DNA of 64,000 nt from assembly GCF_003014475.1 (NCBI RefSeq), contig NZ_PYGJ01000001.1, forward strand, positions 558,001-622,000, in the 5' to 3' direction. Position 1 is the first letter of the stretch. Each line of letters starts with the position of its first letter. Source of the stretch: Shimia abyssi (GTDB taxonomy: Bacteria > Pseudomonadota > Alphaproteobacteria > Rhodobacterales > Rhodobacteraceae). This document shows positions 1 through 64,000 of the stretch, piece after piece. A program made the position numbers and the translations under genes. The notes under the pieces are model-generated. The model ran no database searches and was not told the origin of the DNA. It worked only from the letters and a program-made list of their open reading frames with translations.

Positions 1-38
1 TGACCGGTGGGGACCGGGCGATTCGAGGGAGGAAAACC

Positions 39-1667
39 ATGGGCTGGATGAAGGATGAGAGCGGGCTGGAGAAATGCGCTGCGAATTACGTGCCGCTGAC
101 GCCATTGTCGGGATTGATGCGGGCGCGCGAGGTGTATCCGGATCACCTTGCCATGGTTTACGGCGCGCATCGCAAGACCTATCGCGAATATCATGAGCGT
201 GTAACGCGGCTGGCGTCGGGGTTGGCTGGATTGGGTGTCGCGCCGGGCGATGTGGTGTCGACGTTGCTACCCAATGTGCCTGCTGCGGGCGAAGCGCATT
301 TTGGCGTACCGGCCTGTGGCGCGGTGCTCAATTCGATCAATATCCGACTGGATGTGCACACGGTGGCCTATATCTTTGATCATGGTGAGGCCAAAGTTGT
401 GCTGGTTGATACCGAGTTCCTACCGCTGGCAGAGGCAGCCTGTGACGCGATGGAGGGCGATGCGCCCCTGATCATCGAAGTTGCCGATGCGGATGCGGGC
501 CATTCGGCGACAGGGCGATATCAGGAGTATGAAGCGCTGTTGAGCGCGGGCGATCCAGCGTTTGCCTGGGTCTTACCCGAGGATGAGTGGGAAAGCATTG
601 CGCTGAATTATACCTCGGGTACGACAGGCCAGCCCAAGGGCGTGGTCTATCACCATCGCGGGGCCTATCTGATGACGATGGGCACGGTGGTGAGCTGGCA
701 GTTGGTGCTGCATCCGGTCTATCTGACAATTGTGCCGCTGTTTCATTGCAACGGTTGGAACCACACGTGGCTGATGCCGCTGCTGGGTGGAACAATTGTG
801 TGCTGTCGCAATATCACCGCAAGTGCAATTTATGATGCGATTGCCGACGAAGGCGTGACCCATTTTGGCGGCGCGCCGATTGTGCTGAACGCCATTGTGA
901 ATGCGCCTGACAGCGAGCGGCGTGCCTTTGACCATACAGTCGAGGTGTTCACAGCAGGCGCGCCCCCTGCCCCGGCGACGCTGGCCAAGATCGAAAACCT
1001 TGGATTTCATGTGATGCAGGTTTACGGCCTGACCGAAACCTATGGGCATGTCACCGAATGCCTGTGGCAATCGGAACGGTGGAACGGTTTGGACAAGCCT
1101 GAGGTGGCCGCGATCAAGGCGCGTCAGGGGGTGGCGATGCCGATGATGGAGCATATTACGGTCATGGACGAGACCATGTCACAGGTGCCGATGGATGGAG
1201 AGACGGCGGGCGAGATCATGATCAGGGGCAATTCGGTCATGAAAGGGTATCTCAAGAACCCCGATGCCACCCGCGAGGCGTTTAAGGACGGGTATTTTCA
1301 TTCCGGTGATATCGCTGTTCAACACCCTGACAGCTATGTGCAGATTACGGACCGTGCCAAAGACATCATCATTTCGGGTGGTGAAAATATCAGCTCTGTC
1401 GAGGTGGAGGGTGTTTTGATGCATCACCCCGCGATCAGCCTGGCGGCTGTTGTGGCCAAGCCGGATGAGAAATGGGGCGAAGTGCCCTGTGCCTTTGTCG
1501 AATTGCTGGATGGCGCAGAGGCCGGGGAGGCCGAGATTATCGCCTTTGCCCGCGAGAGTCTGGCCGGGTTCAAGACACCTAAAAAGGTGGTGTTTCAGGA
1601 GCTGCCCAAGACGTCGACAGGCAAGATCCAGAAATTCGCGCTGCGAACGCTGGCCAAATCCATGTGA
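39..1667 (+). CDS. AMP-forming acyl-CoA synthetase (ligase)
   Basis: The protein has 542 residues and belongs to the ANL superfamily, which activates a carboxylic acid with ATP and loads it onto CoA. The ATP-binding P-loop YTSGTTGQPKG lies near residues 191-201. The A5 motif YGLTET lies near 329, the SGD hinge region near 427, and the catalytic lysine in STGKIQK near 529. The length is normal for short- or medium-chain enzymes. The start is supported by a strong GAGGGAGG ribosome site at 26-33. The sequence resembles the branch that contains methylmercaptopropionate-CoA ligase (DmdB) and plant acyl-activating enzymes, but I cannot assign the substrate. No pathway partner is adjacent: the next gene is an unrelated membrane protein. 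The family is certain, the substrate unknown. Confidence 0.9.
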   Translation: MGWMKDESGLEKCAANYVPLTPLSGLMRAREVYPDHLAMVYGAHRKTYREYHERVTRLASGLAGLGVAPGDVVSTLLPNVPAAGEAHFGVPACGAVLNSINIRLDVHTVAYIFDHGEAKVVLVDTEFLPLAEAACDAMEGDAPLIIEVADADAGHSATGRYQEYEALLSAGDPAFAWVLPEDEWESIALNYTSGTTGQPKGVVYHHRGAYLMTMGTVVSWQLVLHPVYLTIVPLFHCNGWNHTWLMPLLGGTIVCCRNITASAIYDAIADEGVTHFGGAPIVLNAIVNAPDSERRAFDHTVEVFTAGAPPAPATLAKIENLGFHVMQVYGLTETYGHVTECLWQSERWNGLDKPEVAAIKARQGVAMPMMEHITVMDETMSQVPMDGETAGEIMIRGNSVMKGYLKNPDATREAFKDGYFHSGDIAVQHPDSYVQITDRAKDIIISGGENISSVEVEGVLMHHPAISLAAVVAKPDEKWGEVPCAFVELLDGAEAGEAEIIAFARESLAGFKTPKKVVFQELPKTSTGKIQKFALRTLAKSM

Positions 1668-1706
1668 CCCAAAGGCGCGCCTGACGGCGCACAGGATTTG
1701 CTTGAT

Positions 1707-1772
1707 AAGGGGCGCCGCCCCTTGTCACAGCTGAGCTGTGACCACCCCGGGATATTTGGGGCGAAAGGAAGA
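1707..1772. repeat. modular intergenic element, copy A
   Basis: Three modules sit between two plus-strand genes. The first is a perfect palindrome of GGGGCG/GCCCC type at 1707-1723. The second is a hairpin with arms GTCACAGCT/AGCTGTGAC at 1724-1742. The third, at 1745-1772, is CCCCGGGATATTTGGGGCG followed by AAAGGAAGA. Related modules recur near 20180-20281, 27613-27720, 40523-40610 and 56535-56606, so this is a dispersed intergenic family and not a simple terminator. There is no T-run after the hairpins. Confidence 0.65.
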
Positions 1773-1846
1773 TTGCGGATGCGCGTTGCTCCGCTCTGGG
1801 CAAGCGTGTTAGGTGTGGGTCAAAGAAGAGGCAGAGCAGGCCTTCG

Positions 1847-2854
1847 ATGACAACCGCATTGGAAAAATACCAGAGGCTTGAGGCCACAGGGCTGTGGCGC
1901 GCCGGATCGGACGCGCAGCGCAAAGACGTGATCGTGTCGATTGGTGATGCCACACTGGTGATTACCGATATTCAGGATCGCGCCCTGACCCATTGGTCGA
2001 TCCCGGCTGTGCGGCGGCACAATCCTGGCGAGCGACCTGCGATTTTTTATCCTGATGGCGACCCCGGTGAGACGCTGGAGGTGGGCGCGGATGAGGACGA
2101 GATGGTGGCGGCCATCGAAACGCTGCGCAACGCGGTTTCGCGGCGCCAGCCCAAGCCGGGGCGGTTACGCTGGGGTGTGTTGGCGGCGAGCGCGTTGGCG
2201 ATTGGGGCATTGGCGGTGTTCTGGTTGCCCGATGCGCTGACTGCGCATGCGCTGCGTGTGGTGCCGGACGCGAAACGCGAAGCAATCGGGCGCAGTTTGC
2301 TGGAACAGATGTCGCGCCTGACCGGGCAACCCTGTGATGGGTTGCTGGCGGCACCTGCCATTCGTGCGCTTGAAGAGCGGTTGGGGCTGCGCCAGTTGGT
2401 GATCGTGCCGGATGGCGTGTCGGACGCTGTGACGTTGCCGGGGGAAATTGTGTTGCTCAACCGTCGAGCAGTCGAGGATTTTGAGGAGCCGGATGTGGCC
2501 GCCGGGTTTGTGGTGGCGGAGCTGGGTCGCAATGAAGACCCGCTGGAGCGGTTGCTGGACAATGCTGGGCTGACTGCGCGTTTTCGGCTTTTGACCACGG
2601 GTGATCTGGATGAAGATATATTGCGCGATCATGCCGAGGATCTGGCTCTGTCGGCGCGCGCGCGGCCTGACGACGCCACATTGATCGCAGCGTTTGAGAC
2701 CTATCGATTGCGGATCAGCCCTTATGCTTACGCTCTGGATCCATCAGGGGAAGCGACGTTGTCGTTGATCGAGGCGGATCCATTTACGATCACGCCGGAA
2801 ACGGTATTGGAGGACAGCCAGTGGGTTGCCCTCCAGGAAATTTGCGGGTCGTGA
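1847..2854 (+). CDS. membrane-anchored hypothetical protein with degenerate M48-like domain
   Basis: The protein has 335 residues. Residues 1 to about 95 form an acidic cytoplasmic domain. One hydrophobic segment (VLAASALAIGALAVFWLP) spans about 108-126, and the rest is probably periplasmic. The C-terminal part has the layout of an M48 (Ste24/HtpX-like) peptidase: a segment LPGEIVLLNRRAVEDFEEPDVAAGF, then AELGRNEDPLERLLDNAG where active M48 enzymes carry HExxH. The zinc histidines are missing, so this should be a non-catalytic relative if the resemblance is real. That resemblance is by eye only. The ATG at 1847 lies about 90 bases after the intergenic element. It is convergent with the next gene, 12 bases away. 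Confidence 0.75.
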   Translation: MTTALEKYQRLEATGLWRAGSDAQRKDVIVSIGDATLVITDIQDRALTHWSIPAVRRHNPGERPAIFYPDGDPGETLEVGADEDEMVAAIETLRNAVSRRQPKPGRLRWGVLAASALAIGALAVFWLPDALTAHALRVVPDAKREAIGRSLLEQMSRLTGQPCDGLLAAPAIRALEERLGLRQLVIVPDGVSDAVTLPGEIVLLNRRAVEDFEEPDVAAGFVVAELGRNEDPLERLLDNAGLTARFRLLTTGDLDEDILRDHAEDLALSARARPDDATLIAAFETYRLRISPYAYALDPSGEATLSLIEADPFTITPETVLEDSQWVALQEICGS

Positions 2855-2866
2855 CGGCGTTGTGTT

Positions 2867-3880
2867 CTATTCGCCAACGCGTGGTATGATCAGACGGCGC
2901 GGTGTTTTTTCAGTCCAGATCTGATTTGTACGCGACACGCCTGCAAAGGTCATCTCGGCGCGTTTCGTGTTCAGGCGACCGTCGTCGAAGGCACGGCGAT
3001 AGCCTTCGGGCACTGTCATGGTGACATGCGAGACCTTGTTCATTTCATAAACATGACGCGGCACCACGCGGGTTTCGGGATGCACCTCGCCAATACGTAC
3101 CACCTGACCGGGGCGACCGCGGTTTAGAGTGCTGGGCGCAACCGATCCCTGACGATCAAACTGCATCTTGGGGGATGGCGCCGTGGGGCTGCCGGATCCA
3201 TGGGTGACCGGGCTCTGAGCTTGTGGGCCGCAGCGCACCTTGAGACCCTTGTGGGTCGACTGGCCGTTGCGGCAGGGCGACAGTGTACCAGCTGCACGTG
3301 GAGGTTGTGCGGTGGTGCGGCGCTGTTGCGGCTGTTGGGTGGTGGTTGTGGTCGCCGGGGCCACCACAACAGGCTTTGGCGCGCTGGTGGTGGTTGTCCG
3401 TGTGCTGGTTGTGGTGCGCGTGGTTGTTTTCGGCTTGGCCGTTGTCGTTGTGCGTGTGGTCGCAGCGGGTGCGGTTGTGGTTTTTGGTGCAGCTGCCGTG
3501 GTGGCCGCTGGCTTGGGCGCTGTGCGTGGCGCTGTCGCGGTTGTGGTCGAAGCAGAAGGTGCTGCGGCTGGTTTGATCTGAACCACGTTTTTGTCGACCT
3601 TGGCCGCAGGTGCGGCTGCGCTGGCGCCTGCAACATTGGAGGGTTTGAAGCCGCAGATCACCTTGCGATCGCGTGTGACACGCGGCACCCACGTGACCCC
3701 CCCGTCCAGACCCGCGCGGATGTATACACACCCGCGACTATCAACATATTGTTTTCCTTTGTAACTCGCCGGCGGGAATTCCGCCGGAGTGTCCAATGCG
3801 CGACTGGATTGTGCGTGAACCGCGCTCAATCCCAAGGATGCCGCGATCACGCTGACCGCGATGACTCTGGTTAGTTTCAT
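2867..3880 (-). CDS. exported Thr/Ala/Pro-rich protein (roseobacter SPOR-like hypothetical)
   Basis: The protein has 337 residues. It starts with a Sec signal peptide (MKLTRVIAVSVIAASLGLS, with AVHA as the probable cleavage site near residue 24). A small conserved region follows, with KGKQYVDSRGCVYIRAG and VTWVPRVTRDRKVICGFKP (two cysteines, perhaps a disulfide). Residues about 85-195 are a low-complexity linker rich in Thr, Ala, Pro and Lys. The C-terminal 130 residues are basic and contain CRNGQSTHKGLKVRCG. Similar roseobacter proteins are often labelled SPOR-domain proteins, but I do not see a clear SPOR fold at this C-terminus. A periplasmic or envelope location is inferred from the signal peptide. 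GGGGGC before the ATG serves as ribosome site. Confidence 0.75.
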   Translation of the reverse strand: MKLTRVIAVSVIAASLGLSAVHAQSSRALDTPAEFPPASYKGKQYVDSRGCVYIRAGLDGGVTWVPRVTRDRKVICGFKPSNVAGASAAAPAAKVDKNVVQIKPAAAPSASTTTATAPRTAPKPAATTAAAPKTTTAPAATTRTTTTAKPKTTTRTTTSTRTTTTSAPKPVVVAPATTTTTQQPQQRRTTAQPPRAAGTLSPCRNGQSTHKGLKVRCGPQAQSPVTHGSGSPTAPSPKMQFDRQGSVAPSTLNRGRPGQVVRIGEVHPETRVVPRHVYEMNKVSHVTMTVPEGYRRAFDDGRLNTKRAEMTFAGVSRTNQIWTEKTPRRLIIPRVGE

Positions 3881-3957
3881 ATTGCCCCCACAAGATGTAG
3901 GGGTAGTCTAAGCGCAATCGGCTATATGAGTAAACCATTGATTTGCCACAATTTGGC

Positions 3958-4590
3958 CTACTTTGTCCCGAACATGCGGTCCCCTGCGTCGCCAAGACCG
4001 GGCAAGATATAGCCCTTTTCGTTCAGACGTTCGTCGAGCGCTGCGGTGACAATTGGAACATCCGGGTGTGCCTCTTTCATACGGGCGACACCTTCGGGCG
4101 CGGCCAGAAGGCAGAGAAACCGGATATTTGTGGCGCCATTTTCCTTGAGCAGATCAATTGCTGCGGCCGAAGAGTTGCCGGTGGCCAGCATCGGGTCAAC
4201 CGCAATCACAAGGCGTTCGTCCAGTTCGGTTGGAACCTTAAAGTAGTACTGTACCGGTTTCAGTGTCTCTTCGTCGCGGTAAAGCCCAACAAAACCGACC
4301 CGTGCGGAAGGGATCAGTTCCAACATACCGTCCAAAAGGCCGTTTCCAGCCCGCAAGATCGAGACCAGCGCCAGCTTGCGGCCATCTAGTGTCGGGGCAT
4401 CCATTTCGACCAGCGGCGTTTCGATCCGTTTGGTTGTCATGGGCAGTTCGCGGGTCACTTCGTAAGCAAGCAGCTGGCTGATTTCGCGCAGCAGGCGGCG
4501 GAACTCTCCGGTCGAGGTGTCGGTGCGACGCATCAACGTGAGCTTGTGCTGAACCAGTGGATGTTCAACGATTGTGAGGTGGTCGGTCAT
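3958..4590 (-). CDS. upp: uracil phosphoribosyltransferase
   Basis: The enzyme converts uracil and PRPP to UMP in pyrimidine salvage. The 210-residue protein has the usual length. It begins with the typical [14 protein letters not shown] segment. It carries the PRPP-binding loop [14 protein letters not shown] near residues 130-143 and the uracil-binding C-terminal region [18 protein letters not shown]. It is the last gene of a six-gene minus-strand salvage operon. Its ATG overlaps the adenosine deaminase stop codon by 4 bases (ATGA), which implies translational coupling. The operon order means it is expressed with the genes that release bases from nucleosides. Confidence 0.97.
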
Positions 4591-5573
4591 GTGCTCTCCA
4601 GTGTCTTTTGGATACGGGCGCGGGTGGTGTCATCGCAGAAAGCGGCCTCTAGCGCGGTTTGGTTCAGGGCACGGAAATCATCCTCGCCCCAGCCATAAGC
4701 CGCGGCAATCATCTCGTATTCGCGGCGCATGGTTGTGTGGAAAAACGGTGGATCGTCGGTGGAAACGGTCACACGAACGCCCGCATCACGCAGTTTGGCC
4801 AACGGGTGTGCGGCGATGTCGGGATAAAGGCCCAACACAACGTTGGAGCCGGGGCAGACCTCGAGCGTGATCTGACGGGCAACAAGTTCGTCGATCAGGG
4901 CGGGGTCTTCGATGGCGCGCACGCCGTGGCCGATGCGTTCGACGTTGAGGTCACGGATCGCTTCCCAAACGCTTTCGGGGCCGCCAAATTCACCGGCATG
5001 GGTGGTCAGGCGCAGACCGGCTTCGCGCGCCATGTCGAAGGCATAGGCAAAGTCGCCCTGATGGCCCTGGCCCTCGTCCCCGCCCATGCCGAGGCCGACA
5101 ACCCAATCGCCAGCGGTTTCGGCAGCGCAGAGCGCAGATTGCTTAGCCTTTTCGGGGCCAAAGTGACGGACAGGTGTGACGATGCCGCGCAGGGTGATGC
5201 CAAAGTCTGCTTCGGCCCGGGTTGCAGCCTCTTGGATAGCGTGCAGGTATTCGCGCCAAGCGGCGACGTCACCACCACCGCAAAAATCGGGGCTGATGAA
5301 GCTTTCGGTGTAGACAACACCCTGTTCGGCGCTTTCCTGAAGGATGGCGCGGGTCAGGCGGGCAAAATCCTCGGGGGTTTGCAGCACGCTGGTCGCGGCC
5401 TCGTAGACCTCAAGGAAATGCACAAAATTTTCAAAGGCATAGCCCCCGTTGGAGTCAAAGATGCGGCTGAGGTCAACCTTTTTCTCATGCGCCAGTTGGC
5501 GGATAAAGGCGGGCGGTGCCGCGCCTTCGTGGTGAAGGTGCAGCTCGATCTTGGGTAGGTCGGCAACGCTCAT
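4587..5573 (-). CDS. add: adenosine deaminase
   Basis: The enzyme hydrolyses (deoxy)adenosine to (deoxy)inosine and ammonia. The 328 residues match the bacterial family. Metal ligands are visible: HLH at residues 12-14 in ELHLHHEG (most relatives have HLHLEG), HAGE with the catalytic glutamate, GHGVRA, and STDDPPFF with the metal-binding aspartate pair. The gene overlaps deoB upstream and upp downstream by 4 bases each, so it is in the middle of a coupled operon. Adenine deaminase is an alternative label within the same superfamily, but the nucleoside operon favours adenosine. Confidence 0.9.
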
Positions 5574-6793
5574 AGAAAACTCCTTCCGCGCGGCGGGGTA
5601 ACACCGAGATGGGTGGCGATGGTGGCGGCGACGTCGACAAAATCGATCAGGCCTGCCTGCCCGCTGCCAACTCCGGCGCAGAGAACCGGCGCCCGTTCGC
5701 GCGTGTGATCCGTGCCGCTCCAGCTGGGGTCATTGCCATGATCCGCCGTCAGGATCAACAGATCGCCGGGACGTAGTTTGTCGATGAAGGCGGCAATTTG
5801 CCCATCGAACCATTCCAGGGCGCGGGCATAACCGGGAATGTCGCGGCGGTGGCCATACAGGCTGTCGAATTCGACAAAATTTGCAAAGGTAAAGCTGTTG
5901 TCTGCCGCTACATCGACCAGATTATGCAAAGCCTTCATCAGATCGGCGTCACAGCCCTTGGCGCAATCATCAATGCCGGACATGGAAAAAATGTCGCCTA
6001 TTTTACCGACACCATGCACCAGGTGACCCGCATCCTGTATCCAGTTGGTCAGGATCGGTTCGGGCGGCGCGATGGCAAAATCCTTGCGGTTGGTGGTGCG
6101 TTGAAAGCCGGTTTCGGCATTACCAACAAAGGGGCGCGCGATGACGCGGCCAACCTTCATGTCATGCAGGATCGGGGCGAGGTCGCGGCAGAGGGTCAAC
6201 AATCGGTCGAGGCCAAAAAGGTCTTCATGTGCCGCGATTTGCAAGACGCTGTCGGCGGAGGTGTAGCATATCGGAAAACCGGTTTGGAAATGTTGCGCGC
6301 CTAGATCCGCGATTATGGCAGTGCCTGACGCGTGACAATCCCCCAAAATGCCGTCTGTTCCGGCCAGTGCACAGATCCTTGCAGTGAGGTCGCTGGGAAA
6401 GCTGGGGGTGGCTTTTGGGAAATAGGTCCAGTCCCAAGGCACAGGTAGTCCGGCAAGTTCCCAGTGTCCTGATGGGGTGTCTTTGCCGCGCGAGGTTTCA
6501 GTGGCCGCGCCCCAGAACCCGGTAGGGACAGCGTCAAGTCCGGGGGTTGCGTCACCCGAGGCCAGGCGCGTCGCCGCGCCAAGGCCAAGCGCGTCAAGGG
6601 TGGGCAGGCTTATCGGGCCTGAACGGCCTTCTTCGCCCCGCGTTGCACCGTCCTGACCCGCCGCACAGGCCTGTGCAATATGGGCAAGCGTATTGGCACC
6701 GGTGTCGGGGCGGTCTTCGTTAAAGAACTGATCCGCATCCGGTGCACCACCGATGCCAACGGAGTCCATGACCACAAGAAAAGCGCGGGGCAT
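5570..6793 (-). CDS. deoB: phosphopentomutase
   Basis: The enzyme interconverts (deoxy)ribose 1-phosphate and 5-phosphate and so links nucleoside phosphorolysis to central metabolism. The protein is 407 residues, the normal length, and belongs to the alkaline phosphatase superfamily. The Mn-binding motif MDSVGIGGAPDA is at residues 9-20. TPSGHWELAG holds the phosphorylated threonine region, and LTADHGNDPSWSGTDHTRE is the C-terminal metal-binding motif. The stop overlaps the add start by 4 bases and the start directly abuts the deoA stop. Confidence 0.97.
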   Translation of the reverse strand: MPRAFLVVMDSVGIGGAPDADQFFNEDRPDTGANTLAHIAQACAAGQDGATRGEEGRSGPISLPTLDALGLGAATRLASGDATPGLDAVPTGFWGAATETSRGKDTPSGHWELAGLPVPWDWTYFPKATPSFPSDLTARICALAGTDGILGDCHASGTAIIADLGAQHFQTGFPICYTSADSVLQIAAHEDLFGLDRLLTLCRDLAPILHDMKVGRVIARPFVGNAETGFQRTTNRKDFAIAPPEPILTNWIQDAGHLVHGVGKIGDIFSMSGIDDCAKGCDADLMKALHNLVDVAADNSFTFANFVEFDSLYGHRRDIPGYARALEWFDGQIAAFIDKLRPGDLLILTADHGNDPSWSGTDHTRERAPVLCAGVGSGQAGLIDFVDVAATIATHLGVTPPRGRSFL

Positions 6794-8098
6794 TTATCGG
6801 ATCCTTTCGTGAATGAGCGGTGGCAGGTCAGGCGCTGTATCGGCGATTGTGATAGCCTGCAAGACCGCCTGTTCGGCTTCCCTGGCGGCATCCTCTCGAG
6901 CGGCGTGAAGGCGCAAGAGCGGTTGGCCTCGGGTAACGCGGGCCCCCAGACGGGCCACTTCGGACAGGCCGACGGCGGGGTTAATCACATCCGCCTCGAC
7001 CTGACGCCCGCCACCCAGCGCGACCACGGCAAGGCCCAGCGCCTCTCCGTCGATGGCGTAGACATAACCCGTTTGGGGTGCGGCGATTTCGCGGATCACG
7101 GTCGCTTCGGGAAGGAAGCGTCGCCAGTTTTCCGTGAACTGTACGGGGCCACCCATGGCGGCGACCATACGGCCAAACGTATCAGCGGCGCGGCCGTCAG
7201 AGAGGACTGTGGCCATCTGGGCAATGCCGTCTTCGACATCGCGGGCGAGCCCGGCGTTGGCAAGCAGGACGCCCCCCAACGAGACGGAGAGCTCGGCCAA
7301 TGCCCCCCCTGCCCCGTTACAAAGCACCTGCATCACCTCAGCCACTTCAAGTGCATTGCCAAGCGATGCGGCGAGCGGTTGGTTCATGTCTGAGATCACG
7401 GCGCTGGTTGGGCATCCGGCGAGGTTGGCAGTGTTGACCAATGCAGTGGCGAGCGCGCGCGCATCATCGGCGGATTTCATAAAGGCACCAGAACCAAGTT
7501 TGACATCAAGCACCAGACCCTGAAGCCCGGCGGCGAGTTTCTTGGACAAGATCGAGGCGGTGATCAGATCAAGGCTTTCGACCGTCGCGGTCACGTCGCG
7601 GATGGCATAAAGCCGTTTATCCGCCGGGGCGATATCGGCGGTGGCGCTGACAATTGCGCAGCCTGCGGTGTCAACAACGGCACGGAACTGATCTTCGCTG
7701 AGACCCGTTTTCAGGCCGGGAATGGCCTCCATCTTGTCAAGTGTGCCGCCGGTGTGACCCAGCCCACGCCCGGAGATCATCGGAACGTAGGCGCCACACG
7801 CCGCCAATGCGGGGGCAAGGATCAGCGAGACGCAATCCCCCACCCCGCCGGTGGAGTGTTTGTCGAGAACGGGGCCGGGCAGATCCCAGTGCAATGTGTC
7901 GCCACTGTCACGCATGGCAAGCGTCAGGGCAACGCGCCCCTCCTCTCCTAACCCGCGCAGACAGACGCCCATGGCAAAGGCCCCGGCCTGAGCATCGCTG
8001 ACACGTCCATCGGCCAGCCCGTTGGCAAACCAATTCAGCTCTTCACGCGTGGGCGTATCGCCCTGCCGCAGTTTGGTGATGATAGCGCGCGCGTCCAT
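6794..8098 (-). CDS. deoA: thymidine phosphorylase
   Basis: The enzyme splits thymidine with phosphate into thymine and 2-deoxyribose 1-phosphate, the substrate of the adjacent DeoB. The 434 residues fit the DeoA/pyrimidine-nucleoside phosphorylase family. The family signature region DKHSTGGVGDCVSLILAP is near residues 79-96, and KLGSGAFMKS lines the phosphate site. Only 3 bases separate it from cdd upstream and it abuts deoB downstream. It belongs to the minus-strand salvage operon. Confidence 0.96.
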   Translation of the reverse strand: MDARAIITKLRQGDTPTREELNWFANGLADGRVSDAQAGAFAMGVCLRGLGEEGRVALTLAMRDSGDTLHWDLPGPVLDKHSTGGVGDCVSLILAPALAACGAYVPMISGRGLGHTGGTLDKMEAIPGLKTGLSEDQFRAVVDTAGCAIVSATADIAPADKRLYAIRDVTATVESLDLITASILSKKLAAGLQGLVLDVKLGSGAFMKSADDARALATALVNTANLAGCPTSAVISDMNQPLAASLGNALEVAEVMQVLCNGAGGALAELSVSLGGVLLANAGLARDVEDGIAQMATVLSDGRAADTFGRMVAAMGGPVQFTENWRRFLPEATVIREIAAPQTGYVYAIDGEALGLAVVALGGGRQVEADVINPAVGLSEVARLGARVTRGQPLLRLHAAREDAAREAEQAVLQAITIADTAPDLPPLIHERIR

Positions 8099-8101
8099 GG
8101 G

Positions 8102-8509
8102 TTAGTCGCGATCCGAGTGGTCGGTATCCATATGATCGGTGCCAAATGCGCCCGGCAAAAGATCCGCAAGGGTCATACTTTGACGCACACCTTCCAGATT
8201 GGCGAGCGTGACCGTCACGTCGCCATTGCCAAATTCGGCCAGTTTCTGGCGACACCCACCGCAGGGCGAAACGGGCAGTTTGCTGTCTGCGACCACGAAG
8301 ACTTCGCTCAGGCGGGTGTCACCGGCGGCGATCATGGCCGCAATGGCGCCAGCTTCGGCGCAGGTGCCCTCGGGATAGGCGATGTTTTCCACGTTGCAGC
8401 CAGCGTGGATTGCGCCCTCGACCGACCGTATCGCGGCCCCAACTTTGAAATTCGAATAAGGCGCATAGGCGTTTTCACGCACGGCAAAGGCGGCTTTTTC
8501 CAGACTCAT
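8102..8509 (-). CDS. cdd: cytidine deaminase
   Basis: The enzyme deaminates (deoxy)cytidine to (deoxy)uridine. The 135-residue protein is the short tetrameric type. The zinc site is complete: C50 and the proton-shuttling E52 in TCAEAG, and C83 and C86 in PCGGC. The substrate-binding NFKVGAA (20-26) and GCNVENIAYPEG are also present. The start codon overlaps the stop of the upstream cupin gene by 4 bases. Confidence 0.97.
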   Translation of the reverse strand: MSLEKAAFAVRENAYAPYSNFKVGAAIRSVEGAIHAGCNVENIAYPEGTCAEAGAIAAMIAAGDTRLSEVFVVADSKLPVSPCGGCRQKLAEFGNGDVTVTLANLEGVRQSMTLADLLPGAFGTDHMDTDHSDRD

Positions 8510-9639
8510 GTGTCCTCCAATTCAGTGTTGAATGCGCCGGGCAATGTGACTTCGAGCAGTTCAATATCGTCGCTGGGTTTGGCGTAGCGGGTTTTCATGC
8601 CGGGTGGAATGACAAACGCGTCGCCCGCCGCAAGCTCGAAAGGATCACGCCCCTCGCCCTCGAGGGTCATTGATCCCTGCATAACAAAAGTGAAGTGAAT
8701 GTCGCTGTTGTGGCGAGCCCAGACAGGTATCCCGATGCCGCGCTGGATAACCTGCACCCCGGCGACGTTTTGGGTATTGGCGGCGATCGTCGTATCACGG
8801 CAAACGAACCCCGGCAGGCGAAACGGACGCCAATCGGCCCCTTTGGCGACGTTATGCACAAAGCGCTGACCGTCCCATTCGCGATTTGGGCGATCATGGG
8901 GTGTGGGCAATACCATGTTGTGGTCGATTTCGGTAACGTGGTCGGCTGGTACGCCAATTTCGATCACTTGCAGATCATCGCTGGCCGCGCAAACCCGATG
9001 GCGGATTTCAGGAGGCTGGATAAAACAATCCCCGGCAAAAAGGCGACGCATTCCGCCCTGATCTTCGTAGAGAACATCAACCCAGCCATTGACGCAAAAG
9101 ATCAGCTGAAAGCCAACTTTGTGAAAATGCACCATATCGGGCACCGGGCCGCCGTCTGGGATACGGATGTGACTGGCGATCATCGCGCCCCCCAGCCGGT
9201 CCGGCACCAGATCGCGGTAATGCATCCCTGCGCGGCCAATAACCCAAGGGGCCTGATCCGCGAGGCGGCGCACCACAAAGGAATGCTGAACCGGCGGCAA
9301 AACCAGCGGCGGGTTAAGCTCGTCTATTTCGATCCGCGTACCGTTGGGGGCGTTCAGCACCCGTGCACCATTGGCGAAATCGTCCGGATCGTCGGTTAGA
9401 ATGCGCAACGTTCCAGGGGCCTCGGGTGCGCCTTTTTCGATCCGCAGCCGCAGACCATGGCCGGAAAACACTGCGACCGTGGGATCATCTGCGGGATAGA
9501 TCATATCCATGCGCATTTTGAGCGTTTTGGTGTAAAAGGGGATATCGTCCCGCAGCTCTTGTGTTGAAAGGCGCATTTCGGCTTGGGCCGTTGTGTTTGC
9601 GGGTGCGTTCTCCATCAAGGAACTGTGTCTTGGGGACAT
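8506..9639 (-). CDS. VOC-like plus double-cupin protein of unknown substrate
   Basis: The protein has 377 residues and is the first gene of the nucleoside salvage operon. The N-terminal 100 residues (LRDDIPFYTKTLKMRMDMIY..FSGHGLRLRIE) look like a single VOC/glyoxalase-type module. Two cupin domains follow: about 150-245, with HFHKVGFQLIFCVNGWVDV and an FIQPPEIRHRV motif, and about 275-370, with ARHNSDIHFTFVMQGSMTL and DAFVIPPGM. Histidines in both cupins could bind a metal. Starts at 9639 or 9615 are possible; neither has a strong ribosome site. The tight coupling with cdd suggests a role tied to nucleosides or their sugars, but this is inference and no reaction can be named. Confidence 0.7.
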   Translation of the reverse strand: MSPRHSSLMENAPANTTAQAEMRLSTQELRDDIPFYTKTLKMRMDMIYPADDPTVAVFSGHGLRLRIEKGAPEAPGTLRILTDDPDDFANGARVLNAPNGTRIEIDELNPPLVLPPVQHSFVVRRLADQAPWVIGRAGMHYRDLVPDRLGGAMIASHIRIPDGGPVPDMVHFHKVGFQLIFCVNGWVDVLYEDQGGMRRLFAGDCFIQPPEIRHRVCAASDDLQVIEIGVPADHVTEIDHNMVLPTPHDRPNREWDGQRFVHNVAKGADWRPFRLPGFVCRDTTIAANTQNVAGVQVIQRGIGIPVWARHNSDIHFTFVMQGSMTLEGEGRDPFELAAGDAFVIPPGMKTRYAKPSDDIELLEVTLPGAFNTELEDT

Positions 9640-9687
9640 TTGATTTGCAAGTGGCGACCGTTAGCGAAAACACTGGCCCTGTGTCGG

Positions 9688-9720
9688 TTTTGCGCCTTTC
9701 GAGGTCGCAAAAACTAGTTT
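9688..9720. promoter_or_regulatory. candidate operator between salvage operon and maeB
   Basis: The divergent intergenic region carries an inverted repeat TTTTGCG / CGCAAAA (9688-9694 and 9706-9712, 11-base spacer). The perfect palindrome AAACTAGTTT at 9711-9720 overlaps it. The position suits control of either the minus-strand salvage operon or maeB. The regulator is unknown. Confidence 0.35.
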
Positions 9721-9755
9721 AAGGCTAAACCAAATTTCTGAAATTGAGGTTCGTA

Positions 9756-12035
9756 ATGTCCGATAATGCCAAACAAACCCTGCGTCAGGCCGCGCTGCAT
9801 TACCACGCGAACCCAAAACCCGGAAAGCTCGAGGTGCGCGCCACCAAGCCGCTCGCCAATGGCCGCGACCTGAGCCGTGCCTACAGCCCCGGCGTGGCCG
9901 AAGCCTGTCTTGAGATCAAGGACGATCCCGCAAACGCTGCGCTCTATACGGCGCGCGGAAATCTTGTGGCGGTGGTGTCCAATGGCACGGCGGTGCTGGG
10001 TCTGGGCAATATTGGGCCGCTGGCATCAAAGCCGGTGATGGAGGGCAAGGCTGTGCTCTTCAAGAAATTTGCCAATATTGATTGTTTTGACATCGAATTG
10101 GACGAGAGCGACCCGGAAAAGCTAGCTGAGATCGTTTGTGCGATGGGGCCCACCTTTGGGGCGATCAACCTCGAAGACATCAAAGCGCCGGATTGCTTTG
10201 TCGTCGAGAAGATCTGTCGTGAGCGGATGAATATCCCGGTATTCCATGACGATCAGCACGGCACGGCGATTGTTGTGGGGGCTGCGGCCACCAATGCCAT
10301 GGCGGTCACGGGTAAAAAATTCGAAGACATAAAGATTGTCTCGACCGGTGGCGGTGCGGCGGGGATTGCCTGTTTGAATATGCTGCTGAAGCTGGGAGTG
10401 AAGCGCGAGAATGTGTGGCTGTGCGACATCCACGGGTTGGTTTATAAGGGTCGGACAGAGGACATGAACCCGCAAAAGGCGGAGTTTGCTCAGGACAGCG
10501 ATCTGCGGACTTTGGATGATGTGGTTGACGGGGCGGATATGTTTCTCGGCCTGTCGGGTCCGGGTGTGCTGAAGCCAGAGATGGTGGCGCGCATGACCAA
10601 GCAACCGATCCTCTTTGCGCTGGCCAATCCCACACCCGAAATCATGCCCGATGCAGCGCGCAAGGTGGCACCTGATGCGATTATTGCGACAGGGCGCAGC
10701 GATTTTCCCAATCAGGTCAACAACGTGCTGTGTTTCCCGTTCATTTTCCGCGGTGCACTGGATGTGGGCGCAACCGAGATCAACGACGAAATGTGCGTAG
10801 CCTGTGTCAACGGGATAGCCGAACTGGCGCGTGCGACAACCTCGGCAGAGGCGGCGGCGGCCTATAAGGGCGAACAGCTTACATTTGGGGCGGATTACCT
10901 GATTCCCAAGGCGTTTGACCCACGTCTGGTTGGGGTAGTGTCGGCAGCTGTGGCCAAGGCGGCTATGGCCAGTGGCGTGGCCACGCGACCGATCGACGAT
11001 CTCGACGCCTATGTGCATAAGCTGAACCAATCGGTGTTCAAATCCGCCCTGTTGATGCGCCCGGTGTTTGAAGCAGCGCGTAAAGCATCGCGCCGGATTG
11101 TATTTGCCGAGGGCGAGGACGAACGGGTTCTGCGCGCGGCGCAAGCCATTCTGGAAGAAACCACCGAAACGCCGATCCTGATTGGTCGCCCCGAAGTGAT
11201 CGAGGCCCGGTGCGAAAGGCTGGGGCTGGCGGTGCGACCTGACCGGGATTTTGCGGTGGTGAACCCGGAAAACGATCCGCGTTATTTCGACTACTGGAAT
11301 TCTTATCACGAGTTGATGGAACGCGACGGTGTCACACCGGATCTGGCCAAGGCGATCATGCGCACCAACACCACGGCGATTGGCGCGATCATGGTGCACC
11401 GCGAAGAGGCCGACAGCATGATTTGCGGCACGTTTGGCGAATATCGCTGGCACCTGAACTATGTCGAACAGGTTTTGGGCAGCCCGCGCCATACGCCTCA
11501 TGGGGCGCTGTCGCTGATGATCCTGGAGGACGGGCCGCTGTTCATTGCCGACACGCAAGTGAACGAACTGCCCTCGCCCGAGGATATTGCGCGCATCACT
11601 GTTGGTGCCGCCCGGCATGTGCGCCGTTTTGGGCTGGAGCCAAATATTGCGCTGTGTTCGCAATCACAGTTTGGCAATCATCGGCTGGGATCTGGCAAGC
11701 GGCTGCGTGAGGCGCTCGACATCCTCAACAGCAAACCGCGCGATTTTGTCTATGAAGGGGAAATGAACGTGGACACGGCGCTGGACCCCGAGCTGCGCGC
11801 GCGCATATTTCCGCGCACGCGCCTGAAGGGGTCGGCAAATGTGTTGGTGTTTGCCCATGCCGACGCGGCCTCGGGTGTGCGTAATATTCTGAAAATGCGC
11901 TCTGACGGGCTTGAAGTTGGGCCGATCCTGATGGGCATGGGCAACCGCGCGCATATTGTCAGCCAATCGATCACGGCCCGTGGCCTGCTCAACATGGCGG
12001 CGATTGCTGGAACTCCGGTTACGCAATACGGCTGA
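9756..12035 (+). CDS. maeB: NADP-dependent malic enzyme with phosphotransacetylase-like domain
   Basis: The enzyme decarboxylates malate to pyruvate with reduction of NADP. About 759 residues match the large MaeB type. The N-terminal malic enzyme domain (about 1-430) carries [12 protein letters not shown], the DDQHGTAIV metal and substrate motif near 165, and a dinucleotide fold STGGGAAG near 195. The C-terminal domain (about 430-755) resembles phosphate acetyltransferase ([15 protein letters not shown], and later [11 protein letters not shown]) and is usually regulatory and binds acetyl-CoA. I chose the ATG at 9756 over the in-frame TTG at 9744 because GAGG lies at a proper distance. Together with prpE downstream it fits C3/C4 flux. 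Confidence 0.95.
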
Positions 12036-12069
12036 TTTTGCAGCAAACGCCTCTTGGTTTTTTGGATCA

Positions 12070-12102
12070 GCCCGCCTGCACCCGCCGGCGGGCTTTCTCT
12101 TT
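12070..12102 (+). terminator. intrinsic terminator of maeB
   Basis: The stem is GCCCGCC (12070-12076) with GGCGGGC (12087-12093), followed by TTTCTCTTT. It lies 34 bases after the maeB stop, so prpE is probably transcribed from its own promoter. Confidence 0.75.
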
Positions 12103-12160
12103 GTGTATTGCAGCCGGACAGGATTGGCGGCAGACCCGGTGATGGGTGGCTTTTGACGAA

Positions 12161-12273
12161 GTTGCAAAAAATTATTTGCAACTTTGCATTTTTAGAAAAT
12201 CAGCAAACTAAACCGGATATTTAAAGCGGTATTTGCAATATTTGCATCTATCGAGGCCTCTTTTTCTGCAAAT
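12161..12273. promoter_or_regulatory. cluster of TTTGCAA half-sites (candidate ScfR/PccR operator) before prpE
   Basis: The maeB-prpE gap holds no gene but is AT-rich and contains six TTTGCAA-like half-sites: GTTGCAAA (12161-12168), TTTGCAAC (12175-12182), TTTGCAT (12183-12189), TTTGCAA (12232-12238), TTTGCAT (12241-12247) and the inverted CTGCAAAT (12266-12273). The first two form an inverted pair and the fourth and fifth a direct pair. The short-chain fatty acyl-CoA regulators (ScfR family, such as Rhodobacter PccR) are known to bind paired TTTGCAAA sites at propionyl-CoA genes. The match to prpE is therefore meaningful. The assignment to ScfR is inference. Confidence 0.6.
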
Positions 12274-12367
12274 ATCATGCGATAAACTGACACGCCCAGT
12301 AGCCCGAGCCTTGCCCCATTGCCACTTGCTCCCGTAACACTTTGCCTAAGTGTAAGGAGGAGCAATT

Positions 12368-14260
12368 ATGGCTTACAAGGACGTTTACGCAGCTTGGAAA
12401 TCGGATCCGGACGCATTTTGGATGCAAGCCGCCGAGGCCATTGACTGGGATGAGAAGCCCTCCAAAGCGTTGTTTGAAAAAGGTAAAAACCTGTTCGAAT
12501 GGTTTGCCGACGCCAAGGTAAACACCTGCTGGAATGCGGTGGACCGCCATGTCGAAGCTGGCCGGGGTGAACAGACCGCGATCATTTATGACTCGCCCAT
12601 CACACATACCAAGCGCGAGATATCCTATGTCGAACTGCGCAACCGCGTGGCCAATCTGGCGGGCGGGCTGCGTGCCAAGGGCGTTGAGAAAGGCGACCGG
12701 GTCATCATCTATATGCCTATGGTGCCCGAAGCGCTGGAAGCGATGCTGGCATGTGCCCGGATTGGCGCGATCCATTCAGTCGTGTTTGGCGGATTTGCTG
12801 CAAACGAACTGGCTGTGCGGATCGACGACGCCAAACCCAAAGCGATTATCGCCGCGTCCTGCGGGCTCGAGCCGGGGCGTGTGGTGCATTACAAACCCCT
12901 GCTGGACGGTGCGATTGATCTGGCAACGCATAAACCCGACTTTTGTGTAATTTTCCAGCGCGAGCAGGAAGTGGCCGAGCTTATCGAGGGGCGCGACGTG
13001 AACTGGCATGGGTTCCAATACGGCGTAGAGCCTGCGGAATGTGTGCCGGTTGAGGGCAACCATCCGGCTTATATCCTCTATACCTCGGGCACGACCGGTC
13101 AACCCAAGGGGGTGATCCGTCACACCGCAGGTCAATTGGTGGCGCTGAACTGGACCATGAAAAACCTCTATAATGTCGATCCGGGCGATGTGTTCTGGGC
13201 GGCGTCCGATGTGGGCTGGGTCGTGGGCCATTCCTATATCTGTTACGGCCCGCTGATCCACGGAAACACCACGATCGTGTTTGAGGGCAAACCCGTGGGC
13301 ACACCGGATGCGGGCACGTTCTGGCGCGTGATCGAGGAGCACAAGGTAAAGTCGTTCTTTACCGCACCCACCGCGTTCCGGGCGGTCAAACGCGAAGACC
13401 CCTTGGGAGAATTCGTCAAGAAATACGATCTGAGCGGTTTGAAGCAGGTTTATCTGGCTGGGGAACGCGCCGACCCGGATACGATTGTCTGGGCGCAGGA
13501 TCATCTGAAAGTCCCAATTGTCGATCATTGGTGGCAGACCGAAACTGGCTGGGCAATTGCGGCGAACCCGTTGGGGATTGAGGAATTACCTACCAAGCTG
13601 GGCTCTCCTACGGTACCGATGCCAGGCTATGAGGTTGTCATTCTTGACGATGCGGGCCACCCGGTGCCTGCCGGGACGCTGGGGGCGATCGCGATCAAAC
13701 TGCCCCTGCCCCCGGGCACATTGCCAACCCTATGGAATGCCGAAGACCGGTTTCAAAAATCGTATCTCAACACGTTCCCCGGCTATTACGAAACCGGCGA
13801 TGCAGGCATGATGGACGAGGACGGGTATGTCTCGATCATGGCGCGCACGGATGATGTGATCAACGTCGCCGGGCACCGCCTGTCGACAGGTGGCATGGAA
13901 GAGGTTCTGGCGGCGCACCCGGATGTGGCCGAATGCGCGGTGATTGGGGTGACCGATCAGCTGAAAGGCCAGATGCCGGTGGGCTTCCTGTGCCTGAATT
14001 CCGGCGCGGGTCGCGATAATGGCGACGTGGTCAAGGAAGTGGTCAAGTTGGTGCGTGAAAAAATTGGCCCTGTGGCGGCGTTCAAGCTGGCCGTGGTGGT
14101 TGATCGATTGCCCAAGACACGCTCGGGCAAGATCCTGCGAGGCACAATGGTAAACATCGCAGATGGCACGGAGTACAAGATGCCAGCAACAATTGACGAT
14201 CCGGCGATTTTGGACGAGATCAAGGACGCGTTGAAAACAATTGGCTATGCGCAGAACTGA
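12368..14260 (+). CDS. prpE: propionyl-CoA synthetase
   Basis: The enzyme activates propionate (and poorly acetate) to propionyl-CoA with ATP, the entry step of propionate assimilation. The 630 residues match the PrpE branch of the acetyl-CoA synthetase family. An ACS-type N-terminus (YKDVYAAWKSDPDAFW) is followed by the P-loop YTSGTTGQPKG near 238, WWQTETGW near 390, the hinge YETGDAG, and the acylation-regulated lysine in KTRSGKILRG near 592. A clear ribosome site, AAGGAGGAG, precedes the ATG. The upstream region carries a cluster of TTTGCAA sites. A stable hairpin follows the gene. Confidence 0.93.
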   Translation: MAYKDVYAAWKSDPDAFWMQAAEAIDWDEKPSKALFEKGKNLFEWFADAKVNTCWNAVDRHVEAGRGEQTAIIYDSPITHTKREISYVELRNRVANLAGGLRAKGVEKGDRVIIYMPMVPEALEAMLACARIGAIHSVVFGGFAANELAVRIDDAKPKAIIAASCGLEPGRVVHYKPLLDGAIDLATHKPDFCVIFQREQEVAELIEGRDVNWHGFQYGVEPAECVPVEGNHPAYILYTSGTTGQPKGVIRHTAGQLVALNWTMKNLYNVDPGDVFWAASDVGWVVGHSYICYGPLIHGNTTIVFEGKPVGTPDAGTFWRVIEEHKVKSFFTAPTAFRAVKREDPLGEFVKKYDLSGLKQVYLAGERADPDTIVWAQDHLKVPIVDHWWQTETGWAIAANPLGIEELPTKLGSPTVPMPGYEVVILDDAGHPVPAGTLGAIAIKLPLPPGTLPTLWNAEDRFQKSYLNTFPGYYETGDAGMMDEDGYVSIMARTDDVINVAGHRLSTGGMEEVLAAHPDVAECAVIGVTDQLKGQMPVGFLCLNSGAGRDNGDVVKEVVKLVREKIGPVAAFKLAVVVDRLPKTRSGKILRGTMVNIADGTEYKMPATIDDPAILDEIKDALKTIGYAQN

Positions 14261-14279
14261 CGGGTAATACAGTTGGAAC

Positions 14280-14302
14280 GGCCCCGCCGAAAAGGCGGGG
14301 CC
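14280..14302. terminator. strong hairpin after prpE
   Basis: Arms GGCCCCGCC (14280-14288) and GGCGGGGCC (14294-14302) form a perfect 9-bp stem with a 5-base loop, 20 bases after the prpE stop. There is no T-run on either side. It could act as an RNA 3' end stabiliser or as a Rho-independent terminator of poor quality between convergent genes. Confidence 0.5.
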
Positions 14303-14371
14303 AGACAATCAAAGTAGGATGGCTTTGGTCAACTGCAAATACACAGCTTGGAACCTTCCTTGCACGGTTCA

Positions 14372-15268
14372 TCAGACCTGCGCACGGCACGTATCCAGGA
14401 AAGTCGCTACCAAATCCGCTTGCCGCACTGCGCGTGTTACGGCAATGGCTATCTCGAATTGGCCAATATCTTGGGCGAGAGGACGTGTAATCACAGCATC
14501 GCCTTCTATTGTGACGTTTTGACCAGGCGGAAACCCAACAAGGGTAAAGCCCAGTCCCTTTCCCACATAAGCCTGAACCATTTCACGGGATTGGGAGGTC
14601 AGCGGCACCTCTGGATCAAGCCCGGCATTCCGCAACAAGTCCAGATAACTTGGGCCAGGACCGGCGCGCGAAACGGCGATGTAGGGTATGTTTGCAAGAT
14701 CCTCTAATTGCACACTGGCAGACTTTGCCAAGGGATGCGCCTCTGGCAACAAGACTAGCGGCGCAATCTCCTTTAGGACCTCAACATCATAACGCGCGGC
14801 GTCAAAGCCTTGATTAAAGACGACGAGTGCGTCGACGTCGCTAGCCTCAAGCGACGCAACGAGACTGGGAAAATCTTCCTCAACAACTTCAATGCGCACA
14901 TTGGGATAGCGTTCGCGGAAGGACAAAACGGCAGGCAAAACGATCCTTTGCGCAATGGCGTAATGCGTCCCGATCCGGATCGTGCCAATTTCACCTTTTG
15001 CCATTTCTACTGTTCGTTTTTCCAGCGCCTCTGCGTGCATCAATAGGATTTCGGCATCATGCAGTATCGCGGCTCCGGCTCGGGTCAGCCGCATACCCCG
15101 CGCAGGAAAGCGATCAAACAAAGTCACGCCAGTGACAGCTTCAAGTTTGTCGATCGCAGACGAGATCGCCGCAGGGGAAACATTCAAATTTCTTGCAGCA
15201 GGAGCAATACCACCGCAATCGGCGGTCTCTGCGAGGAATGCGAGTTGGCGCAGTGAAAATCGAACCAT
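14372..15268 (-). CDS. LysR-type transcriptional regulator (beside a TauD-family dioxygenase)
   Basis: The protein has 298 residues. The N-terminal winged helix (about 1-62) contains SLRQLAFLAETADCGGIAPAARNLNVSPAAISSAIDKLE. A co-inducer domain of periplasmic-binding-protein type follows (about 90-295). It is divergent from the dioxygenase gene at 15360 with a 91-base gap that holds two T-N11-A sites, the usual arrangement for a LysR activator and its target. The ligand is unknown. The codon use of this gene and its partner looks more AT-rich than that of prpE and ilvA around them, which hints at later acquisition. Confidence 0.9.
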   Translation of the reverse strand: MVRFSLRQLAFLAETADCGGIAPAARNLNVSPAAISSAIDKLEAVTGVTLFDRFPARGMRLTRAGAAILHDAEILLMHAEALEKRTVEMAKGEIGTIRIGTHYAIAQRIVLPAVLSFRERYPNVRIEVVEEDFPSLVASLEASDVDALVVFNQGFDAARYDVEVLKEIAPLVLLPEAHPLAKSASVQLEDLANIPYIAVSRAGPGPSYLDLLRNAGLDPEVPLTSQSREMVQAYVGKGLGFTLVGFPPGQNVTIEGDAVITRPLAQDIGQFEIAIAVTRAVRQADLVATFLDTCRAQV

Positions 15269-15279
15269 CAGAAAATCCC

Positions 15280-15326
15280 ATCTTTGCGCAAGATTAATTC
15301 AGTTTTCCCGATCTTATGCAACATCG
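15280..15326. promoter_or_regulatory. two LysR-type (T-N11-A) sites in divergent gap
   Basis: ATCTTTGCGCAAGAT at 15280-15294 has perfect ATCTT/AAGAT arms. CGATCTTATGCAACATCG at 15309-15326 repeats the ATCTT..GCA pattern. Both contain T-N11-A and lie between the LysR gene and the dioxygenase gene, so they are candidate binding sites of that regulator. Confidence 0.5.
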
Positions 15327-15359
15327 TAGGCTAACCATGCGAGACAAGGGAGCGAGCAA

Positions 15360-16184
15360 ATGGACATCAGACCCTTAACGGGCGGCTTAGGTGCTGAGAT
15401 TATTGGAGCCGACGTAAAAGATAGCGGACAATTTGAGGACATACGCGCAGCCTTTGCCAAACATTCTGTCATCGTTCTCAGAGAGCAAAGTGTTGCCCCT
15501 GACGACCATTTGGAATTTGCGCGCCGTTTCGGCTCTATCAACGTAAATCGTTTCTTCAAGCCGGTCGATGGCCATCCGGAAATCGCAACCGTCCTGAAAG
15601 AAAGGGACCAGAAAGAAGCCGTCGGTGAAGGCTGGCATACCGATCATTCCTATGATCAGATTCCTGCAATGGGATCTATCCTGCATGCCATTGAGATGCC
15701 GCCTTACGGCGGGGACACGTTGTTTGTGTCAATGGGCGCAGCTTATGAGGCGTTGTCAGACCCCATGAGAGCCTTTGTTGATGGGCTGGTTGCCGTTCAT
15801 TCGTCCCGACATGTTTTTGGTGTGAACACGCTGGACAGTGAAGCAGCAAAGAGCGGGAGATTGGGCAATTCAGAGGCGGCGACGCAAGACGCACGCCATC
15901 CTGTTGTGATTGCTCATCCGCTCAGCGGGCGGCTGGGCCTTTTTGTGAACCCTGTTTTTACGACGCATATTGAGGGCCTCAGTGCGGAAGAGTCAGCCGC
16001 GGTTCTCGAAGTGCTTTACGAACATTGCAAACAGCCCGAATTCCAATGCCGTGTGCGCTGGCAAGCGGGTGACATCACGATGTGGGACAACCGGGCGACT
16101 TGGCACAAGGCAATCAACGATTATCAGGGTTTTCGTCGCCTCATGCACCGGGTGACGGTGGAGGGTGAACCTCTGTCTAATTAG
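15360..16184 (+). CDS. TauD/TfdA-family 2-oxoglutarate-dependent dioxygenase
   Basis: The 274-residue protein is a non-haem Fe(II) and 2-oxoglutarate-dependent oxygenase. It has the HxD iron motif in WHTDHSY near residue 92, the distal iron histidine in WDNRATWHKA near 250, and the 2-oxoglutarate-binding arginine in GFRRLMHRVTVEG at the C-terminus. The length matches TauD (taurine) and TfdA-like enzymes; the substrate cannot be read from the sequence. Regulation by the adjacent divergent LysR protein is likely. GGGAG precedes the ATG. A possible decayed frame lies tail to tail with its 3' end. Confidence 0.88.
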   Translation: MDIRPLTGGLGAEIIGADVKDSGQFEDIRAAFAKHSVIVLREQSVAPDDHLEFARRFGSINVNRFFKPVDGHPEIATVLKERDQKEAVGEGWHTDHSYDQIPAMGSILHAIEMPPYGGDTLFVSMGAAYEALSDPMRAFVDGLVAVHSSRHVFGVNTLDSEAAKSGRLGNSEAATQDARHPVVIAHPLSGRLGLFVNPVFTTHIEGLSAEESAAVLEVLYEHCKQPEFQCRVRWQAGDITMWDNRATWHKAINDYQGFRRLMHRVTVEGEPLSN

Positions 16185-16461
16185 ACATCTGACCAGCGAT
16201 GCAAATGATCGGGTTCGGCTGGTTAAAACCGCCGCCGACCCCGTTGCCGACCGCAGCCATTGTGCGCACCTAGAGTAACTTAACCGCCACGTCTGAATTG
16301 TCGGAAAAATCTAGCGCCTCACGACGGGCTTGCGCACCAATGAAACCAGCTCGACCCGTTGGCACCCAATGGTTGTTAGGTTGGGAGTGGACGCTCGGTA
16401 CAGCAAATTTATGGAACCTGACATTCTCATTTACCAGTCCGGCAAAACTCTCTCTGATATA
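16177..16461 (-). pseudogene. possible remnant of a coding sequence with in-frame stop
   Basis: The 460 bases between the dioxygenase and ilvA contain no intact gene. On the minus strand one frame is open from 16461 down to 16177, apart from a single TAG at 16270-16272. It reads in a protein-like way on both sides of that stop (for example HWVPTGRAGFIGAQARREAL, then AAVGNGVGGGFNQPNPIICI), but it has no start codon with a ribosome site and no family that I recognise. It overlaps the dioxygenase stop by 8 bases. This may be chance. Confidence 0.3.
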
Positions 16462-16644
16462 CTATTGCCGTTCTTTTGCTGCTGATCGGTCTGCCACGTG
16501 AAACCAAGACCACAGGCCGCCGAATTTAGTCAATGTGCACCTCTTATTTGTGGCGATTGACATAGCGCCTTACCCACGCGTACCAAGATTTTGCGACCCC
16601 ATTGGCAGCCCTTGTCGAAACGCACTATTCTCAGGACGCCCACC

Positions 16645-17859
16645 ATGCAGCTTACCCCCAGCCTGATCCAATCCACCTATACCGCCATAAAATCGGCCAC
16701 CGTTGTTACACCCACAGTGCACGCGGCGCGGCTTTCGATGCAGTTGGGATTTGATCTGTTTCTCAAGCTTGAGAACCTGCAGCATACCAACGCATTCAAG
16801 GCGCGTGGGGCATTGGCCAAGCTGTTGACGCTGGATCCGGAGCAACGCAAGGCCGGGGTGATCGCGTGCAGTGCAGGCAATCACGCGCAGGGTGTGGCCT
16901 ATCACGCCACCCGCCTTGGCATTCCGTCGGTGATCGTGATGCCGGAGGGCACGCCGTTTAACAAGGTCAAGCGCACCGGCGATTTTGGCGCCGAGGTGGT
17001 GTTGCATGGCACAGGATTCGACGAGAGTGTTCAGTTCACCATGGATTTGGCAACAGAACGCGGGCTGGTCTTCATTCATCCCTTCGACGACCCGGTTGTG
17101 GCCGCCGGACAAGGCAGTATTGCGCTGGAAATGCTGTCACAACAGCCTGATCTGGACACGCTGGTTGTGCCCATTGGCGGAGGCGGGTTGATTGCGGGGA
17201 TTGCCGTAGCGGCCAAGAGCCTCAAACCCGAGATCGAGATCATTGGCGCGCAAGCTGAAAGTTTTAACGCGGTCGCGGCGCTTCTTGGATCCGGGCAGAC
17301 GGTGATCAGCGGATCGACATTGGCCGAGGGGATTGCCGTACGCGCACCCTCACCCGCCAATCTGGAGATCATCAGGTCTCATGTGGATCGGGTAGAGACG
17401 GCCAGCGAAACCGAGATCGAGGCGGCGGTGTTTGATCTGTTGTCCAGCGAGAAACTGGTGGCCGAGGGTGCGGCAGGCGCAGGGCTGGCGGTGATCCAGA
17501 AGCAGGCCGAGGCATTAAAGGGCAAGAAAGTTGGCCTGGTGGTATGCGGCGGCAATATCGACTCGCGGCTCTTGTCGACGTTGATCCTGCGCGGATTGGT
17601 GCGGGACGGTCGCATCACGCGGCTGACCTTTGAGATTGACGACACACCCGGCCAGCTTTCGGATATCTCTCGTATTATTGGCGAAAGCGGTGCCAACGTG
17701 ATTGAGGTGATCCACCAGCGGATGATGCAGACCGTTGCATTGAAAAAAGCTGAGTTGGAAGTCGTGATCGAGGCGCGCGATCTGATGCATGTGACCGATA
17801 TTGTCACGCGCCTGCGCGATGCCGGATATACTTTGCGTACAGATAACGCGCTGGTTTAA
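16645..17859 (+). CDS. ilvA: threonine ammonia-lyase (threonine dehydratase)
   Basis: The enzyme is PLP-dependent and converts threonine to 2-oxobutyrate, the first step to isoleucine. About 404 residues are present. The PLP lysine lies in NAFKARGA near residue 51, a glycine loop GGGGLIAG near 180 binds the cofactor phosphate, and one C-terminal ACT domain (about 325-404, LTFEIDDTPGQLSDI) is present. One ACT-like domain matches the shorter enzyme type and not the 514-residue E. coli form. I chose the ATG at 16645 because the N-terminus then aligns with the family; 18 codons open upstream look non-coding. A TTGACA box at 16557 could be the -35 element. Confidence 0.92.
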   Translation: MQLTPSLIQSTYTAIKSATVVTPTVHAARLSMQLGFDLFLKLENLQHTNAFKARGALAKLLTLDPEQRKAGVIACSAGNHAQGVAYHATRLGIPSVIVMPEGTPFNKVKRTGDFGAEVVLHGTGFDESVQFTMDLATERGLVFIHPFDDPVVAAGQGSIALEMLSQQPDLDTLVVPIGGGGLIAGIAVAAKSLKPEIEIIGAQAESFNAVAALLGSGQTVISGSTLAEGIAVRAPSPANLEIIRSHVDRVETASETEIEAAVFDLLSSEKLVAEGAAGAGLAVIQKQAEALKGKKVGLVVCGGNIDSRLLSTLILRGLVRDGRITRLTFEIDDTPGQLSDISRIIGESGANVIEVIHQRMMQTVALKKAELEVVIEARDLMHVTDIVTRLRDAGYTLRTDNALV

Positions 17860-17877
17860 GAGACGCCTTGCCGTGAA

Positions 17878-18639
17878 TCAGACGAATTGTTCACGGATCA
17901 GGCGTTCTTCGAGACCATGGCCGGGATCGAACAGGATGCGATGGCGCACCTTGATGTCTGAAAAGATTTCGACAGCGGTGACATTCTGAACCGAGCGGCT
18001 GTCGGCGTCGGCCATCACCGGGCGCTTGGCTGCCTCAAGCACGTCAAACCGCACGTGAGCGGTTTTGGGAAGCAAAGCACCGCGCCAGCGACGTGGGCGA
18101 AACGGGGCAATCGCGGTAAGCGCAAGAACGTCAGAGCCAATTGGCAGAATCGGACCATGCGCCGAATAGTTATAGGCGGTCGACCCGGCAGGTGTACTAA
18201 CAAGGGCGCCGTCACAGACCAACTCCTCAAGCCGCAGACGCCCGTCAATCGTAATGCGCAATTTGGCCGCTTGTGGACCTGCGCGCAGCAGCGATACCTC
18301 GTTGATGGCTAGTGCGTGATGGGAAGACCCGTCAAGGCAGGTTGCCTGCATTGCCAATGGGTTCAGCACCTCTTCTTCTGCGGCGGTAAGACGTTCGGGC
18401 AGATCCGATTCGGCATATGTGTTCATCAGGAACCCGACGGTGCCGCGGTTCATGCCGTAAACCGGCAGGTTGAGGTTTTGGAACCCGTGCAATGTCTGCA
18501 ACATAAAACCGTCGCCACCCAGCGCGACAATCACGTCTGCGCCGTCCACATCGTGGTTCCCATATCGACCAACGAGAGCGGCGCGCGCGGTCTGGGCCAC
18601 GGGGGCCTCACTGGCGAGGAAAGCGATTCTCTGGGACAT
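17878..18639 (-). CDS. nadK: NAD kinase
   Basis: The enzyme phosphorylates NAD to NADP. From the ATG at 18639 the protein is 253 residues, close to the alphaproteobacterial norm; 18 further in-frame codons upstream do not resemble the family. The invariant GGDG is at 41-44, followed by [12 protein letters not shown]. The NE/D motif is in [10 protein letters not shown] and the glycine-rich [10 protein letters not shown] is downstream. It is convergent with ilvA (18 bases) and divergent from glyA. Confidence 0.95.
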
Positions 18640-18819
18640 GAGAGGCCTCGAAGCTAGTTTCCCACCCCAATCACAGGTTTCCGATTGAGGCATATATCTA
18701 CCCCCTGCACCATTGGCGGCGTACTGGCAAGCGATTGTGTCGCGTTGAGACCTTTTAAGCCATGGGGCAATGAGCTACGTACTGCGCCAACGTGAACACC
18801 TCATCCCGGAGACCCACCT

Positions 18820-20112
18820 ATGACCGCATCCCGCGATCCCGGCTTTTTTGACGAAGCCCTGTCCAGCCGCGACCCAGAACTTTTCGCGTCTATCACCGAT
18901 GAGCTGGGCCGCCAGCGCGACGAGATTGAGCTGATTGCCAGCGAGAACATCGTTTCTGCCGCCGTGATGGAAGCGCAGGGCTCGGTCATGACCAACAAGT
19001 ACGCCGAAGGCTATCCAGGGCGTCGCTATTATGGCGGTTGCCAGTACGTGGACGTGGCCGAGAACCTTGCCATTGCGCGCGCCAAAGAGCTGTTTGATGT
19101 GGGATTTGCCAACGTTCAGCCGAACTCTGGTTCGCAGGCAAACCAGGGCGTGTTTCAGGCATTGCTCAAACCCGGCGACACCATTCTGGGCATGAACCTT
19201 GCGTCGGGCGGGCACCTGACCCACGGGGCAGCCCCCAACCAGTCGGGCAAGTGGTTCAACCCAGTGCAATACGGCGTGCGCAAGCAAGACAACCTGATCG
19301 ATTATGATGAGGTGGCCGCTCTGGCCAAAGAGCATCGGCCCAAAATGATCATCGCTGGTGGGTCAGCGATTCCGCGCCAGATCGACTTTGCCAAGTTCCG
19401 CGAAATCGCGGATAGCGTGGGTGCGTTTCTGTTGGTGGACATGGCTCACTTTGCCGGGTTGGTTGCAGCCGGTGAGCACCCCTCACCCTTCCCTTATGCG
19501 GATGTGGCCACGACAACCACCCACAAGACCCTGCGTGGCCCGCGCGGCGGCATGATCCTGACCAATGACGAGGCGATTGCCAAGAAGATCAACTCGGCCA
19601 TCTTCCCCGGTATTCAGGGCGGTCCGCTGATGCATGTGATCGCGGCAAAGGCGGTTGCCTTTGGCGAGGCGCTGCGTCCTGAATTCAAAGACTACATCGT
19701 CAATGTACGGGCCAATGCCGTGGCGCTGTCGGATCAGCTGATGAAGGGTGGACTGGACATCGTAACAGGTGGCACAGACACACATGTGATGTTGGTCGAT
19801 CTGCGCCCCAAGGGTGTGAAAGGCAATGCCACGGAAAAAGCGCTGGGTCGCGCGCATATCACCTGTAACAAGAACGGCATCCCGTTTGACCCGGAAAAGC
19901 CGATGGTTACGAGCGGTATCCGCCTGGGCACTCCTGCTGGCACCACACGTGGGTTTGGCGAGGCCGAGTTCCGCCAGATCGCTGACTGGATCATCGAGGT
20001 GGTCGAAGGGCTGGCAGCCAATGGCGAAGAGGGCAATGGCGCGGTTGAGGAAAAAGTGAAGGGCGAAGTTGCCGCACTTTGCGCGCGTTTCCCGATGTAT
20101 CCAAAACTCTGA
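18820..20112 (+). CDS. glyA: serine hydroxymethyltransferase
   Basis: The enzyme interconverts serine and glycine and charges tetrahydrofolate with one-carbon units. The protein is 430 residues, the normal length. It contains [10 protein letters not shown] near residue 28, the active-site tract [12 protein letters not shown], and the PLP-binding lysine in [13 protein letters not shown] near 236. GGAG precedes the ATG. A rho-independent terminator follows at 20137-20167. Roseobacters often carry more than one copy; nothing here shows whether this is the only one. Confidence 0.97.
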
Positions 20113-20136
20113 TTTTGTCTACAGAGTAGAATTTGG

Positions 20137-20167
20137 CCGTCGCCCTGATCGGGGCGGCGGTATTTTT
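20137..20167 (+). terminator. intrinsic terminator of glyA
   Basis: A 9-bp stem, CCGTCGCCC (20137-20145) with GGGCGGCGG (20152-20160), is followed by TATTTTT. It lies 25 bases past the glyA stop. Confidence 0.8.
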
Positions 20168-20179
20168 GTGTCTTGGGGG

Positions 20180-20251
20180 TGCTCCCGCCAAGTGGACTTG
20201 CATCAAAGATGCAAGCCACCTGTTGGGGGTGGCTCGGCGGTGCCGAGCCTG
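20180..20251 (+). repeat. 72-bp intergenic repeat, copy 1
   Basis: The unit is TGCTCCCGCCAAG, then a hairpin CTTGCATC/GATGCAAG, then GTGGCTCGGC paired with GCCGAGCCTG. It matches 64 of 72 positions with 56535-56606. Downstream (to about 20281) comes TTTTGGGTATTTGGGAACA and GAGAAGGA, resembling the CCCCGGGATATTT module of the other intergenic elements. It lies between the glyA terminator and the glycosylase gene. Confidence 0.75.
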
Positions 20252-20364
20252 TTTTGGGTATTTGGGAACATTGAGAAGGAACCGGGTTGGTTGCCGCACG
20301 GATCAGTTTGGCTGTGGCGCCATTTGTTCTTTATTTGTTCGCGACGCTTCTTTAGGTTGCGCCT

Positions 20365-21546
20365 ATGACATTACGCATCACAAATCGCGACGCGCGCCGG
20401 TTTTGGCTGGCCAATCAGGGGCTTGCAGAAACGCCTACCGGGGCGCCTGATCCGCTGGCCACAATCCGGAGCCTTGGGTTTGTGCAATTGGACAGTATTC
20501 AGGTGCTGGCGCGCGCGCATCATCACATATTGTGGACTCGCAACCAGAACTATCGCGAGCCGATGCTGGATAGGCTTTTGGCCAAGGATCGCAGTGTTTT
20601 TGAGCATTTCACCCATGACGCTTCGATCTTGCCGGTTGAGACCTATCCGGTGTGGCAGCGACAATACCGGCGCAAGGCCGAACAGATGGGCAAGGCCAGC
20701 TGGTTCCGCAACATGCTGGGACCAGAAGAACGAGAGGCACTCAAGGAACGTATTCGCGACGAGGGCGCGCTGTGCAGCAATGATTTTGACAGTGAACACA
20801 AGGGCCCACGTGGCATGTGGCAGCGCCCGCCGCATAAACAGGCGCTGGATTTCATGTGGTATACGGGCGAGCTAGCCACCTGTTACCGCGAGAATTTTCG
20901 CAAGTTTTATAATCTGAGCGAACGGGTGATCCCGGATCAATGGCGCGAGATGGAGATGAGTGATGCGGCGCAGCTGGATTGGCTGTGTCGTGGCGCGATT
21001 GATCGCCTTGGGTTTGGCACAGCGGGTGATATCCAGCGGTTTTGGGATGCGGCCTCAAGTGTGGACGTGCGCAAGTGGGTCGAGGGGGCCGGTTTGGTTC
21101 CGGTTGAGGTGCAGACAGCGACGCGAGATTGGGTGCCTGCATTAGCCCCGGTTGATATTGAGGCGCGATTGGAGGCAGCACCAGCGGCCACGTCAAGGTT
21201 GCGTATCCTGAGCCCATTTGATCCGGCCATTCGCGATCGGGACCGGTTTCTGCGGCTGTTTGGCATGGACTACCGTATTGAGATATTTGTACCCGCCGAA
21301 AAGCGAAAGTGGGGCTATTACGTCTATCCTCTGTTGGAGGGCGACCGGTTTGTCGGGCGGTTGGAGGCCAAGGCGGACCGGGCACGGGGGACGCTGAACA
21401 TTCATAAATTATGGGCAGAGCCGGGCGTGCGCTGGACCGCTGCACGTGCGGCCAAGCTTGAGGCGGAGCTGGGGAGGATGGCGCGGTTTATTGGTACGCC
21501 AGAGATATGTTGGACCTGCTCCGAGCGCCCTGCAGAGCCGCCATGA
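20365..21546 (+). CDS. winged-helix DNA glycosylase, YcaQ/AlkX-type
   Basis: The protein has 393 residues and belongs to the HTH_42 (DUF1006) family. In this family AlkZ and YcaQ (AlkX) unhook interstrand crosslinks and excise N-alkylated bases. The catalytic QxD motif appears as VQLDSIQV near residues 38-45, followed by RAHHHILWTR and the family-typical RLGFGTAGDIQRF and LRILSPFDPAIRDRDRFLRLFG blocks. The length and the QLD motif favour the YcaQ/AlkX branch. Its stop codon overlaps the start of the DUF817 gene (ATGA at 21543-21546), so the two were once translated together. Confidence 0.85.
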   Translation: MTLRITNRDARRFWLANQGLAETPTGAPDPLATIRSLGFVQLDSIQVLARAHHHILWTRNQNYREPMLDRLLAKDRSVFEHFTHDASILPVETYPVWQRQYRRKAEQMGKASWFRNMLGPEEREALKERIRDEGALCSNDFDSEHKGPRGMWQRPPHKQALDFMWYTGELATCYRENFRKFYNLSERVIPDQWREMEMSDAAQLDWLCRGAIDRLGFGTAGDIQRFWDAASSVDVRKWVEGAGLVPVEVQTATRDWVPALAPVDIEARLEAAPAATSRLRILSPFDPAIRDRDRFLRLFGMDYRIEIFVPAEKRKWGYYVYPLLEGDRFVGRLEAKADRARGTLNIHKLWAEPGVRWTAARAAKLEAELGRMARFIGTPEICWTCSERPAEPP

Positions 21547-21972
21547 AGGTAACCGTTTCCGGCACGCGCCAGCTGGAACGACGTTTGGGCGACTGTATGC
21601 GCGCGGCTAGCTTTTGCGTTGGCCGAACTCGTGATGTTGATGCTCAAACAAGGATGGGCGGCGCTGTTTGGCGGGCTTTTGCTGATCGGGATGCTGGTGA
21701 CAAACCGGATCTGGCAGGCGGATTGGTTAATTGCGCGCTATGATGCGCTGTCGCTTTATGCGCTGGGGTTGCAAGGACTATTTCTGGCGACACGCGTGGT
21801 ATCGCGGCGCGAGGCGCGGGTGATATTGTTGTTTCATCTGACCGGCACGGCGATGGAAGTCTTCAAGGTTAAGGCGGGCAGTTGGGCCTATCCTGGTGAT
21901 GGGGTCATGAAACTGTGGGGTGTGCCGCTGTTTTCAGGCTTTATGTGTACTGACCTGCAAACATACTCGGCT

Positions 21973-22045
21973 CGACTTGCAATCATCGCGATTTTGGGCC
22001 CGAATTATCTGACGCTATCGAGGGGTATAAACCCGGATTATTTGC
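21973..22045 (+). repeat. left imperfect inverted repeat of the cassette
   Basis: A 73-base block starting CGACTTGCAATCATCG and ending GGATTATTTGC pairs with the complement of 23033-23105. A second, shorter copy of the end motif (GACCTGCAAACAT, then GGCTCGA) lies just outside at 21952-21974. This end therefore has at least two related binding-site-like units. Confidence 0.7.
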
Positions 22046-22305
22046 AACCAGCCTGCAATCAAAGGGCCGAACCCAGATTACGTGCGAGTTGGATTTGGGG
22101 CGTGTTTTCAAATGCCTACGATTGTTTGATTTCCCGCCCGCAATTTGTGTGACTGAACATAGATATTCAGATGAGATTTCAGGACAGGATTATTCAGGGT
22201 CTCTGGACGCGGGTTTGGCGGCGGCATGGCGTCTAGGAATCCCCCGTTTGTCAAACCCAAGTAGAGCGGCTCAGACCCCGTGCCTGTGAGTCACGGGATG
22301 AGAGT

Positions 22306-22902
22306 TTAATACAAGGTTTCACGATAGCGCCGCTCAGCATACGACTGCTCGGTGGATGCAACTTCAATTTTCGAGTGATCTTGGATCATCTCGTACAGTG
22401 AAGGTATCGGGCGGTCGGTGGGCCACGTTTCTGGACGCCACAAACCTGCACGCATCGGAGCCTTGCCGCAGTGTGTGAATATCTCCTCAGCCGTGACTCT
22501 GAGCACGGTTTTAGGACTTCGTCCATTTACCTTGAACTCATCGCAAAGGTTTGGATTATCGCTGATTTCCGCGATGCCATTTACGCGAAGTGTCTCCGTA
22601 ACAGACGGAATCATAAAGCAAATGGCCACTTTTGGGTGCGCCAGTATGTTCAGCAATCCATCAATCCGGTTGTTTCCGGGGCGATCTGGTATCAGTAGTG
22701 TTTTCTCGTTTTCGATTTTAACAAACCCAGCCGGATCGCCCTTCGGGGACACATCCAGATTTGCGCCGTCAGAGGTCGCCAGAACGAGAAAAGTAGAGTG
22801 TTCAATGAATTGGCGGCAATGTTTGTCAAAATGTGAGATTGCCTTCGCTGCGGCGTGAGGCGAAACATCTCCGTAAATTCTGCGTAGCTTTTCCGGGGTC
22901 AA
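22306..22902 (-). CDS. PPOX-class FMN-binding protein (cassette passenger)
   Basis: A protein of about 198 residues is related to pyridoxamine 5'-phosphate oxidases, most like the DR_2398 type of FMN-dependent PPOX proteins. Features are FIEHSTFLVLATSD (the first barrel strands), DVSPKGDPAGFV, the phosphate-binding DRPGNNRIDGLLNIL, and the C-terminal HCGKAPMRAGLWRPETW. I prefer the TTG at 22902, which has AAGGAG at 8 bases, over the GTG at 22911 without spacing; both give the same frame. It is the only gene in the inserted cassette. Its substrate is unknown; such proteins often reduce or detoxify small heterocycles. Confidence 0.85.
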   Translation of the reverse strand: MTPEKLRRIYGDVSPHAAAKAISHFDKHCRQFIEHSTFLVLATSDGANLDVSPKGDPAGFVKIENEKTLLIPDRPGNNRIDGLLNILAHPKVAICFMIPSVTETLRVNGIAEISDNPNLCDEFKVNGRSPKTVLRVTAEEIFTHCGKAPMRAGLWRPETWPTDRPIPSLYEMIQDHSKIEVASTEQSYAERRYRETLY

Positions 22903-23032
22903 AATCTGCACTCCTTGTCATGGCCTCTTTTCAACACAATGGATACCAAGAAAGCCTCGTTGCCGTCGTTCGCATTTAATGTGAGCCAGAGCAGATGATT
23001 GCCAGCCCGTCGCAAATAATCTGAGCTCATTC

Positions 23033-23105
23033 GCAGCTAATCTGGGTTTGCCCCCTGCGATAGATGCAAATAATTCGAGCCGAAAATCACGATGTTTGCA
23101 AGTCG
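23033..23105 (-). repeat. right imperfect inverted repeat of the cassette
   Basis: This is the complementary partner of 21973-22045. On the plus strand it also shows repeated units GCAAATAATCTGAGC (from 23011), GCAGCTAATCTGGG (from 23033) and GCAAATAATTCGAGCC (from 23066). This is a spacing pattern expected for several transposase-binding sites. Confidence 0.65.
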
Positions 23106-23555
23106 CTACATTAATGTTTGCTTCGGTCGGGCCGTACTTGGCGCGCGTGATCCGGCTGTTTGAGATGCGGTTTGCGCCGTTTCCCCCGCTCTGGTTTGCC
23201 ATGGCGCTGGCCTGTGCGATTTACGTGAATTTCTTTGCGCGCCACTTTGTGGCGGACATGCGCGCTTTGCGGTTTGTGGCCACCGTGGCGCTATTCTGGC
23301 GCACGCGGATCTGGTTTTGCATCGGGGTGAATTGGTATTGGATGCCCCTGCCCGTCGCTGCGTTCCTGTTCAGCATCTTTTTGTCGCTGGCCAAGAATGT
23401 GGGCACGGCCACGCGCGTTTGGTTGTATCACGGACAGGGGGCTTCAGACTGGGTGAGTCTGGCCAAGATGGGGTCTTGGTATCTGTTGCTGTTTGTAAGT
23501 TTCACAACCGTGACGGTGGTGTTTCGTGAAGCGCTGATGCGCGATGCGTGGTGCC

Positions 23556-23930
23556 CTAAATCAACCCGCGCCACATCAGAAACGCAACCAACAGCACGAC
23601 CAGCGCAATCAGGTTGAAGCTGAGCGCACCCAACGTACCAAGTATTGCACCTTTGCGACGGTCGGCGCGGTCGACCGCGTCCAAGTCTTGCTTGAGGGTT
23701 TCATAGGCTGCCGCGACGCGGGTCATGTCCCCCTGAAGCATCAGTTTGGGGTGCCCGGCCTGCGCCTGAGCATCCACCAACACCTTGGCACTGGTATGGG
23801 CGCGTTTTGGCAGGCGGCGACCGATTTTGCGCATCGCTATATCCAGCTTGTCCGCCTTGATGCCAAACTTCTCATGGATCAGGTCCAACAGGGCGCGGGT
23901 TTTGCGGGACAGGTCTTTTTCATCGATCAT
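23556..23930 (-). CDS. small C-terminally anchored membrane protein
   Basis: The 124-residue protein has a charged N-terminal part (IHEKFGIKADKLDIAMRKIGRRLPKR..TRVAAAYETLKQDLDAVDRADRRKG). One C-terminal membrane helix (LGTLGALSFNLIALVVLLVAFLMW, about 97-121) follows. The topology suggests a cytoplasmic head with a tail anchor. I do not recognise the family; similar proteins are conserved hypotheticals in roseobacters. Its 3' end overlaps the disrupted DUF817 frame by about 60 bases, tail to tail. It is divergent from the hydrolase at 24007. Confidence 0.75.
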   Translation of the reverse strand: MIDEKDLSRKTRALLDLIHEKFGIKADKLDIAMRKIGRRLPKRAHTSAKVLVDAQAQAGHPKLMLQGDMTRVAAAYETLKQDLDAVDRADRRKGAILGTLGALSFNLIALVVLLVAFLMWRGLI

Positions 23931-24006
23931 GCGCGCAGGCTAGCGTTGCGCGCGCGAACACTCAACCACTCTGGCAGGCGCGCGAAAGCTGCGCTATCAG
24001 GGACTC

Positions 24007-24792
24007 ATGTTGAACACGATTGTCTATGGCACCCCGACCGACCTTCCTGACCTTCTGATCGTGCACGGGCTGTTTGGCTCGGGCCGCAATTGGAGCGCCA
24101 TTGGCAAGCGTTTGGCGCGCACACGGCGGGTGATCTCGGTCGATCAGCGCAATCATGGGGAAAGCCCCTGGTTTGACAGCCATTCCTACGAGGATATGGC
24201 CGCTGATCTGGCCGAAGTGATCGTGGCTGAGGCCAAGCACGGGCGTGATCCGGCCATGGATGTGCTGGGCCATTCCATGGGTGGCAAGGCGGCAATGGTG
24301 CTTGCTCTGACCCGGCCCGAGCTGGTGCGTAGTCTGATTGTCGCCGACATTGCGCCGGTCACGTATGAGCATGACCAAAAGCAGTATATTCAGTCGATGC
24401 GCTCGGTTGACCTGAGCCAAGTTGTCAAACGCTCGGACGCGTTGGAGCAACTGGAGGCGACGGTGGATGATCCGGCCTTGCGCAGCTTCTTTACGCAATC
24501 GCTTGATATTGCCAATACACGCTGGCGGCTGAATCTGGATGTGCTTGAGGCCGAGATGCCTAAGGTGATCGGTTTCCCCGAAATGGAGGGCACCTACGAG
24601 GGGCCAACGTTTTTCCTGAGCGGGTCATTGTCAGACTATGTGCTGCCTGAACATCGCGCCAACATCCGGCCGCTTTTCCCCAAGGCGCGCTTTGCCAAGA
24701 TCACGGGCGCGAACCACTGGCTTCATGCGGAAAAACCGCATGAGTTTATCGCGTCGGTTCAGGCATGGCTGGATCAGGCCCCTACTGAATAA
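24007..24792 (+). CDS. alpha/beta hydrolase (YbfF-like esterase)
   Basis: The 261-residue protein has an alpha/beta-hydrolase fold. The oxyanion region is LLIVHGLFGSGRNW near residues 16-29. The nucleophile serine sits in LGHSMGGK near residue 93, and the catalytic histidine in GANHWLHAEKP near 240. The SVDQRNHGES segment is typical of the YbfF/EPHX-like group that acts on short acyl esters. The physiological substrate is unknown. The gene ends 18 bases past the stop of the opposite small membrane protein, so the two genes overlap tail to tail. Confidence 0.88.
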   Translation: MLNTIVYGTPTDLPDLLIVHGLFGSGRNWSAIGKRLARTRRVISVDQRNHGESPWFDSHSYEDMAADLAEVIVAEAKHGRDPAMDVLGHSMGGKAAMVLALTRPELVRSLIVADIAPVTYEHDQKQYIQSMRSVDLSQVVKRSDALEQLEATVDDPALRSFFTQSLDIANTRWRLNLDVLEAEMPKVIGFPEMEGTYEGPTFFLSGSLSDYVLPEHRANIRPLFPKARFAKITGANHWLHAEKPHEFIASVQAWLDQAPTE

Positions 24793-24962
24793 AGCTTGCG
24801 CGCGATCAGCCAAGTAACCGGCATAGAGAGCGCGAACCCAAGTGCCGCCATGAGCAGAATCGCGGTGACGGTTGTGTATCCAGCGACCAACGCAACAATG
24901 ACGCCGGTGCCCGCGAGGGTGGAGCCGATGAACAGGTGTAGAATCAGAGCAAGGCGAAACAT
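24774..24962 (-). CDS. small two-helix membrane protein
   Basis: About 62 residues with two hydrophobic segments (FRLALILHLFIGSTLAGTGVIVAL and TAILLMAALGFALSMPVTWLIA). Closely similar short proteins in Rhodobacteraceae are sometimes mislabelled CTP synthetase; nothing here supports that activity. The ATG at 24962 is preferred over a TTG two codons upstream, since GAAAG lies upstream at usable spacing. Function unknown. Confidence 0.7.
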   Translation of the reverse strand: MFRLALILHLFIGSTLAGTGVIVALVAGYTTVTAILLMAALGFALSMPVTWLIARKLYSVGA

Positions 24963-25037
24963 GATCAATCTTTCAATAGGTTACGATTGAGCCTGTCATA
25001 TTCCGAATGCAAGTTTATGCTTTGATCTGCATCAGAA

Positions 25038-25061
25038 AAGGGCGATGACATCACCGCCCTT
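25038..25061. terminator. bidirectional hairpin between gltX and small membrane protein gene
   Basis: Stem AAGGGCG (25038-25044) with CGCCCTT (25055-25061). On the minus strand it follows the gltX stop by about 40 bases and is followed by TTCTG; on the plus strand it is followed by GTTGGTTTT. Confidence 0.6.
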
Positions 25062-25101
25062 GTTGGTTTTATTGCCGTCGTGCTGAATGAGGTTAGAACG
25101 A

Positions 25102-26427
25102 TTAGCCGCGCGCCTTGATCACCTGCAACAGCGGCATAACCGAAGACATATCCGGCCCGTGGCTTTGCCCAGTCAGCGCCTTGCGCAGTGGCATGAATAG
25201 GCCGCGTCCTTTGCGCCCGGTGGCTTCCTTGACGGTCTTGGTCCAAGTGCCCCAGGTGGCGTCGTCAAACGGCCCCTCGGGCAAGAGCAACATGGCCTGG
25301 GCGATGAACTCTTTGTCCTCATCGGCGATGTCCGGCTCGGCACCGTTGGCGAACAGCTCCCACCAGCTCTTAAGGTCTTTACGGGTGGTAATGTTTTCGC
25401 GTGTCACGTCCCAGAACCGCTCTGCCAACGTGTCGGGTACACCCGCCGCTGCGACATCCTCGGCCACATCCGCCAGCGGCAGTTCATGCAGCACCTTGGC
25501 GGTCAGCGGGTAGAGATCCTCTGCGTCAAATTTCGTTGGCGCGGCGCCAAAATGGCCAATCTCGAACCCGCTCGCAATCTCCTCGAGGCTGCTTTGCAGC
25601 TCGACCGGATCGCTTGACCCCAGCCGCGCCATCAACGAGAGCAATGCCATCGGCTCAACACCCGCCTCGCGCAGATCGCGCAACGCCAATGTGCCCAAGC
25701 GTTTGGACAGCGCCTCGCCCTGTGGCCCGGTAAGCAACGAGTGGTGCGCGAAGGTTGGCACAGTGCCGCCCAGCGCCTCGATGATCTGAATTTGCGTCGC
25801 GGTGTTGGTCACGTGATCCGCGCCGCGCACCACATGGGTGATGCCAAAATCGATGTCGTCCCAGACCGAGGCCAGCGTATAAAGGAACTGACCATCGCCG
25901 CGGATCAGAACAGGGTCAGACACACTTGAGGCGTCGATCGAGCGCGCGCCGAGCACACCGTCGACCCACTCGATCCGCTCATGATCGAGCTTGAACCGCC
26001 AATGCCCATTGCCACGCTCTTCGCGAAGGCGCGCCTTGTCGTCCTCAGACAGCGCCAGCGCCGAACGGTCATAAACCGGCGGCTTGCCCATGTTGAGCTG
26101 TTTCTTGCGCTTGAGGTCCAGCTCAACCGGGGTTTCAAAACACTCGTAAAACCGCCCCAAATCGCGCAGCTGCTGGGCCGCCTCTTCGTAACGCTCTAGC
26201 CGGTCAGACTGTTTCTCGACACGGTCCCATGTCAGGCCCAGCCATTCCAGATCCTGCTGAATAGCATCCACATATTCCTGCTTGGACCGCTCGGGATCGG
26301 TATCATCGATCCGCAGGATGAACGTACCGCCCGCCTTGCGTGCGATCAGGTAGTTCATCAGCGCGGTGCGCAGGTTGCCAACGTGAATATAGCCGGTGGG
26401 CGACGGGGCAAAACGGGTGGTGGTCAT
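25102..26427 (-). CDS. gltX: glutamate--tRNA ligase
   Basis: This class I aminoacyl-tRNA synthetase charges tRNA-Glu. From the ATG at 26427 (AGGAGAT ribosome site) the protein is 441 residues; an in-frame extension to 26496 is not family-like. The HIGH signature appears as PTGYIHVGNL (residues 8-17), with FILRIDDTDPERS following. The KMSKS loop is GEALSKRLG near residue 243. The HVGN form is usual in this alphaproteobacterial branch. Species of this group can carry a second copy, so whether this one is discriminating is not visible. Confidence 0.95.
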   Translation of the reverse strand: MTTTRFAPSPTGYIHVGNLRTALMNYLIARKAGGTFILRIDDTDPERSKQEYVDAIQQDLEWLGLTWDRVEKQSDRLERYEEAAQQLRDLGRFYECFETPVELDLKRKKQLNMGKPPVYDRSALALSEDDKARLREERGNGHWRFKLDHERIEWVDGVLGARSIDASSVSDPVLIRGDGQFLYTLASVWDDIDFGITHVVRGADHVTNTATQIQIIEALGGTVPTFAHHSLLTGPQGEALSKRLGTLALRDLREAGVEPMALLSLMARLGSSDPVELQSSLEEIASGFEIGHFGAAPTKFDAEDLYPLTAKVLHELPLADVAEDVAAAGVPDTLAERFWDVTRENITTRKDLKSWWELFANGAEPDIADEDKEFIAQAMLLLPEGPFDDATWGTWTKTVKEATGRKGRGLFMPLRKALTGQSHGPDMSSVMPLLQVIKARG

Positions 26428-26593
26428 GTCAATCTCCTGTTGCGGCCTCCCATTCCACAAAGTGCGCTCTTTGTCCACCATATGCCGCGTTGCCATAAGC
26501 CTGTCCTATGACACTATCGGCAATCGGGATTTGCCTGATCGGTAACGAACTGCGCACACTGCGCACAAACGAGAAATCCTCAGGACCCGCGCC

Positions 26594-27607
26594 ATGAAAA
26601 TCGTCCGTACCGATGCCAAGTTGCAAACCCCAGACCTGGACGCCGCCTTACGCGCGATGGGCCATGACCTAGTACTGTTGCCGGACGGTGTTGATCAGGC
26701 GACGCTGATTGCAGAGATGGCCAACACTGACCTCTTGCTGATGTGCTACACACCCATCCCCCGAGCGGTCATCGCCGCCGCCGCCCGTTTGCGTGGCATC
26801 GTGAAATACGGCGTCGGGATTGACGCCATCGATATTCCGGCGGCCATCGAACATGGTGTCCCGGTGGTCAACATCCCCGAATATGCAGAAGAGACAGTGG
26901 CGGAAGGGGCCTTTGCGCTGCTCATCGCGCTGGCCAAGAAACTGCCCGCACTTGATGCCCATATGCGCGCAACAGGCTGGGCCTGGCCCGAACCGACATG
27001 GCTTGGCTCGGATATTGCGGGCAAGACACTCGGCATCGTCGGCTTAGGCAAAATCGGCCGCTCCATGGCGCGTATGGCTGGTGCTGGCTTTCGCGCCCGC
27101 GTCATCGCCTATAGCCCCCATACCACGGCCGAGGAGATGGCCGCTCTTGGCGTTGAGAAATGCGACACTCTGCATGAGATGCTGGCACAATCGGACTTTG
27201 TCAGCCTGCATTGCACACTCAACGACAGCACGCATCACATCATTGGCAAAGCCGAGCTGCGCACCATGAAATCCAGTGCCATCCTGATCAATACTTCACG
27301 CGGCGCGCTGATCGACGAGGCCGCCCTGCTCAGCGCAATGACCAACAACGAGATCGCCGGCCTTGGCCTTGACGTCTACTCTCAGGAACCGCTCGCTCTG
27401 GAAAACCACCCGCTCAGCTCGCTCTTTTCCATGCCGAACGTGCTACTCTCCCCCCATCTCACCTTCTACACCCACGACGCCATGACCCGGCTCGAGGACG
27501 ACACGCTCGCCCGATGTCGCGAACTGCTTTCCGGTCAGCCTGTCCTTGTCAAATCGCACGATCCCCGCCTGCGCGCCCAGCGCACCGGTGTGACTTTTCC
27601 GGACTGA
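26594..27607 (+). CDS. D-isomer-specific 2-hydroxyacid dehydrogenase
   Basis: The protein has 337 residues. The split catalytic domain surrounds a Rossmann fold (about 105-285) with TLGIVGLGKIGRSMA. Catalytic residues are the arginine in INTSRGALID, the glutamate in GLDVYSQEPL, and the histidine in LSPHLTFYTHDA. It resembles phosphoglycerate- and hydroxypyruvate-type dehydrogenases, but the substrate is open. It is convergent with the phosphonate operon, separated by a repeat element, and need not belong to it. It differs clearly from the glyoxylate reductase at 56701. Confidence 0.88.
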   Translation: MKIVRTDAKLQTPDLDAALRAMGHDLVLLPDGVDQATLIAEMANTDLLLMCYTPIPRAVIAAAARLRGIVKYGVGIDAIDIPAAIEHGVPVVNIPEYAEETVAEGAFALLIALAKKLPALDAHMRATGWAWPEPTWLGSDIAGKTLGIVGLGKIGRSMARMAGAGFRARVIAYSPHTTAEEMAALGVEKCDTLHEMLAQSDFVSLHCTLNDSTHHIIGKAELRTMKSSAILINTSRGALIDEAALLSAMTNNEIAGLGLDVYSQEPLALENHPLSSLFSMPNVLLSPHLTFYTHDAMTRLEDDTLARCRELLSGQPVLVKSHDPRLRAQRTGVTFPD

Positions 27608-27612
27608 CCCAC

Positions 27613-27720
27613 CCTTCATCTTGCCAAAAACACTTCGGGGTGAATTGGCCAAAGGCCAAGAGGGGCAGCGCCCCTTTTCAGGCTCAGCTTTGCTGAGCCA
27701 CGCTCAACCGGGCGGGAGCC
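27613..27720 (-). repeat. modular intergenic element, copy C
   Basis: On the minus strand this starts directly after the stop codon of the pbfA-like gene. GGCTCCCGCC (27711-27720) comes first, then a hairpin GGCTCAGC/GCTGAGCC (27681-27699). A hairpin AGGGGC/GCCCCT (27661-27675) and TTGGCC/GGCCAA (27645-27659) follow. The last module is CCCCGAAGTGTTTTTGGCAA with GATGAAGG (27613-27640). The order of modules matches the copies near 20180 and 1707 in part. Confidence 0.65.
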
Positions 27721-27721
27721 T

Positions 27722-29077
27722 TTAGCGCAGCGCCGCTTTTGTTGCGTTCACAACAATGTCCAGCGCCCGGTCCAGATCCGCCCGTGCAATCGTCAGGGGG
27801 GGCGACAGCGTCAACACACAGCCTTGTGAGATTTTAAAGCTCAAACCTGCCTCAAGACAGCGATAATAAATCTGTTCCGCCAGATCATTGCCCGGCGTCT
27901 TATCAGCGCGATCAGTTACGATCTCCACGCCAAACATCAACCCTCGCCCGCGCACGTCACCGACAATCGGCACCTCGCCCAACCGATCCTCAAGCTGTGC
28001 CTTGGCATAGGCACCCAGCTCTGCTGCGCGTGCCACCAGCCCCTCCTCCTCGATGATCTCGAGCGTCGCAAGCCCAGCGCGGGCCGTAACCGGATTTTTT
28101 TCATGTGTGTAGTGCCCAATGGCAAAGTCGCCGCAGACATCCAATTCACGCCGCGCCACACAGGCGGCAATAGGCAAGACGCCACCACCCAGGCTTTTGC
28201 CCAGTGTTACGATATCCGGCACCACCTCGTCATGTTCAAAGGCAAACATCCGCCCCGTTTTACCCAGCCCCGTGGGGATCTCGTCCATGATCAACAGCGC
28301 CCCCCGCGCGGTACAGGCCTCGCGCACCGCTTTCCAGAATCCGGGGGGCGGCACATAAGGCACCGCGCGCATTGGTTCAGCGATCACGGCGGCCACGTCA
28401 CCCTCACGCTCCAGCACAAAATCCACCATCTTGGCACAAGCCAATCCGCAAACATCCGGACCCGCGTGATTATAGGGGCAACGGTAGCAGGCAAACGGCG
28501 CCACATGCTCGGCCCCCGCCAAGAGCGGCCCGGCGATGTGGCTACGGAACGTCGCTTCGCCCCCTACGCTGGCGGCACCAAAACCCGCGCCATGAAAGGC
28601 ATCCCAAAAGCTTACGGTTTTGAACCGCCCCGTCGCCGCCCGCGCGATCTTGAGCGCCACTTCATTGGCGTCCGAGCCGCCGGTGGTGAACAAGGTTTTA
28701 CCGAGGTTTCCCGGCGCGAGATCAGCCAGTTTCTCGGCCAGCTCAACCGCAGGGTCGTTGGTAAAACGGCGCGGCGCAAAGGGCAGATCATCCAGTTGTT
28801 GTTTGATTGCCGCGATTAGCTTGGGGTGACCCCAACCAATGTGGTGCACCGAATTGCCGTGAAAATCCATGAACCGGCGGCCGTCCATGTCCTCCACCCA
28901 GATCCCTTCTGCCTTGGCGATGGTGCTCACACAAGGGGTGGACAGGCTTTGATGCAGGAAAGCGTCCGCATCCCGCCGCAAGAGCGGAGCCGACTTGGGG
29001 CCGATGGATTTTTTCAGCCACGCCTGACGTGCGCTGGATGTGTTGGATTCACCTTCGGTATGCAAAATTGCAGGCAC
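27722..29077 (-). CDS. pbfA: class III aminotransferase-fold enzyme, PbfA-like (1-hydroxy-2-aminoethylphosphonate ammonia-lyase)
   Basis: About 451 residues from a GTG at 29077 with GAGGAG 6 bases upstream; an ATG further up (29149) lacks such a site. Fold type I PLP motifs are FTTGGSDANEVALKIARAATG (about 130-150), D265 in LLIMDEIPTG, and the PLP lysine K294 in TLGKSLGGG. Class III enzymes in clusters with phnW, phnA and phnY are known as PbfA. PbfA releases ammonia from (R)-1-hydroxy-2-aminoethylphosphonate to give phosphonoacetaldehyde, the substrate of PhnY. The operon position supports that role. A true transaminase cannot be excluded from sequence alone. Confidence 0.78.
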   Translation of the reverse strand: MPAILHTEGESNTSSARQAWLKKSIGPKSAPLLRRDADAFLHQSLSTPCVSTIAKAEGIWVEDMDGRRFMDFHGNSVHHIGWGHPKLIAAIKQQLDDLPFAPRRFTNDPAVELAEKLADLAPGNLGKTLFTTGGSDANEVALKIARAATGRFKTVSFWDAFHGAGFGAASVGGEATFRSHIAGPLLAGAEHVAPFACYRCPYNHAGPDVCGLACAKMVDFVLEREGDVAAVIAEPMRAVPYVPPPGFWKAVREACTARGALLIMDEIPTGLGKTGRMFAFEHDEVVPDIVTLGKSLGGGVLPIAACVARRELDVCGDFAIGHYTHEKNPVTARAGLATLEIIEEEGLVARAAELGAYAKAQLEDRLGEVPIVGDVRGRGLMFGVEIVTDRADKTPGNDLAEQIYYRCLEAGLSFKISQGCVLTLSPPLTIARADLDRALDIVVNATKAALR

Positions 29078-29204
29078 GGTTTTCTCCTCGCACATGCGCG
29101 CCGAAAGGGCGCGGCTGGCTGAGTGGTTTGTTCCGGAGCGGGGGATCAAGACCCGCCCCGGTTGCCTGACGGGTCAGACGGCTTTGCGTGAGGCCAAAGC
29201 GACC

Positions 29205-30650
29205 TTATCCCGGCCAGGGAAGTGAATAGGTTTTGACGTTGGTAAAGAACTTCATCGCATCGATGACGCCCTCTTTCACGCCATTTCCGCTATCTTTGAT
29301 GCCACCAAAGGGCGACATCTCAATACGGTAACCGGGCTGTTCCCAGATGTTGCAGGTGCCCACATCCAGCCCGTTGATAAAGGCTATCGCGCGGTTGAGA
29401 TCGTTGGTGCAAACCCCTGAAGACAGGCCAAAATCTGTCGAGTTAGAGATTGCCATGACCTCGTCGTCATTGTCCGGCACGCGCACGATCGGAATGATTG
29501 GGCCAAAGGTTTCTTCCATCACCAGCTCGCTGGAATGGGGCACCTTGTCGACCACGATGGGTGGCAACAGCGCGCCTTTTCGCTCGGGATGATAGAGGAT
29601 CTCCGCCCCCTCCTCTGCCGCCTGCAACACACGGTTTTCAAATAGCTCTGCCGCCTGCGCATGGATCACACAGCCCAGCTCGGTTTCGGGGTCCTGTGGA
29701 TCGCCAAACTTGATCTTTTTGGCCTTTTCCAGCACCAGCGGCACAAATTTTTCGGCCACGCTTTCCTGTACCAGAATGCGTTTGATCGCCGTGCAGCGCT
29801 GACCGGAATTGCCTGTAGCGCCCGCCACCGCAATCGTCGCCGCCTTGTCCAGATCAGCGTCTGACAGGTCGTTGCACACGATCAGCGGATCGTTCCCGCC
29901 CAGTTCCAGCGCGGTGCGCTTGTACCCGGCCTTGTCTGCGATAATCTTGCCCACTGGCACACCCCCCGTGAAGGTGATGATGTCGATATTGTCGTTCACC
30001 ATCATCTCCTCGCCGATATCCTTGGGCCAGCCGGTGACAATCTGGAACATCTCGGGCGGCAAGCCAGCTTCGTAAAGGATATCCGCCAGCGCAATTGCCG
30101 TCAGCGGGGTCAGCTCGGTGGGTTTGCAAACCATGCAATTGTTGGTGGCAATCGACGGCGCAATCTTGTGGCTGACCATGTTAAGCGGGTGGTTGAATGG
30201 CGTGATCGCACTGATCGCCTTGACCGGCTCGCGCTTGGTGAAAATCTTGCGTTGTTTGCCGTTATGGGTCAGGTCACAGCTGAAAATCTCGCCGTCGTCC
30301 TTGAGCGCCTCTGCGGCGGCAAATTGATAGACATCCTGCGCACGTTTGGTTTCATAAATCGCGTGCTGGTGGCTGATACCCAGTTCCAGCGTCAGCCATT
30401 TTGCCATCCAATCGCGTTTTTCACCGATGATCTCGCCCGTGCGTTGTAGGATTTGACTGCGTTCATAGCGCGTCAAAGTCGGCGTATAGTTCGCCGCGAT
30501 TTCAAACGCTTTGCGTGCGTGCTCGGCAGTACCGGCGGGCACGGTGCCAACCACTTCATCCGTGTAGGGATAGCGCACCTCGATTACGTCGTCGGTAAAC
30601 ACCGCCTCGCCACCAATGCGCATCCCTTCTTTGCGAAAATTCTCGCTCAT
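29205..30650 (-). CDS. phnY: phosphonoacetaldehyde dehydrogenase
   Basis: This aldehyde dehydrogenase-superfamily enzyme (481 residues) oxidises phosphonoacetaldehyde to phosphonoacetate with NAD. Catalytic E249 lies in [10 protein letters not shown] and C286 in [11 protein letters not shown]. The segment [18 protein letters not shown] binds the nicotinamide side. It matches the PhnY type of the PhnW-PhnY-PhnA hydrolytic route. It lies 14 bases after phnA's stop in the same operon, which supports the specific assignment over a generic aldehyde dehydrogenase. Confidence 0.92.
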
Positions 30651-30664
30651 GGTTGCTCTCTCCC

Positions 30665-31909
30665 TTACTGAGCCGCAGCCTGCGCCGCATAGAAAAACGC
30701 ATCAAAGTTGCGCAGCACCGGGCGTTCAGGCAGGGCCAGAACGCGGTTGCAGATAAACGGCACCTCTTGTTCGGTCAGCCCGCCATGGCTGCGCAGCGGT
30801 TCCTTGAGCGCGGCCAGATCGTGGCGGTGCTCGGACGTGCCGATGGTCATGTTTTCGCCGGAAATCATGACGATGTCGCCAATCCGGTCGCCGGGCAGTT
30901 CAAAGCGGCGCATCGCCTCTTCCTTGTCGACAACAAGGATCAATTCGTCCCGCGCCTTAAGCCGGTCCATGATCGCGCCCTGATCGGCCCCTTCGGGCAG
31001 ATAAGCGGTTGCGAACGAGCCCAGCGCGCCGTGGTGAACGACGTAAGGGTCGGTAATCGGCAGGATCACACGGGCGGCGTCTTTGCCAAGCCACTCGTCT
31101 AGCAAATCCTGTGCATAGATCACGCTGGGCGTGCCGTCGGCATTGTGCTTGGGTTTCATGCCGTGATCGGCTGTAACCACTATGGCCGCGCCCAGCGCAT
31201 CAAGCTCGGTCAGGTAGCGGTCGAACATCTCGTAGAAATCCAGCGCGCCTTTCTCGTCCGGGGCAAACTTGTGCTGGATGTAATCGGTGGTCGACAGGTA
31301 CATCACATCCGGCGCCCATTCCTTGAGCAGCTTCACACCGGCGGCAAACACAAATTCCGACAATTCAGCCGAATAAACCTCGGGCACGTCCATGCCCAGC
31401 CATTCGGATGCATTGTCAATGCCGTGCTCAGCCTTGGTGGTTTCGCCCGAGCGTTCAGAGGAAAACGCCACGGCGCGATCTTCTTCAAACTTCAATCCGG
31501 CGCCGAGCAGCGCGCGCAGCTTGTCTTTGGCCGTGACCATCGCGACGCGGGCACCGGCCTCGTAATATTTGGAGAACAGCGTGGGTGCGCGCAGGAAGCG
31601 CACGTCGTTCATCATTACCTCTTCGCCGGTGTCCGGGTCGATCAGATAATTGCCGCAAATGCCGTGCACACTGGGCGGGCGGCCTGTTGCGATGGACAGG
31701 TTGTTTGGGTTCGTGAACGACGGGATAACCGAATTGGCCAACCGGTCGGTGCCGGTTTCGCGGATGCGTTTCAGCGTCGGCATCAGACCCTTGGCAATCG
31801 CTACCTCAAGATATTCCGGCTCGCAGCCGTCCAGACAGATCGCAATCGCGCACACCTTGGGGATGTCATAAGCGCGGCCATTGGCAACGACGGGGGATTG
31901 AATGGTCAT
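30665..31909 (-). CDS. phnA: phosphonoacetate hydrolase
   Basis: The enzyme cleaves the C-P bond of phosphonoacetate to acetate and phosphate. About 414 residues from the ATG at 31909, with AGGAAG 8 bases upstream. It belongs to the zinc-dependent alkaline phosphatase/phosphodiesterase superfamily. Metal and nucleophile residues are visible: D27 in [10 protein letters not shown], the nucleophile T66 in PSFTNPNN, D209 and H213 in TTDYIQHKF, and D248-H249 in [15 protein letters not shown] and [12 protein letters not shown] follow. It is the second gene of the phosphonate operon. Confidence 0.95.
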
Positions 31910-31931
31910 GTCTTGATCTTCCTTTGAGTAT

Positions 31932-33119
31932 TCAGGCCGCCAGTTTGGCGCGTTCTTGTAGTGCCAGCGCGGGTGGCGTTGCATCGCTTACCCCCATCGC
32001 GGCCAGCGATTCCTTGGCGGCGGTCACGACCTGCCGCATGATGTGTTCGTCCATCTGCCCAATACAGCCAATGCGAAAACTGTCTACAACCGTCAGCTTG
32101 CCGGGGTAGATAATAAAGCCCTTGGCCTTCATCAGCTCGTAGAACCGGGCGAAGTCAAAGTTTGGATCCGCCGGACAGAAAAAAGTTACAATGATCGGGC
32201 TGAGCCAACGATCCTTAAGCAGCGTTTCGAATCCAAGCGCACGCATTCCGTCGACCATCACGTCACGATTGCGCCGATAGCGCGCGCCCCGCCCCGCCAC
32301 ACCGCCTTCGACCTCATGTGCACGCAGCGCTTCGAGAAAGGCGGCAACCACATGAGTGGGCGGAGTAAACCGCCATTGACCTGTCTTGTTCATATGCGCC
32401 CATTGTGCGTGTACGTCGAGAGACAGGGAATGGCTGTTCCCCTTGGCGGCTTCCAACTCGGTTTTGCGGGCGATGATAAATCCAAATCCCGGCACACCCT
32501 CGATGCATTTATTGGCCGAACTGACCATCGCCTCATAACGGACATCCGCAACTTTTAGGTCTATCGCACCAAATGCTGACATGCTGTCGACCAGCAGTTT
32601 GCGTCCCGCGCCATACACGACTTCGGAAATTTCTTCGACCGGGTTCAGGATGCCGCTGGATGTTTCACAATGGATCGCCACAACATGAGTGATGGCAGGA
32701 TCATCCGCCAGAATACGCGCCACCTCGTCGCCGCGCGGCGGCAGGTAATCGCCCTTGTCCATGAGTACATAGTCGCGCCCCAGATACGCCAGCGTTTGCG
32801 CCGAACGTTGGCCATAGGCACCGTTGGCCAGCACCAGCGCCTTGCCATCGCGCGGCACAAAACTGCCCAGCATCGCCTCGACCGAAAACGAACCGGACCC
32901 TTGCATTGGAACACAATCAAACGCGTCCGCGCCCGCGCCCAGCATCGCCAGCAGCCGGTCGCGCATTTCTTGGGTCATGGCACGGAAATCATCGTCCCAG
33001 CTGCCCCAATCCCGGAGCATCGCCTGCTTGACCGGGAATGACGTTGTCAGGGGGCCGGGTGTGAGTAAATAAGGTTCACCCAGACGTGGTGCTTGGATTG
33101 TTGGTGCGGCGGTCATCAC
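31932..33119 (-). CDS. phnW: 2-aminoethylphosphonate--pyruvate transaminase
   Basis: The enzyme moves the amino group of 2-aminoethylphosphonate to pyruvate, giving phosphonoacetaldehyde and alanine. The 395 residues start with the family motif [18 protein letters not shown]. The PLP lysine is K204 in [15 protein letters not shown], with [11 protein letters not shown] providing the cofactor-binding aspartate. It is the first gene of the minus-strand phn operon and is divergent from a LysR regulator. No 2-aminoethylphosphonate transporter is adjacent, so uptake must be encoded elsewhere. Confidence 0.95.
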
Positions 33120-33175
33120 GGCTCTCCGAAAATGGTCCTTGAAAAGACAATTGCCTCAACGCCATCCATATGTGA

Positions 33176-33192
33176 AATTGCAAATAGCAATT
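33176..33192. promoter_or_regulatory. LysR-type operator candidate for the phn operon
   Basis: Perfect inverted repeat AATTGC-AAATA-GCAATT containing T-N11-A, in the gap between phnW and the divergent LysR gene. A further ACAATTGCC occurs at 33147-33155. This is the standard position for a LysR activator and autorepressor site. Confidence 0.55.
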
Positions 33193-33235
33193 GATCCATA
33201 AGCCACGCCTATACATCTCACCGGACCCCCTTTAC

Positions 33236-34123
33236 ATGCGTTATAGCCAGCTTAAAGCCTTTCATCATGTTGCCCTTTTGGGTGGCTTTTCGCGTGCCGC
33301 AGAGGCGCTGTTCCTCACCCAGCCGGCAATTTCGGAACAGGTGCGCAAGTTGGAACAGGAGCACGACGTTTTGCTGTTTCACCGCGAACGCAAACGGGTG
33401 CGGCTGACTGAAGCGGGCGAACAACTGTTTGTCATGACCAAACAGTTTTTTGAGGTCGAAACACGGATTGAGGAATATATCTCTGAAAAGGGTGCCGCGA
33501 TCGAAGGCGAGCTGCGCGTTATGGTCGACTCGGCACATCACATCACCGAAATCCTCGCCCGGTATCGGCGTCGCTATCCGAACGTGACAGTATCATTGCG
33601 CACCGGCAATACGGATCGGATCATGGATGATTTGCGGGCGTATAATTGCGAGATCGGCGTGGTCGGCAGCCTTCCTTCGCGGCAGGACACAACCGTTCTG
33701 GACCTTGGAGAGAGCGAGATTATTGCCTTTGCAGCGCATGGGGTGTTGCTGGGTTCTCAAACCAGCATGTCACTTCAAGACCTGACCAAATACCCGCTGA
33801 TCTTTCGCGAAATGGGCTCAAAAACACGGCAAAAACTGATAGAGGGCGCAGCACAGCACGGCATTACGCTGAAACCGGCGATTGTGGCCGAAGGCCGCGA
33901 GGCCGTTCGGGAAATTGTCGCATCCGGGGCGGGCATCGGTTTTGTATCCAAGGCGGAGTATGTGCATGATAGCAGGGTGACGCAGTTTGAGCTTTTGGAT
34001 ATGTCAATTACCATGCGCGAGTCTCTGATCCATTTGACCCAGCGTCAGGACGTGCGCGTGATCCGGTCTTTCATGGATGTCGCGCGTGCGGTGCAGGCAG
34101 AAAAGACAAATCGGCGTCCTTAA
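33236..34123 (+). CDS. LysR-type regulator of the phosphonate operon
   Basis: About 295 residues from the ATG at 33236, where the helix-turn-helix begins as in the family (MRYSQLKAFHHVALLGGFSRAAEALFLTQPAISEQVRKLE). A ligand-binding domain follows (about 90-290). It is divergent from phnW with a LysR box in between, which implies control of phnW-phnA-phnY-pbfA by a phosphonate or pathway intermediate. Regulators in this position are described for 2-aminoethylphosphonate genes in other Proteobacteria, but the ligand here is not known. The stop overlaps the convergent symporter gene by 4 bases. Confidence 0.9.
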   Translation: MRYSQLKAFHHVALLGGFSRAAEALFLTQPAISEQVRKLEQEHDVLLFHRERKRVRLTEAGEQLFVMTKQFFEVETRIEEYISEKGAAIEGELRVMVDSAHHITEILARYRRRYPNVTVSLRTGNTDRIMDDLRAYNCEIGVVGSLPSRQDTTVLDLGESEIIAFAAHGVLLGSQTSMSLQDLTKYPLIFREMGSKTRQKLIEGAAQHGITLKPAIVAEGREAVREIVASGAGIGFVSKAEYVHDSRVTQFELLDMSITMRESLIHLTQRQDVRVIRSFMDVARAVQAEKTNRRP

Positions 34124-35784
34124 GCGCCTTCCATCTCTTGAATCAGGCGCGTTTCCAGCAATTGACCATTGCGATAGAGAATCGGATAGGCAATCGCCGA
34201 TACGTGGCTATTGAGATCACGCAGTGCGCGCAATGTTTCCAGATGCACGTCAGAGGAGCCAAAGCTCTCGGCGCGCCCCTCTTGTAACCGCTTCAAATGT
34301 CGCTTGCGGCTCTTGCGCTCAGCGCGTTTGAGTTCAGTTTTTTCCATCACCAAGAGCCGAGCGCTCTCAAGGTCATCGGAGATCAGCACGTTCGCGGCCA
34401 GCTGCATATTGGCCATGATCGCCTCGTACATCTGGCGCAACTCGGCCCAGCCTTCGGGCGAAAACTGCGCGCCGTTGGCTTGTTTTTCAAGTGCGATGGC
34501 GGTCAATTTCTTGGACACCACGTCACCCGCCGACTCTAGCCGAATAGCGAAATCCATCAACCCGCGTACGGCCTTGCTTTCGGATTTGCTATAGGCATCA
34601 TGGGGCATCGCGGCGACATAGGACCGGATATCAGAGAGCGCCAAATTGATTGCGTCGTCCTGTGCCCTGAGCGCATCAATCCGGGCGATATCCGGTGTAT
34701 CGTAAATTTCGAGCATTGGTTGCAACATGCGTTCAACCATACCCGTCATGCGCAGCAGCTCGCGCTTGAGGCTGGCCATGGCCAGTTGTGGTGTGTCCAG
34801 AACGCCCATGTCGAGCGCGCTTTCACCCTCAACTTGGCCATTTTCGAGATCTGCACCAGCGGGTGCAAGCGTGCTGACCACATGTTCCAGGCGGTGACAA
34901 AATGGCAGGGCCAGTACCAACAGCGACAGGTTAAATGCCACATGGGCATAGACCAGCGACTGCCCTGCCCCCACAATCATCAGCTTGTCCGAAACACCCG
35001 CAAGGTTGAGCACCAACAGCGTGGTTATGGCCCAAGTGCCTCGCAAGCCCAGATTTGCCCAAGGGATACGTCGCGCCACGTCGGGCATCCCTCGGGTCAA
35101 CCAAAGTGGAATAGCCGCGCTACCCAGATTGGCGCCAAGCACCAGCGACAGCGCCGCGCCAAACGGGATCGCGCCAATCTGAACCAGGGTCACGCACATC
35201 AAGATGGCCGCGACGCTGGAATGCATCACAAACGCCAACACAGCACCGACGATGAAGGCGGTGACATAGTCGCGTTCGAGGTAACCAGCCACAGCAGGCA
35301 GAAACGCGCTGTCGCGGATTGGGTCCATCGCTTCGCGCAGGAATTGCAGCGATATCAGAATGAATGCCACGCCCAACAGAATACGACCAGCCTGTCGCCC
35401 ACGCTTGCGCTCGGTCTTGACGAAAAGCCAGCCGCCCACCGCCAGCAATAGCGGCACCAGCCAATCCAGCCGGAATGACAGAACCTGTATGATCAGCGCG
35501 CTGCCAAGATCACCGCCCAGCACAATGGCAAGCCCACTGCCAAAGGCGAGATAGCCGCTCGCGGCAAAACCCGTGGCCAAGAGCGCCACAGCGGCCGAGC
35601 TTTGTAGCACCACCGCCAGCATCAATCCCGTGGCGCTGGCCCCGGTCAGGCTTTTGCTCTCGGTCAACAGGCGCTGAAAAGACGCCCCAAAGGCGCGTTC
35701 GATCCCGGTGCGCACCATGCGGACGGCAAATAACAGCAACATTGTTGCACCGGTCAGGCTGATGAGGAACGAGAGTATGGCCAT
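34120..35784 (-). CDS. Na/phosphate symporter family protein with PhoU-like domain
   Basis: The 554-residue protein has an N-terminal membrane half (about 1-300) containing two NptA/Na-Pi-II repeats with the signature QSSAAVALLATG (near 61) and MHSSVAAILM (near 189). A C-terminal cytoplasmic helical region (about 330-545) resembles PhoU. Such proteins carry phosphate with sodium, as importers or as exporters of excess phosphate. The location next to the operon that frees phosphate from phosphonates makes phosphate export or balance plausible, though this is inference. It is convergent with the LysR gene and lies 3 bases after hisN. Confidence 0.88.
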   Translation of the reverse strand: MAILSFLISLTGATMLLLFAVRMVRTGIERAFGASFQRLLTESKSLTGASATGLMLAVVLQSSAAVALLATGFAASGYLAFGSGLAIVLGGDLGSALIIQVLSFRLDWLVPLLLAVGGWLFVKTERKRGRQAGRILLGVAFILISLQFLREAMDPIRDSAFLPAVAGYLERDYVTAFIVGAVLAFVMHSSVAAILMCVTLVQIGAIPFGAALSLVLGANLGSAAIPLWLTRGMPDVARRIPWANLGLRGTWAITTLLVLNLAGVSDKLMIVGAGQSLVYAHVAFNLSLLVLALPFCHRLEHVVSTLAPAGADLENGQVEGESALDMGVLDTPQLAMASLKRELLRMTGMVERMLQPMLEIYDTPDIARIDALRAQDDAINLALSDIRSYVAAMPHDAYSKSESKAVRGLMDFAIRLESAGDVVSKKLTAIALEKQANGAQFSPEGWAELRQMYEAIMANMQLAANVLISDDLESARLLVMEKTELKRAERKSRKRHLKRLQEGRAESFGSSDVHLETLRALRDLNSHVSAIAYPILYRNGQLLETRLIQEMEGA

Positions 35785-35787
35785 CGT

Positions 35788-36633
35788 CTAGCCGTTCACG
35801 AGGTCAAGCAACTGTGCGTGCAATTGGGGCGTTGCGGCGGAAATCGCGGCCTGTGTGCCAGACGATATTGTCAACGCCCTTCCTTGCCAGTCAGACATTA
35901 CGCCGCCCGCGGCTTCGACCACGGCTGAAACTGGCAAATAGTCGTATGGTTGCAGGTCGTAATCCACCACAGCATCCACGTGCCCCATCGCGACCAAAGC
36001 ATGGGGATAGCAATCATAGGCGAACCGGCGGGTCTGTCCGGCCTGCATCAGCCGACCAAAAACTGCTGGCCGATCTTTGTGTATCTTGTCGCCTTCGTTC
36101 ACGAACAGGATCGCTTTGCTCAGGTCGGTTTGGTCAGAAGCACGCACCTGTTCGCCATTCATGTGCGCGCCGCCGCCTTTGCGCCCGATCAACACCTCAC
36201 CCAGCGCGGGCATGGCAATCACGCCAAGGTCAGGCACGCCTTTGTGCAGATGGCCCAGCAAAAAGCCGAACATCGGATGACCGGACAAGAATGACCGTGT
36301 GCCATCAATTGGATCCACGATCCAAAGGTCGTCTCGCTCGCCGCGCTCGATGCCATGCTCCTCGCCAAATATGCCGTGATCTGGAAACTGCGCGGAAAGA
36401 TAATCTCGCACCACTGTTTCAACACCCCTGTCGGCCTGTGTCACCGGGCTTTCATCTGCCTTAAACTCAACCCCAAGACGCCCCCGAAAATACTTTCGCG
36501 CCGCGGCGGTCGCCAGTTCAGTCGCCGTCAAAGCGTGCTGCATCAGCGCATCGCCGTCATGAAACCGGCTTACGCTGGCGTATTTCAACATTCCGGTCTC
36601 ACCGGGTTCTTCAATTTCATTTGTCACCGACAT
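35788..36633 (-). CDS. hisN: inositol-monophosphatase family protein, histidinol-phosphatase-like
   Basis: About 281 residues from the ATG at 36633 with GAGAG upstream. The family motifs are FGEEHGIERG (metal-binding glutamate), LWIVDPIDGTRSFLSGHPMFG (the DPIDGT metal site) and YDLQPYDYLPVSAVVEAAGG (the second metal site). The DPIDGTRSF form and the length fit the HisN group that dephosphorylates histidinol phosphate, but inositol or other monophosphate substrates are possible. It lies just upstream of the phosphate symporter on the same strand, 3 bases apart, so the two may be co-transcribed. Confidence 0.78.
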   Translation of the reverse strand: MSVTNEIEEPGETGMLKYASVSRFHDGDALMQHALTATELATAAARKYFRGRLGVEFKADESPVTQADRGVETVVRDYLSAQFPDHGIFGEEHGIERGERDDLWIVDPIDGTRSFLSGHPMFGFLLGHLHKGVPDLGVIAMPALGEVLIGRKGGGAHMNGEQVRASDQTDLSKAILFVNEGDKIHKDRPAVFGRLMQAGQTRRFAYDCYPHALVAMGHVDAVVDYDLQPYDYLPVSAVVEAAGGVMSDWQGRALTISSGTQAAISAATPQLHAQLLDLVNG

Positions 36634-36687
36634 GACACTCTCTACGCAATACCTGCCATTTAGCCACAAAAAACCACAAAATCAGAC

Positions 36688-36704
36688 AATTGACCAGTCC
36701 AATT
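36688..36704. promoter_or_regulatory. candidate operator upstream of hisN-like gene
   Basis: The inverted repeat AATTG-ACCAGTC-CAATT lies 55 bases upstream of the hisN-like start. The central GACTGGTC is reminiscent of GntR-family sites. The regulator is unknown. Confidence 0.3.
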
Positions 36705-36770
36705 ACACATATTTGGTTGATTTACCCACAAGAAACGCACATGCAGAGTGGCGCGGTCTATGGAACGTGA

Positions 36771-37475
36771 TCAAAAGCTGATTTGCGATACAATCCGCGC
36801 CGGTTCAATAGGAACCGTATCACCATCAGGCAACTTGATAGATTCAGGCACTCTTCGTCCAAGTTGTTTGTTAAGTGCGGCCTCAACTTCTGCGCGGTGT
36901 TGATCGGTGACCCGTTGAGGGGCGCAAACGCCACTGGCGTTCCATTTGGACAGCGAAATTGGCCCTGCTACCGCGCCGGCGATGACCTTGGGGGCCACGT
37001 CGTCTGGCCGTACCCGTCGCTCAGCAATCAGGGTTTGCAACGCCTCGGAAATAATCTCGGCGCTTTCTTCAAATGGCATTCCCTCGACACCCTGCTCAAT
37101 TGGTGTTGCCATACCGTCCGTCAGACAATGACGCGCCACAAACAGCCAGTCATGAACCATATAGGCTGGTGCATAGCCCCATGGCGACAACCCGCGAAAC
37201 AGTTGGCCGGGTTTGGGAATAGATCCGCCGTCCGTATACATCATTTCCGGTGCAATCACATCGAGCGTGCCTGCGGGGTTGTTTCGTTCAAACACCAAAG
37301 GCGCACCCGGCGCAGGAACAAACACAAACCGCCCGTCGCCCTCGGTATCGCTGCCTTCTCCGACCCACATGACAAAGAGCGAGCCGCTAAAGCGCCCTAC
37401 AGGTGCATTGTCATAATCGACCGTACCACAACCGGCCAAGACCGCGAGACACATGAGAAAAACATACCGAACCAT
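36771..37475 (-). CDS. DUF1353 lipoprotein
   Basis: About 235 residues from the ATG at 37475. The N-terminus is a lipoprotein signal (MVRYVFLMCLAVLAGCGT, lipobox LAGC). The DUF1353 domain follows, with VFERNNPAGTLDVIAPEMMYTDGGSIPKP and a histidine motif YMVHDWLFVARHC. DUF1353 is common in phage tail regions, where it may act as a peptidoglycan-linked or virion component, but no phage genes are near. The domain likely faces the periplasm. The longer frame to 37565 overlaps the next gene and has no lipoprotein signal at its start, so I rejected it. Confidence 0.78.
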   Translation of the reverse strand: MVRYVFLMCLAVLAGCGTVDYDNAPVGRFSGSLFVMWVGEGSDTEGDGRFVFVPAPGAPLVFERNNPAGTLDVIAPEMMYTDGGSIPKPGQLFRGLSPWGYAPAYMVHDWLFVARHCLTDGMATPIEQGVEGMPFEESAEIISEALQTLIAERRVRPDDVAPKVIAGAVAGPISLSKWNASGVCAPQRVTDQHRAEVEAALNKQLGRRVPESIKLPDGDTVPIEPARIVSQISF

Positions 37476-37543
37476 CAAGACACTTTGCCCTGACACCCGC
37501 CGTCGAACAAGGGTGAACATACGGTTTGTACGACACACGGCTG

Positions 37544-37972
37544 CTAATGCGGTGCAACCGGCCAAATTGCATCCAAATCCCGCAACCCCACCCGGATCAG
37601 CTCTTCGAGAACGTGCAAATCTACATCCGCCAGTTTATTCACGTAAAGGCAACTGCGCCCCAACTTGTGCTTGCCCAAACGGGCAAGAATTTCTCCGTAA
37701 TCCTGATAGCCCGGCATAATATAGATCGAGAGATTCGCCTTGCGCGGGCTGAAACCTGTGGCCAGAAAATCGCCCTCACGACCGGTTTCATAGCGGTAGT
37801 GATACCGCCCAAAACCAATAATCGTTGGGCCCCACATCACGGCGTCAAACCCTGTGACACCTGTAAAAAGATCTAGCAAAACAAACCCGTCCTCGCGCCT
37901 GCGCGCTGGGTTCACACTACTAATAAAGTCGCGCGGATTGATGTCTGTCGGGGCCGTCTTGTTCTGGGTCAT
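37544..37972 (-). CDS. DUF1801 domain protein
   Basis: About 142 residues from the ATG at 37972. It contains the DUF1801 (YdhG-like) features: NPARRREDGFVLLDLFTGVTGFDAVMWGPTIIGFGRYHYRYETGREGDFLATGFSPRK, split here as the core beta-sheet region, and the C-terminal ADVDLHVLEELIRVGLRD. Proteins of this fold resemble the frataxin-like and phosphatase-assistance group, but no reaction is established. It stands alone between a lipoprotein gene and a divergent metallo-hydrolase. Confidence 0.78.
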   Translation of the reverse strand: MTQNKTAPTDINPRDFISSVNPARRREDGFVLLDLFTGVTGFDAVMWGPTIIGFGRYHYRYETGREGDFLATGFSPRKANLSIYIMPGYQDYGEILARLGKHKLGRSCLYVNKLADVDLHVLEELIRVGLRDLDAIWPVAPH

Positions 37973-38086
37973 TATTCCACTCCAACTCAATTCCGCGTGA
38001 AAAAGCAATCCAATCCTCGCTTTTCTACGTAAACTTGGTGCACTGTCAAAAATATCGATATTTACAGCACCAACAGGAGACCCCCT

Positions 38087-39019
38087 ATGCTGAAAGCTCC
38101 CGCACTAAACCGTCGCCACATGCTTATGGGCGCAGCCGCCCTGCCACTGGCCGCCGCAACCGCCAAAACCGCGTCAGCCGCCGCCGAGATGAAGGGCGTT
38201 GGAATGACCCGCTTCAACCGCATGAAGCTGGGTGATTTTGAAGTAACAACGCTGCTGGTGGGTACGCGCACTGTCGAAGCGCCGCACAGCATTTTTGGAA
38301 AGAATGTCAGCCAGACCGAATTTGCTGCCGTTTCAGAAGCGGCCAATATCCCGTCCGACGCGGCACAGTTCTTTTTCACACCAACCGTGGTCAACACCGG
38401 GTCCGAGCTGGTTTTGTTTGACACCGGCCTCAGCCCGGATGCCATGACCGCTGCATTGACGGCGGCGGGATATTCCAATGACCAGATCGACACCGTAGTG
38501 GTTACGCACATGCATGGCGACCACATCGGCGGCGTTGCTGGGGATGCGGGCGTGACCTTTGCCGGTGCGCGCCATGTCACCGGCGCAACCGAGTTTGACG
38601 CGTGGGACAAAAGCGGCAAGAACAAAGCGTTTGAAGCCAAGGTGCGCCCGCATGCGGACAAGTTCGACATGATCGATCCGGGCGCGTCCGTGGCTTCGGG
38701 GATCACGGCGGTTGAGGCTTTTGGCCACACACCGGGTCATATGGCCTACATGATTGAAAGCAATGGTAAGCAGCTTGTCATCGCGGCGGACTTTGCCAAC
38801 CACTATGTGTATTCGCTGTCACATCCCGATTGGGAGGTTAAATTCGACATGGACAAGGCCGCCGCGGCCGCGACCCGCAAAAAGATGCTGGGCATGATGT
38901 CCGCCGACAAGATCCCGTTTGTGGGCTATCACATGCCTTGGCCCGGTGTTGGATATGTCGAAAACCACGATGGCGCGTTCAAATATGCGCCGGCGTCTTA
39001 TCAGCTGATGCTTGGGTAA
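38087..39019 (+). CDS. Tat-exported MBL-fold metallo-hydrolase
   Basis: The 310-residue protein begins with a Tat signal (NRRHMLMGAAALPLAAATAKTASA, shown in part; twin arginine at 9-10, cleavage near 32). The metallo-beta-lactamase fold has HMHGDHIGG at 141-149, a metal histidine in FGHTPGHMAY, and the bridging aspartate in LVIAADFANHY. The last zinc histidine is probably in YHMPWPG. Transport of a folded, metal-loaded enzyme to the periplasm is inferred. Close family members include quorum-quenching lactonases and sulfatase-like hydrolases; the substrate is unknown. Confidence 0.87.
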   Translation: MLKAPALNRRHMLMGAAALPLAAATAKTASAAAEMKGVGMTRFNRMKLGDFEVTTLLVGTRTVEAPHSIFGKNVSQTEFAAVSEAANIPSDAAQFFFTPTVVNTGSELVLFDTGLSPDAMTAALTAAGYSNDQIDTVVVTHMHGDHIGGVAGDAGVTFAGARHVTGATEFDAWDKSGKNKAFEAKVRPHADKFDMIDPGASVASGITAVEAFGHTPGHMAYMIESNGKQLVIAADFANHYVYSLSHPDWEVKFDMDKAAAAATRKKMLGMMSADKIPFVGYHMPWPGVGYVENHDGAFKYAPASYQLMLG

Positions 39020-39051
39020 TCGCCTACTAACCGACTAACAGCCCGCGCGCG

Positions 39052-40416
39052 TCAGAGATACAGCGCGCGGGCAATCACGAAAAAGATCAGCACGCCAAAG
39101 ACATCGTTGGTTGTCGTAATAAAGATTCCTGTGGCCACCGCTGGATCAAGTTTGATGGCGCGCAGAACGAATGGGATCGCGGCGCCAACCGTACCGGCGA
39201 TCATTGTCACCAACATCAATGCCACCAGAATCGTCAGCGCCAACCACACCGGGTTTGCGATCGACAAAAACTGCCCCGCGATCAATACCAGAGTACCCGT
39301 GACTGCCCCGATACTGAGCCCATTAAGCGCAGCACCGGACAATTCGCGCACCATCCGCGCGCCAAAGTCGCCGCGCCATTCTACGCCCGATGTGATGGCC
39401 TGAACCGACACGGTGCTCGCCTGAATACCGGCATTTCCGGCAGTGGCCATCACCACGGGGATAAAGCTGGCCAGAACTGCGGCCTGTGCCAGCGCGTCTT
39501 CGTAAGCGCCGATCACCACGGCGGCAAACCCTGCGCCGCCCAAGCCACCAAGCAGCCACGGCAAACGACGCCTGAGGATCGTGAGCGGGCTGTCAAACTG
39601 GGTTGAGGCGGGCGAGACGCCCCCCAATTTAAGGATATCTTCTTCGGCCTCATCGCGTCGGATATCAGCCAGCTCGCGCGGGGCAATTCCGCCGACAAGA
39701 CGACCGGCGCGGTCAGTGACGCCCAGCATGTTGAGTTCTTCCCGCTCTGCCATTTTCAACACGTCTTCGCGATCAGTTTCTGCGTTAACCAACACGACAT
39801 CATCATGCACGAGCTTGATCAGGGGGGTCTCCGCCTCAGCCACCAGAATTTCGCGAAACCGCAAGCGCCCCAATGGGCGGCGCGCGTTGTCAACGACAAA
39901 CATCATGTCGATCTTGTCGATTTCGGTGCTACGGGCGCGAATGTCTGCAATCAGCTGGCCTACGGTCCAGTCGACCGGCACGGCCAGCACGCCCAGACGC
40001 ATGACATTGGCCACGCTGTCCTCACGTTGTGCCAACACGGCGCGGATGTCGTCGGCGTCGTCACGTGCGCCGATCAGCTCATCCGCAAAGCGGCGCGGCA
40101 GGCCCACAAGCGTGTCGACCGCCTCGTCCAAGGGCATTTGAGCGATCAGACCCCGAAATGTGGTGATTGAGGACGGGCTGAAAAGGGCCGCGTGCAGATC
40201 ATCATCCAGTTCGACCAGCACCTTTAGTCCAAGCGGGTCCGGCAACCACTGAAACAGCTTTCGCGCACGTGGCAGGCGCAGCCCGATCAGGCATTCCAGA
40301 ATGTCCTGCGTGGCCCAGTCGGACATAAGCGCAATCACATCGTCTTTTGCATCTATGTCGATCATGCGCCCGATTTCGCGCATTAGGGCTTTGTCCTGTC
40401 CGGCGGTCTGGTCCAT
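39052..40416 (-). CDS. mgtE: magnesium transporter MgtE
   Basis: About 454 residues from the ATG at 40416 (a GTG at 40476 would extend it by 20 residues but has no ribosome site). Domain order is MgtE-N (about 20-125), two CBS domains that sense magnesium (about 130-250), and five membrane helices. The pore segment includes FIPVVMATAGNAGIQASTVS and the C-terminal DPAVATGIFITTTNDVFG, both family hallmarks. The protein is a gated Mg2+ channel in the inner membrane. No magnesium-responsive leader is visible upstream. Confidence 0.93.
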   Translation of the reverse strand: MDQTAGQDKALMREIGRMIDIDAKDDVIALMSDWATQDILECLIGLRLPRARKLFQWLPDPLGLKVLVELDDDLHAALFSPSSITTFRGLIAQMPLDEAVDTLVGLPRRFADELIGARDDADDIRAVLAQREDSVANVMRLGVLAVPVDWTVGQLIADIRARSTEIDKIDMMFVVDNARRPLGRLRFREILVAEAETPLIKLVHDDVVLVNAETDREDVLKMAEREELNMLGVTDRAGRLVGGIAPRELADIRRDEAEEDILKLGGVSPASTQFDSPLTILRRRLPWLLGGLGGAGFAAVVIGAYEDALAQAAVLASFIPVVMATAGNAGIQASTVSVQAITSGVEWRGDFGARMVRELSGAALNGLSIGAVTGTLVLIAGQFLSIANPVWLALTILVALMLVTMIAGTVGAAIPFVLRAIKLDPAVATGIFITTTNDVFGVLIFFVIARALYL

Positions 40417-40522
40417 ATCGATGTCCGATCCCTGAAAAACACGGCCTCCGGGGCCATTGGCGCCCTTGGGACGCACATTAGCGGATGACCGCGATCGGAC
40501 AAGACTTCACATTGGGGATAAC

Positions 40523-40610
40523 AAGGGGGCCAGCCCCCCGCCGCCTTTGGCGACTCCCCCCGGGATATTTCAGGGCGATAGGAAGGGGCGAAGAAAGCCC
40601 GCAAGGGCTT
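40523..40610 (-). repeat. modular intergenic element, copy B
   Basis: On the minus strand, after nadE, comes a small hairpin AAGCCC/GGGCTT (40595-40610), which may help end the nadE transcript. Then CCCCGGGATATTTCAGGGCG with ATAGGAAG (40557-40584, plus orientation), a hairpin CGCC/GGCG, and a GGGGGCcaGCCCCC-type stem (40525-40539). The CCCCGGGATATTT module is almost identical to the one at 1745-1772. Confidence 0.65.
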
Positions 40611-40637
40611 GAGGAGCATTGCCCCTTTTTCGACCGG

Positions 40638-42296
40638 TCAGCTGGGATCCCGGAAGCGGTTTACGATCGGATATCGGCGATCCATCCAGAACGCCTTTTT
40701 GCTGAGCCGCGCGCCAGGAGCGGACTGGAACCTTTTGTATTCACTGATGTAAACCAGATGCTCCACCCGTTTGACGATGTCGCGATCATACCCGGCGGCA
40801 ACACATTCTGCGACAGAGCGTTCTTCGTCGACCAGCATCAAGAGGATCGCATCGAGCACGTCATAGGGCGGCAGGCTGTCTTCGTCTTTCTGGTCGGGGC
40901 GCAGTTCGGCACTGGGGGGTTTGTCAATGATCGATACCGGGATCGCCTCGCCCGCAGGGCCCATCATCCAGTCGCGATGGACCGCATTGCGCCAGCGCGA
41001 GGTTTCAAAAACGCGTGTTTTGTACATATCCTTGATCGGGTTATAGCCGCCCGCCATATCGCCGTAAATCGTGGCATAGCCCACGGCCACTTCGGATTTA
41101 TTGCCAGTGGTCAGCAGCATCTCGCCAAATTTGTTGGACATGGCCATTAACAGCAAGCCGCGCAGGCGCGATTGGATGTTCTCTTCGGTCAGACCCGGCT
41201 CGGTCCCTGCAAATAACGGTGCGAGTGTGTTGGTGATGGCTGTGCGCCCCTCGGCGATTGGGACAAAGTCGTAGCGGCAACCCAGCCGCTCGGCGATGTC
41301 CTTGGCGTCGTCCAGCGACCCTTGGGAGGTATATTCGCTGGGCAGCATCACACAGCGCACGTTTTCAGCGCCCAGCGCGTCGACGGCAATGGTGGCCACC
41401 AGCGCCGAATCGATGCCGCCGGACAGGCCCAGAAGTACCTTTTGAAAGCCTGCTTTGCGCATGTAGTCGCGCAGAGCCTCGACACAGACGCGGTAGTCCT
41501 GCTCTTCGCCTGCAGGCAAGAGTGCTTTTTCATCCTCATCACAGCGCCAGCCACGGTCGGTGCGGGTGAATGTGACATGCACAATCGCTTCGTCAAAGAC
41601 CGGCAGTTGCATGGCCAGCTCTCCGCCCGGGTTGAGCACAAACGAGCCGCCGTCAAACACCTGATCGTCCTGACCGCCCACCATGTTGAGATAGACCAGC
41701 GGCAGGCCGGTTTCGACAACACGGGCGACCATATGGTTCATGCGACGATCAAATTTATCGCGGTAGTAGGGCGAACCGTTGGGCACCACCAGGATTTCGG
41801 CGCCGGTCTCTTCTAGGGTTTCGGGCACATCTTCGAACCAAGCGTCTTCGCAAATGGGCGAGCCAATGCGCACGCCGTTCACGTCATATGGCCCCCCCAG
41901 CGGGCCCTGATCAAAAAGGCGCACCTCGTCAAAGACGGTGTAGTTGGGCAAATGGTGCTTGAGCTGACGGTGCACAATCTTGCCTCCGCGCAGCACGTAA
42001 TAAGCGTTATAGAGCTTGCCATCATAGGCGTATGGGCCTCCAACGGTGACCACAGGGCCGTCGGCGCAGTCAACGGCCAGTTGGGTAATCACATCCATCG
42101 CCGCCTGTTGCAGAGCGGGTTTCAGGATCAAATCCTGCGCATTGTAGCCAACGATGAACATCTCCGGAAAGGCCACCATGTCAGACCCGGCGGCCTTGGC
42201 CTCGGCCCAGGTGCTGCGGACCATGGCCGCATTGCCATACAGATCGCCCATCGTTGGGTTGGCTTGTGCCAGTGTCAGACGGAAAGTATCAGCCAT
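40638..42296 (-). CDS. nadE: glutamine-dependent NAD+ synthase
   Basis: The enzyme amidates nicotinate adenine dinucleotide to NAD using glutamine. The start at 42296 has GGAGG 6 bases upstream, giving 552 residues. An N-terminal nitrilase-type glutaminase domain carries the catalytic triad in FPEMFIVGYN (Glu), KHHLPNYTVFDE (Lys) and GSPICEDAWF (Cys). The C-terminal synthetase domain (about 280-552) has the ATP pyrophosphatase P-loop LGLSGGIDSALVA. It is divergent from the MORN protein gene. Confidence 0.96.
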   Translation of the reverse strand: MADTFRLTLAQANPTMGDLYGNAAMVRSTWAEAKAAGSDMVAFPEMFIVGYNAQDLILKPALQQAAMDVITQLAVDCADGPVVTVGGPYAYDGKLYNAYYVLRGGKIVHRQLKHHLPNYTVFDEVRLFDQGPLGGPYDVNGVRIGSPICEDAWFEDVPETLEETGAEILVVPNGSPYYRDKFDRRMNHMVARVVETGLPLVYLNMVGGQDDQVFDGGSFVLNPGGELAMQLPVFDEAIVHVTFTRTDRGWRCDEDEKALLPAGEEQDYRVCVEALRDYMRKAGFQKVLLGLSGGIDSALVATIAVDALGAENVRCVMLPSEYTSQGSLDDAKDIAERLGCRYDFVPIAEGRTAITNTLAPLFAGTEPGLTEENIQSRLRGLLLMAMSNKFGEMLLTTGNKSEVAVGYATIYGDMAGGYNPIKDMYKTRVFETSRWRNAVHRDWMMGPAGEAIPVSIIDKPPSAELRPDQKDEDSLPPYDVLDAILLMLVDEERSVAECVAAGYDRDIVKRVEHLVYISEYKRFQSAPGARLSKKAFWMDRRYPIVNRFRDPS

Positions 42297-42452
42297 TACA
42301 GCCTCCGAAATCATCGCTTATGGCGCAGATTTAACAGACCCAGCGGCAGACAAAAGCGCAATCGCGCAAAACCCGTTGCCCAGCGATGTCCGTTGCCGTA
42401 GAATTTCGCAAAAAGCCGGAGACCGGCAATGGGCATGCATGGGAATAAAAAC

Positions 42453-43850
42453 ATGAACAGAACTCAGGCACTTACCACAGCGATCCTGTTTGCCGGCGCC
42501 ACTTTGGCCGCCCCCGCAATGGCACAGGACGGCCAGGTTCTGACCAAACAATATGACGATGGCGGTGTATATGAGGGCACCTTTAAAGGCGGTTTGCAGC
42601 ATGGCACGGGTACGTATCGGCTGCCCAATGGATATGAATATGCCGGTGCGTGGGTGGATGGAGAGATCAAAGGCCTGGGCATGGCGCGATTCCCCAATGG
42701 TTCGGTCTATGAAGGGGTATTTGCCAAGGGCAAGCCGCATGGCATTGGTAAAATTACGTTTACTGACGGCGGAACCTATGAGGGCGAATGGTCTGAAGGA
42801 AAGATCACCGGCGCGGGTGTTGCGATTTATGCCAATGGGGTTCGTTATGAGGGTGGATTTCTGAATGCGATGCATCACGGCAAGGGCGTGATGCTGTCAC
42901 CGGGCGGCTACCGATATGAAGGCGACTGGCTGAATGGTGTCAAAGAAGGTCTGGGCAAGATCACCTATGCGGACGGTACAGTCTATGACGGTCAGATCGT
43001 GGCGGGAGAGCGCGAAGGCGAAGGCAACCTGACTATGCCGGACGGGCTTGTTTATGCGGGCATGTGGCGCGCTGGTCAGATTGACGGCGAAGGCACGCTG
43101 ACACAGCCAAACGGCGATGTTTATATCGGTGCGCTTGTTGGTGGGCAACGGCAGGGATTTGGCCGCGTGACCTATGCCAACGGCGATATTTACGAGGGTA
43201 ACTTTGAAGCAGACCAGCGCCACGGCGACGGCAATTTCATTGGCTTGGACGGGTATCAGTATACTGGCAACTGGGTGAACGGACATATCGAAGGTAATGG
43301 TCAGGTGACCTATCCTGACGGGTCGATCTATGTGGGCCAGTTCAAGGACGATCTGGCGGACGGCAAGGGTTTGATCACTTACACGGACGGGTCGACTTAT
43401 GAGGGTGACTGGAAAAACGGTGTGATCGACGGCGTGGGCAAGGCGATCTATGCCAATGGGCTGGTCTATGAGGGTGAATTCGTAAATGCCCGCAACCATG
43501 GTCAGGGTGTGATGACCTATTCGGATGGCTACCGCTATGAAGGCGCGTGGGTTGACGGCCAGCGCCACGGCATGGGCGTTGCGACATATGCTGACGGAAC
43601 AGTTTATACTGGGCAATTCATCAACGGTCAGCGCGATGGGACCGGCGAAATCGTCATGCCCGATGGGTTCAAATACGCAGGCGAATGGAACGCGGGCGAG
43701 ATCGACGGGGTTGGCGTGGCGACCTACGCCAATGGCGATATCTACGAGGGCACGTTTCGCGCCGGCAAACGGCAGGGCGAAGGCACGATGCGCTATGCCG
43801 GCGGTCAGGTGGACAGTGGGAACTGGAACGACGGCACACTTCAGAACTGA
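42453..43850 (+). CDS. secreted MORN-repeat protein
   Basis: About 465 residues. A Sec signal peptide (MNRTQALTTAILFAGATLA, cleavage after PAMA near 24) precedes 18 complete 23-residue MORN units (YEGxWxxGxxxGxGxxxxxxG) and a short nineteenth. Nearly the whole mature protein is repeats, predicted to form one long beta-sheet ribbon in the periplasm or outside. Units 1-9 align in register with units 10-18, so the array arose by duplication of a nine-unit block. Starts at 42435 and 42429 are also in frame; 42453 gives the cleanest signal peptide. Bacterial MORN proteins have no agreed function; binding of lipid or peptidoglycan is possible. Confidence 0.88.
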   Translation: MNRTQALTTAILFAGATLAAPAMAQDGQVLTKQYDDGGVYEGTFKGGLQHGTGTYRLPNGYEYAGAWVDGEIKGLGMARFPNGSVYEGVFAKGKPHGIGKITFTDGGTYEGEWSEGKITGAGVAIYANGVRYEGGFLNAMHHGKGVMLSPGGYRYEGDWLNGVKEGLGKITYADGTVYDGQIVAGEREGEGNLTMPDGLVYAGMWRAGQIDGEGTLTQPNGDVYIGALVGGQRQGFGRVTYANGDIYEGNFEADQRHGDGNFIGLDGYQYTGNWVNGHIEGNGQVTYPDGSIYVGQFKDDLADGKGLITYTDGSTYEGDWKNGVIDGVGKAIYANGLVYEGEFVNARNHGQGVMTYSDGYRYEGAWVDGQRHGMGVATYADGTVYTGQFINGQRDGTGEIVMPDGFKYAGEWNAGEIDGVGVATYANGDIYEGTFRAGKRQGEGTMRYAGGQVDSGNWNDGTLQN

Positions 43851-43874
43851 CGCCGCAACAGCAGGATAACGTTC

Positions 43875-43902
43875 GTAGGTCGGACAAGTTTGTCCGACCT
43901 AC
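43875..43902. repeat. 28-bp palindrome, copy 1
   Basis: Arms GTAGGTCGGACAA and TTGTCCGACCTAC flank a 2-base centre (GT). The same 28-bp structure, with centre AT, occurs at 59101-59128, and both copies are preceded by CGTTC. It lies just after the MORN gene, between convergent genes, and may act as a bidirectional terminator-like or REP-like element. Confidence 0.8.
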
Positions 43903-44562
43903 CTACCACTCCACGCGCGCGCCTGAATAGTCAAAGAACCCGCCCGTGTCAGACGCTTTCAAACCATTCACAACATCCAGCAAATTCCCGGCCGCCTCTT
44001 CGGGTGTGTTTTTGGCATGACAGGGGTATCCGGCTGTAAAGGGTGTTAATACCGTGCCTGGATGCAGCGCCACGCACATTGCCTTGCGATGTGTGCGTGC
44101 AATCTCGATTGATGCGGTGCGCACAATCTGGTTCAGCGCCGCTTTGGAGGCGCGATAGGAATACCACCCACCTGCCCGATTGTCCCCGATCGAGCCCACC
44201 CGAGCGGACAGTACCGCAAAGATCGACCGCCCTTTGCGCGGCAACAGGCGTTTGGCATGGCGCAGCACTAGCGCCGGACCAATGGCATTTACCGCGAACT
44301 GCGCCGCCATCTCTTCGGCGCTGACATCGCGCAGCGCCTTTTCTGGCCCCGACCGCGTTGACGTCAACGCGCCGCTGGCCACAAACACAAGATCGAACAC
44401 ATCTTTTAGCGCGCCCAGCTGCGCCTCAACGCTTGCTGGTTCCGTCACATCGAACCCATCCCGACGTGACATCCCGCGCACCTTCACGCCGCGCTGGCGC
44501 AACGTTGCCGCCAGCGCCGCCCCGATACCGCCTGTATCGCCAATCACCAATGCCCGTTCCAT
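43903..44562 (-). CDS. short-chain dehydrogenase/reductase (CsgA/C-factor-like)
   Basis: About 219 residues from the ATG at 44562 with GGGAG 6 bases upstream. The Rossmann motif is unusual: LVIGDTGGIGAALA near residues 5-18 (most SDRs have TGxxxGIG). A D-V motif (GFDVTEPASVEAQL), NAIGPALVLRH, the serine of SARVGSIGDN, and the catalytic YxxxK in YSYRASKAALN follow. It resembles C-factor-like SDRs of unknown substrate. A long upstream extension in the same frame overlaps the leuA leader on the other strand and is not real. Confidence 0.85.
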   Translation of the reverse strand: MERALVIGDTGGIGAALAATLRQRGVKVRGMSRRDGFDVTEPASVEAQLGALKDVFDLVFVASGALTSTRSGPEKALRDVSAEEMAAQFAVNAIGPALVLRHAKRLLPRKGRSIFAVLSARVGSIGDNRAGGWYSYRASKAALNQIVRTASIEIARTHRKAMCVALHPGTVLTPFTAGYPCHAKNTPEEAAGNLLDVVNGLKASDTGGFFDYSGARVEW

Positions 44563-44662
44563 CTCAGTCTCCCACACGCCTTTCAACGCATACAGCGTTA
44601 CCCGGCACAGTGGATCACTTTCCCCCTTTTCATTTGTTGCCCCCCATGTATAAATCGCGCTC

Positions 44663-44752
44663 ATGATCAGCCAGCACCATATCGCCCTTTCTATTTCGCG
44701 CACCCGCGCGGCGATTCCTGCTGGCCTGTTGCTTCTCCTAGCCCGCCTCTGA
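44663..44752 (+). CDS. leucine-rich leader peptide of leuA
   Basis: A 29-codon frame, M-I-S-Q-H-H-I-A-L-S-I-S-R-T-R-A-A-I-P-A then GLLLLLARL, ends at TGA 44750-44752, 81 bases before leuA. Five consecutive leucine codons use five different leucine codons (CTG TTG CTT CTC CTA), then Ala-Arg-Leu-stop. This is the classic design of an amino-acid attenuator: ribosome stalling at low leucinyl-tRNA would change downstream RNA pairing. The stop codon lies inside the first arm of a strong stem. The ORF is too short for usual gene finders. Confidence 0.8.
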   Translation: MISQHHIALSISRTRAAIPAGLLLLLARL

Positions 44753-44800
44753 GCGTGCCATCCCTTGGCGCGACCGCTCAGAGGATGCCATTCGCGCGCC
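44746..44800 (+). promoter_or_regulatory. alternative RNA stems of a leucine attenuator
   Basis: CCTCTGAGCG (44746-44755, covering the leader stop codon) pairs perfectly with CGCTCAGAGG (44775-44784). A competing pair is GGCGCG (44767-44772) with CGCGCC (44795-44800). A ribosome held at the Leu run would keep the first arm open or closed differently from one that reaches the stop. No T-run follows, so the switch may act on translation initiation or Rho access; this part is inference. Confidence 0.55.
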
Positions 44801-44833
44801 GGCACTTGGAGAACATAAAAAAGAGATCCCGAC

Positions 44834-46405
44834 ATGACCAAACCTGATCAAGACCGCGTTGTCATTTTTGACACGACCCTGCGCGACGGCGAGCAAAGCC
44901 CCGGCGCCACGATGACCCATGATGAAAAGCTGGAAATCGCCGCCATGCTGGACGAGATGGGCGTCGACATTATCGAGGCCGGGTTTCCCATCGCCTCGGA
45001 AGGTGATTTTCGCGCTGTTTCCGAGATTGCGCAGAATGCCGTCAACAGCCGCATCTGTGGCCTTGCCCGCGCCAACATAACCGATATCGACCGCTGCTGG
45101 GAGGCCGTGAAACACGCCGACCTCAACCGCATTCACACCTTCATCGGCACTTCGCCCCTGCACCGCGCCATTCCGAACCTGACCAAGGACGAAATGGCCG
45201 ACAAGATCCATGAAACCGTGACACATGCCCGCAATCTCTGCGAAAATGTGCAGTGGTCACCCATGGATGCAACGCGCACCGAATGGGATTATCTGTGCCG
45301 CGTGGTCGAGATTGCCATCAAAGCAGGCGCATCCACCATCAACATCCCCGACACGGTTGGCTATACAGCTCCTGCCGAAAGCGCGGACCTGATAAAACGG
45401 TTGATCGAGGCGGTGCCCGGCGCGGATGAAGTGATTTTTGCCACCCATTGTCACAATGATCTTGGCATGGCGACAGCAAACTCACTGGCCGCTGTGGCCG
45501 GTGGAGCGCGCCAGATTGAATGCACCATCAACGGACTTGGCGAACGCGCCGGGAATACCGCGTTGGAAGAAGTCGTCATGGCCATGAAAGTGCGCAATGA
45601 CATCATGCCGTGGAACACCGGCATCGACACAACCAAGCTCATGGCGATTTCGCGCCGCGTGGCCACGGTTGCGGGTTTTCCGGTACAGTTCAATAAGGCC
45701 ATCGTAGGTAAAAACGCCTTTGCCCACGAAAGCGGAATCCATCAGGATGGCATGCTCAAGAACCCTGAAAACTTCGAGATTATGCGCCCCGAAGACGTGG
45801 GCCTTTCGGGCACATCTTTGCCGCTTGGCAAACATTCGGGCCGTGCAGCTTTGCGCGACAAGCTTGAGAACCTGGGCTTTGAGGTGGGCGACAACCAGCT
45901 CAAGGACATTTTTGTGCGTTTCAAAGAGCTGGCCGATCGCAAGAAAGAGGTGTTTGACGACGATATCGTCGCGTTGATGCGCCTTGGTGAAGATGGCGAA
46001 AATGACGCACTGCAACTGGTGTCCATGAAAGTGGTTTGCGGCACCGGCGGCCCGGCTGAGTCCACTGTGGAGATGGAGATTGACGGCAAAGACGTTTCCG
46101 CGACAGCCCAAGGCGACGGCCCGGTGGATGCCACGTTTAAGGCCATCCGCGAACTGCACCCCAACGCAGCGCGTTTGCAGCTGTATCAGGTGCACGCCGT
46201 GACGGAAGGTACCGATGCGCAGGCCACGGTTTCGGTCCGTCTGGAAGAAGACGGGGTCATCGCCACCGGTGAATCGGCCAATACCGATACGGTTGTTGCT
46301 TCGGCCAAAGCCTATGTTCACGCGCTGAACCGTCTTCTGGTGCGTCGTACCAAAATGGGCGAGGGCGCAGACGCGCGCGAGATTTCCTACAAAGATATGG
46401 CTTAA
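44834..46405 (+). CDS. leuA: 2-isopropylmalate synthase
   Basis: The enzyme condenses acetyl-CoA with 2-oxoisovalerate, the first committed step of leucine synthesis. The protein is 523 residues. The TIM-barrel domain (about 1-290) has FDTTLRDGEQSPGATM near residue 11 with the metal-binding aspartate, and ATHCHNDLGMATANSLAA near 210. A C-terminal LeuA allosteric domain (about 385-520) binds leucine for feedback inhibition. Expression is probably tuned by the leader peptide and stems upstream. A strong terminator follows at 46452. A citramalate synthase is the nearest alternative, made unlikely by the leucine leader. Confidence 0.96.
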   Translation: MTKPDQDRVVIFDTTLRDGEQSPGATMTHDEKLEIAAMLDEMGVDIIEAGFPIASEGDFRAVSEIAQNAVNSRICGLARANITDIDRCWEAVKHADLNRIHTFIGTSPLHRAIPNLTKDEMADKIHETVTHARNLCENVQWSPMDATRTEWDYLCRVVEIAIKAGASTINIPDTVGYTAPAESADLIKRLIEAVPGADEVIFATHCHNDLGMATANSLAAVAGGARQIECTINGLGERAGNTALEEVVMAMKVRNDIMPWNTGIDTTKLMAISRRVATVAGFPVQFNKAIVGKNAFAHESGIHQDGMLKNPENFEIMRPEDVGLSGTSLPLGKHSGRAALRDKLENLGFEVGDNQLKDIFVRFKELADRKKEVFDDDIVALMRLGEDGENDALQLVSMKVVCGTGGPAESTVEMEIDGKDVSATAQGDGPVDATFKAIRELHPNAARLQLYQVHAVTEGTDAQATVSVRLEEDGVIATGESANTDTVVASAKAYVHALNRLLVRRTKMGEGADAREISYKDMA

Positions 46406-46451
46406 CCCGCGCATCACCTAAAGCAGCGCAGGCAATGCGCTCGTAAAATCG

Positions 46452-46491
46452 AAAAGACCGCCCGTGGCACATCTCACGGGCGGTCTTTTTT
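46452..46491 (+). terminator. intrinsic terminator of leuA
   Basis: Perfect stem AAAAGACCGCCCGTG with CACGGGCGGTCTTTT and an 8-base loop, followed by further T residues. It lies 46 bases after the leuA stop. Confidence 0.92.
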
Positions 46492-46647
46492 ATTGTGGCA
46501 GATATTCCAAATTAGTTGGCATCTCTTCCCAAGGCAGACCTACGGCGCCCCCCCATATTTGAAACACGAGAGGCCGAATTGGAATTTGGTCAATCTCGAG
46601 CGACCCAAAGATCGGTCGCATCGGTATTCAACTTGAGGGGCAACGCA

Positions 46648-47847
46648 ATGACCACACGTAGCGATTTGAACACATACGTAAACGCAACAATGGATCGCGA
46701 GCAAATCGATCCAGATGGAAACACTAACAAACGTTTCGACACCAAGACCAAAATCGAAGAAGACGCCAATAACAATGACTCTTTTCTGGGCTCCAATCTG
46801 AACGACTATGTTAGCACGGGCATCGGAAACGACTATGTGCGCACGCGCAAAGGGGACGATCACGTCGCAGCCGGCGACGGAAACGACGTGGTCAAGCTGG
46901 GCCGCGGAGACGACGAGGCCAATGGCGGCGACGGCCGTGACTTCCTGATGGGTGGCCGGGGTAATGACCGGCTCGGCGGCGGTGCCGGTGATGATTACTT
47001 TGGCGCTGTGAATGGCTCCAATCTCGTCTCGACCGGTGACGGACATGACACGATTGTATTGACTTATCGTCAATCCAAGATGGAAGCACGTGACGGCAAC
47101 GCAACGGCCGACGACTGGGCCGGAGGCTCCGATGCCTACACGACTGTGACTGACTTTACCGTCGGTGAAGACGTCCTTCACATGACCGGCCTCAATGAGG
47201 GCAAAGCCCCTGAGAAACTGTTGTTTGACGTGTCCAAGAAAGGCACCATGATCACCGATCAGGACGGCAATGCCATAGTCTATCTACGCGACGTTCAAGT
47301 CGAGGACGCCGAAGCCTTCATCGCTGACAGCATGGATTTTGGAAAATTCGACTGGAAAGGCACTCAATTGCGCCTGCTGAGCGAAGGTGAAGACGCACCT
47401 GGCAAGATCAAGGATGACGGGTCGATGAAGAATGTCGACTTCAAGGACAAGGTCAGCGACTACGGTGTTTTCGACTATGGTGAAAATGACCTGAACCCAG
47501 CGGGCCGCGGTGGTCAGTCCTTTTTCTACGGTTCCGACGGATCCCTGTCACAAGAAGCTCGCGCGGTGATTTCTGGCTCGACTCTGAGTGAAGGCGAAGT
47601 GGAAGAATTCGTATTTGCCCTGCTCGACGACAAGGCCGGAGTCCAGCAGTTTGGCGCAGAGGCTGACGAGATTGTCGTGACACAACTAGAAGCGGAACAG
47701 CTGACCTTTGAGGTGAACAACGGCAACACCAGCCTCAGTCCTCAAGGTGCGACAGACACTGTTGTTTTGCGCGGTGAAGTGGTTGAAGACGCGATCCGCA
47801 ACTGGGAAGCGACAACCGGATTAGACAGCGACTCGTTCGTTTTCTAA
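46648..47847 (+). CDS. RTX calcium-binding protein, likely type I secreted
   Basis: About 399 residues from the ATG at 46648, with GAGGGG upstream; 44 earlier in-frame codons look non-coding. Residues about 52-125 carry RTX nonapeptide-like repeats (GIGNDYV, GKGDDHV, GDGNDVVKLGRGDDEA, GGDGRDFLMGGRGNDRLGGGAGDDYF) that bind calcium in a parallel beta-roll. No N-terminal signal peptide is present. The C-terminus ends with a short hydrophobic tail (DSDSFVF), as type I secretion substrates do. The remaining acidic 270 residues match no domain I recognise. No secretion ABC genes are adjacent. Confidence 0.82.
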   Translation: MTTRSDLNTYVNATMDREQIDPDGNTNKRFDTKTKIEEDANNNDSFLGSNLNDYVSTGIGNDYVRTRKGDDHVAAGDGNDVVKLGRGDDEANGGDGRDFLMGGRGNDRLGGGAGDDYFGAVNGSNLVSTGDGHDTIVLTYRQSKMEARDGNATADDWAGGSDAYTTVTDFTVGEDVLHMTGLNEGKAPEKLLFDVSKKGTMITDQDGNAIVYLRDVQVEDAEAFIADSMDFGKFDWKGTQLRLLSEGEDAPGKIKDDGSMKNVDFKDKVSDYGVFDYGENDLNPAGRGGQSFFYGSDGSLSQEARAVISGSTLSEGEVEEFVFALLDDKAGVQQFGAEADEIVVTQLEAEQLTFEVNNGNTSLSPQGATDTVVLRGEVVEDAIRNWEATTGLDSDSFVF

Positions 47848-47866
47848 GGGTCAAATACCAAAGCAT

Positions 47867-47897
47867 AAGGCGCCCCGTTCACAGGGCGCCTTTTTTT
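47867..47897 (+). terminator. intrinsic terminator of the RTX gene
   Basis: Stem AAGGCGCCC (47867-47875) with GGGCGCCTT (47884-47892), followed by a T-run. It lies 20 bases after the stop and also faces the convergent dioxygenase gene. Confidence 0.9.
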
Positions 47898-47922
47898 ATC
47901 AGCCACACGGTTGGATTAGCCG

Positions 47923-48822
47923 TTATTGCGCAATTGCCGCGCGCGCGCTGGCCAACCCATCCTGATCCCGCATGGTGCAGCAAATGCTGACCAGCGTGCG
48001 AGGTTTCGAGTAATCCCAAGGCCGGCCACGGTGCAGAACCGCGCGTTGATCCCAGATCAACACATCGCCCACTTGCCATTTATGGGCGTAAACAAATGCA
48101 TCTTGAGTGCAATACGCCATGAGCTCGTTGAGAAGCGCATCCCCGTCTTCGGGGCTCATCCCTTCGACCTCATAGACATGGCTCGCGATAAACAACCCCT
48201 CGCGGCCATTCACCGGGTTTGGCCAAACTGCTGGCCAACGCTGTGCTTCCCAGCGTGTGAAGTCAGACTGACGGGCCAACTCCGCCGAAACACGCTCACG
48301 CGAACGGATAAAGTTATGCCCCAGCACGCGCCCCTGAATACGGTTGCGCAATGCGTCCGGCATCTCGGCCCATGCCGCGCGGGTCGAGGCCAGCTCGGTT
48401 TCGCCCCCCTGTTCGGTCACGACTTTGGCCGTCAGGATATTGCATAGCGCCGGGTTCGGAAGAAACGTGCTATCGATGTGCCAAAGTTGGTTGGCCTTTA
48501 GGTTCAACGTGTGCAGATCCATCTCACCGGTCACGCCGCCATCGGCTGTTTCGTTGCTGACGGGCCGCACGGGCGGAGTTTCACCGGGTTTGCGTTTTTC
48601 GGGTTCGCGGTCCTCGATCGGGCCAAACATCTGGGCAAGCTTTTGATGGGCTTCCGGTTTCAGGTCTTGGGCGCGGAACAATAGCGCCGAGTGCTCATCG
48701 AATAGTTCGCGCAGCTGCTGAAACGAAGTGTCATTGATGACCGAGAGGTCGAGGTCATGAACCTCAACCCCAAACCTGTCTGTCAGAGGGGAAGTTTGAA
48801 AACTGGTCATTGTGTCGTTCAT
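47923..48822 (-). CDS. TauD/TfdA-family 2-oxoglutarate-dependent dioxygenase (second)
   Basis: The 299-residue Fe(II)/2-oxoglutarate oxygenase has the iron motif WHIDSTF near residue 115, the distal histidine in VLIWDQRAVLHRGRPW, and the co-substrate arginine in KPRTLVSICC at the C-terminus. The TfdA-like HxD region, HALLFRAQDL-type N-terminus (EHSALLFRAQDLKPEAHQKLA here) and length suit the 2,4-D dioxygenase/alkylsulfatase group. The substrate is not known. It is divergent from a LysR gene, the second such pair in this window. Confidence 0.88.
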   Translation of the reverse strand: MNDTMTSFQTSPLTDRFGVEVHDLDLSVINDTSFQQLRELFDEHSALLFRAQDLKPEAHQKLAQMFGPIEDREPEKRKPGETPPVRPVSNETADGGVTGEMDLHTLNLKANQLWHIDSTFLPNPALCNILTAKVVTEQGGETELASTRAAWAEMPDALRNRIQGRVLGHNFIRSRERVSAELARQSDFTRWEAQRWPAVWPNPVNGREGLFIASHVYEVEGMSPEDGDALLNELMAYCTQDAFVYAHKWQVGDVLIWDQRAVLHRGRPWDYSKPRTLVSICCTMRDQDGLASARAAIAQ

Positions 48823-48904
48823 GGAAAGTGTCCTGTTCGTTGAATAGCTTGCAGTTAGAAAAACACATTCACCACTCTCAATAAACTTGCATAACGCGTA
48901 TCCG

Positions 48905-48919
48905 CTTCATACCTTGAAG
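48905..48919. promoter_or_regulatory. T-N11-A inverted repeat next to LysR start
   Basis: CTTCA-TACCT-TGAAG with perfect 5-base arms ends 2 bases before the LysR ATG at 48922. It may be an autoregulatory site, or the GAAG may simply serve as ribosome site. Confidence 0.35.
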
Positions 48920-48921
48920 CT

Positions 48922-49860
48922 ATGCAATCCAAATTCAGACGCATACAGACGCTATTGACGCCATTACGCGTTTTCGAGGCTGCGGCGCGTGCTGAAAGCT
49001 TTACGAAAGCTGCCAATGAACTAGGAATGCGTCAGCCCAGCGTCAGCCGTCACATCGCCAATCTCGAGGCGGATTTGGGTGTGGCGCTATTTGAGCGCAA
49101 CCACAACAACCCAACTTTGACTCGGGCCGGACGCGATCTGGCGCATGCCACCGATCTGGGACTGACCCATATTCAAACGGCCGTTGAGAACGTGGCGGCA
49201 ACGCCGCGGCGCGCCGGATTGACGCTGGCGTGCAGTTTCAGCTTCGCGCATGGCTGGTTACTGCCTCGGTTCTCCGATTTGCGACGCGCCACCGGACAGG
49301 CACCGATCCATCTTGTAGTGTCCTATTGGCTCGAAGACCTTAAGCGGGACGATGTCGACCTTGTTGTGAACTGGCGTAGCAGGGACGGCACCGACTGGCC
49401 TAGCATTGGATTATTTGACGAGGTCGTCTATCCCGTTTGTGCCCCAAACTATCTGCGCCAACATCCTCATCTGGCCCAAGCCGAGGGCGATCCAAACGCA
49501 ATCCTTTCCGGCGATCTGCTACACTATGCCGAACGCGAGCATGAGTTTGTGGGTTGGGAGCACTGGTTTGCGCACTTGGGGCAATCGACGCCACCGGATG
49601 CCGCCGCGTACCGGCATTCCAACTATCATTTCATGATACAGGCGGCGATGGATGGCGAGGGTGTCGCGCTGGGATGGCATCATTTGGTGGCTGATCAAAT
49701 CGCCGCCGGGCGACTCAGTCGTATTGGCCCGGCGCTACATTATCGGGACGCGGCATATTCGTTGGAATACCGCCCCGATCTGGACGAATCTGACCTTCGA
49801 GATTCAGTGCTCGACTGGTTTCGCGCTGAGGCTGACGCATTGCCGACAGTGGACAAATGA
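48922..49860 (+). CDS. LysR-type regulator (GcvA-like), partner of the second dioxygenase
   Basis: The 312-residue protein has a winged helix (LLTPLRVFEAAARAESFTKAANELGMRQPSVSRHIANLEADLGVALFER, about 11-60, split here as one region) of the GcvA/AmpR type. A substrate-binding domain with LACSFSFAHGWLLPRFSDLR and a C-terminal region VALGWHHLVADQIAAGRL follow. It is divergent from the TauD-family gene and probably controls it. The ligand is unknown. It is convergent with rlmJ. Confidence 0.9.
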   Translation: MQSKFRRIQTLLTPLRVFEAAARAESFTKAANELGMRQPSVSRHIANLEADLGVALFERNHNNPTLTRAGRDLAHATDLGLTHIQTAVENVAATPRRAGLTLACSFSFAHGWLLPRFSDLRRATGQAPIHLVVSYWLEDLKRDDVDLVVNWRSRDGTDWPSIGLFDEVVYPVCAPNYLRQHPHLAQAEGDPNAILSGDLLHYAEREHEFVGWEHWFAHLGQSTPPDAAAYRHSNYHFMIQAAMDGEGVALGWHHLVADQIAAGRLSRIGPALHYRDAAYSLEYRPDLDESDLRDSVLDWFRAEADALPTVDK

Positions 49861-49883
49861 TGCGCAATTGACTGCGCTCAGGG

Positions 49884-50669
49884 TCAGCCCGTCAGCGCGG
49901 CGAACTTGTCCGAGAGCCATTTGGCTTCGCTTTCCAAACCAAATGGCGCATTTAGCACAAACATGCCAGATCCGATCATACGGTGCCCTTCGCGCGCGGC
50001 GGGGAAATGCACCTCATGGCGTAGTGTCTTGGGCAGCGCTTGGTTTTCCAGCGCCGTCAGCATCGCCGCGTGTGCGCCATCCGCCAAAATCGGATACCAC
50101 AACGCAATAACGCCCACGTTCCATTTGCGATGCAGCTTGGCGATAAAGCCCGGAATCGTTTTGTAGTCGGTCTTGATTTCATAACTCGGATCAATCAGCA
50201 GCACGCCGCGGCGAGGGGTAGGTGGACACACCGCCATCGCCATTTCAAACCCGTCCTGACGATGCACTTTGGCCCCGCTGCCACGCATCGCGCCGGTCAA
50301 GGCAGCGCCTTCTTGGGGATGCAGCTCGGCGAGATGCAGATTGTCCTGGGGGCGCAAAAGCTCAGCCGCAAGCGCAGGAGAACCGGGATAAGCGGTCGCA
50401 CCAAATTTCGCACGCACGGCTCTAAGTGATCGAGAATAAGGGTGATCCGCGCCAAACCATGTTTCGGCAACCCCAATCCCGGCCTCTGCCTCGCCGGTCT
50501 TGACCGCCTCATCCGCGTCCAGATGATACAACCCACGTCCGGCATGGGTTTCCAGATAGCTCATTGGCTTTGGTTTGGCCGTCATATAGGCCAGCATCCA
50601 GCTGAGCAGCGCGTGTTTCTGCACATCGGCCAGATTGCCCGCGTGATAAATGTGCTGATAGCTCAACAT
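49884..50669 (-). CDS. rlmJ: 23S rRNA (adenine(2030)-N6)-methyltransferase
   Basis: About 261 residues from the ATG at 50669, where the typical MLSYQHIYHAGNLADVQKH N-terminus begins. The enzyme methylates A2030 of 23S rRNA with S-adenosylmethionine. Visible features are YLETHAGRGLYHLDA (SAM-binding), YPGSPALAAELLRPQD, and the catalytic DPPY-like motif in VLLIDPSYEIK. An in-frame extension to 50747 lies in AT-poor leader sequence and is not family-like. It is divergent from mreB. Confidence 0.92.
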   Translation of the reverse strand: MLSYQHIYHAGNLADVQKHALLSWMLAYMTAKPKPMSYLETHAGRGLYHLDADEAVKTGEAEAGIGVAETWFGADHPYSRSLRAVRAKFGATAYPGSPALAAELLRPQDNLHLAELHPQEGAALTGAMRGSGAKVHRQDGFEMAMAVCPPTPRRGVLLIDPSYEIKTDYKTIPGFIAKLHRKWNVGVIALWYPILADGAHAAMLTALENQALPKTLRHEVHFPAAREGHRMIGSGMFVLNAPFGLESEAKWLSDKFAALTG

Positions 50670-50828
50670 GTTCCGCCCCTGTTTTACCCCCCTCTCATGT
50701 CCGCTTTTGCCTTGGGATTGCAAGCGCCTTGCCCTGACAACGGGCAAAGCGCCCGCAACAAGGCAAAACGCGGCGGATTCATGCGCATTAGCCCCGCCTT
50801 GGGTCTTTCACAAACAGGATGCACTCCA

Positions 50829-51937
<1,109 letters not shown>

Positions 51938-52020
51938 TCCCGGTTCTCTCGCGCCTGTGTTTGGCGTGGGCCGGGTGGCCATGCTAGATGTAACACGCGC
52001 TTTCAGTATCAGGGGGCAAA

Positions 52021-52914
52021 GTGGCCAAAGACCGGACACAGGGTGAAGATTATGCAGGCCCGATCAAACGGTTGTTTGTCGGGATTCTGGTCTTGTGTCT
52101 GCTGGCCTTTTTCCTTGTCTGGCGCATCGACAGCCCGCGCGTGGAACGGTTCCGCGCACAGGTGACGGACAAGGTTGTTCCCAACTTTGACTGGGCCATG
52201 GCGCCAGTCACGGGGGCCGTAAACCTGATGCGGGACTTTCAGAGTTACAACCGGATTGTCGAGCAAAACCAAGAGCTTCGCCGAGAACTGCAACAGATGA
52301 AAGCGTGGAAAGAGGCGGCGCTGCAACTGGAACAGGAAAACGCACGGCTGCTTGATCTGAACAACGTGCGGCTCGATCCGCGCCTAACATATATTACCGG
52401 TGTTGTGCTGGCCGATAGCGGCTCGCCTTTTCGTCAATCCGTGCTTTTGAACATTGGCGCGCGCGACGGCGTGGTGGACGGCTGGGCGACCATGGATGGA
52501 ATCGGCCTGGTCGGGCGCATTTCCGGTGTCGGGCAGTCAACCGCGCGGGTGATCCTGTTGACCGACAGTTCCAGCCGCGTCCCCGCGCTGATCCAACCAT
52601 CAGGGCAGACTGCACTTATCGTGGGCGACAACTCGGTCGCGCCGCATGTGGATTTCCTTGAGAACGCCGATCTTGTGCGTCCGGGCGACCGGGTGGTGAC
52701 GTCTGGCGATGGCGATGTGTTTCCCGGCGGATTGTTGATTGGTCAGGTTGCCACTGATCCGGGCGGGCGACTGCGTGTGCGTCTGTCGGCAGATTACGAA
52801 CGGCTCGAATTTCTGCGTGTGCTGCGGCACCATGGGCAGAAAAAGGTAACCACGCCCGGTGCGGTTGTCACCCCGGACCAGACTGCGAACGCTGTGGAAA
52901 ACAGCGATGGCTAG
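52021..52914 (+). CDS. mreC: rod shape-determining protein MreC
   Basis: The 297-residue protein starts at a GTG with GGGGG upstream. One membrane helix (LFVGILVLCLLAFFLVW, about 18-34), a coiled coil rich in Gln and Glu (about 68-108), and the periplasmic beta domains (about 110-270, with GRISGVGQSTARVILLTD) follow. It is the periplasmic bridge between MreB filaments and PBP2. Its end overlaps the mreD start by 8 bases. Confidence 0.95.
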   Translation: MAKDRTQGEDYAGPIKRLFVGILVLCLLAFFLVWRIDSPRVERFRAQVTDKVVPNFDWAMAPVTGAVNLMRDFQSYNRIVEQNQELRRELQQMKAWKEAALQLEQENARLLDLNNVRLDPRLTYITGVVLADSGSPFRQSVLLNIGARDGVVDGWATMDGIGLVGRISGVGQSTARVILLTDSSSRVPALIQPSGQTALIVGDNSVAPHVDFLENADLVRPGDRVVTSGDGDVFPGGLLIGQVATDPGGRLRVRLSADYERLEFLRVLRHHGQKKVTTPGAVVTPDQTANAVENSDG

Positions 52915-53443
52915 TGGTGTGATCTCTCATAAGTGGTTGATGCGCATCGCGTTTGTCATCACCTGTCTGGTCATCCTGTTCCTTCAGCTTTTGCCGCTGG
53001 AAACCACACCGCGCCGCTGGGCGGGTCCGGATTTACTGATCGTGCTGACCGTGGCCTGGGCCGGACGCCAGCCGAAATACACACCGCCCATTGTCGTCGC
53101 GCTAGTGTTTCTGCTAGCTGATTTGCTGCTGATGCGTCCGCCGGGCATGCTGGCCGCTGTGATGGTGATCGCAGTCGAAGTCCAGCGCCATCGCGCCCCG
53201 TCGCAACGCGCCGCAACATTCCTTGCGGAATGGGCCTATGCCGCGGCGCTGATGGTGGCGATTGCCCTGGCGTATCGCGTTGGTTTAACACTCTTTTTTG
53301 TGGAGCGCGCCTCTCTCGGACTGACGCTGATGCAGGTGATTATGAATGTCATGATCTATCCGTTTATCGTGTTGCTGTCGGCGGGCATATTCGGTGTGCG
53401 CCGCAGCGCGGTGCGTGACACCGGAATGGGGGCCACCGCATGA
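52907..53443 (+). CDS. mreD: rod shape-determining protein MreD
   Basis: About 178 residues from the ATG at 52907, overlapping mreC by 8 bases. Five or so hydrophobic segments (for example MRIAFVITCLVILFLQLLPL and ILLADLLLMRPPGMLAAVMV type regions) make it the polytopic inner-membrane partner of MreC. RPPGMLAAVMVI and IYPFIVLLSAGIFGVRR fit the alphaproteobacterial MreD group. The stop overlaps the mrdA start (ATGA). Confidence 0.88.
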   Translation: MASGVISHKWLMRIAFVITCLVILFLQLLPLETTPRRWAGPDLLIVLTVAWAGRQPKYTPPIVVALVFLLADLLLMRPPGMLAAVMVIAVEVQRHRAPSQRAATFLAEWAYAAALMVAIALAYRVGLTLFFVERASLGLTLMQVIMNVMIYPFIVLLSAGIFGVRRSAVRDTGMGATA

Positions 53444-55383
53444 GGAAGTCGCCCGCAGAAGTTGGCGAAAGCCACACCCGCTTGACCCGCCGCGCCTTGT
53501 TGCTGGGCGGGGCTCAGCTGGCCTTTGTCGGCGCGCTGGGTCTCAGGATGCGGCATCTTCAGGTGGATCAGGCGGATCAGTTTCGCCTGCTGGCCGAGGA
53601 AAATCGCATCAATATCCGCCTGATTCCGCCCGCACGGGGGGAGCTTTTTGATCGCAACGGCGTGGTTCTGGCACGCAACGAACCCTCATACCGCATTACC
53701 ATGGTGCGCGAAGATGCGGGCGACGTTGACGACGTGATCTCGCGCCTTGCCACCCTTGTCGAGCTGGACCCCGACGACCTTGATCGCGCCATGACCGAGA
53801 TGCGCCGCTCGCCCCCGTTCCTGCCAATTACTGTGGCCGACCGAGTGAGCTGGGAAGAAATGAGCCGGGTGGCAGTCAACGCCCCCGCCCTGCCCGGCAT
53901 TACGCCCGAGGTTGGATTGTCGCGCTACTACCCACTACGCGGAGATTTGGCGCATGTGATTGGCTATGTCGGCCCAATTTCAGACTATGACCTCTCAAAA
54001 ATCGAAAACCCGGATCAGCTTTTGCGCATTCCAAGGTTCCAGATCGGCAAGGTGGGTCTGGAAGGCAAAATGGAAAACAATTTGCGCGGTAAGGCGGGAA
54101 CCAAACGGGTGGAAGTCAATGCCGTGGGTCGTGTCATGCGCGAGCTGGACCGGCGCGAGGGCCAGCCCGGCGATGACGTGCAGTTGACGATAGATCAACA
54201 GCTGCAATCCTATACGCAGGCCCGTTTGGGCAATGAAAGCGCGGCGGCGGTGATCATGGATTGCCAGAGCGGCGATTTGCTGGCGATTGCGTCCTCTCCG
54301 ACGTTTGATCCGAACCTGTTTGTCGAAGGTATCTCGGTGCCCGCTTATCGTGCGCTGACAGAAAACGATCACCGCCCGCTGGCGGCCAAGTCGGTGCAGG
54401 GCACTTACCCCCCCGGATCAACGTTCAAAATGATCACAGCATTGGCCGCGCTGAAAGAAGGGCTGTTCAGCCCCGATGATACTGTCTGGTGCCCCGGACA
54501 TCTTGAGGTGTCAAACCGGCGATTTCACTGCTGGAAACGCGGCGGGCACGGCCATGTCGGGCTGACTCAGGCACTGCGCGAGAGTTGTGATGTGTATTTC
54601 TACCAACTGGCGTTGGAGGTGGGGATCGACAAGATTTCGGCCATGTCCACCAAGCTGGGCCTTGGCATCCGTCACGATTTGCCCATGTCAGGTGTGGCCA
54701 AGGGGCTGAACCCGACGCGCGACTGGAAAGCGCAGGTGCGTGGCGAATCCTGGGTGATTGGCGATACAGCAAACGCATCAATTGGTCAGGGATTTGTTTT
54801 GGCGTCACCCATGCAGCTGGCGGTGATGACTGCCAGGCTGGCCTCGGGGCTGGAGCTGCAACCGCGATTGGTCAAATCGGTCAATGGTGTGGAACAGGCT
54901 GGCGCGGCGCCACAGACGCTCGACATCAACCCAACCCATTTGGATCAGGTGCGGCGTGGTATGTATGCGGTGTCAAACCACCGCCGCGGCACTGCCTATG
55001 GCAGCCGTATCATCGCCGACGAATACCGCCTTGCGGGCAAGACCGGCACCAGCCAGGTGCGCAACATCACCGCCGCCGAGCGCGCGCGGGGGGTGACCCG
55101 CAACGAAGACTTGCCGTGGAACCGACGTGACCATGCGCTGTTTGTGAATTTTGCGCCCTATGACACTCCACGCGTTGCGGTGTCGGTTGTGGTTGAACAT
55201 GGCGGCGGTGGTTCCAAAGCCGCAGCGCCCATTGCGCGCGACATCACACTTCAGGCGCTTTATGGCGGCACGCCGCCTCTTTCAGCGTACCCGTCCAAGG
55301 ATCGTGCCAAGATTGAAGAACAGCAGGAAGAGCTGGACCGTCTGGTGCCAGAGCGCGAAATCACGCGCCGGAACCGGGCGTAG
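53440..55383 (+). CDS. mrdA: penicillin-binding protein 2 (elongasome transpeptidase)
   Basis: The 647-residue class B PBP crosslinks peptidoglycan during elongation. An N-terminal membrane helix (LLLGGAQLAFVGALGLRM, about 23-40) is followed by the dimerisation domain, with RGELFDRNGVVLARNEPSY. The transpeptidase domain (about 250-615) has the active-site serine S327 in PPGSTFKM (SxxK), SCD near residue 382, and KTGTSQ near 534. It overlaps mreD by 4 bases and is followed after 11 bases by rodA, its glycosyltransferase partner. Confidence 0.96.
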   Translation: MRKSPAEVGESHTRLTRRALLLGGAQLAFVGALGLRMRHLQVDQADQFRLLAEENRINIRLIPPARGELFDRNGVVLARNEPSYRITMVREDAGDVDDVISRLATLVELDPDDLDRAMTEMRRSPPFLPITVADRVSWEEMSRVAVNAPALPGITPEVGLSRYYPLRGDLAHVIGYVGPISDYDLSKIENPDQLLRIPRFQIGKVGLEGKMENNLRGKAGTKRVEVNAVGRVMRELDRREGQPGDDVQLTIDQQLQSYTQARLGNESAAAVIMDCQSGDLLAIASSPTFDPNLFVEGISVPAYRALTENDHRPLAAKSVQGTYPPGSTFKMITALAALKEGLFSPDDTVWCPGHLEVSNRRFHCWKRGGHGHVGLTQALRESCDVYFYQLALEVGIDKISAMSTKLGLGIRHDLPMSGVAKGLNPTRDWKAQVRGESWVIGDTANASIGQGFVLASPMQLAVMTARLASGLELQPRLVKSVNGVEQAGAAPQTLDINPTHLDQVRRGMYAVSNHRRGTAYGSRIIADEYRLAGKTGTSQVRNITAAERARGVTRNEDLPWNRRDHALFVNFAPYDTPRVAVSVVVEHGGGGSKAAAPIARDITLQALYGGTPPLSAYPSKDRAKIEEQQEELDRLVPEREITRRNRA

Positions 55384-55394
55384 CGGAGGGGTGC

Positions 55395-56534
55395 ATGAGT
55401 TATCTAGAGTATAACGCCAAATATGTTCCAACCGGGCTGCGCAAGGTGTTTTACCTTAACTGGCCTCTGGTGTTGTTGCTCACGGCTGTGACGGGTGTTG
55501 GCTTTCTGATGCTGTATTCCGTGGCGGGCGGATCGTTCAGTCCCTGGGCTGAACCACAGATGAAACGTTATGTGCTGGGTCTTGCGCTTATGCTGCTTGT
55601 GGCGGTTGTCCCGATCTGGTTCTGGCGATCCGTGTCAGGTGCGGCCTATATCGCGACGTTGCTATTGCTGGTGCTGGTTGAAATCATGGGCAGTGTGGGC
55701 ATGGGGGCGCAACGTTGGATCGACCTAGGTTTCATGCGGCTACAGCCATCAGAGTTGATGAAAATCACCCTCGTTATGTGTCTTGCGGCCTATTATGACT
55801 GGCTACCGGCCAAACGCACGTCGCACCCGATCTGGGTGCTGATCCCGGTGTTTCTGATCCTTTTGCCGACGGCTTTGGTACTACGTCAGCCGGATCTTGG
55901 CACTTCGATCCTGTTGGTGACGGGTGGGGCAATGGTGATGTTCCTGGCTGGTGTGCACTGGGCGTATTTTACAGCCGTAATCGGACTGGCGGTTGGCACC
56001 GTCTTTGCAGTGTTTCAATCACGCGGCACGACGTGGCAATTGCTCAAGGATTACCAGTATCGCCGGATCGACACGTTTCTGGATCCGTCCTCAGACCCGC
56101 TGGGCGCGGGTTATCACATCACGCAGTCAAAGATTGCGCTTGGTTCAGGTGGCTGGACCGGGCGGGGATTTATGCAAGGCACGCAATCGCGGCTGAACTT
56201 TCTGCCTGAGAAGCACACCGATTTTATCTTTACGACTCTGGCCGAAGAATTTGGTTTTATCGGCGCGATATCGCTGCTCGCGCTTTATGCGCTGATCATC
56301 CTGTTTTGCATCAGTTCAGCATTGCTGAACAAGGACAGGTATTCATCGCTGTTGACGCTTGGGATTGCCGGGGCATTGTTTCTGTTCTTTGCCGTGAACA
56401 TGTCGATGGTGATGGGGCTAGCCCCGGTGGTTGGGGTGCCCTTGCCGCTGGTCAGCTATGGTGGGTCGGCCATGTTGGTACTGATGATCGCCTTTGGACT
56501 GGTCCAAAGCGCACATGTGCATCGGCCTCGGTAA
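55395..56534 (+). CDS. rodA: peptidoglycan glycosyltransferase RodA
   Basis: The 379-residue polytopic protein of the SEDS family polymerises lipid II during cell elongation with PBP2. About ten membrane segments are visible. Family motifs are GMGAQRWIDLGFMRLQPSELMKI near residues 106-128 (split view), LRQPDLGTSILLVTGG, the GRGFMQGTQSRLNFLPEKHTDFIF loop, and the C-terminal VVGVPLPLVSYGGSAML. It is the last gene of the operon. A 72-bp repeat begins immediately after its TAA. Confidence 0.96.
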   Translation: MSYLEYNAKYVPTGLRKVFYLNWPLVLLLTAVTGVGFLMLYSVAGGSFSPWAEPQMKRYVLGLALMLLVAVVPIWFWRSVSGAAYIATLLLLVLVEIMGSVGMGAQRWIDLGFMRLQPSELMKITLVMCLAAYYDWLPAKRTSHPIWVLIPVFLILLPTALVLRQPDLGTSILLVTGGAMVMFLAGVHWAYFTAVIGLAVGTVFAVFQSRGTTWQLLKDYQYRRIDTFLDPSSDPLGAGYHITQSKIALGSGGWTGRGFMQGTQSRLNFLPEKHTDFIFTTLAEEFGFIGAISLLALYALIILFCISSALLNKDRYSSLLTLGIAGALFLFFAVNMSMVMGLAPVVGVPLPLVSYGGSAMLVLMIAFGLVQSAHVHRPR

Positions 56535-56606
56535 TGCTCCCGCCAAGCAGTCTTGCATCAAGGATGCAAGCCGCCTGTTGGGCGTGGCTCGGCTGCGCCG
56601 AGCCTG
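56535..56606 (+). repeat. 72-bp intergenic repeat, copy 2
   Basis: It begins at the base after the rodA stop codon. TGCTCCCGCCAAG, a CTTGCATC/GATGCAAG hairpin, then GTGGCTCGGC with GCCGAGCCTG. It matches copy 1 (20180-20251) at 64 of 72 positions; most differences preserve the stems. It probably forms the 3' end of the mre/mrd transcript. Confidence 0.75.
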
Positions 56607-56700
56607 AGATACCGCTCTGGATCGCGAGATGTACCTCTTGCCAAGGGGCGACGGCTGTGAACTGTGTGTCACAAATTCGAGCCAAAGGAGCCTTTACCTT

Positions 56701-57630
56701 ATGATCAACGCCCTGTTTGCCGCCCATCCCGACCGTTGGGAAAAATATGCCCCCGCCTTGAAGGATGCGTTTGACACGCTTGGGTTAAAGGTCGATCTGC
56801 GCCAAGATCACGCACCGGACATTGTAGACTACATTGTCTATGCACCAAACAGCACGCTTCGGGATTTCACGCCTTATACGCGCTGCAAAGCAGTGCTGAA
56901 CCTCTGGGCCGGGGTTGAAGGGATTGTTGACAACGTAACGTTGACCCTGCCGCTGGCTCGCATGGTCGATCCGGGCATGACACGCGGTATGGTCGAATGG
57001 GTGACAGGCCACACCATGCGCCACCATCTGGGTATGGATCGCAACATCACGCAGCAGAATGGCACTTGGGAACCGCATGTCCCGCCCTTGGCCGCCGATC
57101 GGGGTGTGACAATCCTAGGGATGGGTCAGCTTGGCATGGCATGTGCGCGTGCGCTGTCAGGGCTTGGGTTTCCAGTCACCGGGTGGAGCCGTACACCCAA
57201 AGAGGCAGAAGGGATCACATGTCTGCATGGTAGCGACGGGCTGAAGCAGGCGCTTGGTACGGCTGAGATCCTGATCCTGCTCTTGCCCAATACACCGGCC
57301 ACAGAGAACACGCTGAATGCCACGCGGTTGGCAATGCTGCCCAAGGGCGCCTTTGTTATCAACCCGGGGCGTGGGCCGTTGATCGACGACGACGCCTTGT
57401 TGGCGGCCCTTGATCGCGGAGACATCGCCCACGCCACGCTAGACGTGTTCCGGGTCGAGCCTTTGCCGGTGGATCATCCATACTGGGCGCATCCGCGGGT
57501 GACAGTGACGCCGCACATTGCCTCTGAAACTCGGGTGAAAACGGCCAGTCAGGTGATCGCTGAAAACATCCAGCGCGGCGAAGCAGGAAACGCCTTTCTG
57601 CATGTCGTTGATCGCAAAGCCGGATATTGA
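56701..57630 (+). CDS. ghrA: glyoxylate/hydroxypyruvate reductase A-like dehydrogenase
   Basis: About 309 residues from the ATG at 56701 with AAAGGAG upstream. It belongs to the GhrA branch of 2-hydroxyacid dehydrogenases, which reduce glyoxylate and hydroxypyruvate with NADPH. Visible are NLWAGVEGI, a nucleotide fold VTILGMGQLGMACARALSGLGF with GWSRTPK, the catalytic arginine in VINPGRGPLIDDDAL, the glutamate in LDVFRVEPLP, and the histidine in TPHIASET. Substrate preference is inferred from the family. Confidence 0.85.
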   Translation: MINALFAAHPDRWEKYAPALKDAFDTLGLKVDLRQDHAPDIVDYIVYAPNSTLRDFTPYTRCKAVLNLWAGVEGIVDNVTLTLPLARMVDPGMTRGMVEWVTGHTMRHHLGMDRNITQQNGTWEPHVPPLAADRGVTILGMGQLGMACARALSGLGFPVTGWSRTPKEAEGITCLHGSDGLKQALGTAEILILLLPNTPATENTLNATRLAMLPKGAFVINPGRGPLIDDDALLAALDRGDIAHATLDVFRVEPLPVDHPYWAHPRVTVTPHIASETRVKTASQVIAENIQRGEAGNAFLHVVDRKAGY

Positions 57631-57677
57631 CCCGACATCAGTCGGGTACAGGCGGAAGCACGAACTCTTAATCTGAC

Positions 57678-58481
57678 TTAGTGCAAAATAGGCGGTTTGT
57701 TGGGGTCGCGCCCCGGTGCAATTGGTTTGTATTCCGCAGGCTGCACCTGCTCGGGCAGATCAAATCGCAGTCCGGCGCGGGCCAGATGGGCGGCAACCGG
57801 ATCGGTGGCGGCAAAGAACCCAACATCCAGCGCGGCGGCTTCGATGCCAGAAAAAGTCAGCGCTTCGTTGACAGCTTTGGCCAGTGCATTTTGTGCAGCG
57901 GGCACAGCTTCGACAAAACCCAGCATGTGCGATGTGGCGCCATTTTCATAAGTGACGCCAACCAGATAAGCATATTTGGCAAGCCCAGCGGCGGTGGCGA
58001 GCTTCGTATCCAACGCCGTCAACAGAACTTCGGGCAGGCCAGCGGGTGCTGTGAAGGCACTGATATGCGCTTCGACTTCGTCAGGTGCGTCTTGTAGCGT
58101 TTCTGAGAGCCACGCCACCGCCTCGGGCGGGATCAGAATGGCGCTGGGGGCCACTTCGGGATTGACGGCCAGACCAATGCCCTGACCTGACAGCATAGTT
58201 GCAATCACACGCCCGGACAAAGCGGCATAAGGTGCAACTCGCCCGACAAATTGCGACAGACGCTCCTCTGTATCAAACACCAGCACAAATGAAGCGTCTG
58301 ACGTTTCGAAAATCTCGGGCGAAATTCGGTCGTTTTCAGGTTCCTTGTCCAGCAGCATGAACAACTCGCCATCCGCGAGACGTTCGTAAAACCGCAGGCG
58401 CGCCGCGTCATCACCAGCTGAGTCCATCTCTGCGTGGGCTTTATCCAGCGGCGTCGCAGGATGAAGTGTCGGGTCGCTCAT
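57678..58481 (-). CDS. SseB-family protein
   Basis: The 267-residue protein has an N-terminal SseB-like domain (about 20-130, RLRFYERLADGELFMLLDKE, then a VLVFDTEERLSQFVG segment). The C-terminal half (about 150-250) has its own alpha-beta pattern. SseB is linked to serine sensitivity in E. coli but has no known activity. No signal peptide or membrane helix is present. The start overlaps the stop of the UDG-like gene by 4 bases, so the two are co-expressed. Confidence 0.8.
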   Translation of the reverse strand: MSDPTLHPATPLDKAHAEMDSAGDDAARLRFYERLADGELFMLLDKEPENDRISPEIFETSDASFVLVFDTEERLSQFVGRVAPYAALSGRVIATMLSGQGIGLAVNPEVAPSAILIPPEAVAWLSETLQDAPDEVEAHISAFTAPAGLPEVLLTALDTKLATAAGLAKYAYLVGVTYENGATSHMLGFVEAVPAAQNALAKAVNEALTFSGIEAAALDVGFFAATDPVAAHLARAGLRFDLPEQVQPAEYKPIAPGRDPNKPPILH

Positions 58482-59059
58482 GTCAGAACCTCTTTGATCC
58501 GTGCCCGCAGTACAGGCAATAGGTCAGCCTCGAACCACGGGTTTTTCTTGAGCCAAGCCGTATTGCGCCAGGACGGATGTGGCAAGGGAAAGACACGAGG
58601 CGCATGGTCGCGCCAGGTGCGCACGGTGTCGGTGACGCCTGCCTTGCTGCCCAAGTGCCATTTCTGAGCGTAGCGGCCCACGACGAGCGTCAAATCGACA
58701 TCACCCAGTTCAGCCATAACCTTGTTACGCCACGTACGCGCGCAAATCGGTGGCGGCGGCAGATCGCTGCCCTTGGCGTTGTAGCCTGGAAAGCAGAACG
58801 CCATGGGCAGGATTGCCACACGGTCCTGATTGTAAAATGTCGCTGTGTCCACGCCCATCCAGTCGCGCAATCGGTCGCCCGAGGGGTCTGTAAAGGGTCG
58901 GCCGCTTTCATGCACACGTGCGCCTGGCGCTTGTCCAACAATCATCAGACGAGCGGAAGGGCGAAACCAGATGACGGGACGCGGAGAGTGGGTGGTCGCA
59001 GTGGCGGCAAAGCGTTCAGCACAAAGGGTGCAGGCGCGAATGTCATCTGTGAGAGTCAT
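58478..59059 (-). CDS. uracil-DNA glycosylase superfamily protein
   Basis: About 193 residues from the ATG at 59059. The N-terminus has a CTLC pair, then the glycosylase motif LMIVGQAPGARVHESGRPF with DPSGDRLRDWMGV. The C-terminal substrate loop is LPHPSWRNTAWLKKNPWF. Family 4-type enzymes use four cysteines for an iron-sulfur cluster; here C10, C13 and a later CARTW are seen, so cluster binding is uncertain. Members of this group remove uracil or other deaminated bases. It is coupled to the SseB-like gene by a 4-base overlap. Confidence 0.8.
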   Translation of the reverse strand: MTLTDDIRACTLCAERFAATATTHSPRPVIWFRPSARLMIVGQAPGARVHESGRPFTDPSGDRLRDWMGVDTATFYNQDRVAILPMAFCFPGYNAKGSDLPPPPICARTWRNKVMAELGDVDLTLVVGRYAQKWHLGSKAGVTDTVRTWRDHAPRVFPLPHPSWRNTAWLKKNPWFEADLLPVLRARIKEVLT

Positions 59060-59100
59060 TCGGATAATATAGGTGTCGTCTCCACGAATAGAACCGTTCC

Positions 59101-59128
59101 GTAGGTCGGACAAATTTGTCCGACCTAC
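59101..59128. repeat. 28-bp palindrome, copy 2
   Basis: Arms GTAGGTCGGACAA and TTGTCCGACCTAC around AT; same as 43875-43902 except for the centre. Here it lies between divergent genes (UDG-like and arsR), so a plain terminator role is unlikely. Confidence 0.8.
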
Positions 59129-59140
59129 CAAAAGATCACA

Positions 59141-59205
59141 TTATTTCGATGTTTTTCGAAATAATATCTTGTGAAACTCATTTATTTCTATATTTCTAGA
59201 AATAT
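59141..59205. promoter_or_regulatory. ArsR-type operator region overlapping the arsR start
   Basis: Inverted repeat TTATTTCGA/TCGAAATAA (59141-59149 and 59156-59164) and the perfect palindrome ATATTTCTAGAAATAT (59190-59205), with shared ATTTC half-sites. The second includes the first two bases of the ATG at 59204. A TATATT at 59189-59194 could be the -10 box, putting the transcript start at or next to the ATG. Confidence 0.6.
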
Positions 59206-59548
59206 GAAAAATACCGACCCCACAGATATCTCCCTCGAGATCGCCGCCTCCACCTTTGCCGCACTTGGCTCGGAACAACGCTTGTCAGTGCTGCGTTGCC
59301 TTGTGCGTGCCGGCGAAGACGGCCTTTCGATCGGAGAACTGGGCAAGCGCACCGGCGTGACCGGTTCGACACTGACCCATCACATGAAGATCCTCGCCCA
59401 AGCCGGGCTGGTGACTCAGGAAAAACAAGGACGGTCGATCATCTGCGCCGCCGTCGCCTATGACGCGGTGCGCCAGCTATCGACCTTCCTGCTCGAGGAA
59501 TGCTGCGCCGACAGCGCGGATCCGAATAAGGACCATGATCATGGCTGA
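59204..59548 (+). CDS. ArsR-family metalloregulatory repressor
   Basis: About 114 residues from the ATG at 59204; a GTG at 59171 would add 11 residues. The winged helix spans about 12-90, with ALGSEQRLSVLRCLVRAG and the recognition helix TGVTGSTLTHHMKILAQAGLV (split view). The usual ELCVCDL metal motif is absent. Instead the C-terminus has adjacent cysteines and histidines (EECCADSADPNKDHDHG), as in ArsR types that bind arsenite near the C-terminus. It overlaps the permease gene by 8 bases and probably autoregulates through palindromes at its start. No ribosome site is seen, so the mRNA may be leaderless. Confidence 0.87.
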   Translation: MKNTDPTDISLEIAASTFAALGSEQRLSVLRCLVRAGEDGLSIGELGKRTGVTGSTLTHHMKILAQAGLVTQEKQGRSIICAAVAYDAVRQLSTFLLEECCADSADPNKDHDHG

Positions 59549-60575
59549 TACCACACACTCCCCGGCCCCTTTGGGCACACGGCTGGCACGCACCGACAAG
59601 GCATGGGGCGCACTTGTCCTGATCCTTGTGGTGGTTGCTGTATTGGATACTCAACAGCTCTGGCCGACAATCACCTTTGCCAGTGGCGCTTTGCTGCATA
59701 CCGGGCCTTTCATCCTGTTTGCGGTGTTTGCCATTGGCTATCTCAAGGCCACGGGTGCCGAAACTATTCTGGCCAAAGCGTTTGAAGGGCGTGAAACCCG
59801 TATGATCCTGCTCGCTGCCCTGCTTGGTGGGTTGTCCCCCTTCTGCTCTTGCGAGGTTATTCCATTTATCGCGGCCTTGCTCGCCGTAGGCGCACCGCTT
59901 TCTGCGGTCATGGCATTCTGGCTCGCATCCCCCCTTATGGATCCGGCGATGTTTGCCATTACGTCCGGCACGCTTGGATACGATTTTGCCATTGCCAAGG
60001 CAGCCTCGGCTATCGGTCTTGGCTTGCTCGGCGGCTATGGCACAATGCTCTTGAAATCCACGCCGGTGTTTGCAAACCCATTGCGCGAAAAGCCACAGGT
60101 TGGCAGCTGTTGCGGTACAAAGAAACCCTTTTCGGGCCGCCCTGTCTGGAAATTCTGGGCCGAAGCCGAGCGGCGCGAAACATTTCGTGACACCACGATC
60201 GAAAATGGTCTCTTCCTGTTGAAATGGCTGGCACTGGCCTATGTCATCGAAGCGTTGATGATCCACTATGTGCCTGCAGAATGGATTGCGTCGATCCTGG
60301 GCGGCGACGGCTTTCAGCCAATCCTGTTGGGGGCATTGGTTGGGGCTCCGGCCTATCTCAACGGGTATGCAGCCGTGCCGCTTGTGGCCGGACTGCTGGA
60401 ACAGGGCATGTCCAATGGTGCAGCCATGAGCTTTGTCATCGCGGGCGGAGTAAGCTGTATACCCGCAGCAATTGCCGTCTGGGCACTGGTCAAACCGCGC
60501 GTGTTCTTTGCCTATCTCAGCTTTGCCATGATGGGCGCCTTGATCGCTGGTTCGGTCTGGCAGGCCATCTCCTGA
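59541..60575 (+). CDS. arsP: ArsP-type permease
   Basis: About 345 residues from the ATG at 59541 (AAGGA 8 bases upstream; ATG 59535 is an alternative). The inner-membrane permease has 8-9 hydrophobic segments and belongs to the DUF318/ArsP family. Features are GGLSPFCSCEVIPFIAALLAVGAP with the CSC motif, a cytoplasmic loop with CCGTKK, and GAPAYLNGYAAVPLVAGLLEQGMS in the second half. Known ArsP proteins export trivalent methylated or aromatic arsenicals. The coupling to an ArsR-type regulator supports a metalloid role, but a different thiophilic substrate is possible. Confidence 0.83.
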   Translation: MADTTHSPAPLGTRLARTDKAWGALVLILVVVAVLDTQQLWPTITFASGALLHTGPFILFAVFAIGYLKATGAETILAKAFEGRETRMILLAALLGGLSPFCSCEVIPFIAALLAVGAPLSAVMAFWLASPLMDPAMFAITSGTLGYDFAIAKAASAIGLGLLGGYGTMLLKSTPVFANPLREKPQVGSCCGTKKPFSGRPVWKFWAEAERRETFRDTTIENGLFLLKWLALAYVIEALMIHYVPAEWIASILGGDGFQPILLGALVGAPAYLNGYAAVPLVAGLLEQGMSNGAAMSFVIAGGVSCIPAAIAVWALVKPRVFFAYLSFAMMGALIAGSVWQAIS

Positions 60576-60604
60576 CCCACGGCCGCAACACCCGTTGCCA
60601 AAAG

Positions 60605-60630
60605 GGCGCGAACAGTCACATGTTCGCGCC
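60605..60630. terminator. stable hairpin after arsP
   Basis: Perfect 10-bp stem GGCGCGAACA (60605-60614) with TGTTCGCGCC (60621-60630), 30 bases after the permease stop. It is followed by TGTTACC and not a clean T-run, so termination strength is uncertain. Confidence 0.55.
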
Positions 60631-60722
60631 TGTTACCGCTCTCATTTCTGCAAAAGTTTGCCCGAAAACCGAATTTCCGATAGGCCGGATGACAAACTAA
60701 TGGAATGCAGGGTGGAGAATAG

Positions 60723-61970
60723 ATGTATCGCGTTTGGAATTTTCTTAACGAGTATTCACTTTTGCTCATCATCGGGGCGATTATTGCTCTCGTTTGGGCC
60801 AACCTAGACTATGACAGTTACCACCATTTTGTTGAGTTTAAGATCTGGGACCACGCGCCCATCGGTCACTACCATGACGGCCACCGCACCCTAACCCTGC
60901 ACTATCTGGTCAATGATCTGCTCATGGCCTTGTTCTTTGCCATCGCGGCCAAGGAAGTCTGGGAAGCGGTGATCCTCAAAAACGGTTCTTTGCGCGGAAA
61001 ACGCGCCGCAACGCCTTTGTTTGCGACCGCGGGCGGCATGTTTGGTCCAATTGGGGTGTATCTTGGCCTTGCCCTATTGATGGGGTCAGACACGTATAAC
61101 GCAGTCGCCAATGGCTGGGCCATCCCCACCGCGACCGACATTGCGTTTTCCTACCTTGTGGGCCGCCTAGTTTTCGGCGCGGGTCACCCGGCCGTGCGCT
61201 TCTTGTTGCTCTTGGCCATTGCTGATGACGCCGCAGGGCTAATCATTCTGGCCATTTTCTATCCCTCGTCCGAGCTGGCACCGGAATGGCTGTTGCTTTC
61301 CTTGGCGGCGGCGATCGTCGTTTTTGTCATCTTCAATTGGTTACCGCGCTATCTGGACCGGGGCAATCAGGCGCGACCCAATTCCACCTGGATCCGCAAA
61401 AACCTGCATTTCTTCCCCTATTTTGTCGCGGCCTGCTTTAGCTGGTACGGCTTCATGCGCTCGGGTCTGCACCCGGCGCTGGGGCTTTTGCCTATCGTGC
61501 CGACAATCCCGCACGCTGACCGCGCCTTTGGCCTGTTTTCAGAGGCAGAGAGCTATCTGCACGATCTCTTGAATGTCATTGAACACGCTCTCAAACGTCC
61601 GGTCGAAGTGATCCTGTTCTTCTTCGGATTGTGTAACGCAGGAGTGCAATTTTCATCGATTGGCGATGCGACATGGCTGGTCCTAGCGGGGCTGATCATC
61701 GGCAAACCGATTGGCATTCTATTGTTCGGCTGGTTCGCTGCTGTACCGCTCAGGCTGGGGATCCCCCAAGGGATGCGCATTATTGACCTTGTGGTGATCG
61801 GCTGCGTTGCGGCCATCGGTTTCACAGTCTCGCTGTTTGTGGCTTCGGTCGCATTTGAGGCAGGGCCGGTTCAGGATGCCGCCAAAATGGGCGCCCTATT
61901 CAGCTTTGCTGCTGCTTTGATTTCGATCATTGCGGGCAAACTGTTTCGGGTTGAGAAACAAAACCTGTGA
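60723..61970 (+). CDS. nhaA: Na+/H+ antiporter NhaA
   Basis: The 415-residue inner-membrane antiporter exports Na+ in exchange for protons. Core residues are present: D139 in PTATDIAFSY and the two sodium-binding aspartates D168-D169 in LAIADDAAGLIIL. The helices with GLCNAGVQFSSIG and IGFTVSLFVASVAF complete the family pattern. A periplasmic or loop insert near 40-60 (HAPIGHYHDGHRTL) is histidine-rich. It stands alone with its own terminator and fits marine sodium stress. Confidence 0.94.
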   Translation: MYRVWNFLNEYSLLLIIGAIIALVWANLDYDSYHHFVEFKIWDHAPIGHYHDGHRTLTLHYLVNDLLMALFFAIAAKEVWEAVILKNGSLRGKRAATPLFATAGGMFGPIGVYLGLALLMGSDTYNAVANGWAIPTATDIAFSYLVGRLVFGAGHPAVRFLLLLAIADDAAGLIILAIFYPSSELAPEWLLLSLAAAIVVFVIFNWLPRYLDRGNQARPNSTWIRKNLHFFPYFVAACFSWYGFMRSGLHPALGLLPIVPTIPHADRAFGLFSEAESYLHDLLNVIEHALKRPVEVILFFFGLCNAGVQFSSIGDATWLVLAGLIIGKPIGILLFGWFAAVPLRLGIPQGMRIIDLVVIGCVAAIGFTVSLFVASVAFEAGPVQDAAKMGALFSFAAALISIIAGKLFRVEKQNL

Positions 61971-61994
61971 TCCACCCTAACGTGACAAATGCAG

Positions 61995-62022
61995 AAAACC
62001 GGCGATTTGCGCCGGTTTTTTC
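61995..62022 (+). terminator. intrinsic terminator of nhaA
   Basis: Stem AAAACCGGCG (61995-62004) with CGCCGGTTTT (62010-62019) and a following T-run, 24 bases past the stop. Confidence 0.92.
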
Positions 62023-62153
62023 TTGTTTCCTGCCCTAATCTTGCCTCAGAGAGTTGCTAAAGATGCGAACAATCCGACATATTGACCTTAATTCGCCGAC
62101 AGAGCGTTAACGGTTTTGGGATAAGTTAAGGCAGAGCAGCCCGGGAGCAGTCT

Positions 62154-62813
62154 ATGCTCGAGTTTGAAAACGTCAGTAAGTCCTTTTGGACGGGTACACA
62201 GCGCAAGGTGATCCTTGATCGCGTGTCTTTTCGTGTGGAATTGGGCCGCTCTATGGGTGTTTTGGCCCCCAATGGCACGGGCAAAACGACGTTGATCAAC
62301 ATGATGGCCGGCCTTGAAAAACCGGATGAGGGCGTGATCCGCCGCGATTGCCGCATCTCATTCCCGCTTGGTTTTATGGGCGGGGTTGTCAGCAAACACA
62401 CGGCAATGGAAAACTGTCGCTACATCGCGCGCCTTTACGGCTTGGACCCGGACTATGTGGAATCCTTCTGCCGATGGCTTTGTGATCTTGGCGAATACTT
62501 TGACCAGCCGCTGGGCACCTACTCGTCTGGTATGCGGTCCCGGTTCACATTTGCGCTGTTGCTGGCACTGGATTTCGATATGTACCTCATCGACGAGGGT
62601 ATGCCATCTTCGACCGATGTGAACTTTAACAAGAAGGCGGGCGATGTTCTTCGCGAACGCCTGCGTACAACCACTATCATCATTGTATCCCACCAGCCAA
62701 AGACGCTTGAGGCATTTGCCAAGTCTGCGGCGGTTTTGCTGAACGGCAAATTGTACATGTTTGATACCTTGGAAGAGGCAAAGCAGCTCTATGACTACCA
62801 AACCCAAGGCTAA
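62154..62813 (+). CDS. kpsT: capsular polysaccharide export ABC transporter, ATP-binding protein (KpsT-like)
   Basis: The 219-residue ATPase of an ABC-2 exporter drives capsule or other surface polysaccharide across the inner membrane. Walker A is APNGTGKTT near 38-46 (first Gly replaced by Ala). The family-specific ISFPLGFMGG and ENCRYIARLYGLD segments follow. The signature is YSSGMRSR, as in KpsT, Walker B is MYLIDEG, and the switch histidine is in IIIVSHQPKTLEAF. Its last 23 bases overlap the next gene, implying coupling. Its permease partner is not in the window. Confidence 0.92.
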   Translation: MLEFENVSKSFWTGTQRKVILDRVSFRVELGRSMGVLAPNGTGKTTLINMMAGLEKPDEGVIRRDCRISFPLGFMGGVVSKHTAMENCRYIARLYGLDPDYVESFCRWLCDLGEYFDQPLGTYSSGMRSRFTFALLLALDFDMYLIDEGMPSSTDVNFNKKAGDVLRERLRTTTIIIVSHQPKTLEAFAKSAAVLLNGKLYMFDTLEEAKQLYDYQTQG

Positions 62814-64000
62814 AAAATTTCGCATCCGCAGATCTGTCGGCAACGGCGCGATGGCAGCAGGAGGCGCAGGCGCACCCAGCGAATCAGCAGGTGTGCCTCA
62901 ACCCGGCCCCAAACCACCAACCAGCCCAGACTCACAATCTGCCGCGGCGCAACGCCCACAACCGGTCAGCGATGGTGTCGCGCGCGACCCGGCCACGGGC
63001 AAACCACCGGCGCCGGGACAGGTCAAACCGGCCGAACAGGAAATCGACGAAATCAAGCGCGAAGGGTTGACCGGGCGCCAGTTGCGCATGGCGCGCCGCA
63101 TGGCCCAGCAAAACGGGCTTGCCGCAACATCTGACTATGACGCCGTGCGCCTGTTACGCGCGTCGGGCATCGATCCGTTCCAGCGCAGCAATATGTTGGA
63201 ACTGGTCCAGCAGAAAACTGACAAGGTTCCGGCAGAGGTTGAAAAGAACAAAGTTCAGCTGCCTCAGACCATGCCAGCGGACAAGAACACGCTGCCCAGC
63301 ACCGAAACAAAATCACCAGCCGAAATGCGTGCCATTGAGATTGGCGAGATTCAGCGTGATATTGCCCGCCGCCGTCGGCGGCGCCTTTTGTTGCTGGCCG
63401 CGCGTCTGTCGGTCTTTGTTTTTCTGCCCACCCTGTTTGCCGCGTGGTATTTCTTTTCGGTGGCCACGCCAATGTATTCCACCAAGTCAGCCTTCCTTGT
63501 GCAACAGGCCGAGGGGGGAACTGGCACCGGGCTTGGGTCCCTCTTGCCTTCACAGTTGAACGTGAACAGCGACGCAATTGCCGTACAGGACTATTTGACG
63601 TCAAAAGATGCGATGATCCGTCTGGACCAGGATGCAGGCTTCAAGGCACACTTCTCCAGCCCAATGATCGACCCGATCCAACGCCTGGATCCGGATCCGT
63701 CCAACGAACAGGCCTACAAGGTCTACAAAAAGATGGTAAAAATTGGCTATGACCCCACGGAAGGGTCGATCCGCATGGAAGTTATTGCTGCTGATCCGGA
63801 GCTGGCCGCGCAATTCTCGAACGCGCTGGTAAGCTATGCCGAAACCCGCGCTGATGATCTGTCGCAGCGCAAGCGCGAAGACCACCTGAGTGATGCGCGC
63901 AACAGCCTTGATAAGGCCAAGGCAGAGCGGCGCGAAGCACAACAGGCACTGGTCAAATTGCAAACCGAAGGCGACCTGATTGACCCCGAAGGGCTGATTA
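62791..64000 (+). CDS. capsule export inner-membrane/periplasmic protein (KpsE-like), partial
   Basis: An open frame starts at the ATG at 62791 and runs to the window edge (at least 403 codons, no stop). The first 190 residues or so are cytoplasmic, rich in Ala, Pro, Gln and Lys (with EGLTGRQLRMARRMAQQNGL and a second helix-forming patch RASGIDPFQRSNML). A basic stretch RRRRRR precedes a membrane helix (LSVFVFLPTLFAAWYFFSV, near 215). The Wzz/KpsE-type periplasmic domain starts with TPMYSTKSAFLVQQAEG and continues into a coiled coil rich in Glu, Ala and Gln. Overlap with kpsT supports a role in capsule export. The long N-terminal extension exceeds that of E. coli KpsE. Confidence 0.85.
   Translation, partial: MTTKPKAKKFRIRRSVGNGAMAAGGAGAPSESAGVPQPGPKPPTSPDSQSAAAQRPQPVSDGVARDPATGKPPAPGQVKPAEQEIDEIKREGLTGRQLRMARRMAQQNGLAATSDYDAVRLLRASGIDPFQRSNMLELVQQKTDKVPAEVEKNKVQLPQTMPADKNTLPSTETKSPAEMRAIEIGEIQRDIARRRRRRLLLLAARLSVFVFLPTLFAAWYFFSVATPMYSTKSAFLVQQAEGGTGTGLGSLLPSQLNVNSDAIAVQDYLTSKDAMIRLDQDAGFKAHFSSPMIDPIQRLDPDPSNEQAYKVYKKMVKIGYDPTEGSIRMEVIAADPELAAQFSNALVSYAETRADDLSQRKREDHLSDARNSLDKAKAERREAQQALVKLQTEGDLIDPEGLI

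Follow-up and report, generated by a model that had tools for sequence, protein, structure and literature searches.

The mobile insertion cassette MIC231 of Bacillus cereus reportedly has the short ends of an IS4-family element. In the qnrS2 cassette of Aeromonas, as described in the available part of PMC5444012, a passenger lies between transposable-element ends with 22-bp repeats and without a transposase, and movement in trans is presumed. The Tn3-derived TIMEs and IS101 are non-autonomous with conserved ends, and IS101 keeps both its ends and a resolution site (available part of PMC4133298). Most members of the IS481 family make 6-bp duplications (PMC10045372, in the portion available), and the IS481-type element TnRErm46, which carries cargo, duplicates the TA-centred sequence NCTAGN (PMC6794481, likewise in part). 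According to the accessible portion of PMC11406308, Tn5053/Tn402 and Tn7-like transposons combine a DDE transposase with an AAA+ ATPase, Tn5053 also has a recombinase for cointegrates, and TGT/ACA ends occur. We analyzed a window of 64,000 nucleotides from Shimia abyssi containing an insertion that resembles each of these systems in part.

The insertion interrupts a DUF817 gene after codon 109 of an open reading frame starting at 21619. In a Pfam search the two DUF817 parts proved to be complementary halves of PF05675, with positions 1-107 of the family at 21619-21945 and positions 107-237 at 23111-23578. The 5′ part of the split gene thus occupies 21619-21945 (E 8.3e-37) and the 3′ part runs from 23117 to the end of its open reading frame at 23617 (E 7.1e-40), both on the forward strand. 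These parts were the sole matches in a genome search, which found no second DUF817 copy, and the splitting of DUF817 by an insert, claimed in an earlier note on this DNA, is upheld. When 21945 is joined to 23117, keeping one duplication copy, SGFM|FASVG is restored in frame; the in-frame rejoining stated earlier is therefore borne out, whereas the deletion of 21947-23117 given for it is replaced by the 21945/23117 join. The left flank had a DNA match in 9 of the 24 other genomes of the genus. The earlier note had suggested checking relatives for absence of the insertion, and all nine of these same-genus relatives, the ones in which the DNA search found DUF817, are continuous there and represent empty sites with TTCATG or a similar sequence at the target position.

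We place the element at 21946-23110, where it reads TGT...ACA over 1165 bp, beginning with TGTACTGACCTGCAAACAT at 21946 and finishing with GCAAGTCGCTACA at 23110. This corrects the previous limits of 21947-23113. Its G+C content is 50% versus 57.8% in the flanks. The target duplication (no strand assigned) consists of a left copy TTTATG (NNTANN) at 21940-21945 and a right copy TTAATG at 23111-23116, which are identical at five of six bases; its placement follows the family-wide TA rule described below and the empty sites of the relatives. The ATGT formerly seen flanking both sides is really the ATG of this 6-bp duplication plus the following T.

At both ends, TGCAANCAT / GATTATNTGCGA-type units form arrays. 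Inverted-repeat arms of 89 nt at 21957-22045 and 23033-23121 are 74% complementary, and local alignment of the two 165-bp ends scored 41.5, whereas none of 1000 dinucleotide shuffles exceeded 20.5. The long imperfect inverted repeats noticed earlier are thus real, and the guess of TGT..ACA ends with multiple repeated units fits the ends found. On the forward strand, the left end (21946-22090) comprises the TGT and a unit array adjoining the inner module discussed below; nhmmer matched 21946-22048 with an E value of 1.4e-28, the window left end having belonged to the profile's training set, and detected a further repeat at 22058-22088. The right end (ACA) lies on the reverse strand at 23028-23110 and was matched at E 2.6e-20 by a profile that excluded it. 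This end is a short-form array, missing, between two TGCAANCAT units, a stretch of ∼22 bp that is present in the left end and in nearly all other aligned ends. We considered whether the short form is a damaging deletion, which is uncertain since ends shortened by ∼22 bp also occur at two unrelated places in two other family genomes (L125:211-3855 and L174:6663), where they adjoin TA-centred flanks. The transposase at L125 has stop codons. The right end of the window element is 92% identical to an end at L104 and 75% identical to its own left partner. A promoter and terminator scan of the window element gave no more than was found in shuffles.

The only credible gene inside the element encodes an MSMEG_1061-type FMN-dependent PPOX flavoprotein on the reverse strand (22306-22911; 201 aa counted from a GTG, with a start a few codons later possible). 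It matches TIGR04025 with 249.3 bits (cut-off 170) and PF01243 with E 2.8e-17, which agrees with the earlier description of a PPOX-class FMN-binding protein as the sole gene inside. The nearest relatives of this protein in the family sample (G097 and G294, 73% identity) showed no such ends within ∼1.5 kb on each side.

Searches with the ends led to a wider family. In DNA searches with the right end, 2 of the 25 genomes from the genus and 3 of the 394 from the family gave matches, the window's own genome being counted in both. The end pattern recovered 15 stretches in GTDB genomes, from Leisingera, Ruegeria, Sulfitobacter, Pseudaestuariivita, Boseongicola, Tateyamaria, Rhodobacter, a Gemmatimonadetes MAG and two cyanobacterial MAGs, and a query with a Ruegeria end matched 147 plasmid records, 116 of them from Pseudomonas and others from Ruegeria, Phaeobacter, Actibacterium, Paracoccus, Methylobacter and cyanobacteria. 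We treated several weak matches to the ends (E 0.008-0.1) as noise, those in G009, G010, G017 and G021 and a third one in the window's own genome. Four contigs of one Boseongicola MAG (L062, L064, L066 and L067) break ∼55 bases inside an end sequence, which suggests several copies in that genome.

Both ends could be paired in 18 elements, 7 with a transposase and 11 transposase-free. TA occupies the middle two of the outer six flank bases (positions 3-4) at 58 of 64 distinct flanks, against 3.2% in the background nearby; this count drops seven ends not starting with TGT and loci duplicating others, and in it the flanks of one element's two ends are not independent. The preference agrees with the NCTAGN target of TnRErm46 and with the 6-bp duplications of the IS481 family. 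Perfect duplications were found in 8 of the 18 pairs, being 6 bp long in seven (L025, L103, L106, L107, L109, L123 and L127) and 7 bp in L167, an element from the window's genus flanked by CTTAGCC. The 6-bp ones around transposase-free elements are GCTAAC (L107), TGTAGA (L109), CGTATC (L103) and CGTAGA (L123). The window and L168 match at five of six bases, and the flanks of another eight pairs clearly mismatch (L026, L057, L061, L088, L105, L121, L122 and L125).

The occurrence of the same ends around a transposase, which the earlier note had proposed looking for, was found in seven complete elements (L025, L057, L105, L106, L121, L125 and L127). In L025, from a Rhodobacter MAG and seen also as L059, the ends are 3644 bp apart with the perfect duplication CGTAGC, and the only credible genes between them encode a serine recombinase of 187 aa, an IS481-like DDE protein of 549 aa and an AAA ATPase of 324 aa. 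The DDE protein matches the NCBIfam IS481 model NF033577 at E 1.6e-22 but with 80.4 bits, under the cut-off of 224, and in Pfam it has only weak rve and Mu-transpos_C_2 matches. A search of solved-structure sequences returned weak retroviral-integrase matches only (best E 0.014), and its structure prediction was poor (pLDDT 50). The ATPase has AAA_22 and AAA_16 domains and matched ABC-type P-loop ATPases among solved-structure sequences; its model, of modest quality (pLDDT 67.8), retrieved ORC/Cdc6 first and TnsC at ranks 6, 8, 10 and 15. IS21 was our first guess from the repeated end units; the gene content of L025 ruled against it, and the NCBIfam match to IS21 reached only E 1.5e-8, far under the cut-off. 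Judged by these genes, the family would work like a DDE-plus-AAA transposon with a resolvase, and we refrain from assigning it to IS481, Tn7 or Tn5053. A search of literature listings and accessible passages, which did not extend to ISfinder or most subscription journals, turned up no account of this transposon family or of its cassettes, and the available portions of PMC9952335, PMC3934969, PMC10969869 and PMC3189936 hold no description of the family. In a Pseudomonas element table in the accessible part of PMC8895235, an IS481 transposase appears close to a recombinase and an AAA ATPase.

Several autonomous copies were observed in settings of their own. Nearly identical elements (L105:1778-6139 and L106:1777-6139) lie on Actibacterium and Paracoccus plasmids, respectively, of different families, and their recombinase and UPF0149 proteins have common accessions, which points to recent transfer. 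L106 lies between two pieces annotated as DNA methylases, with the perfect duplication AGTAGA and UPF0149 as cargo. On plasmid pP88_b of Phaeobacter inhibens P88, L127:1422-7539 has the perfect duplication ACTAAC and carries as cargo an ammonium transporter with a fused chemoreceptor domain. A 3656-bp Gemmatimonadetes MAG contig (L068:1-3656) corresponds nearly exactly to one autonomous element and probably represents collapsed copies or misbinning. Ruegeria sp. HKCCD8929 holds an autonomous element whose left end was not seen (L070) together with four other end matches in one genome.

Six of the 11 transposase-free pairs, the window element with its PPOX gene among them, carry passengers inside one clean end pair. 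The other five are L107 in Phaeobacter (a 253-aa protein), L109 in Leisingera (a DUF3800 protein and a 389-aa protein), L103 in Ruegeria (an amidohydrolase) and, in the window's genus, L167 (a 262-aa protein) and L168 (7360 bp, with three open reading frames tested and no Pfam family). The same ends with different passengers, which the earlier note had proposed as a further check, therefore do exist. No mutual similarity was found at E 0.01 among 11 passenger and cargo proteins of eight elements, and Pfam searches of 10 passenger or cargo proteins gave no family for five and only a weak sub-threshold match for a sixth. Anti-phage defence was considered as a role for passengers and set aside, as eight proteins had no PADLOC match. 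Eight partnerless ends (L058, L063, L065, L101, L102, L104, L108 and L115) were left with passengers unclaimed; the DNA fetched around them showed no transposition protein at E 0.001, save for a distant recombinase match beside the end of L108.

The five remaining transposase-free pairs are gene-free: L026:9987-10310 (324 bp, with the same inner module as the window element), L061:6110-6459 (350 bp), L088 (452 bp), and L122:3001-3611 and L123:1188-1798 (611 bp each). Plasmids of Pseudomonas syringae carry the 611-bp member, and on pPMA4326D its duplication, CGTAGA, is perfect. L026 in Pseudaestuariivita rosea and L061 in Sulfitobacter algicola both follow the same AraC-type gene, and that flank is the same and the other flank different, as though recombination had taken place at the element. 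The existence of gene-free members allows that a miniature like L026 or L123 entered DUF817 and that the PPOX gene arrived later by another route. We regard this as highly improbable, given that a repeat search of the window element did not reveal a further set of ends enclosing the PPOX gene and that six transposase-free pairs hold their passengers within one clean end pair.

Beside one end, nine loci have in common a module of ∼170 bp with no evident gene. In the window it lies at 22083-22257 on the reverse strand and is 80% identical over 175 bp to L063; the other loci are L065, L101, L102, L107, L109, L011/L168 and L026. Five of the nine are complete transposase-free elements, and L063, L065, L101 and L102 show one end each. 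A profile built from the nine loci was run against eight autonomous loci, and in four of them it matched between the end and the recombinase gene in the same orientation (L070 at E 1.7e-5, L068 at 1.2e-4, L025 at 1.1e-3 and L106 at 0.012). The best of these, L070, is itself partly cassette-like, and the independent matches are the weaker three (L068, L025 and L106). In the other four autonomous loci no match reached E 0.012 (L125 0.032, L127 0.3, L057 and L121 none). Because the usual place of a resolvase site is immediately upstream of its resolvase gene, position together with this weak similarity suggests that the inner module is probably a res site.

Taken together, these data make it very probable that the window element is a mobile insertion cassette of the IS481-like/AAA+/serine-recombinase family that was moved in trans, with cointegrates resolved at res. 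The passenger-cassette reading of the earlier note is thereby supported, both by the empty sites in relatives and by the occurrence of the same ends elsewhere with a transposase or with other passengers. The PPOX gene would be its single passenger, enclosed by two long ends, one of them with a res-like site immediately on its inner side. From the sequences we infer that an autonomous element supplied the transposase and ATPase; these would have attached to the repeated units of the left and right ends and placed the cassette in a TA-centred hexamer, giving the 6-bp duplication. A serine recombinase is encoded by the autonomous elements, and for this reason a cointegrate is the probable intermediate of transposition, with the recombinase resolving it at res; the ends and res would then be all that a passenger needs in cis.

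An autonomous PPOX-carrying transposon could instead have inserted and then lost its transposition genes; the cassette would then have taken shape at this site, without ever having moved in that form. The mismatch in the duplication and the missing transposase in this genome are compatible with such a history, as are autonomous relatives with cargo (the ammonium transporter of L127 and UPF0149 of L106) and decayed autonomous copies (the stop codons in the L125 transposase and the broken transposase frame of L105). However, tblastn at E 0.01 revealed no remnant of the three transposition proteins in the window element; in the same search none of the 11 transposase-free elements matched, as compared with five of five autonomous ones. 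Furthermore, other elements without a transposase have the same order of end, res-like module, passenger and end, together with perfect duplications and passengers of unrelated kinds (L107 and L109), indicating that transposase-free forms do spread. We therefore consider deletion in place unlikely.

Some findings weigh against a cassette moved in trans, namely the one mismatch in its duplication, the clearly mismatching flanks of eight of the 18 pairs, the weakness of the similarity behind the res assignment and the lack of a helper. No matching transposase was present in any of the 25 genus genomes, its own included, at E 1e-20. In the family sample the transposase query matched 3 of 394 genomes, compared with end matches at E 0.01, some of them weak, in 12 of 394, so that helpers are rarer than ends. 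The window copy is probably without a helper now, a stranded insertion.

The res-like module may also act as a trading post, in which the serine recombinase joins the res sites of different elements, swapping passengers and ends and assembling new cassettes. We advance this only tentatively and think it rather doubtful. In Ruegeria, the first 335 or so bases of L070 are cassette-like (88–96% to L063) and the sequence beyond about 360–385 is autonomous-like, with the switch inside the putative res region. The far end of L107 is 96% identical to L063 and 88% to its own partner, the two ends of a cassette are often closer to ends of other elements than to each other, and unrelated passengers adjoin a common inner module. 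Ordinary homologous recombination would leave the same traces as exchange at res.

With one kind of ends around many different passenger genes, the family is little described. Its end matches extend over Rhodobacterales, Pseudomonas, Methylobacter and cyanobacteria, and it appears to feed transposase-free cassettes whose genes are mostly unknown. Annotation displays only an isolated gene, and such cassettes and their gene traffic can escape notice. They can be searched for simply with the end profile, the res-like module and the TA-centred 6-bp rule, and through the module passenger exchange becomes a testable question; should the trading-post reading be true, the family would in effect be a resolvase-driven gene-exchange system.

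The family is like IS481 in its IS481-like DDE transposase, TGT..ACA ends and 6-bp TA-centred duplication, and unlike it in having an AAA+ ATPase and a serine recombinase alongside a transposase of ∼549 aa that falls under the NCBIfam cut-off. With Tn5053/Tn402 and Tn7-like transposons it shares the DDE and AAA+ pairing and the TGT/ACA ends, and with Tn5053 the recombinase. The target duplication of Tn5053/Tn402 is 5 bp, in contrast to the 6 or 7 bp seen in eight perfect pairs here. Tn5053/Tn402 have TniQ, and no TniQ-like gene was noticed among the credible genes of L025; with regard to both Tn7-like elements and Tn5053, the matches of the transposase here are weak and confined to rve and Mu-transpos_C_2. 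With its ends and res, a cassette would hold all that is needed in cis for replicative transposition and resolution, a point discussed for IS101 and the TIMEs in the available part of PMC4133298; the TIMEs have 38-bp Tn3-type ends, while the window element has TGT..ACA, an IS481-like family match and a TA-centred 6-bp duplication. Nor is it a MITE, since MITEs have no coding sequence and are usually <500 bp, whereas the window element has 1165 bp and a 201-aa gene. Like mobile insertion cassettes, it has transposon-related ends, a passenger, no transposase, and a duplication with an empty site in relatives. Unlike MIC231 and the qnrS2 cassette, its ends are ∼100–165 bp unit arrays of a three-gene transposon, and the res-like module is kept.
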